A stretch of 64,000 bases of DNA from Schizochytrium sp. TIO01 (lineage: Eukaryota; Sar; Bigyra; Thraustochytrida; Thraustochytriidae). The translations under genes and the position numbers were made by a program. Positions 1 to 64,000 of the stretch are shown here, piece by piece; the stretch's first letter is position 1, and every line of letters begins with the position of its first letter. The stretch is from the NCBI GenBank assembly GCA_004764695.1, contig SMSO01000005.1, positions 657,501 through 721,500 of the forward strand, given 5' to 3'. The notes beneath the pieces were generated by a model. It searched no databases. It worked only from the letters and a program-made list of their open reading frames with translations, and was not told the origin of the DNA.

Positions 1-3000
1 TTATAATTGTAAAGACGATACCTACCTGTCTATTTACCTATTTTCATGCTAAGTACACCTTACACACTTCACTTACCTCAAATAACTTCAGATTCTATTT
101 TTTGTTTATATTTATTATTTTGACCAGGCCTTACCGGTTTTTAGTATATATTTGAATTTAAGGTTTCAAGTTCCATGTTTGTTTGTTTTAACTTCTTGTT
201 ACTCCCAAAATAAAAGCTTTGTCTATCTGTTTCCTTTCTATTTTTCCTCCTATTTTTCAGGCTTGAGTTTGATTCTCTCTCGACGTTCAGCAAGTAAGAA
301 ACTGCTTTGTATGTTAAAACACACGATTATTTCCTTTAATCATAGGATCTCTTTTTAGAATGATGTAGATCTTACCCCTTGTTTGCTTTGTCAATAAATA
401 CTGCAAGGCGATAACCGACACATAAATTTCATTTACACGCGTTCCAGGCCCAGAAAAAAGTACCATTCATATCAAAGAGTAAAAAGGAAAAAATTATCAA
501 AGTTACTTGCAACCATGTGCACCAAACTCATTAATTCGAGCCATAGAGCTACTTCCGATGTACCAGTACTGTATCCTGATCTCTTGCTAGGTAGTAGTCG
601 AAAGAAGTAGTAGTTGAATTATTTTCAGATAGAGCCATTCAAGATTTTGCAAACTCCTAACATTTTACCCAGTGATAGCTTCGACATGGGGTTTAATGCA
701 TCTAGTAGGATTAACAGACGTATTATCTGACGTGAGGAAGTACTTTTTACCAAGTGAAACGAATACGCAGAGCAAGAGCAGCGCCTAGAGACACATGGAC
801 AAGGGTGTGCTATTAGTGAGTGATCATGGGGCGATGTAATGTACTTCTTCTAACCCCTTTCCGTTATATAGGAAGAAATACTCCAAGGAGCAGCGCTCTC
901 GACTGAGCAAATTCAATCGAGCGGGTTATTTACAATTCACTCTTCTTTGAGAAAGCAGGTACAAGTCCATTTTCTTCTCTTGTTGATTTAGAATTAATCT
1001 AGGTAGGTCGTCCACACTATCTACTTCGAGAATAAATAGATATCTACAATCTTTAACAAGAAAATATAGGACCAGCATCACCTTTAATTGTATCCGGTGT
1101 TCCCCATCAGAGCATGCATTATCTTGCACATCAGAGGTGAAAACTCCGGTAGAATCAAGGATTTCCCTGGCTTCTTGTTTAAAAAACTCAAATGACTCAG
1201 AGGTCGTAGAAAATGTTTATGGATACAAACGCTAAAGAAACAGTATGTGTAGTAGTGCGCAGAAGATGGCGATGAGCGCATAGTCAATGCAGTGGTACCA
1301 ATTCGTCCTCACTTTGAGGGTTGGGGCCCCGTTCTGTCGCGATTCGCCAAAACGAGTAAGTTTATGTTAGCTTCCATTAGCGTTGTCATAAACTTCTCTT
1401 ATTCGTTGAGATCTTTTTAATTTACAGTCAGCACTTTAGACTATCCTTTACAAACAAGCAAAAAACCAAGTTCAAAGCACTGATGACACTCTATGTCTCC
1501 AACCCAGCTCCTGGTACACTAGGTCGATCAATTTTTGTGCGTACAATATGCTCCGGCCGGAGGTGTACCATGCTTTACTGTTTTGGCTCCATGCCAAGCT
1601 GGACTATATTTCTTTATAAGACGGTTCACCTCTTTTCTCGTTAAAGCAGTCGCGACCAACTTGTAAAAAACTGTACCCTCCTACCTACTACTACCAGTTT
1701 TGTTATTTTAGTTTTATTTTATTACTTATTTTCACTTGCAAAACTATTCGCTGGTAGTTAGTAGGGAGTAAGAAAGACCATTACGGCTATTTATAGGAGT
1801 GGAAACCATTACTTACTTGTTGACTCATTTTCTTAATTTTTATTTAAAGTTCTTCGAAGAATACCCTCCATCAAGAAAAGAAAAGTGAACTACTACCATA
1901 ACCAAAACGGCTGCTATGCGGATCGAATTTTTTAATTTATTTGCAGGTAGAGAAGAACATATGACAAGAATCACACGGTTACCAGTATGGGTGACCCTTT
2001 TATAGCATTTTCTTTCAGATTTCATCTCCTCATTTTCGAAACAACATCGCAATGATGAATACAATTAAAAGAGCGCTCCAGAGAGCGTCAATTTTAATGT
2101 TGTAAGAAGTCATGGGATGGGTTTATTTAATCCTCATATTAACTAGGTTCATATGGCTTGGTTTTATTTTAGTATTATATATCTCAGCTTATGTAACTTT
2201 TAAATATTGTTTTTTTAATGTCCAAAATATAAATACTAAAGTATTACTTCTTCTTTTCTTTTCTTTTTTAAATAAAGAGCACCAACAATTTTTAAATTGA
2301 AAGAGAGTTTTTTTTTTTTTAAGTCATCCGCGGTCCTGCCAGTTTTTGTTTTTCCATGTAATAGTTTTATTCTATTTTTAAATCGACGTGTAGTCTCATA
2401 GTACTACCTACCACCTTATAATGCCAATATCTATGCTACCTTTGGAACAGGTTGGCGACAAGTAATAGCGTTTATAGTCTGGCTCGCAAACTGCAGATCT
2501 GTCTCCGATGATGTTGCTACCCAGGTAGGTAGCGGAAAATGCGTAGGGAAAGCATGCTTATCAAAGGATTGCATCGAGATTATTTATGCAAAAGAGACTA
2601 GCCGGACACGTCGAACTATAAAATTCGAAATGGATAAAGGAGGGAGATATTATAACAAATATCCTTCGAGACAAAAACTTCAATCCCGTACTCACTGAAT
2701 AATCTGGACGCGCAATGCCCGACAATTCACACAACATGCCTTATCTTGGGTTCAAGCCTGATTTCAACCTTTCCCTTTTATTTGACCAAACAGCTTTCTG
2801 CAAAATGGAAGGTTCAAGAAAGAAAAGGAAAGTGAGAAGGACAGATCACTTAGAACGCATTTGGGTGAGGAAGGAGAAGCTGAACATAAGTTATCCCTCC
2901 TTCGTGACACGAGGTAAACACAGTTTGCTCAATCTACCGCAGAAGAACCCGCTTCAAGGTGATAGTAAATAGAAGGTACGCAGCGGATCTCGTGCAGCCA

Positions 3001-6000
3001 TGAGCATTGAGTACTAGAATATCATAATTAGCCTGATTTTCCAAAGATGAAATTCCAACTTAAAGATGGATTCCCAACGATTTTGACTGAGAATTTAAGT
3101 TCTCTGATAGGAAGACAGCCACACGTGCTTCGATAAATTTTGAAGAGTTAATATGGAATGTTGAAGAATTTGTTGTTCCTTCAACCACTAAATTTCTACA
3201 AGATAATGAATTAAGTATTACAAATTATAATTGGGTGTAAAAACTCAATCTATCTCTTTTTATTAACATTTAAGCGCTTCTGTTGTTCATTTTTAGAGTC
3301 CTACTCTCTTTACAATACTTCAAAAGGTAACGTCGATTTGAAAAAGGGTTAAATTTTAGTGTACGTATATCCTAAGCTTCTTATGGTTAACCATTTTGTT
3401 GCTTTTGAAAAGGCTTCTGTAATCAAATCCCTCACTTCAATACCCGCTTATATTTGCGTAGTTAGGTTATTGTTGTTGTGCTAGGCTCTAAGAATGGGCT
3501 ATGAAACACAGGAGAAGGTGCCGAGTGTAAAATTTGAAATAGAGATTTGAAGTGACGTGAATTAATTTTATTCGCGATTTGAGGGAGCGTACCTTCGCTT
3601 ATAGCCTTGCTTAGAGTAAACAAATTTGTAAATCTATAACTGGTACATAACGACAAAGAAATAGAACAAACTAGAATTGAGGCCATTATCTTTGAGTGGT
3701 CCAGCAAGACAAATGTAAGCTGATGTTTTGGAGTAGCGTTAATACAAAGGCATGGCCCCGATGTCCAAATGTAAAGGATTGTTCATCTATGAAAGCCAGT
3801 GCTAGACCAAGAGACATCTTTATAATTCTTGAGTGAGAGTTTTGCAAATACATAATCTTTTGGTTGAATTAGACTAAGAGACCAAATTCTAGTGAAGTAG
3901 GCATGTTGGTAGACGGCCTCGCATTCCAGATTTATAAAAGAAAAGTACCTAGCGCCATCTAAAACACAATGCAACAAGATTTGCTCACGTTGACGAGAGC
4001 GGGACCTGCTTGAGTTTCAATATCTCACAAAACAATGATATCTTATACTTTTATTATAATTATGCTTAATATTAGGGTTTGCGCAAATAGTACTTTCAGT
4101 ACTGGCAAGTATACGATCATTATTCCGCAAAAGGAAGGCGTGTGGTACAAACTCTTTGCATGAATAATCAACTTCTAAATTAGGCATTTTTGAAGTAGAA
4201 GGTTATAGCAACCAAGAGAAACCGCAAGGGTGTTTCAATTTGTTGAATATAAGCTTGCCTCGCAATTTTAAAGACGGGTTTCATATGATAGCTTCTTGTC
4301 ACGAGTTTGATCCTGAAATATGACCGAGGGAAGTTTTAATGACTGTTTAGTTCATCTTCTTGTCGGGGAAATGAGAAGAATTACGCGTACATTTTCGCAA
4401 AATACCTACTTTTATGTGTCTCCCGCCCACAATCTGAAAGAAAATAAGATGCAGTGCTTGCTCGTATAGAGAACGAAGGAATACCAGCGTATCGTAGCTC
4501 AATAGGGAAGTCTGCCAGTCACCTTCAGCTTTTTCTCTAATTCTTTCCACCTAGTGTTTCTTTTTTTCCATCTCTGTTTTACTTCTACTTTTTCTTTTTC
4601 TTATTCCTAGTTTAAACTTTTATTTTATTTCTCGATGCATGACTCTTCTTTGTTTCCTTAGTCCTATTCGAAACCTCGATCTGAAAACGATGAGTTTGCC
4701 AAGGGCATTCATCATTGGCAGGCACCCCGTGCTGCCATGCGTTTCGATCTTAGAGTTAGAGGATAGCAGTAATTCATCTATTTTGCAGAGTTTACCACAC
4801 ACATGCTGAAATCACGAAGCACTTTGATCTGTCACAGGTGTGCTGGCGACCCGCTGGTGAGAATGATCTCTAGCACGCTAGGCCTCTTTGCCCTAGCCAA
4901 GACCCTTGGCCTTTCTTCTACTCGTACTAGTACCCGCCGTGCTGACTTCTTCAGTGTTCACCCAATTTACCCTCTTTAAAGATGCGACAGAGCATGTCAT
5001 ATCGGTGTCTCGTAGAGCGAACTGCAAATCTACGGACCCTGAGCAATGAGTCCTGAAGTGTGCACTGCTGAAAACGTCCTCACTCCGACACGTTAAATCT
5101 CAACTTAGTTGGAAGCTGCTCCTGCTTTAGTCAGAGTCGGATAGTACTATGACCATTCACCATTCAAGCTCGCCCAGAGCCCTTTCCTTGCATTCGAATG
5201 GGTAAGGTACACCTGTGTGGCGGCTTGGCTGGCTATCTGTGTCTTCCGGGTCGATCTCAGAATGCGACGATTTCCCTTACTTTCCTTAAGTTTTAAAAAA
5301 GGAAGTCGCGCAGGAGTTATTGGTAGTTTGTAGCTCCTATCAGTTGCTCCAGAAGGAAGTGCCCCTGTTATTCGGCAATAACCCAGACTCACTCCCATAC
5401 AAAAGTAGCGCCACACCGTTTTTTGGTTTTTTTTTGGTTTTTTTTACTTCTTAGCTTTTTTTTAAATGGTACCAGGGTATATATAATCAATCTTTCACTC
5501 TCACTGGTCAAAGGCAACTTTTATAAAATGTTTAGCTGTTTATGAGCTCTAACCAGAACAATCGCTCATTCTCTTTATCTCTATTTATTATTTATTATCA
5601 TTATTGTTGAAAAACCAATATCTACCTCCTTCTGTTTTCACTCACACACTCTTTTTCCCCTCTTTTTTAATTTAATAAATAAAATCTTTCCTTTTTTCTA
5701 TTCTTTTCTTCAAGTTTTCTCTCAGAATTTGAAAAAGATTAGGGTATTTATCCTGACAGTGTTTCAGAAATGAGGTTTGAGCCAGCGAGTCGAACTCCAA
5801 AAGGAGGAGACAGCTTGAGGCTATTATGCGCGAGAGTCACCGATGAAAGTTTATGGCTGCTCCTAAGTAGGCCTTTTGTATTATCTCTGCTAAATTCGTT
5901 CCATGTTAGTAGGAATGAATGAAATGACTTGGTTTTTCGGTACTATAGCCAACTTGGGCTGCAGATGAAGACTTACAAATCACATTAAGGACTCTGACAA

Positions 6001-7635
6001 GGCCACAATCTTTGCTCGCAAGCAACACTTGACATTAAGTCGTCAAACACTCTTAATGGTGCTGGAAGTGCCTTTTGTCGTCATGAGTCAAAGCATCTTA
6101 GTCATCGCAATTCTTCTCTGTACGCAAAGAAAGAACCTTGGTCTAGCTGTAAAGCGAGAATCATACAAGTATTAGGTTACTTTCGTTAAGATCTCAAGAG
6201 GATTTATGAGTGAGTGTGAACTCATATGAAGGGAGAAGGGATCGTTACAGAGACGGGTGCTTTCTTATTTTTTGTCGATACGCAAAGATCTGGTCGAACG
6301 TGGGCAAATGTAAACTTTTTTATGTGTTCGAAAACTTGAAAACTTGAAGGCTTTTATAAACCTAGTTTTAAAGTGCCTATGAATAAAGAAACCCGTAAGA
6401 TGAAAAAAGGAAGGCGGCAGAGCCGAGAATGTGATTTGGCGTGACAGAATATTTAACTACCGCTAGTTTACAAGACATTTGTTTTGGCCAGCTCCTCTGA
6501 GTAATTGGTGTAAAGTCTTTGATAGGGTTACATTTTCAAGCAAGCCATGATATAAAGAATAACCTAGAATTTGCGAAGGCAGTGACAGCGATCTCCACTA
6601 ATGACGAAGCTGATGCATCGTGAGTAATGGAGAAGACCATTTCCCAACTAAGCAACTTTTCTTCTTGTTCTATGCAGATTCGTAAAAAACTATCATTGAA
6701 AGATTTATGTAGTATTGTGAATATCGTACAGGTATAGGAATTTTTTTGCATGATTTATATCCAAACGGGGTTTGACTTGAGGTAGGTCAAAGTGGTTCTC
6801 AAAGCTTAAAAGGCTATTGGAGCACATATGAGGTGGTTTGATTGAACAGTTATTTTAGAAATTCAGATTGATAAAATAAGATCCATTGACTATTGCCCAC
6901 ACTACAACATGATAGATTTTGAATTGAACTTGACATACCAAGACTTAACGCTATACGTTTCGCCAAACTTCAACCAAATCAAACTATCCTTCAGTTTTAA
7001 GCTGTTCATAATACCACTACCTCATGCAATTATATCTCACATAAATTTTGAATTCCTAATTTTGGCATAAATCTATATTAATCATGACGAAGCTCGCAGT
7101 GGCGGAGAACAACTTCAAGTTTGAATATCACTTTGCTGGAAATGCCCTTGTGCCTTTTTGATTGGGACAAAAATCAATGATAAATTCTCGAAAAGGTAAT
7201 ATAAAATATGTCTATTCATTAGATTAAAAAAATTGCTATGTGGTACCTAGGAGCATGCATATATATTTTGTTTTGGTTATTTTAGGTGCAACAAATAAAA
7301 TAACCATAGAGTAATCCATCACCACAATAGATTAAAACTAGGATAATAGGCAAATAGATGGAGGAACGTAAGATCAAAAGTCATCATTTACAGTTCACAT
7401 TTAGACATCGATCCACTTTCATATACCATTCCTAAATGTGAAAGTTTGGCCGCCATAAAGGCCTTTTCTTCTATTGAGATACCTTTCACTTTTACTAAGT
7501 TAAATTCAGTCTCACCCAAACACAAACTATAGCTCCATTCTTCAACAGAGAAATATTAATATCAGCCAGGAAAACCATACTTGTGAAAATGGTATAATTT
7601 GAAAAATCTAAACTAAGAATCGTACCGTTGCCACC
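1..7635. other. Spacer without a supportable gene
   Basis: No frame here reaches 100 codons and none resembles a known family. Short open frames on the minus strand at 6536-6751, 4347-4550, 3783-3977 and 3462-3707 read smoothly but are of a length expected by chance in DNA of this composition, and several lack an ATG. A GC-richer patch lies at about 4800-5410, containing a short ATG frame from 4803 (58 codons). T-rich homopolymer tracts occur near 2307-2320 and 5419-5465. A motif at 5496-5519 resembles sequences near 60.33 and 60.52 kb. Confidence 0.6.
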
Positions 7636-8457
7636 TTAAGGATTACAAACACATGACAAGTCGTAGAGATCTAGATAGCCATCTTTCGTATCTTCACGAG
7701 GTAATTTGTGGACTTGACGATTCAAAAACCGGGGGTTCAGAATATCTAGAAACTCATCCAGGCCATCACCAGGTCGACGAAGGGAACATAACAAAACACG
7801 ACCGTGCGTTGGTTCTACCAAGGTGCATATTACATCTACTAGTGCCTCCCAGCTTTGCCGGCCATAAACGTCTGTACTCACGCATTCTGCCGCGAGCACA
7901 AGATCCATATGGCCATGCCGTTTGATAAATGCGTTTGCATTTTCTTGTCCCCAGTATAGAGATTCAGTCATTACAGAGTGCCTTTCTACAGTTGTATGTT
8001 CTACCTGATTACCAAAGTCCTGCAAGTCTTTTCCTGGCTGATTATTTAAACAAGTCCGATCTTCACCTAAAGATAGTGCAGCTTTCCTTAGTGCGTCTGT
8101 GTTCAAGCGAACTGACATTTTCATTGCGTCGAGATACTCTGGAGTATCCGTAAGAACGACTTTGGACGCTCCTCGTAAAGCGCATACAAGCCCAGGTAAT
8201 CCACAGCAAGCGCCAAGCTCAGCAACAGACCCTTTCATAGGGGTACTTTCCTTTTCAAGAAACTTGGACATAGAAATGCTTGCATCCCAAATCATCGTCC
8301 CCCATGAAGTCCCAGAAAACAGGGGCGCCATATCTCCTTCACCTGCTCTAAAATCAAAGCAAAGCTCTACTGTTTCCTTGTCTGCTGCTGCTTCACTCTC
8401 CTTGTTCAGGCATACCTGGACGCGTGCGCCCTGTGCATTATGCTCAATTAATTGCAT
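7636..8457 (-). CDS. Family-16 (METTL21-like) SAM-dependent methyltransferase
   Basis: Putative protein-lysine or related methyltransferase of the Methyltransf_16 (METTL21/EEF2KMT) group; substrate unknown, probably cytosolic or nuclear. The 273-residue protein from the ATG at 8457 shows the family order: a GTSWGTMIWDAS entry motif (49-60), SAM motif I VAELGACCGLPG (78-89), an acidic residue closing the next strand (VLTD, D104), and DLVLAAECV (185-193) at the place of the family's DxxxxxD strand, with E instead of the usual second D. The ATG has an A at -3. The frame stays open upstream, without any ATG, to a stop at 8770-8772, and the added residues are basic and read like protein. A splice acceptor-like tract (tttcttatcgcag on the minus strand) sits at about 8758-8770. 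A 5' exon beyond an intron is therefore possible and the true N-terminus may be longer. Confidence 0.8.
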   Translation of the reverse strand: MQLIEHNAQGARVQVCLNKESEAAADKETVELCFDFRAGEGDMAPLFSGTSWGTMIWDASISMSKFLEKESTPMKGSVAELGACCGLPGLVCALRGASKVVLTDTPEYLDAMKMSVRLNTDALRKAALSLGEDRTCLNNQPGKDLQDFGNQVEHTTVERHSVMTESLYWGQENANAFIKRHGHMDLVLAAECVSTDVYGRQSWEALVDVICTLVEPTHGRVLLCSLRRPGDGLDEFLDILNPRFLNRQVHKLPREDTKDGYLDLYDLSCVCNP

Positions 8458-10085
8458 GATTTCCTGCTGTCTGCTCCGACGTCCACGATTTCCCAAGACA
8501 GAAACAGGTTTCTGTGAGCTCAGATTTGCACGGCGAAGGATTCTGGACTTTATAAGCCTCCCTCTTTCCCACTTGAAGTATTTGCCACGAAGTTGCTCTT
8601 GAGCACAATACTCCTTCCTCGCTGAGGCAGCTCGAAACACAAAGTCTGATACAGTGCGTTTGGGTGATAATAGGAGTTTGGAGGGTATGTCGATGAGCTG
8701 GTTAAGTCTTCGTTCCCGTCTAACGTGAAGCAGGTAGACTCTGTCAAATACTTGCTGCGATAAGAAACTTCAGACCAAGAGCTGAGATTATGTTTAGTAC
8801 GCCCGGTTCAATGAAGAGCTCTCTCCATTCCGTTTCACCAGCGCCGTGGAACCTCTAGACTAGACATTGAAATACAATTCTCTCTTGATTTATGGCTTGG
8901 GGAAAACGGTCTAAAATAGACCACTTATGGTTGTAATTCATGCTGGGGGAAATCCAGGAAGGATGTGTCTATAAGCAATCTGTTTGTTAAAGTCAAAGAT
9001 TAATTCAAGATTGTGACGTTTGCTTACGCAGAGGTCCCTTCGAACCTCATATGTCTCAATAAATACCTCCATTTACATCAAATATCAAACTACTACACTT
9101 CACATGGTTAATTATAGTGAGAAGTGAGACCCGGTTGAATTACGTTGAATCTAAATTCTTAAGAATAAATCTTCTCTGATCTGAAATGATCTTTGTTGAT
9201 ATCTGTCGAGGGCTACAGGCTGAGAAAAGAATAAAACGTGCGACTTAAATCATTACTGAACACTTAATCAGAACACCTATCTTCAACAAATCTTTGCGAG
9301 ATCAAGAGGGAAACGTAAGGTATAGACTTCAACTTTCCAGGTTGAAGCCTCAGCCGTGTGGTATGGAATTGCTTTTTACGGCACGGTTCATGATTCTTTT
9401 AGGTTTGAGATGCAGGAAGTAGAAATGTCTCACAATTATAGTGGAGAAGTCTAATGTCACAGAGATATGAAGTAAAGGTTGAAATGTAGATTCCCATATG
9501 AACTATTAGGAAAATTAAAGATGGAGCATACAGTTTAAACGATAATGTGACCAATAGCCGCATCCCATGAGCCCACCAGGCACAACAAACCACCAAACAC
9601 GCCCAAAACTAACAACAAGAACAATCTAACCACAAACAGAAACAGAAACATCATTTAGATAACCAATCATAAGTACACACCACGATTTGTATTAGTACAT
9701 TTAAGTTGCAGCTCATAAAAAAATGAAATATTATAGCTTACGAATTAAGATGCTTCTGGTCTAAAGGAACTGGCCAATACATTTATCGCAACAATCATCT
9801 AAAGTTTTCTTGTCAGACCTATTTACACTCAATATTGGCTGTGGCGCTCTAACCAATTTTAATCATGTTATTCAACCAAGTATGGGTGGTGTTCTAAAAA
9901 AGTGTTAAATGGTCCTTTCAGTCTCTCTATTGTGGAGGGTCTTATTGATACATTGACTGACATACAGACTGAACTTCTTAACTGAGCGACATAAGAGTGA
10001 TTATGCCAGAGCGTCGACTAATAAGGCATACAAAGGGTGAATTCATCATAGTATCCCCATTCAAGAGTGAGTATGCTCAACAAGA
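8458..10085. other. Spacer; 5' flank of the methyltransferase gene
   Basis: Bases 8458-8769 are the ATG-less open extension of the methyltransferase frame on the minus strand and may hold 5' coding sequence. Beyond that, AT-rich DNA with no frame I can support. The 65-codon minus frame at 9399-9596 has no recognisable features. Confidence 0.5.
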
Positions 10086-10742
10086 CTACCTGAGGTAGTA
10101 CTTTCCTACTGGTACACTTAGAATATAACCTGTAAAATTTTGCAAAATTTGAATTTCCTGTGGTAACAAAGTGGAGCTAAGGCCCAATCGCGAGTTTTTC
10201 AAAACGACGATTCTTAAATCATGTCCTTGGATAGGTTACGCAAAAGGATGCCTCTGTCCGCGTGAATACCACGATCGGCTACATATTTGGACTTCTTGGG
10301 GGTATTTGAAAACCTTGGATGTTCCGAGCTTGTCCGCGATTGATTCCAAATTCATTGTGTCGTAATGAAGTGCAAATCACCTCGGAAAATAACCAGTTTG
10401 AATTCCGGTAGTCCAGTAAAGTGCGCAAGCTTGGCCTCTTGAAGTTGACCTCTCTACTGATGTCTTTGTAGACGGCAGAGACATCTGGATAGGCACCAAT
10501 CCGGCATCTGGAACTAACTTCCTTTTTGCATTTCGGAGTACACTACGGCCGTACTGCATTGCTCGCGGCTGCTGGAACAATGCGCAGCCATAGCCATAGG
10601 TGCTCTCTTGCGTATATGTGACTGCATCCGGAGAAGCGTCCGAAGGGCACTTGCTGAGACGCCAAACCTCTGGTTGAAGAACTCTAATAATTTCAATTGA
10701 ATTTTGCTTCAGTTGTAGTGTTTGGTTCCTTGGCCATTCCAT
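10086..10742 (-). pseudogene. Interrupted open frame, possible decayed gene
   Basis: An ATG in strong context (A at -3, G at +4) opens a 121-codon frame that stops at 10377-10379 (TGA). The same frame then continues to 10236-10238 (TAA) and on to 10086-10088 (TAG), so 219 codons hold only two internal stops where about eleven would be expected at this composition. No domain is recognised. A stretch with DASPDAV and YGYGCALFQQ faintly recalls the RNase H part of Ty3-type retroelements, but this is too weak to call. The first 121 codons alone could instead be a small intact gene divergent from MED18. Confidence 0.3.
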
Positions 10743-10973
10743 TTTCTTACCTAACCTTGGAGACCTAAATTATTAGTATAATATATAATTTATACAGTAT
10801 ATGGAATAATCACTATGTAACATTTGGAGGTTATATAAGCTCTCTAACGTTTTCATAGGTACTGTTCCTCTGATGTCTAAGTAGGCATGACTAGTACGAG
10901 TAATAACATGTGCTATTGTTCTCTGGAGGTAGTAGAAGCGCGTATAAGAGTGAGAGTAAGAGCAACATAAAAG
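10743..10973. promoter_or_regulatory. Divergent intergenic region upstream of MED18
   Basis: This 231-bp AT-rich interval separates the minus-strand frame starting at 10742 from the plus-strand MED18 gene. It is the only space for the MED18 promoter if the leftward frame is a gene. No TATA element in a convincing position could be singled out among the many TATA-like AT runs (for example near 10777-10800). Confidence 0.2.
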
Positions 10974-11894
10974 ATGATATTAGTAAATCCTTTGATAGCA
11001 AACTTTGTTCATGGACGGAAAGCACCATCGATTAGGACCGCAAAGATGTCATCTGGATACCGCGGCAGTAGTGCGGACGCCCGGAGCACTGCAAGCAGCA
11101 CGAGCCTTGGGCGCGGTGAAAAGGCTGGGTTCGGGTCCCGCAACTCCCGCGGAGCCACCAGCGGCACAAGCAGTGAATATGAATGTATGATCCACAGCGT
11201 AGCTCTAGAAAACACGGAGCAGGTAAAGCAACGTATCCAAGCCCTCTGCGACGATGGTTGTTCTCGTCTCCCTACGATACACGTGAGAGAAGTTGTCTGG
11301 CAACGCAAAAATACTGAGCGAGGTGGTCTCGCCGTAGGTCCCAACTCTAGCACCGAAATTCGTGTGCGAACAACTCATGGCGATTTAGTCAAGAATGGAA
11401 CTAGTACCCAGATCTGTGCTGCGGGCCAACCAAAGCTTCTGTCACGCGTAGATCAAGAAGATCGGGTTGAAGTTCTTCATTATGGACATCTTCAAGCTGC
11501 TCAACTAAAAGCTCTTGTTTCACCTGTTCGGAGTATGCTTCGCATAGGCGTTGCAGGTGACGTTGATCAATTCCTCCAATGCATGCTCTTCAACAAGTCT
11601 CATGAATTTTGTTATACTGGAGAACGCATCCTTACTCGTGAGAATGTTGAAATTGATATTTTTCGACGTACTAGTGGTTTCAAAAATGATACATATATTA
11701 TTCCAGAAGGATACTCAGACGTGAACTCTTCACCTTTGATTATTATTGTGCGTGCCATTGCAGGAAATGATGCTGAAATTGAACGAACGGCGAAAAAAGT
11801 GCGTGCCATTTTTAATGAGATCAAGATAGGTTCTTCGATGGAGGAGGTTAAGCCTGACTACTCTCTCACGCGACGACGGGATCAGATCCGGTAA
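10974..11894 (+). CDS. MED18: Mediator complex subunit 18 (Med18)
   Basis: Subunit of the Mediator head module, which links activators to RNA polymerase II. The 306-residue frame has a Ser/Gly/Arg-rich low-complexity N-terminus (about 25-68) followed by the Med18 fold: an opening strand and helix (YECMIHSVAL, then ENTEQVKQRIQALCDDG, about 69-95), a central strand region ending in LHYGHLQ, and the C-terminal half with FLQCMLFNKSHEFCYTGERI, the FRRT strand, and a final strand plus amphipathic helix (SPLIIIVRAIAG, then the KKVRAIFNEI helix). The order and spacing match the family, including the 'HEFxxxG' turn seen in animal Med18. Two starts are possible: the first ATG at 10974, or the ATG at 11046 (MSSGYRGSS), which also has A at -3 and removes a 24-residue extension unlike the rest. 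I favour 11046 biologically and report the longest frame. No intron is needed. Confidence 0.8.
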   Translation: MILVNPLIANFVHGRKAPSIRTAKMSSGYRGSSADARSTASSTSLGRGEKAGFGSRNSRGATSGTSSEYECMIHSVALENTEQVKQRIQALCDDGCSRLPTIHVREVVWQRKNTERGGLAVGPNSSTEIRVRTTHGDLVKNGTSTQICAAGQPKLLSRVDQEDRVEVLHYGHLQAAQLKALVSPVRSMLRIGVAGDVDQFLQCMLFNKSHEFCYTGERILTRENVEIDIFRRTSGFKNDTYIIPEGYSDVNSSPLIIIVRAIAGNDAEIERTAKKVRAIFNEIKIGSSMEEVKPDYSLTRRRDQIR

Positions 11895-13172
11895 CTGGTC
11901 TCGACCTTTTTATTTTAACTTCCAAATCACCACCGTCTGGAACAGTCTAGCTTTGAGTCCCTGATTACGCACAGAATACCTGTAATTGACTCTTCTAAAA
12001 TAATACCTTTTATTGGTAAATTAACACCATAAAGTTTCCCATTATCTTTTTTTAATTTAATTTTCAACGTAGTTAAACATAGTCTTGAACTTCGTGATAG
12101 ATTGCCTGACAAAAGCACACATTTGCTACGCATTTGAAGCTTCAACATTCTTGTAAATTCAAAAGAAGTCTTTCACTACTTCAACAAAACCAAAAATGTA
12201 AGACATCACCTGAGAGCCCAATGTCAGATACAATGTTTAAAGGTATCTTCAATCCAGTATTTCGATTTCTCCCTACCGTCTCTGTGAGTCTTATCTGATT
12301 TAATAGCAAAACAAATAAAAATACTTCCCAAAGTATGCCATTAGAGTGCACATATGATTGCAGCTAGCAACCAACCATCGCAAGCTGCGTTTCCGCAATT
12401 TGATTAGGGCTTTAATCATGTTTGAGTTTCTAAATCAATCAATCAAGGAATATAAGAGCACTGCTGGGCAGGTTATCTTTTAAGTATGAAGCCTGTCTAG
12501 GCTAACTCTTCACTGTGCCACACCATTTTACAGATACATATCATCAATCTTATATACTATATATACTATAACATAATTCAAAGCAGAGGCTTCAGACGAG
12601 AAAGTTACGAATCTCAATGGAATGTACAATCTATATTTCATTCGCAGAAGAAGGAGGAATTCGCTGCAAATAATAAGTTAAAGGACGACGGAGTTGAACC
12701 AAAGAAGTTGCAGTTTTGCAATTAGGGCAAATAACAAGTATAATTTATACGGAGTGAGTTCAACGTTATGCAAACAATTCCATTTTCATGCATTGATCTT
12801 ACAATTACAGATGATCCTGCGTTAGTGGCTTTTTATCTGAAATATTCTTAAACGAAATTAATGTCTCCTCTATATCTTTTGACGTTATTGTCTCCACAAA
12901 AGTGATTTTAAAATTCGTTAAAGAGACTTGAGCGATGAGATGGCACTTGTTTATGCTCTTGATAAGCTTGCCCCCAAAATTTTAAAAGAAAGTTAGCACA
13001 TTTTTTTTAATTATTTTTTTGAGATTCTATAATATGTTTTTGGAGCTGCAGTTCGACATCTTGTTGCAAAGATGTTTGAAAAGATCGCATAAGCAAAAGA
13101 GACATTATAAAGTACGCCTCGATAAGATACGAATCTAGCTTAGAGAAAGCAAGGGGCAAGGTGCATACCAAT
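11895..13172. other. Convergent spacer between MED18 and the MULE-derived gene
   Basis: AT-rich 3' flanks of two convergent genes. No open frame beyond 75 codons and no RNA gene seen. Poly(A) signals cannot be assigned confidently among the many A/T runs. Confidence 0.5.
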
Positions 13173-15866
13173 TTACATGTAGCCTTCATCTATACCCATA
13201 TGTTGTTGCTGTTGCTGATGGTAGTGCATTTGCTGCTGTTGGGGAGGCATTTGCGCTTGCTGTGGGTGCTCCATATGTTGTTGCTGCTGTTGCTGCTGCT
13301 GAGGGTCCCGCCGCTGGCGCTGTCGTGGCCGTTCCGTGTTCAGCTCTGTAAAGTACTCATTCAAGGAACCCGGTAGAACACCCCAACAGGAACATGTTGA
13401 AACATGATGACCACGTATCAGACAACGCGAGCAATGGTCACGTGAATTGGTACTTTCGCGAGCGCAAAATTGCTGGAAAGTATCCTCGTGACCAGCTTGT
13501 TTCGCTGACTCAATAATAATGTCCGGCACACAGAGAGACCTCATGCGATGCTTTTTGCGAGTTGTCGAGGATGACATAACATGAAACTGATCAATAGCAA
13601 GAGGAGGAAGAATGCTCGGATCTTCAATTGACTCGATAATAGATGCATTTGTTACGCTCGGATTGAGTGCCGCATCACAGGCCAACTTCAAATGAACAGC
13701 TGAAAGGGCACTATGAATAAAATTCCGCGATGAGCGGTGATCATGCACAGCAACAGCCACAACATGGGCGCACGGTAGGCCAGTCGCCTGAGGACGACCA
13801 CATGAACAAACAACACCATTGCGACCAACCACCTGTTTGACTAAGTTTGTATCCCCGTGGCCCGGTTCGGATCCAACCAACCAGGATGTGCCCACCGCAG
13901 ACTGCTCCACAAGAGGGAATGAGTTGATAACCTGAAGGCCCATAGTTGATGACTCGTCAACAACATTTAAGAGCTTGCAAAGCACCACACTAGGGAATGC
14001 CTCTGGTGCAGATAGGTTTTGAGGATCTTGACCACCACGAAAGTTCGCGTACTGGTCGGCCTTGGCTTTCCAGCCCTGAACGTATGCTTCATAAATGTCA
14101 GAGAGCAATTTTGGAACTGGCATACGAATCGCCTTATTAGAAATCTCGTGCCAATCCAACAGATCATAAACAGTAGGAGTAGGAAGTGCAGGCGTCGGAA
14201 CACCATCAGTTTCATATGCGCGGCTAATGCCAGGCATATGGCGACGTTGAAGCAGGCTACGTACACCAAAGGAAGAGCGTCCTTGCTCAGAGTTAATGTG
14301 TGCGGCGGCCCAAGCTTGCACTGGGTATTGTTTTGCTTGGCTATAAGTGTGTGCAGAATTGCTCTCCATGTTAGTCATGGCACTGTTGTGCTCAGACAAA
14401 GATGTTGCCATAGCAGCAGGGCACAGAAATGCCTTGATCTGTGCCTTCGTAGAAGCCTGTAGCGTGGATCCATCTTGAGTGTGATCCGGACCAACAAGTT
14501 TGTTGATAAGCGTCTCAAGACACAAAGCGTGATGTGCCGAGGAAAGAACCTGACTCACTGCATTGTTAAGACCAGGGCCCCAGTTGGACACAACGACAAG
14601 ATCCCCTGATGACATAAACCCTGTGAAGCAATGCAGCAAGTGATTGAGGAACCAGCGCCAATTTTGTTCGTTCTCGGTAATCACATGCGCATACGCAAGA
14701 AGAATGGCACCGCCATCACCTCCAATAGTCATTGCTGACATTAGAGCGCCACGGTACTTTCCACTACATGGTTCAGCATAGAGTGTGACGACATGCTGAC
14801 GCAAGAAACCAGCGGCTCGAATGGACATACCAGGAGCAACAAAACAGCGGTAGTACATGGTCTTTGGTGAACTACTGATTAGATCAGCGACTGAGCGTCG
14901 GTGACCAACCATGGCACCAGACCCATCACCCATATGTCCGTCATGCACATTAAGCATCTCTCGACTTGCAAGTGTGACGATTCGGTTTGCCATGCTGCTC
15001 TCATCAAAGCTATAGTTGCCAGAGAGAATCATATCACGGATAAGGTCAGGTTCAGGGCGAAGTCCTTGCAAGATCACAACGGTGTGATTGTCCTCGGAGT
15101 TTAATGCGTGAGCCCAGGCACGAATACCAGAAAAGTCATCGTGGTTGGTGACACCCATTTGCAAAAGGGCTTCTGAGAGTACACGGCGTGCGGTGGAAAG
15201 AGTCAGCTTGGGCGCTCCAATTTGATCCATGCGCGAAACCTCCTGCTTGATTTCCTCTGCTGTAGTGTTAAAGGGGTCATCCTGCTTGCGAAGCCAAGCT
15301 GCCACGTGCTTCACAATAACGTTGTTCAGGTATGCAGTTTTCATACGGGTGCCACGCTTAGCTTGAGCAGGGGGTATGGCTTGAGGGATCGAAGCAGGAA
15401 TGTCAGGCGTACAGGTATGCGTTAAGTCTGCCACAGTGACGAGCCAAGGTTGTTCCGAGTTGTCTTTCGAAACGTTGCGAGCCTTGATGCGGAATTGGCA
15501 TGCGCTTGTCTTTTTTCCGCAGCGTAGAAGTAGCTTCATTTTGTCAGACTTTCGGGCGTAAAATGTACGTGAGCCCTCGTCCTCACCTCCGTCAGGAGAG
15601 GCATTAATACGGCGGTGAAGAAGGTAAACCAGGGAGTATATATCATCTTTGCTCTTGTGTCGGGTGCCAGGTTGCAGATCGTTTTGCACATTTGCCGTAG
15701 TGTTTGCTCCAGGCTCTTCTGTCATTTGCATCACATCTGGAGTCTGTTGCTGGCGAGTTTGCTGTTGCTGATGGTCTGCCTGCTGTTGGTGCATGTGGCC
15801 TTGTCCATATAGCATCATTTGTGGAGGAGCTGGAGGCCCACTATTAGACATCATGTCAGGTCCCAT
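13173..15866 (-). CDS. MULE transposase-derived SWIM zinc-finger protein with poly-Q ends
   Basis: An 897-residue protein in the organisation of FAR1/FHY3/MUSTANG-type proteins: a Q-rich N-terminus (about 1-45), a C-C-H-C DNA-binding module (CGKKTSAC through DLTHTC, about 115-160), a MULE transposase core (about 345-460, with WRWFLNHLLHCF and VVVSNWGPGLNNAV), a SWIM finger C687-x-C689-x9-C699-x-H701, a CX2CX4HX4C zinc knuckle near residue 830, and a Q/H-rich tail. Residues aligned by eye with the first two catalytic aspartates are not Asp: LYAE (A364/E365) replaces the usual L-D, and SNW (N428) replaces S-D-R. This argues for a domesticated DNA-binding protein rather than an active transposase. 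ATG at 15866, no introns, no terminal inverted repeats noticed nearby. Role inferred: nuclear DNA binding or transcriptional regulation. Confidence 0.8.
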   Translation of the reverse strand: MGPDMMSNSGPPAPPQMMLYGQGHMHQQQADHQQQQTRQQQTPDVMQMTEEPGANTTANVQNDLQPGTRHKSKDDIYSLVYLLHRRINASPDGGEDEGSRTFYARKSDKMKLLLRCGKKTSACQFRIKARNVSKDNSEQPWLVTVADLTHTCTPDIPASIPQAIPPAQAKRGTRMKTAYLNNVIVKHVAAWLRKQDDPFNTTAEEIKQEVSRMDQIGAPKLTLSTARRVLSEALLQMGVTNHDDFSGIRAWAHALNSEDNHTVVILQGLRPEPDLIRDMILSGNYSFDESSMANRIVTLASREMLNVHDGHMGDGSGAMVGHRRSVADLISSSPKTMYYRCFVAPGMSIRAAGFLRQHVVTLYAEPCSGKYRGALMSAMTIGGDGGAILLAYAHVITENEQNWRWFLNHLLHCFTGFMSSGDLVVVSNWGPGLNNAVSQVLSSAHHALCLETLINKLVGPDHTQDGSTLQASTKAQIKAFLCPAAMATSLSEHNSAMTNMESNSAHTYSQAKQYPVQAWAAAHINSEQGRSSFGVRSLLQRRHMPGISRAYETDGVPTPALPTPTVYDLLDWHEISNKAIRMPVPKLLSDIYEAYVQGWKAKADQYANFRGGQDPQNLSAPEAFPSVVLCKLLNVVDESSTMGLQVINSFPLVEQSAVGTSWLVGSEPGHGDTNLVKQVVGRNGVVCSCGRPQATGLPCAHVVAVAVHDHRSSRNFIHSALSAVHLKLACDAALNPSVTNASIIESIEDPSILPPLAIDQFHVMSSSTTRKKHRMRSLCVPDIIIESAKQAGHEDTFQQFCARESTNSRDHCSRCLIRGHHVSTCSCWGVLPGSLNEYFTELNTERPRQRQRRDPQQQQQQQQHMEHPQQAQMPPQQQQMHYHQQQQQHMGIDEGYM

Positions 15867-17559
15867 TTTTTTTAGAACCTAGTCTTCAGAGCTTCTCCGT
15901 GAAGCAAAGTCTTTCTTAATATCCTTCTTTCTCTCAACCAGATTCTAACAAACAAGCCGTGTTATGTAATGTTATGTGAATCAGTGTATTTTGCAACGCA
16001 AAGAATGCTACTCAAGAAAAGGACAACCTGCTGCCAGCTGTGATACGTGCGGTGTCTGAGACCGATCCAATTGACACGAATAATCACAGATGTTGACAGG
16101 GTTAACGGGAAGCAAATTGACGAACCTTATTGCGATTTGAACCCTTAATTTCGAAGGTTTCAATCAAGCTCGAGTCGATAACCAATCGAAGAAAAACCTG
16201 GGCGAGTAAGCCAGCTCTTTCCTCTCCAGCGTGATCAAAGTAGCCTTAGTTGAGAGTCCAGGCAGCCAGACTCAAGAGTGCTGGGTCTCCAACTGGACAA
16301 GATTAAAGGAAACAAACAGGGAAGGAAAATCAGGCTACAGAATCCCTGTACGGCTCTGCGAGAGCTCGCACGGGGTTGCCCCTAACCTCGCAGGACCTAG
16401 GGACTCACAGCAGCAAGATCAACCTGCGTAGGCCCTTGCCTATGGCAGCAATTGCCTGCCTGAGCTATCTGCGTGCGGCAGTGCGCGCAGTTTACTTCTC
16501 CTTCTGCTTTCCGTCTTCTCTTCTTCTTCTTCTTCTTCTTCTCCTTTTCTTCTCTCCTTTCCTTTCATTTCTCCTTCTTGTCGAGGAATCGAATAAGAGG
16601 CTCATTAGGATAGTGCCTACGTAAAACACTAATGGTAATCATTAGGTTCTATATGTACCTATTAAAAATAAAACTAGAATAGAAAAGTGAAAGAAAGGCT
16701 ATGATCAGTAGTGAGTACTACGTTGATGGTATAGTAACTATTCTATAGAGCAGCGGGATAGGTCGTTATGATGGTTTGATTTGTCTATAGTATCAGTACT
16801 AATATTATTATTGATTTAAAGCCCTACAATAGTATCATAGTATTTTCATTTTATTTTTGAGACATTCAAGTTGCTAAAGTAGGAAATAAGTGAATTAGCA
16901 ATCGATCTATCCTATCAAGAAAATCACCAAATAACTTGAGCTCCAAATCGAAGAAAGTGACTCCAAAGCAAAGCAAAGGCGCACTACGACCGATGCCTAT
17001 GAGCCACGACTCGCTACCCTAGCTGCACAGAGTAGCTGTATGCAGTAAATTAGCATTCCTTCGCCATCCTCAGGTAGAATAGTCCTCCACTGAAGTGAAA
17101 TGTTAGCTAGCTATTACCTACCTGACTACTTATCTTCTACATTCCTAGGTTAAAGTTAAAACTAAACTGACTGTCATTTATTTGTACTTTTTAAATCAAA
17201 CATTTAAGAATAGACTACAAACGAACCCAGGCTTTCACTTGCCTACCTCGACTCCACCATACTTCTCAGTGAAGCCTCGCAGGATTAGAAGATCTCAAAG
17301 ATATCTGTTCATGCATCATTGATTGAAGGAATGAAGATGCATCTTGCTCCTTTTCTTACTGACATACCATGATTAGGTTACTAGGTAGTACCTACTTACC
17401 AATACATACCTGACAAAATGCAGAATAATACAAAACTCATTATTAGGTACTAATTAGGCTATATACCTAGGCTATGCAAAATTCATTTCATTTTTTTCTT
17501 TCTTTTTTAATTAACTTCTTTTTATTTTATTTTATCTTATTTTAATTTTAAAAAATGTT

Positions 17560-17795
17560 TTACGAGCTTTGAAAGGGAGGTTTGTGTGAACGTCTTTGCG
17601 TGGAGAAGAAGTCTCTGAGTGCGTTGCACCCCCCCGAGAGAGGGAGGAAATCGAGTGGAGAGAGAGAGGGAAGAACAGGCATAGGGCAGGATAGGTCTTG
17701 AGAGGGGAGGCAGGGTGGGAGGGAGCCAGAGGAACTCCCCAGAGGAGACGAGCAAAGCTCACTGGCTACTGTGGTCTCTCATTACTAGTTCTTCA
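17560..17795 (-). repeat. GC-rich purine block with A-rich tail, possible retroposon
   Basis: On the minus strand a GC-rich, pyrimidine-biased body (17795 down to about 17560) runs directly into an A-rich tail with AAAT/AAAAT repeats (about 17560-17475). A compact GC body with a 3' A-rich tail in AT-rich surroundings is the layout of a short retroposed element. No A/B box or second copy was identified, so the call rests on architecture alone. It could equally be a remnant of a gene or a simple purine tract. Confidence 0.2.
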
Positions 17796-20081
17796 CACTG
17801 GATATAACTTATTTTTCCAAGGGTTTATCTGAGGGGAGAATATCATGGCACACTGGGGTGTTTTGTTAGTTAATATGCATAGGCATTTGAGAGGTAAATA
17901 CGTAAAAGTCTAATTTATATTTATTTTATGTATTTGTTACACTGGTAAGTAAATTCAAGAATTCAGTTGGAATGGGAAAAACACTCTCCGTAAATAATTG
18001 AAATTATATATATTACCTCCTAAAGTGCGCGAAGGATGCACACTCTGTCCCCACTAGGAAATGATTTAGCCTTTTTTCACATTTATTTTTATTAGTTTAT
18101 AGAAATGTTAGGTGTAGGTACCCAGGAACCGGTAGGCAAAAGAAGTGGTTACTGGTTCTATAGAAAAGGGGACATGTAGTGGCATAGCTTGCTTTTTAAG
18201 ATCTTTAGGGTGCGGAATCTGAATTTTGAATTGTTCCAAATTGGCGAACTCAGCATTGTGTCATCAATAATATCCATGGCTACTTTTCAGAAAGATGCTT
18301 GGCGACACTTTTACTTAGTAGTTTATGCATATGCCTCTGCCCTTTCAAAGCTATCTAAGACCCTAATCGCCATTTGTATGAGTAAATATGGAGATGCGAC
18401 AATGATAATCAATAATACATTGAGTTTTCAAGTCCTTAGAAAGTGTTGAGCTGGAATCTTTCCTATACAATTCAACTCAACTTTGGTCCGGAAGGTGCTT
18501 ATTCTTCCTTCCCAGATGAATCTCGTTTCTTTTAATAATCTATTAGTAGAAAGCTACATCTCTAATTATGTCGATCAGATTTTGAGGTGGGGGCGGGGGG
18601 AGTTTATTTGTGATTCTTTGATTTCCCAATGCCTTTCCAAACATAAAGGCAGCGTTGTGGATCAAGAAAAATCACTTTCGCCTACTATAGATGTCATTGA
18701 GTATTAAAGTTAGCAAAGCTTTTTCAAAAAGTGGTGGATCGTTAGCCAGAGCTTAACTTGCAAACTGAAGGCAGGTGTTTGAAGGTTTTGAGATGGTTTT
18801 AAAGGGCTTTTTAAATTTAGACCATGCAAAACAATTATCTCCTGACTTTAGAAATCCATGGAATTGATCATAAACTAAAATAGACATCGCGTGCAGTGCA
18901 CAGAACCGAAGAGCTTGTATTATTAAATCCCCCCAACCACCACCTCAGATTTCCTCTTTTTATATGTTCCATTGGGTCTGTATTTCACCCCAACATTGAT
19001 CTAGTTTGCTCTCATTCAACCCACTGGTAGACAGGACTTCAAATGGTATTTAAAGGTCCAGAACGATGTCTTGCTCCCATAATCTTCTTCTGAGTGGTAG
19101 TCTCAACACCGAAAGTACTTAAGTTCACGTCTATCGTGCATATAGTCAAAATTGGACAGTGGACAGTTGTGCGAAGTATTTTACTTTCCTTCATAAAAGC
19201 AAGCTTAGGCTGCTTACCAAGTACTTTTAAATCTAGATCTGAGGAACTATCTGAAAGAACTTCGAACCAGAGGCATTAACCTTTTGGTAAATTTGATTTC
19301 TTCATTTGAACCACTCTCTGCCTTTTTGTAGTCAGTTATAAGAAGTCCGGACTTTGAAGGTATATTTAATGAGAATGAAAGCAAGGCGTAAATAAACATA
19401 AAACCCATCTGCCATTTTTGACATTTTCAAAATAACTCCAACAATATCTTCAATAAGAGAAATGATATCAACTATTCAACTAGGCAACCATACAAACTGC
19501 GTATCTGATTGGAGACTCTTATTCGCGCCTTTAATAATGATGATATCCCTAGGTGGGCACAACTATACCATGAGCTTCCAAGAATTTCTATTTTCTATCT
19601 GCAGATAGTACAAAATGTGGACTAATAGCTCAGAATTTCATTTCTAGAATAGTGATCCAACAGATATAAGAATGCATTTCTGACAAGCAGCTACCTTCAC
19701 CTACTTAATTATGGATTCACCCCGAGTCCTTGCGTTGCGTGTATATTCAAGCCGCCTGTTCTTCTTTCGTAGGCACTGCGAGTTATTTCATTTATTCTAT
19801 GGCTTTTTCTGAGACGATTTCTTTATTTTAAAAAAGGAGGAGTCCCTGCACCTATGTAAATACGGGATATGGAAGCATAAGAAAGCCAAGCAGGAAAACC
19901 TAGAACTGATGTTTTGGTTGAGAAGGCAAAAACTGTATTCATATCTCGTTTAGAGCTGCTTTTGCTTCTCTTCAATTATAACAAATAAACTACTATATCT
20001 TCACGCAACACCCATACTACGCAATCAAAATGTAAAGCACTTTCGGTCTACTACTTAGGCAGGTAGATCTTATTACATTTC

Positions 20082-20112
20082 GGTTGATTTTCAAGGTTGA
20101 TTTTCAAGGTTG
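20082..20112. repeat. 13-bp tandem repeat, about 2.4 copies
   Basis: The unit GGTTGATTTTCAA is repeated exactly twice, followed by GGTTG. Confidence 0.85.
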
Positions 20113-22201
20113 TATTGTATTCCTAAGCTGGGAACTTGTGTCCGGCGCAAGTCACGGAAATAATAGGCAAATTCAATGTCATGAGGAGAGTACGAACTTT
20201 CTATGATTTACACATCTTGCAGAAACTAATGTAAGCGAGGCGCACTTTTGACAGATCAGAGAAATCTTTCATGGTATTTAATAGACGCACTCTTCTGGTC
20301 AGAAATTATGAGTTTAGATGCTTCGTCCTCTTTTTTAACCTCAAGCCAAAACGAACACGCAATGTCGCTACGTACCTGCTACCCTATCGTTTCGTTGAAC
20401 CGAGCTAACTTGTTTCATAACTTGGACACAGAATTCTTCTTCAGGGTTCTTTTTTTTACTTTTGTGGCAGTGTTGCTATCAACTAATAGCTATTGGTAGT
20501 ATTGAACCATCGTAATGCCAACCTCACCACACAACGTTAGACCTTTCATCATATTGTGAAAGTTGGTGGCTGATTAACTATCGAATGCCAAATAGTGACT
20601 CGCTAACCTTCAACATATAACGCGCGTACAATAAATAACTCTGTTGTGATCGTAGAGTTAAGAGTTAAGCTTGTGCAAAATAAAAGATTCGGAATCTACA
20701 CCATCTTTGAGAAGAAACATCACAACATTCCACTTCTAGCTAGACAATACTGTTGATCGTATTACCTCAATGATACTACCAGATTTAGTATTTATAATTC
20801 TTTAGAAAAAACAAAACTCAAGTAGAGTAATGCACAGACTAACCTCTGGCCACCATGGAAGTAAGGACGCATTTGCTGCGATTTCGGTGGCCGCTACGCC
20901 AAGCAAAGGTAGAGAAAAACAAATGAATCAGGGCGATTTGAAAGCTTTCCAATTACTACTACAGCTGGCTTACTAGTATGCATTTCTACATGCAGGACCT
21001 AGTGTTCGAAGAAAGACCTATTTTTTAATTGGGCTCTAAAAGAAACTAACTTCAAGTTGCTCTAGCTTAAGAGATACATGCTCGTAGCGCACCTTGGTAG
21101 TAGGTACGTACCTACCTACCTACCTAGGCAGGCGCCCTACTAAATAGAGCTAGCGATTGCTTACTTTTGAATTTGAAAGTCAGACTTGGTTAAATATCTA
21201 AGTTGAAGTAATCCAAGTTGAAGTGAAAGTCAGAGCAAACAAAGCTCTGGCACTGATATGATTCCTTTATTTAAAAACTTTTCCTAATTTACTCTAGAGA
21301 TAAAAGATTATTCGGAGCCTCTACAGCTATAATGAGTAGTTGGATAGTTTAGTTGATTAGCTCTAGAGAAAACTAGCAGCACCTACTAGGTACCTATCAG
21401 GAAGCTATCATTGGCTAACCAAGTACTATACTCTCCCTAGTTGTATTATAGCAGTCATTACCCATTCTCGTGCGTGCGTGCACGGAAAGAAGGCGGCAGA
21501 CTTCTTCATCTTTGTCTTCTTCGTCTTCTTCGTCTTCACCTGCATAGTGTTCTCCTGCTGCGCTCATCGTCGGCGGCCCTCCTTTCCCTTACTCTGTTGT
21601 TGCCATTGTTGCGGCTACTCCTGCTGAGAGTGGATGCATACAGCAAAAAGGATAGTTAAGCAGTCAGCCAACTCAGCCCGATCTATTTGTGAGAGTCATT
21701 GGAGAAGAGAATCACCGCGTGGACCGCTTCGTTCGTTTGTACGTTTGTACGAACCTGTGCGACCCTTGGCTCAGTTACATCAGCTGAAGGAAGTTGCCAT
21801 CAGCGCTGCACACATACAATCTACACAACTCAGGATATCCTTTTAGAAGAATTTGCTCCTAGGGTTGTCTTCTGTTGCAAGCCCTGTTTTACTCTTTTTT
21901 AAGGATATATAACCACTACTGACGGCATCTTGTTTGCCTTGTTCAAAGAAAGCAGCTCTTTTCCCTGATCTTCAATAGGCTTACACGTTTTGCCCCCTTT
22001 CATTGAGTTTAGATATTGTGTAAGGATCAACTTTAGAAGGGTTAACTCACCAGTTGAAGATCCTGAAGATCCTTCAGGAAGACACATACTTTTGAAAACG
22101 TCTTTCAAGAACAACATAGAAGCATTGTTCTCAACACAACGCTTCTCATAATATTTTCATCAACACTGATTAGGACAGGAGCTTGGCTTCATTAACAAAC
22201 C

Positions 22202-23668
22202 ATGAGTGGAAATAATTCATCGTCAACTCCTGGTCAACACGGGGTAGCTATTCCTCCTCCTCCTGTTGCGGGATCTGGAAGTGGCAGTATGGAACGAACC
22301 CGGTCAAATTCGGCTGCCCTGTCGGGTCGCCTTCGAGCTGCATCAGAAATGCAGCGCCAAGGTGTGATCTCCAAGGAAGAGAAGGCCATTATGAAATCTC
22401 TCATTTTAAACAATATTAGCGATCCTCACTTTCGCGAGCAATTCGACCTAGCTCGCAAAAGCAACGACCCAGAAATGATTCGCAGGTTATTCAAGAACAA
22501 TAACTCTCAACCTTTGATGAACGATTCGATCATGATGGACCTGACTGACATGACGCTTGGAGATGTAGATGACTTTTCTTCCTTTTTGGATGATTTTAAT
22601 GACCCTCTGATCCCCCCAACCTCGGTTACACCTAATCCGACTACGCCTGCTTACTTTGGCAGCGCCACTGCTAGGCCTCCGACTATGGATCACCACCACC
22701 AACAGCACCAGCAGCATCAGCAGCAACAGCAACAACAGCATCACCTGCATCAACACCATCCTCAACAACAACAACAGCATAGGCATTCTGTAGGCTTTGT
22801 AACCGAGTTCGGGGCACAGATGGCAGCACCTACTAAAACAAACCAAGGAAGACCAGAATATACGCGAAAACGCCAGGCCTCAAGATCTGCTCCTGGGCAG
22901 GTCATGACGAAGGTCAATGCCAATTCGGCTGGTTCAGCAGCTGTGCCGCCGAATGGTGCTGGGCCAGGTATGGGCCGGGAACGCGTTGGAAGCAGACCCA
23001 TCGACCTCCATACTGCCTCCTCAGCTGCGGCGGCAGTTGGACTTACTCCAGGTCGAGGTCGACCAATGTCGCAGGCTTACCCCCGACCCAACACGCATCA
23101 GCGCGCATCTCATGTTGGAATCAAAGTTGAAGATAGCCGTGGAGTACACCCGATGCCCTCTGCAGTAGCACCAGCAATGCCGTATTCCAACACAAGCATC
23201 TCCAGTATGCACCAGCGCTCAAGTCCAGCTATGCCCATGTACCAACACGGTATGGTGTCAAGTCATATAGTTGGGAGACCCGGTATGGGGGATCCTGCAG
23301 CACGACTTAAGGTTGGCGCCTCGCCAAGTAGTAGTGCCATGGGAGATGATGATGATGATGATGACAGATCTGGTATTGCTAAAACACGCAAAAACGAGCG
23401 CGAGCGCAAACGTCGCCTTGCAGTAACTCAGGGATTTGATGAGTTGTATAAGCTCTTGAAACGTCTCGAAGAAGAACGCCAATCTTCAGGTATTCCTGTT
23501 GGTAAAGATCCTGAGCGCATGTCAATTCTTGGAACCTCAAAGCTCGATAAGGCTAGCATCTTACGAAACTCTATAGACAAAATCAAAACTCTTGAGGTAG
23601 AGATTAATGATTTGAGGAAGGACAATGATCGCTTAAATCAAATGATTCAAGCCCACCACAAACGATAA
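22202..23668 (+). CDS. bHLH-leucine zipper transcription factor
   Basis: A 488-residue protein with a C-terminal basic helix-loop-helix (about 392-465) and a short zipper. The basic region has the E-box signature N398-x-x-E401-R402-x-R404-R405; the position usually held by His (H5) is K397. Helix 1 (GFDELYKLL) is followed by a long loop of over 20 residues and helix 2 (LDKASILRNSIDKIKTLE), with leucines continuing in heptads to the C-terminus. Upstream lie a charged helical segment (about 45-90), a D/F-rich acidic stretch (about 108-135) that could be an activation region, a His/Gln run (162-197) and a run of seven Asp (about 382-388) just before the basic region. The ATG at 22202 is in good context (ACC before, A at -3) and the frame has no introns. 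It should bind E-box-like DNA as a dimer in the nucleus; target genes cannot be inferred. Confidence 0.88.
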   Translation: MSGNNSSSTPGQHGVAIPPPPVAGSGSGSMERTRSNSAALSGRLRAASEMQRQGVISKEEKAIMKSLILNNISDPHFREQFDLARKSNDPEMIRRLFKNNNSQPLMNDSIMMDLTDMTLGDVDDFSSFLDDFNDPLIPPTSVTPNPTTPAYFGSATARPPTMDHHHQQHQQHQQQQQQQHHLHQHHPQQQQQHRHSVGFVTEFGAQMAAPTKTNQGRPEYTRKRQASRSAPGQVMTKVNANSAGSAAVPPNGAGPGMGRERVGSRPIDLHTASSAAAAVGLTPGRGRPMSQAYPRPNTHQRASHVGIKVEDSRGVHPMPSAVAPAMPYSNTSISSMHQRSSPAMPMYQHGMVSSHIVGRPGMGDPAARLKVGASPSSSAMGDDDDDDDRSGIAKTRKNERERKRRLAVTQGFDELYKLLKRLEEERQSSGIPVGKDPERMSILGTSKLDKASILRNSIDKIKTLEVEINDLRKDNDRLNQMIQAHHKR

Positions 23669-24925
23669 GAACCTTAATTTCTTTTACTCAACTCAGTTCG
23701 TACTATTAGAACCATTCCTCGCATAACCTATATTACTCCTCATGCTACCCATGATGCAAGTCTATGTTTCTTTTAAGGAATATGAATAGCCAGTATGCTC
23801 TGGGTCGTTGGAATTGAACCTTACCAGTTCCATGCACTTACAGGAATTTGAACTCAAGTGCAGTCAGCTTATCTACTTGAACAGTCTTTTAAGTCTTCTC
23901 TGATATGATATTCTCAGCTGTTTTATTCCATTCACCATTTTGTACCAGTAGCAGGTTCACTTTTATTGACAAAAGGTATGTGGAAGGGTACGCGACATAT
24001 ATCCTGCACCGTATGAGCCAATTGAACCTGTATAGCTTTGCATCTCAGTGGACGCTCGAAAGGGTTATTTTTTTAACTCACGACTAATTTTCCTCCTCTA
24101 ATATCAGTAAGTGACGGCTTGGTACAAAGAGTTGTGTTCGTTTGAATCATGTTCTTCAGAAGTAGTGCAAGTTCCAAGGCACAACCTGACATTTGGGGGG
24201 AAATTGAAGATTATCCTTTCTCTTGGGTCAGCATTAGCAACATGCTTTAACCTGAGTATTTACCCAAGCTGGAAGACTGTTTAACTCACAAGGAAGAGTG
24301 GGGTCAGTCGTGGGATCCAAACATTTCACTCAATACCTCCGACCAGTGCAAGTGCAGAGTTCCCATCCAGGTGTGCTAAGTAATACCTCTCCAAAAAACC
24401 TTGACGCTACTTTCCCCAGCGCGATGTAATCAGTTGAAACCTTTCGGATTAGGTTTTATAAAAACTCAAGCTAAAACAATCATGCATTTGGGAACTCTGA
24501 AAAGTGCAGTCTACCTACTGGCGCCTAATGCCTACGCTAGTCAACATGGCTACATAAACCAGCACACTTGGCTTATGTAACGTGATACGAATCACCTCGG
24601 CACTTTACCTAGTAGGTACATAGGAGGCCTACTACATACGTCTGAAAAGGACAAGAGAAGAGGAGTACTAGGCCTACTACTATATAGATTAAAGCCCTTC
24701 CTTTTCTCTGTCTCTTATCTCTTCATTCCCTCTCTTTATTATCATGCCTTTACTTTACTACCATGATAGTAGGATATGATAGTGCATAACAATGCTAGGT
24801 AAATCAAATGATTCTGTTCTTAAAAAGAATTAGTACCCTAGCCTAGCAAAACCATGGTAGGGTAGGGACCTAAATATCAAACAAGGTTTGCAAGCGACCG
24901 TCCCTCCGATAAAGATCATCGATAC
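23669..24925. other. Spacer between the bHLH and oxygenase genes
   Basis: Contains the 3' flank of the bHLH gene and about 0.9 kb of upstream DNA for the oxygenase. A copy of the dispersed repeat core lies at 24464-24482, with ACCTAG/TAGGTA and GGCCTACTAC motifs at about 24600-24690. No coding frame is supported. Confidence 0.5.
24464..24690. repeat. Dispersed repeat family copy (24.5 kb)
   Basis: The core ACTCAAGCTAAAACAATCA (24464-24482) differs by two bases from the core at 41101. ACCTAG/TAGGTAC and TAGGCCTACTAC motifs of the same kind as those near other copies follow within 220 bp. Boundaries are approximate because the family is degenerate. Confidence 0.35.
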
Positions 24926-26575
24926 ATGGCCAGCAACCAGGCCTTCTCATGCCTCGACGGCGTACGCGCTGTTGTGCGTGATGGCTGGGCTGGCTGGAAA
25001 CTAGCAAAAATTCCAACCCCTCATGTCTCTTCACCTTCACCACAAGATCAGGACTGGGTGGTTTTAGACTGGCATGGTGAAGAGGGGCCAGCTACTTGCT
25101 GGTTGGTGGTCTGGCGCGATGGTACTTGTCAGCTTCGGCTCGATCGTGGCCAAATGTTCCCATTACCCCGCGTCGATGATATATCCGAAGACTCAATTCC
25201 AACTGCTTCTTCGTCTTCATCTTCTGAAAAAGTAATATCACCAGTTATCGATACGCCTAGTATTACTCATCTTGATACGAGTTCTCATGTCCCTCACAAG
25301 CGTGAACATGACTCTCTGTCTCCATCTGATAATCCATCAAACGACGTGACCTCTAGCTTCACCCCGACTAGAAGCAGTACGCCTCAAAATAACCTGATTA
25401 GCCTCGTGCAGTCCCTGCTGGAATGTGCTGCAGAGCAAGTGAAGCAGCTTCCCCTTGAATTCAAGGATGTCCCTGGCCGTGATGATCTTGTCATTCGTGG
25501 CGATGCTGCTTTTCGTCGACTTGGTGAAGAAAAGACTCTCATTGGACCAGTTGTGGGTGCTATCCGTTCCAGAACTGAAGCTGATCTAAAGATTATTGAA
25601 GACCCAGTCGCCTTTGGTGGTCATTGGATTGCCGAACTTTTGGAAGCACAACCTGTCAAACGCCGGCATACAGACGTTGAAAAGTGTATTACTATCAGTG
25701 ACGAACAATTGGATATGTTGCGGACTACTGGTCTCCTCGTTATGCCGAATGCTCTTGATGCAGCTCTGGTAGCTACCCTTCGAGATGAGGCTCGCGAAAT
25801 GAGCTTGGCAAGAAGTGCGCATGGCCAACATCCCTCCGTTCGCTCAGACAAAGTGGCTTTTGTTGAATTCGGAGAAAGTGACGACCTGGAGCATGCTTTC
25901 GCAATTCTCGAAGATGCTGGAGCTCAGGTTGGATCGTGGCGCGGCGCACCGCTTATGCGGCCTACGCAAGGCATGGTGTCGCTCTATGGGGATTCAGGTG
26001 CGCACTATGCCAAGCACTTCGATAACGAACGTGACCGCCAAGGATTTTGGCGAAACCATAGAGTTCTAACTGCGCTTTTGTATTTGAGTGATGAGGGATA
26101 CTCCTGTGCTTTGCACGGAGGTGAACTTGTAGCAGAAGACACCAACGCCACAACTCACTCGATCGACCCGACACCTGGGACACTTGTTCTTTTTGATAGT
26201 CGGGCGATAGAGCACACGGTTATGCCCATTAAACACCACAGCCAACAACATGATGAAAAAAACACAGACACTGAGCCTGACTCGGCTCCAGCCATACCCA
26301 TCATACCTCACGCACAACGATATGCAGTTTCGCTTTGGTTTGTTGCCACTACGATGCTTGAGTCAGACCCCTTACCCCCCTCCGGTATAAAATCACGTCC
26401 TCCGCCTATCATCCGGGAACCTACACGGATACTAAAAAGCTCAGAATCTGATGACGGGGAACGGCCTGCCAAAATACCAAGGGTGGTTGTCTCAAATTGC
26501 TTAACACAAGATGACGACCAAACCGAAACGCAGGAATCTACTGCATCAGGATTTTCTTTCAATTTTCTTGATTAA
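24926..26575 (+). CDS. PHD/EGLN-like 2OG-Fe(II) dioxygenase (prolyl hydroxylase type)
   Basis: A 549-residue protein with a P4Hc/EGLN-type oxygenase domain at about 270-475. Fe(II) ligands are H364 and D366 (YAKHFDN; Y361 is conserved in the EGLN group) and H430 (AIEHTVMP). The 2-oxoglutarate-binding Arg is R465 in QRYAVSLWF. LTALLYLS, LHGGEL and PGTLVLFDSR follow EGLN order. In animal PHDs the distal His and the Arg are 9 residues apart; here they are 35 apart because of a Q/H/D-rich insert. Residues 1-85 form an unrecognised Trp-rich module, followed by a Ser/Thr/Pro linker and a helical region. The C-terminal tail is Pro-rich then acidic. Known relatives hydroxylate prolines on HIF (animals) or Skp1 (Dictyostelium); the substrate here is unknown. 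The ATG at 24926 has G at +4; no introns. Confidence 0.85.
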   Translation: MASNQAFSCLDGVRAVVRDGWAGWKLAKIPTPHVSSPSPQDQDWVVLDWHGEEGPATCWLVVWRDGTCQLRLDRGQMFPLPRVDDISEDSIPTASSSSSSEKVISPVIDTPSITHLDTSSHVPHKREHDSLSPSDNPSNDVTSSFTPTRSSTPQNNLISLVQSLLECAAEQVKQLPLEFKDVPGRDDLVIRGDAAFRRLGEEKTLIGPVVGAIRSRTEADLKIIEDPVAFGGHWIAELLEAQPVKRRHTDVEKCITISDEQLDMLRTTGLLVMPNALDAALVATLRDEAREMSLARSAHGQHPSVRSDKVAFVEFGESDDLEHAFAILEDAGAQVGSWRGAPLMRPTQGMVSLYGDSGAHYAKHFDNERDRQGFWRNHRVLTALLYLSDEGYSCALHGGELVAEDTNATTHSIDPTPGTLVLFDSRAIEHTVMPIKHHSQQHDEKNTDTEPDSAPAIPIIPHAQRYAVSLWFVATTMLESDPLPPSGIKSRPPPIIREPTRILKSSESDDGERPAKIPRVVVSNCLTQDDDQTETQESTASGFSFNFLD

Positions 26576-27339
26576 ACCTGGATCACGCTTTGATCTTTAG
26601 TATGTACTCGCTGTTGAAATAAATTTGCTTTCGTTCAATCCTAATATATTGATTCGAGATGCTATCTAAATTTCTCAATCTGAATACAAGGTAAACCAAC
26701 AGATGTACGTGCTTTTCTGTCTTTTCATTCTCATTTCTCCTAATGTCAAATTCTTCTTTTCCTCCCCTTCCTTCCACCTCCCATTACTCTAGAGAAGCTG
26801 AACCTCCATCCTTGTTGAATGCTAACAATTACCGTCGCGCCTTTCTGTCATATTTGTTGTTCTATTTAGTCTGGTTTCGGTATTAGATCTTAACCTCTGG
26901 TCTGGACATCCTAAAATTTGCAGTTTTTTGTTTTGGGTTTATAATTAATTTACTGCGCCGTATCTAACTACGAAACCATCAAAGGTAGTTAAGTCTTACC
27001 ATGTTTTGTCAACCCTAAGTGCATGCAGGAATTATGTAACGTAGTTTTATTTTTTAATGAATAAGAAAGAGCAATGAAATAGAAAGAAAGAAAATCCTAG
27101 TACATACCTCCAATTTAATATGGTTCAATCAAGAAATTAGCTCAAGCAATCAACTCGAGCAAAGACTAGATTGGAATCAATACAGGAAACTAGGAGCAAA
27201 AGCATGAATGGAGCTATCTTGTCAACTATCTACCCCGACTGACTCTGGATCTTGGATATAGGATTTAAGCTCTTTGAATAAGCTCTCTTCTACAAGAGAA
27301 CCAAAACATTGTCGAAGAGTTTGGACAGTCATATAGATA
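26576..27339. other. Convergent spacer between oxygenase and condensin genes
   Basis: AT-rich 3' flanks of two convergent genes. Nothing recognisable beyond a weak match to the dispersed repeat core near 27140-27166. Confidence 0.5.
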
Positions 27340-30300
27340 TTATGCCGCAACAATGCCGAATCGTTTTCCAGCTCGTGATTCTGGATCTGGATGAAGCTTC
27401 TGAGCCTCGTGTTTCGCAGAAGCTTCTGTACATAGACCGAGTGCAGTACACTCAGCGATTGCCACAAGGAGAAGATTTTTGCGTCTCAACGCATCAGAGC
27501 TTTGCTTCTTACTTGCGACATCGATGGCAGACTTGCGCTTTTTCTTCGGTTCAGTCTTCTTTCTTTCGCTTGAAACAGAGTCATTATCATCATTGTGAGC
27601 AAAATCCCCCGTATTTGAAGCATCACTAGTGGACACATTTTCGTTTTCGAGCTTGATGTCCTGAAGCGCGTCTGAGAGCTGTTGTTGCAAAATGCGAGGC
27701 AGACGTGACGACAAGCCTGTGGTTCTACCATTCGCACTTAGAACTCCACGAGGCTCATCTTCTTCATCTTCTTCTACTAAACCAGACATTTCAACCTCCT
27801 CTGCAACGTTATGTTGAGAAGCAGAACGATGCAAAGTCAATTTCAGAAGAGTTTCAAGAACAAAAGGCTCGTCCCGCATCTTGGTGAGTGCGTTTGTCAA
27901 ACGCACCAGCTGAGGCTCGAAAGTGCCTCCAAAAAGCTCACTTCGAAACCCATGAGGATTGTTAGCAAGAAGATGCTGTAGACAACTCAATGCAACTAAA
28001 AGGTCCATTGTCCGATTACCCTCTGCGTCCGAAACAGCAGAAGACCCAGGTTTAGTTTTGCTTCCACGCTTCTGTGCCTTGCTAGGACGGCCCTTGCCTT
28101 GACTCGCCAGTTTTGTTACAGCCTCTAAAGACACGATAATGCTGTTTACAATTGTATCAACTCGCCCCCATGTGCATAGACATTCCAAAACAGGACCGAG
28201 GTCTCTAACAACATGTGTGAGGAACTGGGAAGGCAGACCACTTCCGCGGCTTGTGTTTGCAGATTTGTATTCACCATATGTAATTTCAGGCTCATAAAGA
28301 TACAAATCTGCTGCTACCTCTGCTGCGAAGTCACTTTCACATGGAAGTTGCCCAGCTACCTCGAGGAGTGCAGGCATGTCACGCTTAGAATCAAGTCGAC
28401 TAGAATTCGCTACAGGGCGAATGAAAGAGTCATATCCAAAAGCTTCCTCCATCTGGCCACGCGCTGTTTTATAGCGAGGCGAAGCAAGTTGAGTGGCAAT
28501 ACTTCGCCAAATTGCCGCAACACCTCGTAATGCGCTAGTCAAAATAGGAGATCCATCAACGCCCAGTGTAAGAGCTTTAGACTTGGAGCGCGACTGCTTT
28601 GACGAGCTTGTAATTCCAACTTCGTTTTCAATCCACTTGCCTAAAAGCAAAGCCAATTTACATGCAGAACCAATAGAAACATGTTTGTGCACATTGGTGA
28701 AAAATGCAGTTGCTGCTGCAGCATGGCTTTTTAGCAGGGAAAGTGCACGGGAAAGTTGTTCACTTCCCTTCGCACCTTGCGGGTAAAAAGAGTCTAACAG
28801 CAGCTTTGACAGCTTGCTCCCAAGCGAAACGTCCATGGCAAGCCGTTCTAAAAGATGATCCACTTGCACAACTTCGTAGAATTTAATCGAGCGCATACTT
28901 TTAACACGAATAAGCAAACTAAGCAACGCATTTCGGACCTGCCGCGATTGATCGTGGATCAGCGGACTTGTGTGCGGCAAGATGTCATGCAGTGCACCAT
29001 GGGTAAGTGGGTTCTCGCTGATGAATTCTAATCCACGCAAAACTGCAACGCGTACTTCTGAGCTGTTTGCGTCCCGAAGAAGATCTCCAACAAGAGTTGA
29101 AAGCAATGAAATCGTTGCCTTTTTGGGAATAAGCTCCCAGTAAACAGAGAGCATTCGACATGCACCTTGCACTGCTGCCACACGAACTTGCGGGCTTTTG
29201 TCCCGAAGCAAAGTTTCAATTGCTGAAAATTGCTTTTGTAAAACTTGATCTGTCTCGGCTACGCTAGCGTCTGTGTCTTGGAGAGGAAATGCTCGCGCAA
29301 GAAGACGTGTAGCATTGAATCGTACTGTAGGGTTAGCAACGTTGAGCGCACGCCAGAGAATAGGATTGTAAAGGCGCAGAAGCATCGTATCGACCCCACG
29401 GATGTGTTTGTTGTCATGAAAACCAGCAGTAAGAATGGTGAATACGGTGCGTGCAAGATCTGGGTCTGCAACATGTACACCAGCATCCATAAGATCCTGA
29501 ATCATTTCAGTTTCAATCACAGATACCATTCCATTTTCACCCATCACAAAAGCTGACTGCCAGGCGCGAAAATATACATCTGCATAGCTCTCAGCAAGCA
29601 TACTGGATTCTTTGGGGGACGCATACGGTAGTTGAGTTTTAATTGTGAGATGAATATCTGCAACGAATTCCTCGTTAAGGCAGCATATCTCGCTCAAAAA
29701 CTTTCTGCCATCCTCGTTGAAAAGGTATAACGGACTTAAAAAGCATCGCAGAAGCAATTGTTTCAGCGTGAGACTGCTGTCGTCATCCAAATCCAGTAAT
29801 GAAAGCATCTTCCGAATATTGAATACACGCTTAACATCCGCACGTTTGGCATCATCCTCCAGACTAAATATAAGCAAAACTGGCAGAGCATGGGTGACGA
29901 GTTGGCCCTTTTCGGGAAGGTCAAGGGTCCACCACAACTCGCAAATGCGACAAACCTTCCACTGAAGATCTCGTGCACTCTTCACGATAAAAAGAGCATC
30001 ATGAAGGAGACGCGTGCAACGCTTGAGCCCAAGCGATACGCCTTGTAATGCGTTCGCCATCCCGACACCCTTTGTCAAAGCACCTCTACTAGACTCTTGC
30101 AAACCAGTAAGCCAAGCAAGGATAATTGTCGCAATTGCTTCCAAACTGTCTGTTGCAAGGCGGCTTTGGTCCTCAAGCATGGTCAGTACATCTCGGGTTG
30201 TATCCGCCAAGCTTTCAAAAAGTCGGGAAACTACGGGTGATGTCTTACTCTCAAGCTCTTGCCTGAGAAGGATTCCTTTGCCTTTGGCAAGATACTGCCG

Positions 30301-30522
30301 GGAGAACCCAGTCAGCAAAGTTCTGCATCGGTTCACAGCATTCGTAGCATCAGAAGTATCGCTATCCTTTATCTCAGCAATGTTTTTGCTCATCAAAGAA
30401 GCCCATGCAACAACGTCTCTGGCTTCCTCCTCTTCCTCCTCCTCCTCCTCCTCGTGGTCTGACATCTTGACTTCTGCAGAACTAGACTCGTTTTCCTCTT
30501 TGTTCCTTGTGCGCCGGCCCAT
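27340..30522 (-). CDS. NCAPG2: Condensin-2 complex subunit G2 (CAP-G2)
   Basis: HEAT-repeat subunit of condensin II, the SMC complex that compacts chromosomes in the nucleus during prophase. From the ATG at 30522 the protein is 1060 residues (human about 1140). An acidic run (E24-E33) is followed by helical repeats throughout. The central segment matches the CAP-G2 signature: HEAT units with SPQVRVAAVQGACRML and SSEVRVAVLRGLEFI, then RQVRNALLSLLIRVKSMR, KFYEV, HLLERLAMD, and the LLLDSFYP / LSLLKSHAAAATAFF block. A nuclear localisation cluster KKKRK lies near residue 990. The frame is open upstream to about 30736 with basic, protein-like content but no ATG, and there is a GTGAGG donor-like site near 30580, so a 5' exon or a 5'-UTR intron is possible. 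No internal introns. The tail is convergent with the oxygenase gene. Confidence 0.88.
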   Translation of the reverse strand: MGRRTRNKEENESSSAEVKMSDHEEEEEEEEEEARDVVAWASLMSKNIAEIKDSDTSDATNAVNRCRTLLTGFSRQYLAKGKGILLRQELESKTSPVVSRLFESLADTTRDVLTMLEDQSRLATDSLEAIATIILAWLTGLQESSRGALTKGVGMANALQGVSLGLKRCTRLLHDALFIVKSARDLQWKVCRICELWWTLDLPEKGQLVTHALPVLLIFSLEDDAKRADVKRVFNIRKMLSLLDLDDDSSLTLKQLLLRCFLSPLYLFNEDGRKFLSEICCLNEEFVADIHLTIKTQLPYASPKESSMLAESYADVYFRAWQSAFVMGENGMVSVIETEMIQDLMDAGVHVADPDLARTVFTILTAGFHDNKHIRGVDTMLLRLYNPILWRALNVANPTVRFNATRLLARAFPLQDTDASVAETDQVLQKQFSAIETLLRDKSPQVRVAAVQGACRMLSVYWELIPKKATISLLSTLVGDLLRDANSSEVRVAVLRGLEFISENPLTHGALHDILPHTSPLIHDQSRQVRNALLSLLIRVKSMRSIKFYEVVQVDHLLERLAMDVSLGSKLSKLLLDSFYPQGAKGSEQLSRALSLLKSHAAAATAFFTNVHKHVSIGSACKLALLLGKWIENEVGITSSSKQSRSKSKALTLGVDGSPILTSALRGVAAIWRSIATQLASPRYKTARGQMEEAFGYDSFIRPVANSSRLDSKRDMPALLEVAGQLPCESDFAAEVAADLYLYEPEITYGEYKSANTSRGSGLPSQFLTHVVRDLGPVLECLCTWGRVDTIVNSIIVSLEAVTKLASQGKGRPSKAQKRGSKTKPGSSAVSDAEGNRTMDLLVALSCLQHLLANNPHGFRSELFGGTFEPQLVRLTNALTKMRDEPFVLETLLKLTLHRSASQHNVAEEVEMSGLVEEDEEDEPRGVLSANGRTTGLSSRLPRILQQQLSDALQDIKLENENVSTSDASNTGDFAHNDDNDSVSSERKKTEPKKKRKSAIDVASKKQSSDALRRKNLLLVAIAECTALGLCTEASAKHEAQKLHPDPESRAGKRFGIVAA

Positions 30523-30753
30523 GATGAATGAGTATGGTAAGCGCACTACGAGATAATTGATAAAGGCGTAATTGCAAACCTCACCTCTTGCGTGCCCAGT
30601 CTTGGCCTCCAAAACTTTCTTGGCGCGCGGTCGAGGTCGTGTGCGAGTTGTCACAGTTTTCAATATGATAGATTGGTTGTTGATATCTGCTTCAATTTCG
30701 AGTTTTCCATTGACGGTTGCACACGATGATGCGGACTACTATGTAACCCAATA

Positions 30754-30791
30754 ACTACTACTATTACTACTACTACTACTACTACTACTAC
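30754..30791. repeat. CTA/TAC trinucleotide microsatellite
   Basis: About 12 ACT units with one interruption (ATT), directly upstream of the 253-bp duplication. Confidence 0.9.
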
Positions 30792-30821
30792 ATAAATATG
30801 TAGCTACCTACATACTTTCCT

Positions 30822-31328
30822 GCCTACTCCTCTGGTTAGCATGTCAAAGAACGAATAACATCACTCTTCTCTAGGTAGTAGGCATAGGCCACTCTTGTCA
30901 ATCCATTGATTTAGGTGCAAAGTCAAGTTTAGGACAAAGTCAAGTCAAACAATCACTCATACCGGAACTACATTACAGACATGGGTCTTCTTCTAGCTTT
31001 CTTAATTTTTTTAAAGGTAATAAATATCTCAGCGTAGATCATTTTTTCCTCTTTTTTTTTTAAATCTGTATTTTGCCTACTCCTCTGGTTAGCATGTCAA
31101 AGAACGAATAACATCACTCTTCTCTAGGTAGTAGGCATAGGCCACTCTTGTCAATCCATTGATTTAGGTGCAAAGTCAAGTTTAGGACAAAGTCAAGTCA
31201 AACAATCACTCATACCGGAACTACATTACAGACATGGGTCTTCTTCTAGCTTTCTTAATTTTTTTAAAGGTAATAAATATCTCAGCGTAGATCATTTTTT
31301 CCTCTTTTTTTTTTAAATCTGTATTTTG
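30822..31328. repeat. Perfect 253-bp tandem duplication
   Basis: The segment beginning at 30822 recurs at 31075 with a period of 253 bp. The two copies, read base by base, look identical, including the ten-T run near each end. The duplication ends at 31328 and the junction shares only one or two bases with the flanks. The unit includes a copy of the dispersed repeat core (AAAGTCAAGTCAAACAATCA, 30936-30955 and 31189-31208). Identity suggests a very recent duplication or an assembly artefact. Confidence 0.92.
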
Positions 31329-31459
31329 AATTAACAATACTTACCAATCGAAACTCCCACCTAGAAGTGATAGCTAGCCCCAAATATCGTGCACGAAGTC
31401 AAACGGTGTTGGTATTCTCCAGGCAAGCCCTTAATAAGGGGATAGCAAGATAAGATAGA

Positions 31460-31490
31460 CTTTCGCTTTCACTTTCGCTTTCACTTTCGC
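31460..31490. repeat. 12-bp tandem repeat, about 2.6 copies
   Basis: CTTTCGCTTTCA is repeated twice plus a partial copy, followed by related CTTTCACTCAC sequence. Confidence 0.85.
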
Positions 31491-33346
31491 TCAGCTTTCA
31501 CTCACTTAAATTTCACAAAAGATAAGTTTGGCCGTTCCAGAGTCTGGAAACCTGCTTCCTCATGCTACTCCATAAAATAGAGGAAAATTATCTCTTACAG
31601 TTGTCCATGGCATTGTGTTTTGGGGGGGGGTCTAAAGCAAGGATCCAAAGACCTAATTTTGCGCAGATATAGATGGTTTTCATGACCACTTTACAATTCA
31701 TGAGCAATAGTTCAATGTTTTTTTTCTTTTAATACTTATATAATTGCAAGCCTCAGAAAACATCAGATGAAGCATGGTAACATCATTGATAAGCATATCT
31801 TGCCTAGCTTCCTAGGTTATCTTTTGGGAGGTTGTCGAGGGCTTTTATATACTTGTGTTGATTCTTTCAATTAAAAACATTGTTCATAGCTGTCGTTTCA
31901 GGAATGAAAGTGCATTTAAACGTGTAGGAACAACATTCTTCTTTGGGAAGGAGACAGCTCATTCCTTTTCTATTTGTTTCATTTCCTCTGCAATTCACCA
32001 CAAGTGATTCTCATGAGATGGAATAGAAAAGGGTTGAACTTGAATTCATAACCTTCTTTGTATTATGGTGACTTGCGGTACTGAAAAACCATGGAAAATT
32101 GTAGGACTAAGCTTTGCGAGGATTGAAAAAAGGAACGCGTTGTTACATATGTGATGGAACAAAGCAGGAGCTCACATGATAAGAATGTGACAGTGTGAAG
32201 CAATTCACATGATAAGTACTGACTAGTATTCTTAGATGGATGGACTGAAGCTGCACAATAAGTTTTGTTGTAAGATGATTCTGGTCAGCTTGAGGTTGAC
32301 TGTGAAGATGGAGACAAGGGACTTGATGAAGATTTCACGAAGGTTGATTTAAGAGTTAGCAGACTGCTGTCCTGAATAATGAATTCCAGGACAGATGGAT
32401 TCATGTAGTAATTAAGGAGAAAAAGACATTCTTGAAAGGTGTTAGAGATAATTGATGGGGTTAGGTTAATTCAACCTCTTCAGCCATCGGTTCAAGCTAC
32501 ACCATACTTGGATGCAGGTATTGTGTAGTCACACCTTTGATTCTTGACTCTGGCAGCCAGATTCATACTCTTGCTCTATTGTAAGCCATATATCTACGAG
32601 GGTTTCACAAAGGGACGTCAAGAAATCTAGCAATTTTTTGTCCACTAGTTCCTTTGATTGGAGATCTCAGCAAGTTTCCAGTCAAAAAGGAATTGTGACA
32701 GCAAAACTAAGTAAAACACCAAATACACCAATCTCAAACAAAGATAAGTCAAACGTTAACCCTGACACCTGGATCATTTCAGCACAGAAACATAAGACCT
32801 GTCTTTAAATTGTGGGCCCAAGGTAACTCGATTCAAATATAGATACCCCAATGCAAATACGCCAAGATAGTGAGAAGGAAGCTTCCAGTCTGAGAGTATG
32901 GAGAAAAGCCTATAGTGGCATTTAAAGCCATGAATCACGATGTGAATAATTTAAAAAATACTGTGGAAACGATATGTTGCTACAGAGCCACTCAAAAGAT
33001 TTAAAGGAATCAAGCTAGTTAAATTCATAGATAGATACATGAGTCAATTATTCACAATCATCACTCAGAGACCTAGCTTATAGCATAACCAAAAGTTTCA
33101 GTAGTTCTTCATCCGAAAACACATGTAATATGGTACCATTATACGCAAAAGATGCGGGGGAAAGGATACTACGCTCAGTCCTGATTCCACAATTTCAACA
33201 GAACAATTTCATTCCTCGAGTCGATTAAAACCAATTCCACCATACTGGCAATGCTCGATGACACAATACTATAATTATCGATAGGGATGAAAGCCCAACT
33301 GTAGCAATACAAACAACTTTAAGCCTGAAGTTCTAACATGAGTAAT

Positions 33347-33917
33347 TTAGATGCACTTATTAACGGCTATGATATCCACCTTCACGTGGGCATGCTCTTC
33401 CATAGATGCTATCTTGGTATCAAAACAATCACGACAGACTGAGTAGATTTTCTTGCTTTCCTCCTTCCAGTTTTACTGTTACCGGAGGTCCGTGCACGAG
33501 GTTCTTGAAGTTTTTGGGCTAGCTCCATGCTTATAGAAGGAGGATTTTCGGACTTTGGCTCAAACATCCCAGAGGTATGACGAGTTGATGTGGCAAGATG
33601 TATGCATCTCAAATCACAAAGTATGACATAACTCTCTTCGAAGTACAAACCGCTCAAGGACCAAGAACGGCATTTTGCACTGTTGTATATTAGTAACCGA
33701 ATGTAAAATATACTCATATCTCATCTGGAGATCCTTTGCATAAGAGTATAGCACTGAACTACAAAAGTTCTCACTGGACATACCTGACACAAACGCAATC
33801 CAATTAATTTTGTTTCATGGATCACCAATACTCACTTAAACTACCATATAGCATATCCTTTGGTAACAACAGTACAAAGTAACAAACATAGTAGGTGTCG
33901 CGCTTTGAATATTTTCT
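33347..33917 (-). CDS. Possible spliced gene fragment with short introns
   Basis: Four exon candidates on the minus strand (33917-33836, 33783-33714, 33679-33483, 33438-33347) join in one open frame of 146 residues plus a stop. The joining introns are 52, 34 and 44 nt, each GT...AG; the first starts GTGAGT and the second has a TACTAAT branch-like site. The joined protein contains SLSGLYFEESYVIL, an EPRARTS segment and a CxxC (VCRDCF) followed by EEHAHVKVDII near the C-terminus. Local GC is higher than in the flanks. I do not recognise a family, the 5' part was not resolved, and I chose the splice sites by eye, so chance is a real alternative. Confidence 0.25.
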
Positions 33918-34849
33918 CTGAAAATATGCTGTGAGTTTATCTTTTGAGCCCGTTGGCTTCATTCCTTTGTCTCCGAAATATTTGTTCTTCTATCCATCCT
34001 TAATACCTTAGAATTTCCACTAAATATTATCGTCTGCAATACCCCTTCGATTCATGGTCTCAGCACACCTTTGTTGTCCAATACAGAGAACAAACAACAA
34101 CCTTTGGAGTGTATCGATGGGTGTAGAAGAAGTGTCTCATTTTCCGATAAGTTAAATTTGAAATGTTGTATAGTGAGCATATGTAATTAATGAATTATTT
34201 ATAAATCATATTTCCTAGACTTAAGATACTGATTTCGATGCTGAAGATATTCGAGATGTTTCAATCTGAAAAGAAATCATATTTCCTTTAATTCTGTTTA
34301 GCTAATATCACTCCAACAACATACACATTAACGATCTTGCATCACTAAAAATGATATGGTTAGTGTATTTAAATAGTGCATTAATTTGATTGAATTATCT
34401 ATCTTCTTATATTGTATGGATGTAGTGAAGTCCAACTAATAGCCATGATATTGAAACGAAGAGCTAAGAATGTATAAATTTGGCATGAATGTACGTGTAG
34501 ATAGGATCATGATACTGTGCCGAAAGCCATGTGTAAACGAGCCGGAGTCCAAAGTTAATAAGTCTTGACAAGATTCTTTTATTTTAGGCCGCGCATGTGA
34601 CCTTGGAATGGATACTCTGGAGATCAAGACGAAGGCTTTTATTTAAACTGCTGACTTAAAAAGTAATATTTAGAATTAAACTACCAGGGATCATCCACAT
34701 AAATTCGTTTATCTTAGGACTGACTTTGTATCGTCGATTAGGTTGTTTGTTTGAAAGTGTAACCATATCATATCGATCAATACTTGAAGTTGGCGCAAAC
34801 CTACTCTGCAGATAGATGCATTTATTCTTTCTTGTTTTCTTGTTTTTTT

Positions 34850-35400
34850 TTTTTTTCTCGACGGCGAACCCAATAATTAATTTGCTGTACAGTGTTTTAT
34901 GTATATGCCATTTAAAACAAAATTATCTCGAATTTATTTCATAGCGTATCAAATAAACAAATTATATACAAAATATATTAAAAAGCTATTTTTATTTTAT
35001 TTTATAAAATATAACTTTAAAAATATATATTTATATATTTAATTTTGTATAATTTTTATTTTTTTAATAAAAATATCATAAATTGTAATTTGATTATGTC
35101 TGTGAAGGAAGCTTGTAGCTATGCATTAATATACTAGTAGCAAACAGTACTATATATATACATACATATTGATTGTATTGTATATATGTTAGATATATGT
35201 TATTAAAATACATTTTAATAATACTTGCTGTATCTCAAATAAATTGAATCGTTAGATATAATTTTTTCCACAAATTCTTCTTTCAAGATGATTACAACAA
35301 GTCACATAGTATATAAATATATTATATGATATATAATAGCTTCTTCCGAAAATAAAGAAAGATTTAGTTAGGAGATGGCTCCATATAGTTTTTTTAATAT
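34850..35400. other. Very AT-rich block
   Basis: Almost uninterrupted A/T with runs such as ATATATATTTATATATTT, densest at about 34930-35090. No frame, no clear inverted repeat. Could act as a matrix-attachment or origin-like segment, or be simple decay; the sequence alone does not decide. Confidence 0.5.
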
Positions 35401-37919
35401 TACACGCCACGACGTAATTTAGAGGGCTTCCTGAGACTGACCAATCTCAGTCAATATTATATTATATAATCAGGAACTTGTCTTTTGTTCACTGTTGTGT
35501 TTTTAAAATTCAACTTACTTTACATACAGGCAGGCTTCTTTGTTTTAAAAATTGATCGTCTTCCTGTACAAGTTTGATACAATGTATATAAATAATCAGA
35601 AAGGTTGAGCGAGAGAAAAAACACAACAAACAGTTATATATGTACAGACTTGTTCTGTAAGTTTTTTTATGGGCTCCTCTAGCAGCTCGCTTAACGTGAT
35701 CTTTCAATCATATTAAAGTGTCAGATCGGTGCCATCCATCATCCCCTCAGTGTATCTAATATTGTTTGCAACATCTATTTAGAATACTCATTTTACTTAC
35801 TTACCCACCCTGTATCATATATATTTATGAGGCTTGCTTATCACCTCTATAAGTAGTGCATTGCAAATTTATTGTGTGTTGGAAAATGGGTCAGTCAGTC
35901 CAAGCTCATACCACGTACATGAGAAGCTCGAAAATATTACCTTGCGTTGATCATTACATCGATCGACGTTGATACTTTTTTTTCACAACCTCTTTAGGTT
36001 TGCCTGAATCAAGATTCTTTTTAATTCTCTGTTCGATACTCAAAAATGCTTAACTTATTGTCTCTTTGTACATTGTCAATATTTAAATGTGCAGTCGTCC
36101 TTTAAGCATGTTGTTTAATACGTCAGCCATAATCACCGTCTGTCTATACAAAGCCCTGCCCAGTCTTGGCTGAGTTGAGTCTCTTTGTAATCTGCTGTTC
36201 TAAATTGAGAGGCTAGCAATACATGTTGATCTATCTATGCATATGCATCTGTCCTTTGTTATTACTACTTTCTACCTTTACACAGATTCCTATACTGAAA
36301 CCTCGTCTATTCGAGGGATAATATCTACAATCAGTTTTGCTAAAATGTATGACTACATGCAACTAATTTGTGTTGGCTTAGCAAAGCACAGATGCCGTTT
36401 GATCAATTGGTTGATGCCGTTGTAGCTACTACTATTTGCACTAGTTGTTTAAGATGTTGAAGTTGTCATTTTCACGAGTATTTGTGTTCTAATGTCTCTG
36501 GACTCTACATTGTGTTACTTGGATGAAGGTTCTCAACAATTCAAATTTCACGTATTGGATGCATTCCTGTATATAGTTAGTTTACTAATGCATTCGTCTA
36601 GGTTCTATCCCGTCGATGACTAGCATTATATCACTTTATGAATATTGCTCAATCCCTTATCCGGACACTTACTCAATGGCTGATACATGTTATAATTTTC
36701 AGAGTCTTCAATGATGAACTATATTCTCTGGGGATATTTTCTCTTTAAAATGCGTTGAATGGTTATTCTCATACGGTGATCGCAAATGGACCTGCAATAG
36801 GTTAGGTTAGTTTTAAGGAAGATCCTCAGCAATTAATCTTAGGTATCCCGCCCGTTTGAATAACACGTGACCCAGCTTTGATGAAGATATAGCTTAATAA
36901 GTCTAAACATGTAACAGTCAGCTATGTGGTTTTTCTTTAAGAGTCGGACGTTATATTGTTGCAAATATACTGTTAGGATCTTCTAAAGGTAAATCTGTCA
37001 GCTGAAGGTTGGCTAGCAGGGTAAGGAGAGAGTTCGAAAGACTTAAAGGAGGGTGTCCTTTTTAGGAAGGCTCAGTCAGTCTTTGTGTCTAGAAACTTAT
37101 TAATTTCATTATATTAAAACTAGAAAAAAAAGACATTATCTGTAATATACCAAGTTGAAGAAGTTTGAATAACGCATCATTGAAGTCCAAATTGTGACTG
37201 TTATCAGACCGATTTTATGCAGAATGTATGTACATTTTCGAGATAGGAAGTACTTGGCACATTTAATTGTCTATTTCTATTTCTACATGAACTTTAGTTC
37301 ACCAGGACATTGTAATGTCAACATGTCGCTGAGTAAATATTTCTACGAGTTTTGAATTTTTGGATTAAGAAGACAAACTCTCTTCAAGCTAAGGATCAAA
37401 TACAACAAAGGTTGGGAGTATGTTTGGCAAGTAATAAATTTGCATGACTCAAGAAGGTTGGAAGGATGATGATACGTGAATGACATTGCCAGACATTTGC
37501 TAACAATAGAGCAGTATTACAGACAAGAAAACAATGGTATTTGTTTAAACTCCTACTAATGCTTGTCAATCGCAAGATAGGTAAGGAGAGCAGATGATGT
37601 ACCATGAGTAACATATATATCATTATACTTAGGCAAGCTATCTGCATAAATAGTGTTAACAACTGACACAGAAGCAGAATCGTTTAATATGCTGATGATG
37701 GCATTTCATGAGTCCAGATCAATTTACTCAAATGCCGTATGCGGTAAAACGAATAATGCACGGACAATGATATTCCGCTTCAAATTTCGAAACCAAGGGT
37801 CAATTCTTTGATAAAGATCCTTCTAGAAAAAATAGCAAGGTATATATTGAATTAGCTTTTCACTCATAATTTTTTGAGAAACACAAGAGAGGTTTTGATA
37901 GGCTTAAACCAAGGGGGCA

Positions 37920-38831
37920 TTAATGGATGCATGATTCGTATGTGGGAATGAGGTAACGAATATTAATGTAGGCATCGGGTCCACCGTACGTCTCAAACAG
38001 CTCTAACGTGCGGTTGATCAGGTCTCCCAAGTTATCATTCTTTTGTTGAGAGTAGTCGATTGCATCTCCAATGTTAACATTCTTGTTCTTGAAAATGTTG
38101 AACACAGGTAGAATTTGGCGATAGTATGGGACGAGAGCCTGGCCAATCATTCCTCCATCATCTTGGTTCGTGTCAGCAAGAACAAGGGCTTGCAAAAGGC
38201 GAAGGACACGAACCATGACGCTCGGGTCTCGCGTGTTAAGAGCGGTTTTGATGGGAATGATGAGCTGAGGAATAACTGGGAGAACCTTGCGTCCACCAAG
38301 GCTCACCATATCCTTTGCGCCTTCCTCAGCAAGAAAGCTATAAGGCATTTCAACCTCACGCAAACCATCAAAAAAGAGTGGAAGGTAATGGTGGTAGTCA
38401 AGACGCTCTACAGGAACCTTCCAGGCAATCTTTGGTACAGAACCATTCTGATCAACATTGACTGGGAGATCACCGCGTTCGTAGAAGCGACGAAACGCAG
38501 TATTTGGTGGATTGGATCGTTTCTTATACGCCTTGTTGGTCGACTTGATCATGGATTGATTATCAACAGGGATTTTCTCGCCCATTTTACGAGTCGCTTC
38601 AACCGGGCTTCGGCCCCCAGTACCCTGGTTTTTACGGAGAAAATCAGTTGGCATTGGGCGAATAACCTTACGCTCAAAGCTAAAAGCACGAACATCAACT
38701 TCACGTTTTTCTTCTGAGTCGCCAATCTGATCAGGGACGTATGCAGTTCTATCAAAAGGAGAACCCGTTGCAACGTGGTTCTTTTCCCTCTCGGTGAGTC
38801 TATAGTTAGGACGCTTGATTGATTCGCTCAT
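37920..38831 (-). CDS. PACRG: Parkin co-regulated gene protein (PACRG), axonemal
   Basis: PACRG is an inner-junction protein of ciliary and flagellar doublet microtubules, bridging A- and B-tubules with FAP20. The 303-residue protein has a basic, low-complexity N-terminal extension (1-108) and a highly conserved armadillo-like core from 111 to the end: [75 protein letters not shown] and the terminal IPTYESC. Compared with animal PACRG the core carries a short insert at about 221-228 (TNQDDGG) in a loop between helices. The ATG at 38831 and the stop at 37920 give a complete intronless gene. Its presence indicates that the organism builds a motile flagellum at some stage. Confidence 0.95.
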
Positions 38832-39420
38832 CTTCGTTGCTCCAGTTAGTAAAGGTGACCAAATATAGCTCTAATTGCACGAAATTAAGTACTAGAGCTT
38901 GTAGGTGTCGTCGAATAATTGTCCTCTCTCGATACACAGGTAGTTCGCGACAGGGACCCTCCGATTGTGATTATAAAGTTGCACAACCAAACCTCACACG
39001 AGCAGGCGAATGACTATGCAAGTAATCCAATCCTCTGGAGGAGTGAAGAGCGAAGCACCACACGATAATTGCTCACTTGCTTGCAGTTGCCTTTCTGAGA
39101 TATTGTCACTAACAAAGAAAGACAGTCGATAAGCTACGTTTCTGCAGCAACAGTACACAAGCAAAGAACTCTAGGCAAATTTGTCAATGACAAATCAACA
39201 CCTGAGCAGGTTTTACTTGAGAACTGAAATACACACGTACTACCGGATCCATAGCTTATACATAAAAGAATCTAGCGCTTACCTCCACTATGGGCACTTT
39301 GATTCCTTTTTGCGATTCCTCTGTGTCTGCTTGATGCCTTAAAATTGATTTCCTCAACGGATAGTATATTCCGTCTGAGTATGCATGGTTAGTAGTATTT
39401 TTAATTTTTTAATTTTTATT

Positions 39421-39461
<41 letters not shown>
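39421..39461. repeat. AAC trinucleotide microsatellite
   Basis: About 13.7 uninterrupted AAC units, in the upstream flank of PACRG, about 590 bp from its ATG. Confidence 0.95.
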
Positions 39462-39462
<1 letters not shown>

Positions 39463-41059
39463 AGCAACATTTAAAATATAATACGTTTTCTTAGTAAGGT
39501 GAGAACTGATAAATTTGTGCATAGCAGCAGGGCAGATAGAGGGCTGCACTAATCCCCTAACCTATGTCAGACCCTTCTGTTTAATTAAGGAATTATCTTT
39601 TTCCATATTTAAAGACGACGGTCTTTTAAAATATATATAGAATACCCGTGAAGACATTAGTCAAGAGTTCTTTTGTTAGCCTATAAAAGAATACATGGTG
39701 ACTGAGAAAGACAGCAATGTGCAGAGAGACTTCACTACTGACATCATGAGAGACAGAGAAGAATGTTTTGGACGCCAGGCAATCAATTCGAACTGCCTAC
39801 AACCAGTTATATGTTTTATGCCAACAACAAGTTAGGCATAACTAGTTGAAGCTAACAGCCTCCGCATTGTCTCTTTGCTTGCTCCTTTATCTATAAACTA
39901 CTTAACATACTGGATCTAACTCTTAGCGTGGTGATACTTGATTTTTGTACAGCTTTGAATCTACCCTCATGTCTGTCCCTAGAAAGTATAGATGAGGTGC
40001 GGTATGACTGCCGAAAGCATATTTTAAGAGCTTGATTTCGTCTCCAGGTACTGCTACTACGGTAGCTGTGGTAATTAAAGCTAAATGAGGATGTGTAAAA
40101 TTAATCAGAGGACCTTCATGCATGCGCTCTTGGATAAACAAATTGGAAGACCTCACTTTAAGGGGTAGTACTTTCAACGACCTAACTAAAATTAAAACTT
40201 AACATCAGAGTCATCATTTTCAGAGTTGCTATGACGATGAACGTTCAGGTCCAAAGAACCGAAACACATTGTTTTTCCTTAAAAAGGAGAAACAAAAAGA
40301 GATAAAATATATCGAGAGAAATAGATCTCAAAGATTTGGCCTGCATATTAAAAAAACAAAAAATTGCATTTGTTAAATGGATGTACACAATCCAGATGCG
40401 TAAACAAGGGGGCAAAAATAAACTTCTTATGAATAACTGATTACTTTACAAGCAAATTCAACTCGCTGCGCGGAAGGTTCAATTATATGATTGAAATTGA
40501 GCCTTTCGTATTTGAGCTGTGCTATGAACTCGAGATAAAGTTCATATTTTGAAGCCTCAAGAACGACTTTCTCTGAAACATGCAAGAGAATATAGAAAGT
40601 TGTGATACTGAAAAGAAAGTCATGTCTCGGTGTAATGGCCTTGAGGAAAGCACTTCAAAGGGCAGATGCCACATGTGTTTGTCGAGGCTGGTTGCCTGAA
40701 TAGAGAAGCAAGTTGTTTTAACAGTCCCCACTTTTTGCATCTGTCCAAAAAAAATTGTCAGCACCTGATGTCGAGCTTACAGAATGTTGCCTATGTTGCT
40801 CATTTGCACCTGGTGCTAAAAGAAAATGTACCCACTTCAAATACACATGTCAAAACATTACATTCAGGCTAGCTACCCATATCAATGAAAACTAAAGCAT
40901 GCTTGCAAACAAGTTTTGAAAAGTACAGCTTTTGCTTGCCATTTAGTTATGTCAAACACAGTGTAAGTAAGCCCTTAACTACTACACCTGCAACCTACCC
41001 TGTGTTGCGCTTCTATGAAATGATAAATAGTATTACTACTACCCTAGTTATTTGTTAGT

Positions 41060-41160
41060 AGCACTTAGAGGCAACCCTATCAACCCTATAAAATAAAAAC
41101 ACTCAAGCCAAAGCAATCATTATAGTAGTAGAGGTACCTTGCTCACCGTTGATATTTCCC
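41060..41160. repeat. Dispersed repeat family copy (41.1 kb)
   Basis: Contains CTATCAACCCTATAAAAT followed by the core ACTCAAGCCAAAGCAATCA (41101-41119) and then TAGTAGTAGAGGTACC. This is the clearest copy of the core; similar order is seen near 62.5 kb. Confidence 0.4.
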
Positions 41161-42034
41161 TACGAAGTCAGAAGCAATTCCTATTGGTCCCTTGATGTGG
41201 GTAGAATTTCAAGCCAAAACAGACGCGCATGCAAAAACAGAGCACTCTTATTTGTTAGAGGCTGCTCTACTATTATCTTGGTTAGGAGATTTTCGTAAGT
41301 GTAAGATTCGATCTGTTTCTTTTAAACTAAAACCGAGAAACAGAACTCGAAATACAAGTCGCGCGTCTCAATTTAATTTGGTATAAGCGACGTTATTTCA
41401 CGACAAGGGGCTGACTGTACGAGGCCAATCACTGCATCGGACTCCGAATGTAAGGTAGGCCCATAAAAAATAGAATTATTTCTGACTATTATTGTTATAG
41501 TAATTATTAGATATTTTTAAAATTAATCAGAAACAAATAATTAATTTTTTTTTTGGAGGTAGTACTATTATTAGTAAGTAATTCAACCGTGTGTGTTAGT
41601 TCTCTGGTCAGTGAGATATGTTTTATCTTCATTAGGCGAGTCCTGTGGGTGATGTAGGTATGTGTGCATAGTGTAACCAAAGATAACGTGGTGCTATTCT
41701 CGTGCTGTTGAAAGAGCAAAGTTGACCAGCACCCGATTCGATTTAAAGAACACTGTGCGCGTGCCACATCTCACCTCCTCAATCAGGAAATAAGGCCCCA
41801 CGAGCCAACTTGCTTATTATTAATCTCTGGATCTGATTTACCTTCCACTGTACGGGTACTTCTGTAGAAAAGTAAATGAACAGAGAAATGTGATTTTCAT
41901 TATCCAGTCTTGCTTTAGATTCGTTGGAAGGAAAGGAAGAAAGAAAGAAAGGAAGAAGAAGAAACCAAAGCCGGATTAGAAGTAGGTGGAGGAACAAATT
42001 CTTCTTGCCCCAAAGATCATATTTAGACTTAACT

Positions 42035-42077
42035 CTTCTTCTTCTTCTTCTTCTTCTTCTTCTTCTTCTTCTTCTTC
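42035..42077. repeat. CTT trinucleotide microsatellite
   Basis: About 14 uninterrupted CTT units. Confidence 0.95.
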
Positions 42078-45000
42078 ATTTATGTCAAATAATAAAAAAT
42101 GTTAAAAAAGGAACATCCAACCTTCCCTTGTATTTTATTTCATCGTTTATCTGGAGGAATAAATTTAAAAGTATGATTGTGGGAGTTCAGGAAAACATAT
42201 AAGAGAATTCATTAGAGGTCACGGATGTTTAAGATCTTTAACCCTCAAGGTTGAATTAAAAAAGGGAGCTCAATTGTTCGTGTGCGTTCGTCTAATGGCT
42301 GCAATAATTCATTCGGGTACGGTGAAGTTTGGAGCGGGCAAAAAATTCGCAGCACAACCTCAGAAAATTATCTTGAACCCGTACTTTGCTTAAAGGCTAA
42401 TGCTGTAGTTAGAGCTGGCTCTAGTTAGCGAGCAGTACTTCAGATAAAAAAAAATTGAATTGAAAAGTCGATGTGCTGTTTTCTTAGAATTTGAACATCT
42501 CAAGTCTGCATTCATTCTGAGATCAATCCACAGATTGATCAAATTGATGTCTATCTAGTCATTCTGGATTCTTTGCACAAGCTACAGAGTCTGACGATTA
42601 AGGCTTTCATTCACCCCATTATAGATAACTGCTATCTAATTATAGAGATAGAGTCGAACCGTTGCCACGTCAAGAGTATGATTATAATATATGAAGGCCT
42701 AAAATTTCGAGGTTTTGCCATGAGAGAATGGTGAAAGCAAATGAAACATACAGATGCAGAGCTGTGGTAGTTACGAACGTGCGGTAATTGCATGTTGACT
42801 TTCTTTAATCAAGAGTGGTGTTCATTTAAAATGAGAATTATCTAAGAAGGATTTTTGCCAGCAACTTCACTTTTCCAAACTCCAAAAGAAAAGACCGAAA
42901 TGCTAGTAGAGTAGGTCTCGATTAGCCTACTAGTCTTATGATGATGAAACCAAGTTTCATTCGGAATTCCTGAACCTCAATATCTCGCAGCTGCACTGTG
43001 CTGGTTTTCCCCGCGTCAGTCGTGTTTGCTATCTGATTGATCCTAAAACATTGAAGGCAGCAGTTCAAGAATGCCTTTACGAAGAGTGAGTGGGTACACT
43101 GGCTATAATAATGCGGCAATTAGGTATCAGGTGCACTGCCTTTCTGAGTTTCCGATTCAACTGGGTTCTTCCTGCTCGCAGCGGAAGAGGAGCGTCACCG
43201 TCGAGACCACCTTTAACCGCATTACTACTACCTACTTGAGCCAATGCAGCGATCTTTGTGCTGTGTATCATCCGAACAGCACCTTTTGACTGGCGTGTTA
43301 GAAAGGATTCATGAACCAATCATAACTCGTGACATTTAGTCCGAAGAGTCGATACCAACTACAATATTGTAAATTAAGTAAATCAATTTATTCAGCCTTT
43401 AAGGGATTACACAGAAGTGGCAAGACATTTCGGCACAAGGTTGGCTCGCAAAAGTGTTTGTCAAGGATCAGTTTCTCAGAAATACTGTTGAGATAAGGTC
43501 TATATAGCTAAAAACAGCTGGTATAGTTGAGCTGATAAACAGCGTCTACTTTCTAGCAAGAGGCAGTATGAGGTGGCGCCAGAGAAAGTATCTAAATAGC
43601 CTGCATTAGCGTGCCCTCTGTTAAGACGGGAAATAGATTGTTCGTGTTGACAACCAAGTCCTCACTAGATCCTTGTTTCCTTGTGGTGACGACTCGACTC
43701 ATATTCTTTTTTTTCAACGAGGAGGGAAGGTCATCTTTTTTCCCACAAAGTTTGATGACTAAAACTACCTGCAATAATACTTCTCCAAATGATGAAACCG
43801 GCTATAACATTCGCTCTTCAATTCAAAGCCTGTCTTTTATGCGCTGTGTATTATCTTTAGTTTGGAGATGTTTAGAGAGCTGTGCGATTTGGGGTCCATG
43901 AGCCGACCACTCTTCAATTCACATCCAGTGGTAAGCACTTCATTTTCTAGCTTCTCAGTAATGAAAATATTATATTAAAAACATTTTTATATTTTAAGAA
44001 AGAGAGAATAATTCTATTGTCTTATAGTTACTATTCCCATTACCCTGAACAATATTGTGCTTCATTTTTTTAATTAATTAAAATAAAATAAAATCACAAG
44101 GACATTTTCCTTCAAGAATTCTGAGTACCTACCCTTACATTTATCTTTAGTAAAAGGGCAAAAAGGAAATTCATTCTGGTGTGCAACAGCCCTCGAGCCA
44201 GCTACTTCATCACTCGAGTTGATTTGACTTTCGCAGCTACTCACGCAGTCTGGCGAGTCAGAGGTAATACGCTTACCCCTTACCCTTTTGCCTTTTTAAA
44301 AATAAAAGATTCATATGAGACTAACTTTCTCCGCAAACCAAGAGAGATTAATAAAAATAGCAAATATAGTACGTTCTTTGGAACAAAAGAGAAAAAGAAA
44401 GGGAATAAAAGAAAATAAATAAGTGTCCTGTCGAGACCGCGTAGGAAAGTAAGCTTTACACTTACTAATTTATAGTATATGTATTTGTTTGCAGTCCTCA
44501 AAACAGTTGGCCGACAGAAATAGGTTTACTTGCTTCCACTAGGTGCACACTGTTTGACACTGCCTGAGACTCGATGGTTAGTAGGTAGGTATGTAGGACT
44601 AAATGCAGCCTTGGGTAGGGTCATGCTAAGAGTAACAGCCTGAGGATCCGCACACGGCGACGTCACGCCGATCCAGTGGATAACTCCGCGGAAATGTCGT
44701 GTGGAAGAAGCTCAACGTTTCCTTGATGAGATGCTTTCTATAGGTTTCGAATAAGAAACGAATGACTTCTATTAAAGCCATTGATCGTGTGATGGCAAAC
44801 TATTTGTCGTATCTTACGAGAGAGAAAAAAATTCTCTCAACTTTTGAATCCTCCTCTGTGGCGCCTTAAATTAGAACCACACTGAAATTGGAGAATCATA
44901 TACATGATGACACCATATGTCATGACTGAAGCATTCAAGTCCACCCATTTATCCCTTGTATGACTGCACCAAAAGTTTCACGATAGGTACCAAATGAGCC

Positions 45001-47427
45001 TTGCCCCTCCCTACTGTCCTTTCCTTCATAATGAGCTAGCTGTTCTAAGTCGGCTCACCTTGCTGATTGCTCTACTCTCAGGAGCAACAAGATGGTTTCA
45101 TGATCTACCTCGATGCGTTTCAGTAATTGCCGTTCTTCCTTGACTGGTGCGCAAGTCATTGCTTCTAAGCATTCCCTAGATAGAAGGTAGTACTATCCAA
45201 CGCAGTGTGCTCGGTTATGCTTTCAAACCTATCATGGCGGTACTTTGGATGGCCGCAAGATCAATCTTTGAGTTGGTGTTGCTCTTCAGGAAGGACTACT
45301 TAGGTAGGAGGAGAAGAAGAACAAGACGAGCGAAGCAACATTTAAAACTCACGTCAAAACATGGGGATAGAAAAACGTTTCCCCGCATGAATACAAAGAT
45401 TAACCTGAAGATCTTATTGGGTTGCTCGCAGGGCAACCCGAGATGGTTTGCTTATTCTTTCAAGAGGTGCTCCTATTATTTTTCACCATCTACGCATAGT
45501 CTACCTTGCACAAGGATAGAATGCTAAACAACAAATTTTCTGCTGTTCTGAACACACCAGTCCTTAGTAGCTATCTTTGGCATGGGAATTGAGGTTCAAT
45601 TACACTGTCTTGAAGCAAGTTGGAGAAGTACCTATGCTTAAGAGACAATAGTTTGCGCTCATTTTGGTCATTACTTGACATCCAATCAAAAACCTGTATT
45701 TAATTAAGAAACTTTTCGTTTCCTCAAAATATCCCGGACCAGCTTGGCTACAAGGTAGCATACTAGTGTATTTGAAGGTAGTCTTTATTTTGAAGAAACG
45801 CATTACGCACCACACACATTATTCATGAATGGGTGGTTTAGGCAGATAGAAAAGTCTGAATACTCGCTAGGCCCGGCTACAAGCACCGCAAAGTGTTATC
45901 TAGGCAGTTCAAGATTATCATGATTTTCACGCAAGTTGCGAGGTATACTCTGATAAAGCCATCTAAGTTATCATAAGCTCTATTACGGGCGACCCTAGGA
46001 TTTTAGCTGCTTTTACAAGTGGCAGCGCGCCAAGTGAGATTTGGTGAGTGAGATAAGCAGCTTCAGAAAACTTGTACTCTAGAAATTCTGTGGCTCTGAT
46101 CGCGAGGTACCTAGAGACAATCAGAAGCATGTATATAAACTAAATTAATAGGGTTTCAATATGGCTGGTTTCTAATTTGATACTCAGCAGACCTGCGCTC
46201 TGTCCTATCGCCACATCATATCAGTCTCAACAGTAGTAGTACTAGGTATACGGAGGAATAAAAAAGATTGCTAATAAACACCACCTAGCTTGAAAAGATA
46301 GAGGGAGGAGAGAGAATAAAAACTGCTCGGAGCGCGGAGGCTTTTAGAGTTGGACACGCTGGACAGCAGTTGCATGTTAAAATAATGCGCACACCCTCTA
46401 GTAGTTTCTATTAGCTTTCCTCATACTCATAGCCGCAGGTAGATCAAAGATCCCCATGAGGCCTAACAAGCTGACTATTTCGCTTTCGCATGCCAGACTC
46501 GGAGGCGAAATTAAGCACAACTGCACTCGATTATCACCAGCTCAAAGTTAGTCATTTCTATGCAATATAGAGTCCGAAATAAAGTATTAAACATCTATGA
46601 TATAATTAACGGAGTCATCATCTAGCTCCATCGTTGTCAGGTCACGTGTGTATTAAGCATCTGCTTACCGCGAATAACTTTCTGGAGCTTTGATTTAATA
46701 GTACGCTGCTTCAAGTTCTTTGCACTTTGCATTTATAGAAGCTCAAAATAACTCTTTAAGGTAAGAATACAAAAGAGCAGTCCATACTTTCCATATTCTC
46801 AAAGGCTCGAGTTCAAGCTTTCTCCTTAAGGTTGGATGCCGTGTGATGAAGAAATACTCTTCGTCAACTGTTTTACCCAAATAGTCGCGCACGTTTGGGA
46901 CAGGTAAGTTTATAGAAGGAATGAAAATGTCAGTTGTTCGTAAACAATCGATTGCATAGAAGTTAGCTGCTCCAGGTAATAACCAGTATACCAAACCTAC
47001 TTGGCAACGCCGGCTGGTAGATCATATTGAATCCCTCTTGTTATATTAGGTGTAAACAAGAAAGGGCGCACGCCTTCAGTTGTGCCAGCTGCAGGTCGCC
47101 CAATTCCACAAGTATAAAATTTAAATTTAAAAAAGAAGAAAAAAGCTTTTACTTATTTATTTCCACTGCCAAGTCATCATGATATTTTAATTTTAAAATA
47201 AATAATAAAATGTATTCATTTATGGTTTTAATTCCTTTAAGAGGAGTAAAACAGGGCTTGTTACATATATGTAAACTTAAAGTGAAGCTTGTATCTGTGT
47301 ATTTTCATATGACAGACTGAAAATATATTTAGTTAATGGTTCTTAAAATATGATTTGATTCAATCGCTAAAAAAGTAGACTTATTTTTTGAATGATTAGA
47401 TACATAATACAGTAAACGAGGAAGGTT

Positions 47428-47450
47428 TAATAATAATAATAATAATAATA
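47428..47450. repeat. TAA trinucleotide microsatellite
   Basis: Between seven and eight uninterrupted TAA units followed by a T run. Confidence 0.9.
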
Positions 47451-50400
47451 TTTTTTTTAAATAATAAACCATACAAAAACTTGACCAAATCCATGCTATT
47501 AACTTCTTGAAAAGTCAAAGCCTGGCCAATCAAGGTGAAGACACTGCCGGGCGTGACAGATGATTTGTTTGGGCCGTGCTACAGTCATTCAAGCTACAAA
47601 GTATCCGAAACACCGCAAATACTCTCCATTGGAAACTAAGAAAGTACATTAGAAAGAAAGCTTGGAGGAATGCTTCTACTCCAGAACGAATGTTAGCTTA
47701 TTAGTAAACACAGGAAATTATAATCAGCGCCTGGTTAAAACGCATCAACACCGTTTCAACGTGGCCTGGAATAAGCTATCGTTCTATCTATCTACCGAGT
47801 AAACAAGGGAGGTCTTAGTCTAAAATTGGTGTGTTTGCAATGTTCCGAAAAAAAGTAGATTAGTTCCCAATAAAAAATCTGCTAGAAGGAAAGGCAATTC
47901 AGAAGAAACTACCAAACTTATTTCATTGATATATTGTTTGCGTAAAACAAAGTGCAAAATCTGGGTAGTAGGTTTCAAGAGTTGCAGTTGTTCCTATCTA
48001 CTATAATAAATCCAGAATTGTGAGTACTTGCAGGGTCTGCAAATGGTCAGAGTGTTGAGAGTATGAAATTTCGCAAATTCATATTCTATTAGTTGGTTAG
48101 TGTATCGAAAAACATGTCTTCTGTCGTTTGTTAGTCATTCTATGGATCAGTGTTCGTTTAGCCGAAACATATATATGAAAAAAAGGAGATTTCGAAGTTG
48201 TTTTGCTGTTGATATACTAATAAGATAAGACAAGAGTATGGACAGAGGCATTTATGATTGTTCAGATTAGAGAGCTTTGAATAAATATGGGGAGCATCAA
48301 AGTATCAAATGTGATGCGAAGTCTCTTTTCCTTAGGTTACTTTTCAGGCTTAGATCTCTAAGAATTCATCCTGAGGAGCTTCTTTTTAGGTTCACATATG
48401 GTTTATCTATGTATACATATAATATAGGCGAAACATATAAAGATGACTCAAATCAGTCACCCAGGAATGTGCAGGTTTTAGCTACTAGAGACTCCAAATT
48501 TGTTATTATTATGGGAATTGATTCTCCACATGCTGCTGTACTACCGTATAATATCTAAAAATAAGCGTGAAATTGATCTTTTAGTTGACCTTGATTTCGA
48601 AGTTGCAACAAATTTTAAAACAAGTTAGTCTCTTATGCTGGTGCCATAGTTCAACATTTTTCGGATTCAATTAGAAAGGATAGTTCCTTTAGATTTGAAC
48701 TGCTGTATCGCAAGGTTTGAAGCTTCGGATTAAGAAATCTACTCTAGCTACAATATCTAGGCTACTTATCATGAGAAGCCAAGAAACTTTTGTTGCTTGT
48801 ATAGAGTGCAAGGATCCTGGCCTATTTAATTTAAATGGACAATTCAAATATCAACCTTTCTATGCGTTGAAGACTAAAAAGACCAAAGTTAAGACTGCTT
48901 TCTTGCTGTGTTCTCCTCTCCATAGAGGATTCTTACATATTTTACATTTTTTTTTCTCTCAAAAGTTACATGTGTCCGCGAAATCATCCGTAGCCGCGAA
49001 CGTGGCTTTAAACAATGATGTTCGATTTCACTCGTATCATGTTATCAGTCTATTTCCATGCTTCGTGCCTTGCTTGGAAAGGATAGGCGAGCAGAAGAAT
49101 CTGCCAAGTTGCTGCTATTTCTTTGGCAGAAACCTTCTCCTATTCAACGAATGTTCGTGTTGTACTGCTAGAGCAAAGACACGCTATCTCAGCAGCCTGA
49201 GAGCAGAGTCCAACAAAGAAAACACAGAAGAAAAGTGTTAACTATGAAAGAAAACAAAGAAAAAACTCAAATAGTTAAAATACTAGTTTCAGCATTATTT
49301 AAACAAAAACTTTGAATTCATGATAGGAAACATGATAAAGGTTCCATGACTATTAGGCTTATACTAATGTGTAAAGTTATTATTATTATTAATTTAAATT
49401 AAATCAAGAAAAGGATTTCGATCACTAGAAAATAGCCGAGCGGATAGTCTTGATGAAAGCAACCTTGTGGAGATAAGTTAAGAGAGAGAAGATACCTGGT
49501 CTAAATTTTATAATCCACAAAAGCATCGAAATCAAGAAGTGTCAGCAACCTAAAAAGGAAGCTCAGTTCCGGCCCTAGAGCTCAGGGGCAAGTTGATAGC
49601 TTTTATCTTTCTACCTTTGACAAAAAATCAAAACATTAAAAAGGAAGAATGAAACTTTGTACCTGTCCCTATTTAGTTAGAGCGACCAGAAATATTAGCT
49701 ATGTATACCATAGATTATCATAGAGTATTATATTTCGAATTTATTTTTTCTCAACTCATTAGAAATAAAATTAAATTAAAACTAGTAAAAATAAATTGAA
49801 TAACTGTTAAGAGTAACTACCAAAACAATAGTTATCTGTAAAACAATTATATAAAATCAGAGGAGAAAAAAGTAAATATAGAAATATAGGATATTAAAAA
49901 AACACAATACTTACCTAGTGCACTGTGTTTGTCATTGCGTTCATTCAACATCCCGGGCTCTCCAGATTCTTGTCCTTGGCTCTTAACAGTTGTTACTATC
50001 TAGAACCAATGTGCTCTCGTTGCTCAGAATCAGTGTAGATAGCCAGAAGCCTCCTTAAGATAGAGACGGACTTAGGATGACTTAGAACCTAAAATATTTG
50101 GCAGTGATTTTTAATTAAATATAAAACAAAAAGTGCTCGTGCTATTGATAACTTGCTGAAAGCAGAACTTAAGTGTATGAAATATAATATTGGAAGATTT
50201 TCAGTTCCCAATGCTTTGCTTTCCTCAACAACCAATTTTTCAATGCCTCAGGTTCGTTCAGGATTTCCCGCATAGAGGCTTTAGTTAGCGATGTGTAACT
50301 TACAATATATATATACTTATACATATAGTCTGGACTTTCAGCCTCGCAATAACAGCTATTCGCCTCAAACTACAGCAGAGCATCCATCAATATTGAGAAT

Positions 50401-50568
50401 AGTAGAGACGCGGCTTAGGGCACTACTGTCTGGTTGATGTGTTAAAGTTCGTTTTATTTTTATATTTTTCTAAAAGCCGTGCCCTGGTAGAGACTCAAGT
50501 TTTCTATTGAAAAATTCCAGCAGAGTTGTTGCTATCGGGGAGTACACTGTCAGAATTTCTGAAAAGGC

Positions 50569-51001
50569 ATGATGAATGATGAATATCCATCAGGACCAAC
50601 CATTCCAACAAGCCTCTTTAGAGCGTGTATCACACAAGCTTGCTTTATTATGTGTGCAGAATCGGTGTCAGGTGAGTACCGGAGAAAAGATGTAATGCCA
50701 CTGAGACCTAAAACCTGGGTCAGACTTACCGTCATTCAAGCTGCTCGATTGCGTCTCGGCAAACACATTTCAAAACCGAGCTTCTTTATGTCTTGTCTAT
50801 CTGTTGCGGAGCACTGTCGGAAGTGAGTATATAGCTTTTGCTGCTCTTGGTTGTTGTCGTATGTATGCAAGGTGTAGACTATCTTTCTTGTGTCTCAGTA
50901 ACGCAGCCTTGGCAACGGCTCATGAGTCTTCGCAAATGCTCATTGGCATGGATTTAGACGTCTCAGTGCGTTTTAAACTTGCTGCCATATTGGGATCATA
51001 G
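50569..51001 (+). CDS. Possible two-exon small gene
   Basis: An ATG frame 50569-50822 ends at a strong donor (GAA|GTGAGT). A 76-nt GT...AG intron (50823-50898) with a pyrimidine-rich acceptor (CTTTCTTGTGTCTCAG) leads to a second exon 50899-51001 in the correct frame, giving 118 residues. The second exon reads NAALATAHESSQ and ends VRFKLAAILGS. No family is recognised. A second GTGAGT inside exon 1 (50672) shows that alternatives exist. The splice signals are the only support. Confidence 0.22.
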
Positions 51002-51129
51002 AAAAGCCTTGAAGTCGCGAAATCTAAGATTCCTAAAGCAAAGAAAATAATCGAAAGTAGTCAGAGTTATGATCATCATAATTGTGTCATCATCTACAGG
51101 GGAAAAGCAAAATAACATGACAATTTCTT

Positions 51130-51250
51130 TAAAACAAGGTCCTACCTACCTGATACCTACCCTACTAGCGACTCACGCTCACCAGTTGATATGTAGTAGT
51201 TACCTACTCCTAACAAGTCAACAAACTCAAGCCTAAAGCTAAAGTTTGCA
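51130..51250. repeat. Dispersed repeat family copy (51.2 kb)
   Basis: CCTACCTACCTGATACCTACC and a TAGTAGTTACCTACTCC stretch precede ACTCAAGCCTAAAGCT (51225-51240), the same order of elements as in other copies, more diverged. Confidence 0.3.
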
Positions 51251-54200
51251 CACCTCTGTGATTTCTAAGAAGTTTTATATAACGATTTTTACTTTCCTGA
51301 ACCAGACTGCTTGTAAATAATTAAATCAGCGGAGAGGCTTTACTCTTGTCTAGTTTTGGTAAAGGTTTGTTTACTATGAGGATTCGATTTCTAAACTTGC
51401 TGGCTGCAGCGACTGCATGAGCCGAGATGGCAGTGACGGCGACGAGTCATCACCCAATGCTGCAACTGGTTCACTGCTTTAAGTGCTCGCCCTGCTCGTC
51501 ACAAGTTCCGAGTGTTGTTATTCTTCTACCTGATCCTCCCGATCTTCTCAGCAAAATTGTCCTTTCCTTCCACTAAATATTTCTCGCATTTGCCCCCTAT
51601 ACTTAAATTTGGCCGCGTCTTCTTGGCAGTACCACCACTGTAGTTTTCATTTTCAATTTCATTTTTATACAAAAAAAATAAAATGAAAAAAGTTGAGAAA
51701 GACGAAGGCGCAGAGCGTGCATACGCTACGAGCAATATTTAGCTCACTTTGATCAAGGTTCGTGCGTCATGCTAAGCTCAGAGCCAGTGAATGGGTGGTA
51801 CTGAAAGTGTTATACTGGCAATGTTTTCCTTGCACTCACATCTCATTTCACCATTTTCTGCAATACCATTTATGTTTTCTTTGTTAAGAATAAATGCCAG
51901 TGGGCTACTAAAAAAAGTAAAAAAATGCTTTTAGTTGTAGAACTACTCGGATAGTATAGTATACGCTTTTCTACAGGTTGAAACGTTTGCACGCATATAG
52001 GGACCTTTAGTTCTTTCTCAATTCTTCTTACTTACCTAGTACTAAAGTGAAACCTAGCTAGAACTCCTACAGTGAACAGTTTTATTCATTCTTTTTGAGA
52101 TAAAAATTTAGAAAAAATAAAATAAAAATAGAACGGAAATGAGAGATGGAAATGATTATTTTAATGACTTTTGGTGGTTCCCGCAAAATAAGCAATAAGC
52201 TTTGCTCCCGAGCTTTTCTCTAACTAAGTGAAAGCCAAAGCTATCTAAACTAAGCAAGAAATGCTGCCATGGACTGACTACCTACCTACCTACTCTCCTC
52301 GAGTATTATCTTATGCTTCCGTGTTTTTTAGCTAATTATATATGTATATATTATTCTTATTTTAAATATTTCTTTACAAACGTAGTACAAAAACACTAAT
52401 AAAGCACCAAGAGAACAAAAAAATCTTTTAAATATTTGTATGGGTAGCAGTCTATTGTACATGACAGAATCTGAATATATAGTCTAACTTGGTAACTTGG
52501 ACAGCAAAATCAATGAGTTTTATATAATTAATTTGCACTTCCACCGATGCAGATTTGATATACTAATTAGGAGAGCAACAGCTCGTAATTTATAAGTTTC
52601 GAAAGTGTTTGTTTGCCTACTTTGCTTCGTACATGTTAGAATTAAGTTAATCTCATGCGAATCTGCTTCTCTTCTTAAGAACTTTGATAATTTGGAAAAA
52701 CAGAGTCATACCCCACATTTTGAAAATACAACCTATATCTTTTTGCCTATACTTTGTCAAAATTGATTGTGCTGGTCTTTGAGCATCCACTAAACAATTC
52801 GGCATATTGATAGCGTGGGAGACATTCTTTCGGAGAAACGCTGATTTAGGTTTGAGTTGATGACACGTTTCCTCGCACAGAATGTAATATTATCGAATGA
52901 CACACAAGCTTCGTCGCCGTGTTTAGTTTTTTTTGTTATGCTGAAGGGAAACAATCATGTGCTGTAAATAGCTCCACGTGTCTTATAGCTATTAAGTTAA
53001 AGGCGTGTATGTGTGCTTGACTAAACGACACATGCACACCCTGCACTTGTTCAAATTCGAAGCGGATGTGTGTAAGCATATGAATTCTCCTTTGCAAACA
53101 TATTGCTCTGCGAATCATATTGCTATGCTGAAATTGAGAAGAAAGGCATCTCCAAAAACTTTCCAGCAATCTTACACAATTTTAGCAGCTGCACAGTATT
53201 CAAAGTTTATGCTAAGGGTAATGGCGAGATGAAGTGTCAAATATGCAACCCCGGATTCTGTTAGAGACCTGTTAAACGAAACTCCAAGGGAGTCTGCTCA
53301 TGTGATATAAGGAATTTGTTATTTGCTTCGTGCTTATATCCTACGCCTTACACTCTCAGGTACACCCAAACACATTCATAATATTCGTCATTCCATGGTG
53401 GTAAACATAAATCATCGACATTTATATTGGAGAATTTTGTCTATTTTTTTAATTTTTTTTATTAAAGAAGCAGGGATTCGGAGCTAGCCAAGTAAAAGAA
53501 ACGTTTATTCCTCTAGAATTTTTTTCTAGACAGGGATTCCAAAATTGTTTTTTTCCCTTGATTGCAGCAAGCGATTTCCATTAGTTATTGATGTAGCTGA
53601 TGAGTCGGGTAATTTTCTATCACTTCAAGTGTAGTATTAATAATACGAGTAGTTGCTTTTAGGTTGTTGGTTGAGTATTTAATTAAAAGTGTTTCAGCTA
53701 AGCTGTGTATGCAATACCTGTTCGCACCTGCTCTTTGGAACTCCTCACACCTTTTCCTACGAAGATCCTCAGGCCTATCTTCAATTAACGTTGATTGATC
53801 GAAGAATGAGAGGTTGGAAGGTACTGAGTAGCAAGTACTGAGTAGTAGTCTCATGACTGGATTAGTTTTGCATTGCAATATCTACGTAGTGGGTCGCGGC
53901 CAATCGCAGTAAACTCTACAGCTGTTGCTATCGCCGTCATAACCACAACCACCCATTTTCCATCAAATCGCTCAGAATCTGATCCATGAAACTCGCCTCA
54001 GGAAAGAGACAGTGGCACCAAACTATACGAGGCGAGAGTGGACTGACTCGAAGTGAGTGGCCGCATCGATGCCCTGCTCGGCTGATGACAAATCAGATTG
54101 CAATTTGATGAGAGGCGGTTCAGTCAGGCAATGCTGGTGGGCAGGATGTTTAGATTCACCGGAGATGGATGGAGTGATTTGCACTCTCACATAACCAGAC

Positions 54201-55090
54201 GATATTCGATTTCTTGATTTCTTGCGAGGCTTTGACATGCTCGGCTGAATGCTCAATTAAAATCCTCAGACATAGTATATATGATATGCCATGCCTGGTT
54301 ACATTTATTGGTTGGCTCCTTCGGGCCCATGCTCACACTCAACCCAGCGATCTTCGGATTGGTCCAATCTTTGTTTGAACGCTCGATGCAATTTGCAGCT
54401 GCCTAAAGTTGGGCGCACGCGTTCTCAGGCTCAATCTTTATGGTGCTCACGCCAAAAATGCAAACAAGGGAGGGTACAGTCGAAACCTGAAAGCAGCCAG
54501 TAGCGGACATGAGGCATGGATTTGTCTTATTCGCGTAACAGTCTTAGGAACACGCGCAAAGAGTCGCACCTGAAGTTCGCGTCTCTTACCTACCACGAAT
54601 CAACATGATGGATTTGGCTTGAAAAGTTTTTAACTGATTACCTCTCCCTGGTGTGAGTGATGGAGCTATGTATTTAAGGCATTAGGTAGGAACTAACCAT
54701 CAGCTTTGATTTAAAATAATTTCTTTGTTTTCAAAAGTACATTTCTTAAAGCCTGGAAGATCGCTCCTAGCTGCGAGGCCTACTCACAACTCACAAAATC
54801 TGCGAACAGTGTAAAAGAAATGAAATGACTAAGACCCTTCAACTCTGCAACTGCTCGATCAGGTTCATGCGCAACTCAGCTAGTAGACGATTGTTCGGAT
54901 TTCGTTTGGAGAGATTGAGCAAAGCATTGAAAAGGTAATAGGGGAAGCAAGAATGATTTGAAGAAGATTGGTGATCTCCTTTCAAGCCCCCCTTTTTCCC
55001 CCTTTTTTTTAAAAGCTTCATAAGTTAGCTTGGAGGAGGAAGAAGCTTGGCGGCGATAAATAGGCGATCTTTTGCGGCTAACTACCTTTG

Positions 55091-55120
55091 ACATGACATG
55101 ACATGACATGACATGACATG
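55091..55120. repeat. ACATG pentanucleotide tandem repeat
   Basis: Six exact, uninterrupted ACATG units. Confidence 0.95.
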
Positions 55121-57522
55121 TAAAAAACTTAAGAACTATCAGAAGAGCACTGAGAAGTGTACTCTATTAGGCCAACGTCACCACTTTGGAAACAATCTGT
55201 GGTGAAACCTTTGCTATTGCTAATACCACTACTCACTACTACAACTTAATTAGATAATACCTACTAACCGAATACAGCCAAGAGTCTGCGTAATAAAATA
55301 CTAAATAACTCGACTAATGTTTTGCATGCTACAGGGACAGTAGTGGGTATCATAGAAGAACATTAAAGTACAAGGACAGACCTCGTAATAAATAATAATA
55401 ATTATTATTTCGACTGTGAAGACCTCGCTCCCTATCTATAGGCGTATACATATATACGACCAGAGGGGAGGCTGTAGTAGTAGGTATTCTGTTCTTTTTA
55501 TATATTTTGAACGAGACTTCAGAAAGAAAAAGAAAGAAACGGAGACACGATGCATTAGCTATTATAACTCTTTCAAAGCTTCGCTGGCAATCTTGAGACC
55601 GACGTGATGATATATATACAAAGAAATCGTTTGATTTGGCAATTTAAATTCTTCATTTCTCCTTTCACAAAATGAAAACACACAACAAGTTGCATGGCAA
55701 TTCCTCAGTTCTGCAGTATGTAGATATTCTACATCATCTAATAAATCAGGTCAGACAATTAATATGGTGCGCGAGCAGTTGCCCTTCTTTGGACTGGGTA
55801 GTATCATAGACGAGGTGCGAAAAGTTCATTGGCTCAAAGAGCTTAAAGGGTACGCAGGATGGCGCAGAGTATATTGATTCTATGCATACTGAACAACACA
55901 AACCATTCAACTTTTGTACAGTGCAAATGCATCATGGTAGGACATTTTACCTTTTAAGAAGATTAGTTCAATTAAAAAAATATATATATAGATAAAAGAG
56001 AAGAAGCTGATAGTATCTTCATATTCTTGACACTGCCGCTTTCCTCGAAACAAGGTCTTTGAAAGGAACGAATAATAATGTTTTCCCTCAAAATATTACA
56101 GAAATGAACATCACATGACAAATTGAAGTTTTACACTTTAAAATGTACATTAAAAAAAAATTAAATTAAAATAATATTAAAAATACTAACTTAAAATTGC
56201 AATTAAAGACTCTCAAGGACAGGATATCACATGAATATATTTCCTGGCTGTGTTTGCTTATCTAATATTTGGGTAGCTACCAATTACTATTTTGACCTGG
56301 AAATTCAGCAAAACTATTTCCTACTGAGAGTAGCCTACGATCATATGATGGTAGGTTTCGATACTGCCCTGGTTTGATTGATTTGGGTTGGAAACTTCAT
56401 TCGATCGATTGCGGGGTAAAACTTTGCCCTTCTCTATTGGTCCAGACCTTATGAAAGCCGCTATGCGAGAGTTTTCATGTTCAAACTGTCGTGGATGATG
56501 ATGATGCAACAGCTGATCTCAAATTATTTGCTGCTCGCGAATTCCAATAGTATTACAAGTGTTTCCAGTCTCAAGACTTTTAGACATGAACTAGTAAGGA
56601 CGTATGTAATAACAGTATTAGGTGAAGTAATACCTCATAGCTTTCAAATAGAGATAAATCCAATGATGGAGTGGCTTTGTCAGGGATTAGCGAAGTGTGA
56701 CTTTGTAGTAATAGAGAGTATACTAACATAACTACCTATTTTAATAAATACTAAAAAAGTGAGAAACCTAGATAATTGAAGCGTCACGCGAAAGGGCGCG
56801 TAAACTCTTACAACATTTGCAACTGCGTTGTGCCATACCCACCAAGAGGTAGAGACAGTTCAGATTAGGATTCACAATTAACGTTAAACTGTACCTTAAG
56901 GTCGCAAAAAGCCACAGCAGCGGCAGCTCTTGATAGATGAACTCATGCCGATTGCTCGCAAAGCTGGTTGTGCGCGCAATAAAATTATTGTCGTTCAAAG
57001 TGAAGGATTCGAATAGTTGTTCGTCTCCTTCAAGGATTGATTCTTAGTTTGGAAAAAAGTGACCTTTTAAACAATATTTTTTACAATTAAAGTTAAAATT
57101 ATCGAAAAGCGTGTTTTTAAACAAAAGCAATTTAAAAACTTGAAGAGTAAAAACCATTTCTCACCAGGTAGGAAGTATTACCTCTTTCTTAGTGTGACAA
57201 GTAACACATTCTCAAAACACTGAACGTCATCCAGAAATTCTTTGCGTATAACTATGATTTTCAATTAAGTTGCCCGGAAAAGAAACAACAAGAAGGAATC
57301 ATTTTTCAAACAGTCAAGCTCGCAATTTGGAAAGTATAGTAGTACCTGCTATAACGAAGTGCTGACGCTTCTCCGAAGGTCAGCAAACCCGAAACATTGG
57401 AAGGTTCACGCAACACGAGCAATTCATTAGACCACTTGTACTTTGTCTCATCTAGCGAACTTTACAGCGCTGTCGATCTAGAGGCAGGCACTCAATAACC
57501 AACCCAAAACATCTATAGCAGA

Positions 57523-58917
57523 ATGGACGATGATCTCGTGTTGCTTACCGATGACTCGGTTGCATTCTTTGAGCCTACTTATGAAGCAATGGGCAATGCA
57601 CAACACAGTACTTCCCTCAACGAACAGCATCTGAGTCTCGTCGATGTGGCTAGCGGTGAGCACCAGCAGCAATATTTCTCTAGCTTAGACCCTATGCAGG
57701 ACTTGGATTATCAACAAGATGCCAATACAGGCAGCTCTAGTACCGTGGGTTATTTTGGCAACCATAACCAACAATATCAGTCAAAATATAACCAGCAAGC
57801 CTTTTCTCTGGAATCGCATGAAAGAGTCGACTTCGCAAACCTTGAACATCAGTATCAGCCATCCAAAAGAGATGTTTTGTATGAAGGTTATCCTTCGCAC
57901 GCATCGGAATACTATTCACAAAATGTTTCCCATATATCACCCTACCAATATTCACATAGTATTCAAGAAATTGGCTACATTGAGCCTATTCCTCTCGAAT
58001 ATGGCGAATGGGAATATCAGGGTACCATGAATGGGGCACAACATTCTAGCTATGCCGCTGATAACTCTGCATTTGAGCAGGTGCCCCTCCAGGATTCCCA
58101 GTACCAAGAGCAACACCAGCATCAAAATACACTCTCTACGTACAGCCAAGAGTTCACAGAGCATCATTCGGTCGCAAATACACTGTCGCATGCTCCAGTA
58201 GCTCGAGCGAATGCGTCTTTTGACGTTTGCTCCTCGTCCTCGTCCTCCTTCCATGATGGTGATTCTACTGACGGTGAGTGTGCAACTGAAAACCGTGTCG
58301 ATCAGCAGCAACGTCTTCGTAAGCGCAAAGCTTCAGAGCTACCGGGCTCCGAAGCATCCCTCGAAGCACCTGCACAGCGAGCTTGCTTTACATTTAGTTG
58401 TGCATCAGAAGAGCTACAGCAACAGAGTCGATCTTATGAGCAACAGCAGGAGATTCAAAAAGCGCAGCAACAACAGGCACGAGAAGAAGCCCTGCGTGAA
58501 TTCCAGCAAATGACATACGAAGAGCTTCAAAAACGCAAGGCTAAGGCAAGCGCTGATTTGGAAACGACGAAACATCGTCATCGTCGGGGCCTTGTGTGCC
58601 CCAAATGCACTTTAAAATCGCGTGTCAAGTTTATGCAACAAGTACTTCTTGACAAAGCTGAAAACAACAAATTCCCTGTATCTCCTTCACATGCTGTTTC
58701 ATCGTTTCGGTTTTCTAGCGGAACTGTGTCCCCTACCAACATCACTGCGGTATTACCATCTGTGAAGCGTGTAACCTCTACTGATGGAACCGGAAGTGTT
58801 GGATCTATACGAACCGATCTGGCTGAGACTGAAGATCCTTTCGTCTTTGACTGTATGGCTTCATCAAAAGGTTCGATTCCTGTAAGCTCCTCTTTCCAGA
58901 CAACCTACTCCTCTTAA
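57523..58917 (+). CDS. Q/S/Y-rich protein with CPKC motif, function unknown
   Basis: A 464-residue protein I do not recognise. The first 230 residues are rich in Q, Y, S, H and E and probably disordered; they start with an acidic, hydrophobic segment (MDDDLVLL) of the kind seen in activation regions. A basic RKRK cluster (266-269) could be a nuclear localisation signal. Residues about 290-350 are Q/E/K-rich and likely to form a coiled coil (REFQQMTYEELQKRKAKA). A basic stretch (HRHRR) then leads into C359-P-K-C362, a single CxxC half-site, followed by KSRVKFMQQVLLDKAEN and a Ser/Thr-rich tail. Composition suggests a nuclear regulator, possibly transcriptional or RNA-related, but no domain proves this. 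ATG at 57523, no introns, convergent with the membrane-protein gene downstream. Confidence 0.75.
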   Translation: MDDDLVLLTDDSVAFFEPTYEAMGNAQHSTSLNEQHLSLVDVASGEHQQQYFSSLDPMQDLDYQQDANTGSSSTVGYFGNHNQQYQSKYNQQAFSLESHERVDFANLEHQYQPSKRDVLYEGYPSHASEYYSQNVSHISPYQYSHSIQEIGYIEPIPLEYGEWEYQGTMNGAQHSSYAADNSAFEQVPLQDSQYQEQHQHQNTLSTYSQEFTEHHSVANTLSHAPVARANASFDVCSSSSSSFHDGDSTDGECATENRVDQQQRLRKRKASELPGSEASLEAPAQRACFTFSCASEELQQQSRSYEQQQEIQKAQQQQAREEALREFQQMTYEELQKRKAKASADLETTKHRHRRGLVCPKCTLKSRVKFMQQVLLDKAENNKFPVSPSHAVSSFRFSSGTVSPTNITAVLPSVKRVTSTDGTGSVGSIRTDLAETEDPFVFDCMASSKGSIPVSSSFQTTYSS

Positions 58918-59531
58918 AAGTAGCACTGTACCTTGTTTGTATTCTTTACCAAGATTACAGACCGCTTTCTTCGTTTATTTCCTTTCAAATTTACTATATA
59001 ACGGGGCATTACGATAACTCGAAAATGTATCTGATCGCCCTTGACTACTGCCTTTTATCTATAACAATACACCTACTTATTGCCTTTTGCCAGTTTTTAC
59101 CTTTCTGTTGATATTTCTTATAAACATATTTATATATAGACTTCTCAAAGCATGATCTTCCAATCTTAATGATAGTGATTATGTCTCCTGTGTACTTTTA
59201 GCGTGCTTAGACTCAATTTCTATGACCCGATTTTATAACTTATACAAAGTGCTCATATAACAGACGGAACGAACGGAGGAAGTTTACTGCCTTTGTTCCA
59301 GACTAGCAGATTCACGCTCCGTTTCGCTTATGCTTCTGGTAACGATGAGATGGAACTCGAATTTTGTTAACGCCTCTTTGAGATTGTCGAAGCATAAATG
59401 ACTCAGGAATCAAGCTTGAGCACCTTAAGTCTTTCATCGGATCGGATTCATATCTTATCAGAGTTATGCCATTGTTGCAGACTTTTATGTCCGCACGCCG
59501 CCTTGAATATATGATATAGATTAATGAATAA
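58918..59531. other. Convergent spacer
   Basis: AT-rich 3' flanks of two convergent genes; no frame or RNA gene seen. Confidence 0.5.
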
Positions 59532-60152
59532 TCAGCGAGCCTTTCTTGCAGCCATTAAATGTCTTGCTTTTTGTGTTCGCCTATACTCGAAAAGGCTTAC
59601 AAGCAGTGCACTGCCGATGCTTAAAAGGCATCCAATGCCATGGGACACAGATATGAATACACCGGTTCTACGATCGAGTTTCCCATGCAAGCTTTGCCAG
59701 AGAGGCAGCACGACCCAACCTAATGCTGCAAGAGCTACCAGAATTGCTGACCCGTAAGAATAACCTGCCAGTGCCCATCTATGCCGAGCTGGTACGACTA
59801 AAGTGCAGACACACAAAGCAAACATCAACACCCAAAGCAAGATGCCTGCACCCCATTTCACAGGAAATGGGGCCTCGTTGCCCAAGCTAAGGACGTAATA
59901 ATTAATAGCTAGACTTAGACCTGCATATAATGCGTGCAGGCTGACGAATACCCGGCAAAGACCTTGCAGTGCTCTCTCATTGGTGGTGGCTTGGCTGCTC
60001 AGCTCTTGGCTAGCTAAACTATCCTCCTCACTGAGACTCTCTCCATACGTAAACTTGGCAAGCTGTTGCCTTCTTCGTTCTTCTCGTTGCTGCCTGGCTG
60101 TATCTGCAGCGTGCGCCCTGCGCAACAAAGCACTGCCACGCACGCGCACCAT
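59532..60152 (-). CDS. Four-helix membrane protein, function unknown
   Basis: A 206-residue protein with a basic, Arg-rich soluble N-terminus (1-60; RQQREERRRQQ at 20-30) and four predicted hydrophobic helices at about 66-88, 100-120, 128-151 and 164-188, ending in a basic tail (RRTQKARHLMAARKAR). There is no cleavable signal peptide, and the positive-charge distribution suggests both termini face the cytosol. I do not recognise a family. The ATG at 60152 is the first in frame and the region is clearly GC-richer than its flanks, which supports a real gene. No introns. Confidence 0.7.
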   Translation of the reverse strand: MVRVRGSALLRRAHAADTARQQREERRRQQLAKFTYGESLSEEDSLASQELSSQATTNERALQGLCRVFVSLHALYAGLSLAINYYVLSLGNEAPFPVKWGAGILLWVLMFALCVCTLVVPARHRWALAGYSYGSAILVALAALGWVVLPLWQSLHGKLDRRTGVFISVSHGIGCLLSIGSALLVSLFEYRRTQKARHLMAARKAR

Positions 60153-62499
60153 TTCTGCTTATTCTGTGTTCGCAGATGGTTTGAATGGTATCTATCACTT
60201 ACTATTTCAAAGGCAACTACTCCAACTTAAAACAATATTTTTTATTTTTTATTTTTTTTTAACTGGGTAAAAACACCAGCTCAAACAATTCAGATTTATC
60301 CTCTGGGTTCTGTGGTAATTAATGCCACACTCTCACAAGTAAGAGGCAGCTCTTCAATTTATAATTTGTAAACATTAAAACATTAAAACATAAATAAAGT
60401 ATAACTTTTTCAGTAAGCAACGAAAACTTAAGCCAAAATAAAGACCCATGACATAGGTGGTACTGGTATAAAGAATGTGGTAGGGTAGAATCAGGTGCAA
60501 CTAAAGGTGCCTAATATCACTCTCACTAGTCAGAGGCTATTAATCCTTTTCTTTAGCTTTAACTTCGAGTCATGATGCTTGCCCACAGCTTTAATCCCAA
60601 CAAGGACCAAAACTCTCAAGCAAAAGAAAAACAGCGTATGCAACAACGATACATGTGTGATCTACTCTTTGGCCATACAAATGTTTTTCACGAGATTTGT
60701 GGATCATATAGTAAAGTCCCATGTAAAAATAGTTGAACCAGCTGGGATATTTGTGACCATGTCCGGCACTTTCTAAGGTTATATCTGCACTTTCTAAACT
60801 CTACCCACTATATTGCTTTCGAGGAATGTTGTACTCTAATGGTTGCCGAAATTCCCGCGAAGGTTCTATTTCTAAAGGCATACCCAGCGTAACGAGAATT
60901 GTAAAGTTTCAGTAAAACAAGTCTCCAAAGTATTGGAAATTGGTGCATGCTAGCAGATTTTGAACCAAAGCTGTTCATATTTGTGTTTTGCTACTAACCT
61001 TTCTCTCTCAAGTTCCTACATTATACGGCTCTAGTTTCTACCTGCTCTTTATAAGGGGTGCGCTAAAGTCGTCGCACCAATAATAATCCGAAACTTCTTT
61101 GCAAAGGTGTCGATAGTCGATACCTCATGTAATTTCAGTAATATCGCACGATCGTCTTCATTAGTCCTTACCCTCAAAACTATCCTTATCTTTCCCTCCT
61201 TCTCTGTGGTTTGAGCCAATGCCCATATGTTTCGCAACAGAAGTCGTTAATCGTCTGTTCCGCTCGTCTGAAAATGTGTACAGAACTATTGGATGACATA
61301 TTCTTATACTTTGAAGTAAGGTGCTGGAATTTCACGAGACATCTTGATGGTCCTGATTGATAAGAAGTTGCTCATACTCTAATTATGAGATTGATCATGT
61401 ACATTAAACATGACGAGGAATAAGCTACAGGATAAATGTTCTAATTCTGTGCAATGTTAACTTTCTGGAGTTCTGATGCATCGCTTGAGGGCCATAAGAA
61501 TACACGCAGTGCATAATTTATTTAATTAACTAGCTTGATAAGTTCTATTGCTTTAAATCCATACCACATACCAGGCCAAATCTACTGGCTTGTATGTAGG
61601 ACGCTCTCGCTCCAGTCTTTTTTGTATTTTTTGTTTTCTTTCTTTCTCTCTTTCTTAAGTATGTGCTGTTTGCTGAATTCGCTATTACTAAAAGGCTGGA
61701 TCGAGTTCGTGCACCGACAAGAAGATAAACCATATTTGCATTTATACTGGGTGCAGATACCTACCTACCATTAGTAACTTTACGAGAGTGATTATAACAT
61801 GTGAAAACCTAGACATGATATCTTATTCATAACCCACACACATGCGGAGCCTGGCTTCGAGCAAGCCATGTAAGCCATGCGAGTAGGCAGGGCACTAAAT
61901 GGCAGTCTAACCCAGCTTTAAAAAAACAAATAAACTTTAAAGTGTAGGCTAGGAGTATAGTATAGGTATATAATTCATTAGTTTAAAAACAATCATGATA
62001 AATTATCACAAGTGAAACATTAGCTGCCTCTTGCTCCACCACCTCTGGTCAGCCAAGCAAATTATTCTCAGATGCTTTGGGCAATGTATTAAGGTATGCA
62101 TTGACCATTTTGTGTATAAGTCGAGTGAACAATTGCTCACAAAGGGGCGTCATTATTATTCACCTAGCATTGGGTGGCTGACACTGGCGCATGCCAATAA
62201 TGTTGTTTCCTCACACTTTTGGAGGCTTCCCGTATCGTCTCTTTAGCTGTCCTCAACTCTCGGCACTTTCAGCACTGTCCTCAGCACTGCCTTCAGCATC
62301 TCTGTCAGTCAGCTCTTAAGGCGACTTCACCTTCATGGAAGTGATAGCTCCGCTTGAGAAAAAGGTCGCTAGTTCGAAGAAGTTAATCTTCTTCTGTTCA
62401 ACCTTGGAAATCAGTCTCACAGGTCAGTCAGACTTGTTTTTTAAAACAAACAAAAACACGTTCTCTCCTATAGCTTGCTACTCAGCTATATAGCTAGCT

Positions 62500-62610
62500 A
62501 CAATTATGCTACTCCTATCAATCCTTTGATGTGGACTAGAAACTCGAGTCAAAGCAATCTCTAAAATTCTCGTCTACATTAGTAGGTACCCTGACTACCT
62601 AACAACCGTC
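62500..62610. repeat. Dispersed repeat family copy (62.5 kb)
   Basis: CTATCAATCCTTTGATGTGG, then the core ACTCGAGTCAAAGCAATCT (62542-62560), then TTAGTAGGTACC. The first part resembles GTCAATCCATTGATTTAGG inside the 253-bp duplication, and the core resembles that at 41.1 kb. Confidence 0.4.
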
Positions 62611-63334
62611 ATGACGGCAGCATACTGAACAAGTTTCCGGTGCCTCGCGTATCTCCTGTCTCCATTTCCTGCCGTCTTGTTTCTTTCTCTATTTGATCTT
62701 TGTAGCTTTAAAAATTAGAATGCCGTCTCAACTATATCTAAATTACTACTAATAGCAGTGGTATAGACCCTGAGTACTTAGGCCATGGTAGATTAATAGT
62801 TGAAGATCTGCTGGCTATTCGAGTTGGGCACAATGGCTCCGGCTGGAGGAGCTATCTGTTCGTAGTATAAAAGCCCTATCATGGACTGGGGTGCTGAAGC
62901 CAGTCAACTGGTTGAAGAAGATTATTACTGGCTGCCTACGAGTAGAGGTTTTGCAATTTGCAAGCTAACGTGATCTATTCTGAGGCTTCTTTTTTATCTA
63001 AATTTTACATTTCTTTGAGTGAAGCAAAATGAAAACCTAAGAAATGCATTGTCTGGAACTTGAAAGCGCTACCTGTGGCTGGCATATATTGGAGAATGAC
63101 TCCAAATCACACAAGAGTATTGGCAAATACTGCCGCCGTTAGTACGCGGCTAGAACTTCAACCTAGGTTATATAAAGAAAGAAAAGTTTTAATATTCATT
63201 AAATTAAAAAATGAAAGAAAAAGTTATAGCAATAGGAGTAGTTAGAGGTACTAAGGTGCGGACTTCCACCTAGTAGTAGTGTGAATAGCAAAGGCCTACC
63301 AGTGTGCTATTGTTTTGGTTTGACCCAAACTAAA

Positions 63335-63385
63335 AGATTTTGAACTCATTACCTCAGACTGAGAGTGTCTATGCGCTTCCGATAC
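63335..63385 (-). other. tRNA-like segment, possible tRNA-derived remnant
   Basis: On the minus strand TATCGGAAGCG fits the tRNA A box at all but one fixed position, and GAGTTCAAAATCT (63335-63347) resembles a B box about 26 nt downstream. Between them TAGAC and GTCTG can form a five-pair anticodon-like stem with a seven-base loop, but the loop lacks U33 and the T-arm and acceptor stems do not pair. Not a functional tRNA; a SINE head or chance are the alternatives. Confidence 0.15.
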
Positions 63386-63402
63386 CCGTGATCCGTGGAC
63401 GC

Positions 63403-63419
63403 AGAGAGAGAGAGAGAGA
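63403..63419. repeat. GA dinucleotide repeat
   Basis: Between eight and nine uninterrupted AG units, about 310 bp upstream of the KH-domain gene. Confidence 0.9.
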
Positions 63420-63726
63420 TCGAATGGATTATTTATTTTTGTAACTTAGTATTAATACTACATAGTACTGGGTACAATGATTGTTGTTTGAAGAGAGGGT
63501 GCATGAGCCAGCAGCAGACTCAAGTTTGCAGTGGTATCCTTCTAACAAGAGGCACGTCCTATGATTTACTAACTCCTTTCTGCTTCTTGAGAACTTATCC
63601 CACGGCGCGCAAGTAAAACCCCAAAACATCAAGGCTCAGAGCACCGGACGGTTCTCTATCGAACCAGGTGCCTTTCGTTTCCCTTGCCTAGTTTATTGAA
63701 CGTCGTAAAAACGAACAGGTAGAACC

Positions 63727-64000
63727 ATGACCGGCACCAGCAACACTCAGATCGTGGTTCAAGTTCCCAAGAACCTTCAAGGCAAGGTCATTGGCAGAGG
63801 GGCCGCTACGCTTAAGGATATCGAGAGCGACTATGGTGTCAAGCTCCATATGCCAGCACGGGATTCTGACTCAGAAGACGTCACCATCGAAGGTCCCGCT
63901 GACAAATGCGAATTTGCGAAGCGTCGCATCCTAGACATCATTGGTCAGGCTCCTGATGTCACCACCGACGCACGTGCTCAAGCACAAAAGCTGTATGATG
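63727..64000 (+). CDS. KH-domain protein, 5' part only
   Basis: The ATG at 63727 opens a frame that runs off the window after 91 codons, so only the N-terminus is visible. Residues about 8-73 form a type I KH RNA-binding domain: strand IVVQVP, the loop helix KVIGRGAATLKDIE, strand KLHMP, strand VTIEGP, and the closing helix CEFAKRRILDII. The GxxG loop reads G23-R-G-A26, so the last glycine is replaced by Ala. After the domain, DARAQAQKLYD begins another helix whose identity lies beyond the window; it could start a DUF1771/Smr-type or another helical region, but this is a guess. High GC and strong codon regularity support a real, possibly well-expressed gene. Role inferred: single-stranded RNA binding. 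Confidence 0.85.
   Translation, partial: MTGTSNTQIVVQVPKNLQGKVIGRGAATLKDIESDYGVKLHMPARDSDSEDVTIEGPADKCEFAKRRILDIIGQAPDVTTDARAQAQKLYD

Follow-up and report, generated by a model that had tools for sequence, protein, structure and literature searches.

Schizochytrium sp. TIO01 probably possesses a single-copy host gene that descends from a MuDR-type MULE transposase and encodes a catalytically dead, DNA-binding regulator. The gene lies in a window of 64,000 nucleotides (the whole stretch of DNA that was analysed, contig C4:657501-721500). Domestication, as put forward in the original prediction, is the best-supported reading because the gene is present once, neither another MULE nor terminal inverted repeats (TIRs) were found, catalytic residues are lost while the zinc ligands are kept, the codon usage is host-like and the frame is intact. 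The features of the gene are listed in Table 1.

Table 1. Features of the MULE-derived gene, with positions in the window
Feature	Position	Strand	Evidence
Uninterrupted ORF of 897 aa (protein P0001)	13173..15866	-	frame and host-like codon usage
N-terminal Q-rich segment (residues 24-46)	15729..15797	-	composition
MuDR/WRKY-GCM1-like zinc finger C116-x6-C123...H150-x-C152 (residues 102-152)	15411..15563	-	sequence; weak PF03108
Putative helical region (residues 174-240) C-terminal to the zinc finger	15147..15347	-	position and appearance of the sequence
MULE transposase core (residues 359-452, of which Pfam matches 369-452)	14511..14792	-	PF10551, E 2.1e-7; NF033543, E 0.018
Y363, in the column of the first catalytic Asp (position 5 of PF10551)	14778..14780	-	profile calibration
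N428, in the column of the second catalytic Asp (position 71 of PF10551)	14583..14585	-	profile and published signature
T452, His of CxxH; C449 kept	14511..14513	-	profile calibration
E574 in HEISN, unproven candidate third catalytic acid (ExxN)	14145..14147	-	sequence inspection only
SWIM zinc finger C687-x-C689-x9-C699-x-H701 (residues 687-706)	13749..13808	-	PF04434, E 5.8e-4
CCHC zinc knuckle CX2CX4HX4C (residues 812-825)	13392..13433	-	exact motif; agrees with the knuckle reported for MULEs in PMC2725143
C-terminal poly-Q/His/Met tail (residues 855-888)	13203..13304	-	composition

Domain organisation

The protein can be assigned to the MULE transposase superfamily by its PF10551 core and its C-terminal SWIM and CCHC modules. 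The MULE core layout and the SWIM finger, both noticed when the gene was first described, were recovered by the Pfam HMM search with scores barely above the cut-offs (31.7 bits against 27.6 for PF10551, 19.8 bits against 19.6 for PF04434); the SWIM finger reached 25.7 bits when the genome was searched with SWIM. The MULE core also gave a weak match to NF033543 (IS256). At the N-terminus the evidence for a MuDR-type finger is twofold. When the segment was searched in isolation, PF03108 (MuDR) gave a weak, in-register match to residues 102-135, with an E of 0.046 and 13.8 bits where the cut-off is 25, and the ligands C116-x6-C123...H150-x-C152 agree with the WRKY-GCM1 type known from MuDR and MUG proteins. 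Searches of the 897-aa protein gave no match to PF03101 (FAR1) at E up to 10, and no PB1 domain was found in it. A weak match to Med14 (17 bits, cut-off 25.6) was dismissed as chance.

The sequence of residues 812-825, CSRCLIRGHHVSTC, is an exact CX2CX4HX4C zinc knuckle, as predicted. Counted over the three modules, all zinc ligands (12/12) are present, a count that is biased since the motifs were located by means of their ligands. AlphaFold run without an alignment produced poor models, with a pLDDT of 36 for the whole protein and 38 for residues 340-720. Within the otherwise poor model helices were predicted for residues 181-220 (pLDDT about 57-74), and the region around them (residues 174-240) appears to occupy the place that the helix-turn-helix-like segment has in MULE transposases.

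The two ends of the protein are indeed rich in glutamine, which makes up 26% of residues 1-50 and 44% of residues 850-897 against 4.4% in between. The DNA coding for the C-terminal glutamines resembles 12 other loci of the genome; apart from the locus itself, the DNA search matched nothing but such glutamine-coding repeats. It had been suggested that the glutamine-rich tails and an added knuckle set this protein apart as a distinctive architecture. This part of the original prediction was not supported. Poly-Q occurs widely in this genome and the tails therefore do not mark a new type of co-option; neither does the knuckle, because it is ordinary for MULEs rather than an addition: TvMULE1 has a CX2CX4HX4/6C motif (PMC2725143), SWIM occurs together with CCHC in the MULE-Phytophthora_2 group, and members of the Jittery group carry SWIM or a C-terminal CCHC (PMC6446971).

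Loss of the catalytic residues

The catalytic columns were set by running PF10551 on fetched transposases of the IS256 family. Two of these (L103 and L104) have their catalytic aspartates in columns 5 and 71 of the profile, and the Cys and His of the CxxH motif in columns 92 and 95. In the 897-aa protein residue 369 corresponds to position 11 and residue 452 to position 95, and the four columns are occupied by Y363, N428, C449 and T452. The first two aspartates of the DDE triad and the His of CxxH are consequently replaced, and the Cys of CxxH is kept. The placement of Y363 was obtained by lengthening the PF10551 match six ungapped columns past its N-terminal edge, and an ungapped alignment to FHY3, used as a guide only, agrees with it. 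The pairwise MAFFT and BLAST comparisons with FHY3 and IS256 sequences likewise served only as a guide; the IS256 sequence was a 100% match to a real locus. For the second site there is further agreement, as N428 is the first residue of the 25-residue MULE signature D-x3-G-[LIVMF]-x6-[STAV]-[LIVMFYW]... (the Eisen signature), which has been published (PMC2725143).

The loss of both aspartates had been predicted correctly, and for the second one the position as well. The first had been put at A364/E365, one or two residues away from the column that the profile indicates, and the loss of the CxxH histidine had been overlooked. No acid at a shifted position was found for either of the first two sites. 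E574, which lies in the sequence HEISN (compare ESLN in IS256-type sequences), is a candidate for the third acid by inspection only, in a region that is highly diverged. In Muta1 each of the residues D214, D283, E419, H307 and W401 is required for transposition (PMC5225508). Because both catalytic aspartates and the CxxH histidine are replaced, the Schizochytrium protein is very probably incapable of DDE chemistry.

Copy number and genomic surroundings

Searches of the genome (64.06 Mb in 37 contigs) with the protein, its N-terminal part, the DNA and the PF10551 profile all led to one locus only among the matches listed, in keeping with the single-copy state that had been anticipated for a domesticated gene. 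The PF00872 (Transposase_mut) profile found no match in the genome, the search with the N-terminal domain yielded no further relatives, and PF03108 gave chance-level matches only elsewhere in the genome. Nor were relatives of the protein found in sets of viral contigs, genome contigs and plasmids, where plasmid matches at E 10 were due to chance. Additional MULE copies that lie outside the searched stretches, are unassembled or are too diverged to score may exist. In the flanks up to the neighbouring genes the best inverted repeat scored 13.0, compared with 12.0-14.0 in 12 shuffles, and there were no TIRs by this measure. Many near-identical copies with TIRs, a hallmark of an active MULE that would have spoken for a transposon, were thus not seen.

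The neighbours are ordinary host genes encoding a lysine methyltransferase, a bHLH protein, a 2OG oxygenase, a condensin II subunit and PACRG, the last of which fits a flagellated stage. The bHLH protein (window 22196-23668, plus strand) contains poly-Q and poly-His stretches of its own, and the window holds another Q-rich ORF (57499-58917) without a Pfam match. At 30821-31328 a 253-bp unit is repeated in exact tandem (2.0 copies, 100% match), suggesting that the unit was duplicated very recently or that the repeat is an artefact of assembly.

Elsewhere in the genome there are two other SWIM-finger proteins, L003 (on C36) and L004 (on C31), in neither of which the exon examined contains a MULE core; at a guess, these might be host proteins of the RING-SWIM or SWS1-like kind. 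Beside the SWIM gene of L004 an open frame of a repeated FVCL motif (L004:2251-2640, minus strand) forms a short simple-sequence array. A segment of 18S rRNA had at least 40 matches in the genome, many of them about 10-30 kb from contig ends and subtelomeric in appearance, others internal. The 18S sequence (example L022) has a labyrinthulomycete look, and so has the subtelomeric placing of the rDNA, which is known from Aurantiochytrium.

Maintenance of the reading frame

The frame has exactly the limits first described but lies on the minus strand, where it runs without interruption from an ATG at 15866 to a stop at 13173, and the opposite strand over the same interval is rich in stops. For 897 random codons composed like the non-coding DNA nearby, the probability of containing no stop is about 5e-27, which excludes a chance ORF. 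The codon-usage log score of the ORF is 0.061, that of the neighbouring host genes ranges from -0.002 to 0.066, and the synonymous null has a mean of -0.019 (sd 0.011). The codon usage of the MULE-derived ORF is therefore host-like.

It might be argued that the gene is simply a stranded MULE copy in decay, a dead element that has lost its ends and whose frame is open by happenstance. Such an origin would suit a single copy with no TIRs and no known relatives, and MULE elements without TIRs do exist (PMC6446971). The difficulty lies in the combination of what was lost and what was kept. A neutral model was used to estimate the joint probability that the two Asp codons and the His codon were altered while the frame stayed free of stops. 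It assumes that the gene was already neutral when the losses occurred and that these three columns are the right ones to examine. The probability reaches its maximum, about 2.9e-5, at around 0.028 substitutions per site; whatever the divergence, it does not exceed about 3e-5, and it is lower with indels. A decaying relic is accordingly disfavoured. The complete set of zinc ligands, with the bias mentioned above, the host-like codon usage and the lack of sister copies in the genome searches also argue against decay, and we regard it as unlikely. From this one sequence we infer that the gene has been maintained by selection.

Possible function

If the gene is domesticated, a mechanism can be proposed by analogy. 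The N-terminal finger would bind DNA in a sequence-specific manner, the RNase H-like MULE core would be retained as a structural domain, and the core and the SWIM module could make further contacts. The Q-rich tails would then recruit the transcription machinery, and the protein would regulate transcription as FAR1/FHY3 do and MUSTANG probably does. Both the DNA binding and the transcriptional role are guesses drawn from these better studied proteins.

Catalytically dead transposases that still bind DNA can repress their relatives. A domesticated MULE protein might in the same way act in genome defence or chromatin, by silencing or binding transposon ends or by binding nucleic acid through its knuckle, and have no part in transcription. 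The knuckle would be suited to single-stranded or RNA binding, and a plant domesticated transposase is reported to antagonise Polycomb (PMC4890758). However, no MULE relatives that could be repressed were found in the genome, and the Q-rich tails together with the FAR1 precedent favour transcription; a defence or chromatin role seems rather improbable, somewhat more so than decay. Least credible is a functional, highly diverged transposase whose chemistry is done by other acids, such as E365 close to the first site and E574 as the third. Acidic residues do adjoin the first site, the context of E574 is ExxN, and a SWIM finger with a knuckle is typical of active MULEs, but the second Asp is an Asn inside the most conserved MULE signature, the essential CxxH His is a Thr, and no other copies, TIRs or related elements were found in the genome.

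Relationship to known MULE-derived genes

The loss of catalytic residues, the retention of the zinc modules, the missing termini and the intact frame make up the pattern of a domesticated MULE. The same pattern, in a single exon, is seen in MUG (PMC3435246) and in FAR1/FHY3 (PMC13306707). The MUSTANG (MUG) genes of angiosperms also keep a MuDR zinc finger, a MULE core and SWIM and have no transposon termini; in plant MUG genes the MuDR CCHC and the SWIM CCCH are retained and the DDE residues are mutated in most of them (PMC3435246). MUG genes, however, form multi-gene families with a dN/dS of about 0.1 and collinear orthologues, whereas the Schizochytrium gene is single copy. Further differences are the non-plant host, the Q-rich tails, the CCHC knuckle and the absence of a detectable PB1 domain from the Schizochytrium protein. 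With FAR1/FHY3 (FRS) it shares an N-terminal DNA-binding zinc domain, a non-catalytic MULE core and a C-terminal SWIM (PMC8599713, PMC13306707), but it has a weak PF03108 match in place of PF03101, its host is far from plants, and its role is assigned by analogy.

Active elements of the MuDR/Jittery/Hop type and the MULEs of Phytophthora resemble the protein in combining zinc finger, MULE core, SWIM and CCHC (groups 35, 36 and 39, PMC6446971); unlike them it has lost two catalytic aspartates and the CxxH histidine, and TIRs and other copies were not found. The IS256 family (ISCth4, PDB 6xg8) has a core that is likewise RNase H-like, with D, D and C/DxxH laid out in the same way, but its members are bacterial, catalytically active and without SWIM or knuckle, and the similarity is weak (NF033543, E 0.018).

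The domesticated MULE genes from the literature that were compared come from plants. A separate co-option, as originally proposed, is plausible from the taxonomy of the host. More specifically, we tentatively suggest, at somewhat less than even confidence, a MULE domestication in labyrinthulomycete stramenopiles that was independent of the FAR1 and MUSTANG events and led to a lineage-specific transcription regulator, the last trace of a MULE in the genome. The kind of gene is already known from plants, and what remains of interest is a single-copy case that probably lies outside them. If the domestication is real in a single-copy protist gene, probably of a stramenopile, it would mean that the MULE family has repeatedly been converted into a DNA-binding protein along one and the same path, namely the loss of the acids and the retention of the zinc modules. 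The gene would also be tractable for knock-out, as there is one copy and there are no active relatives to confuse the results.
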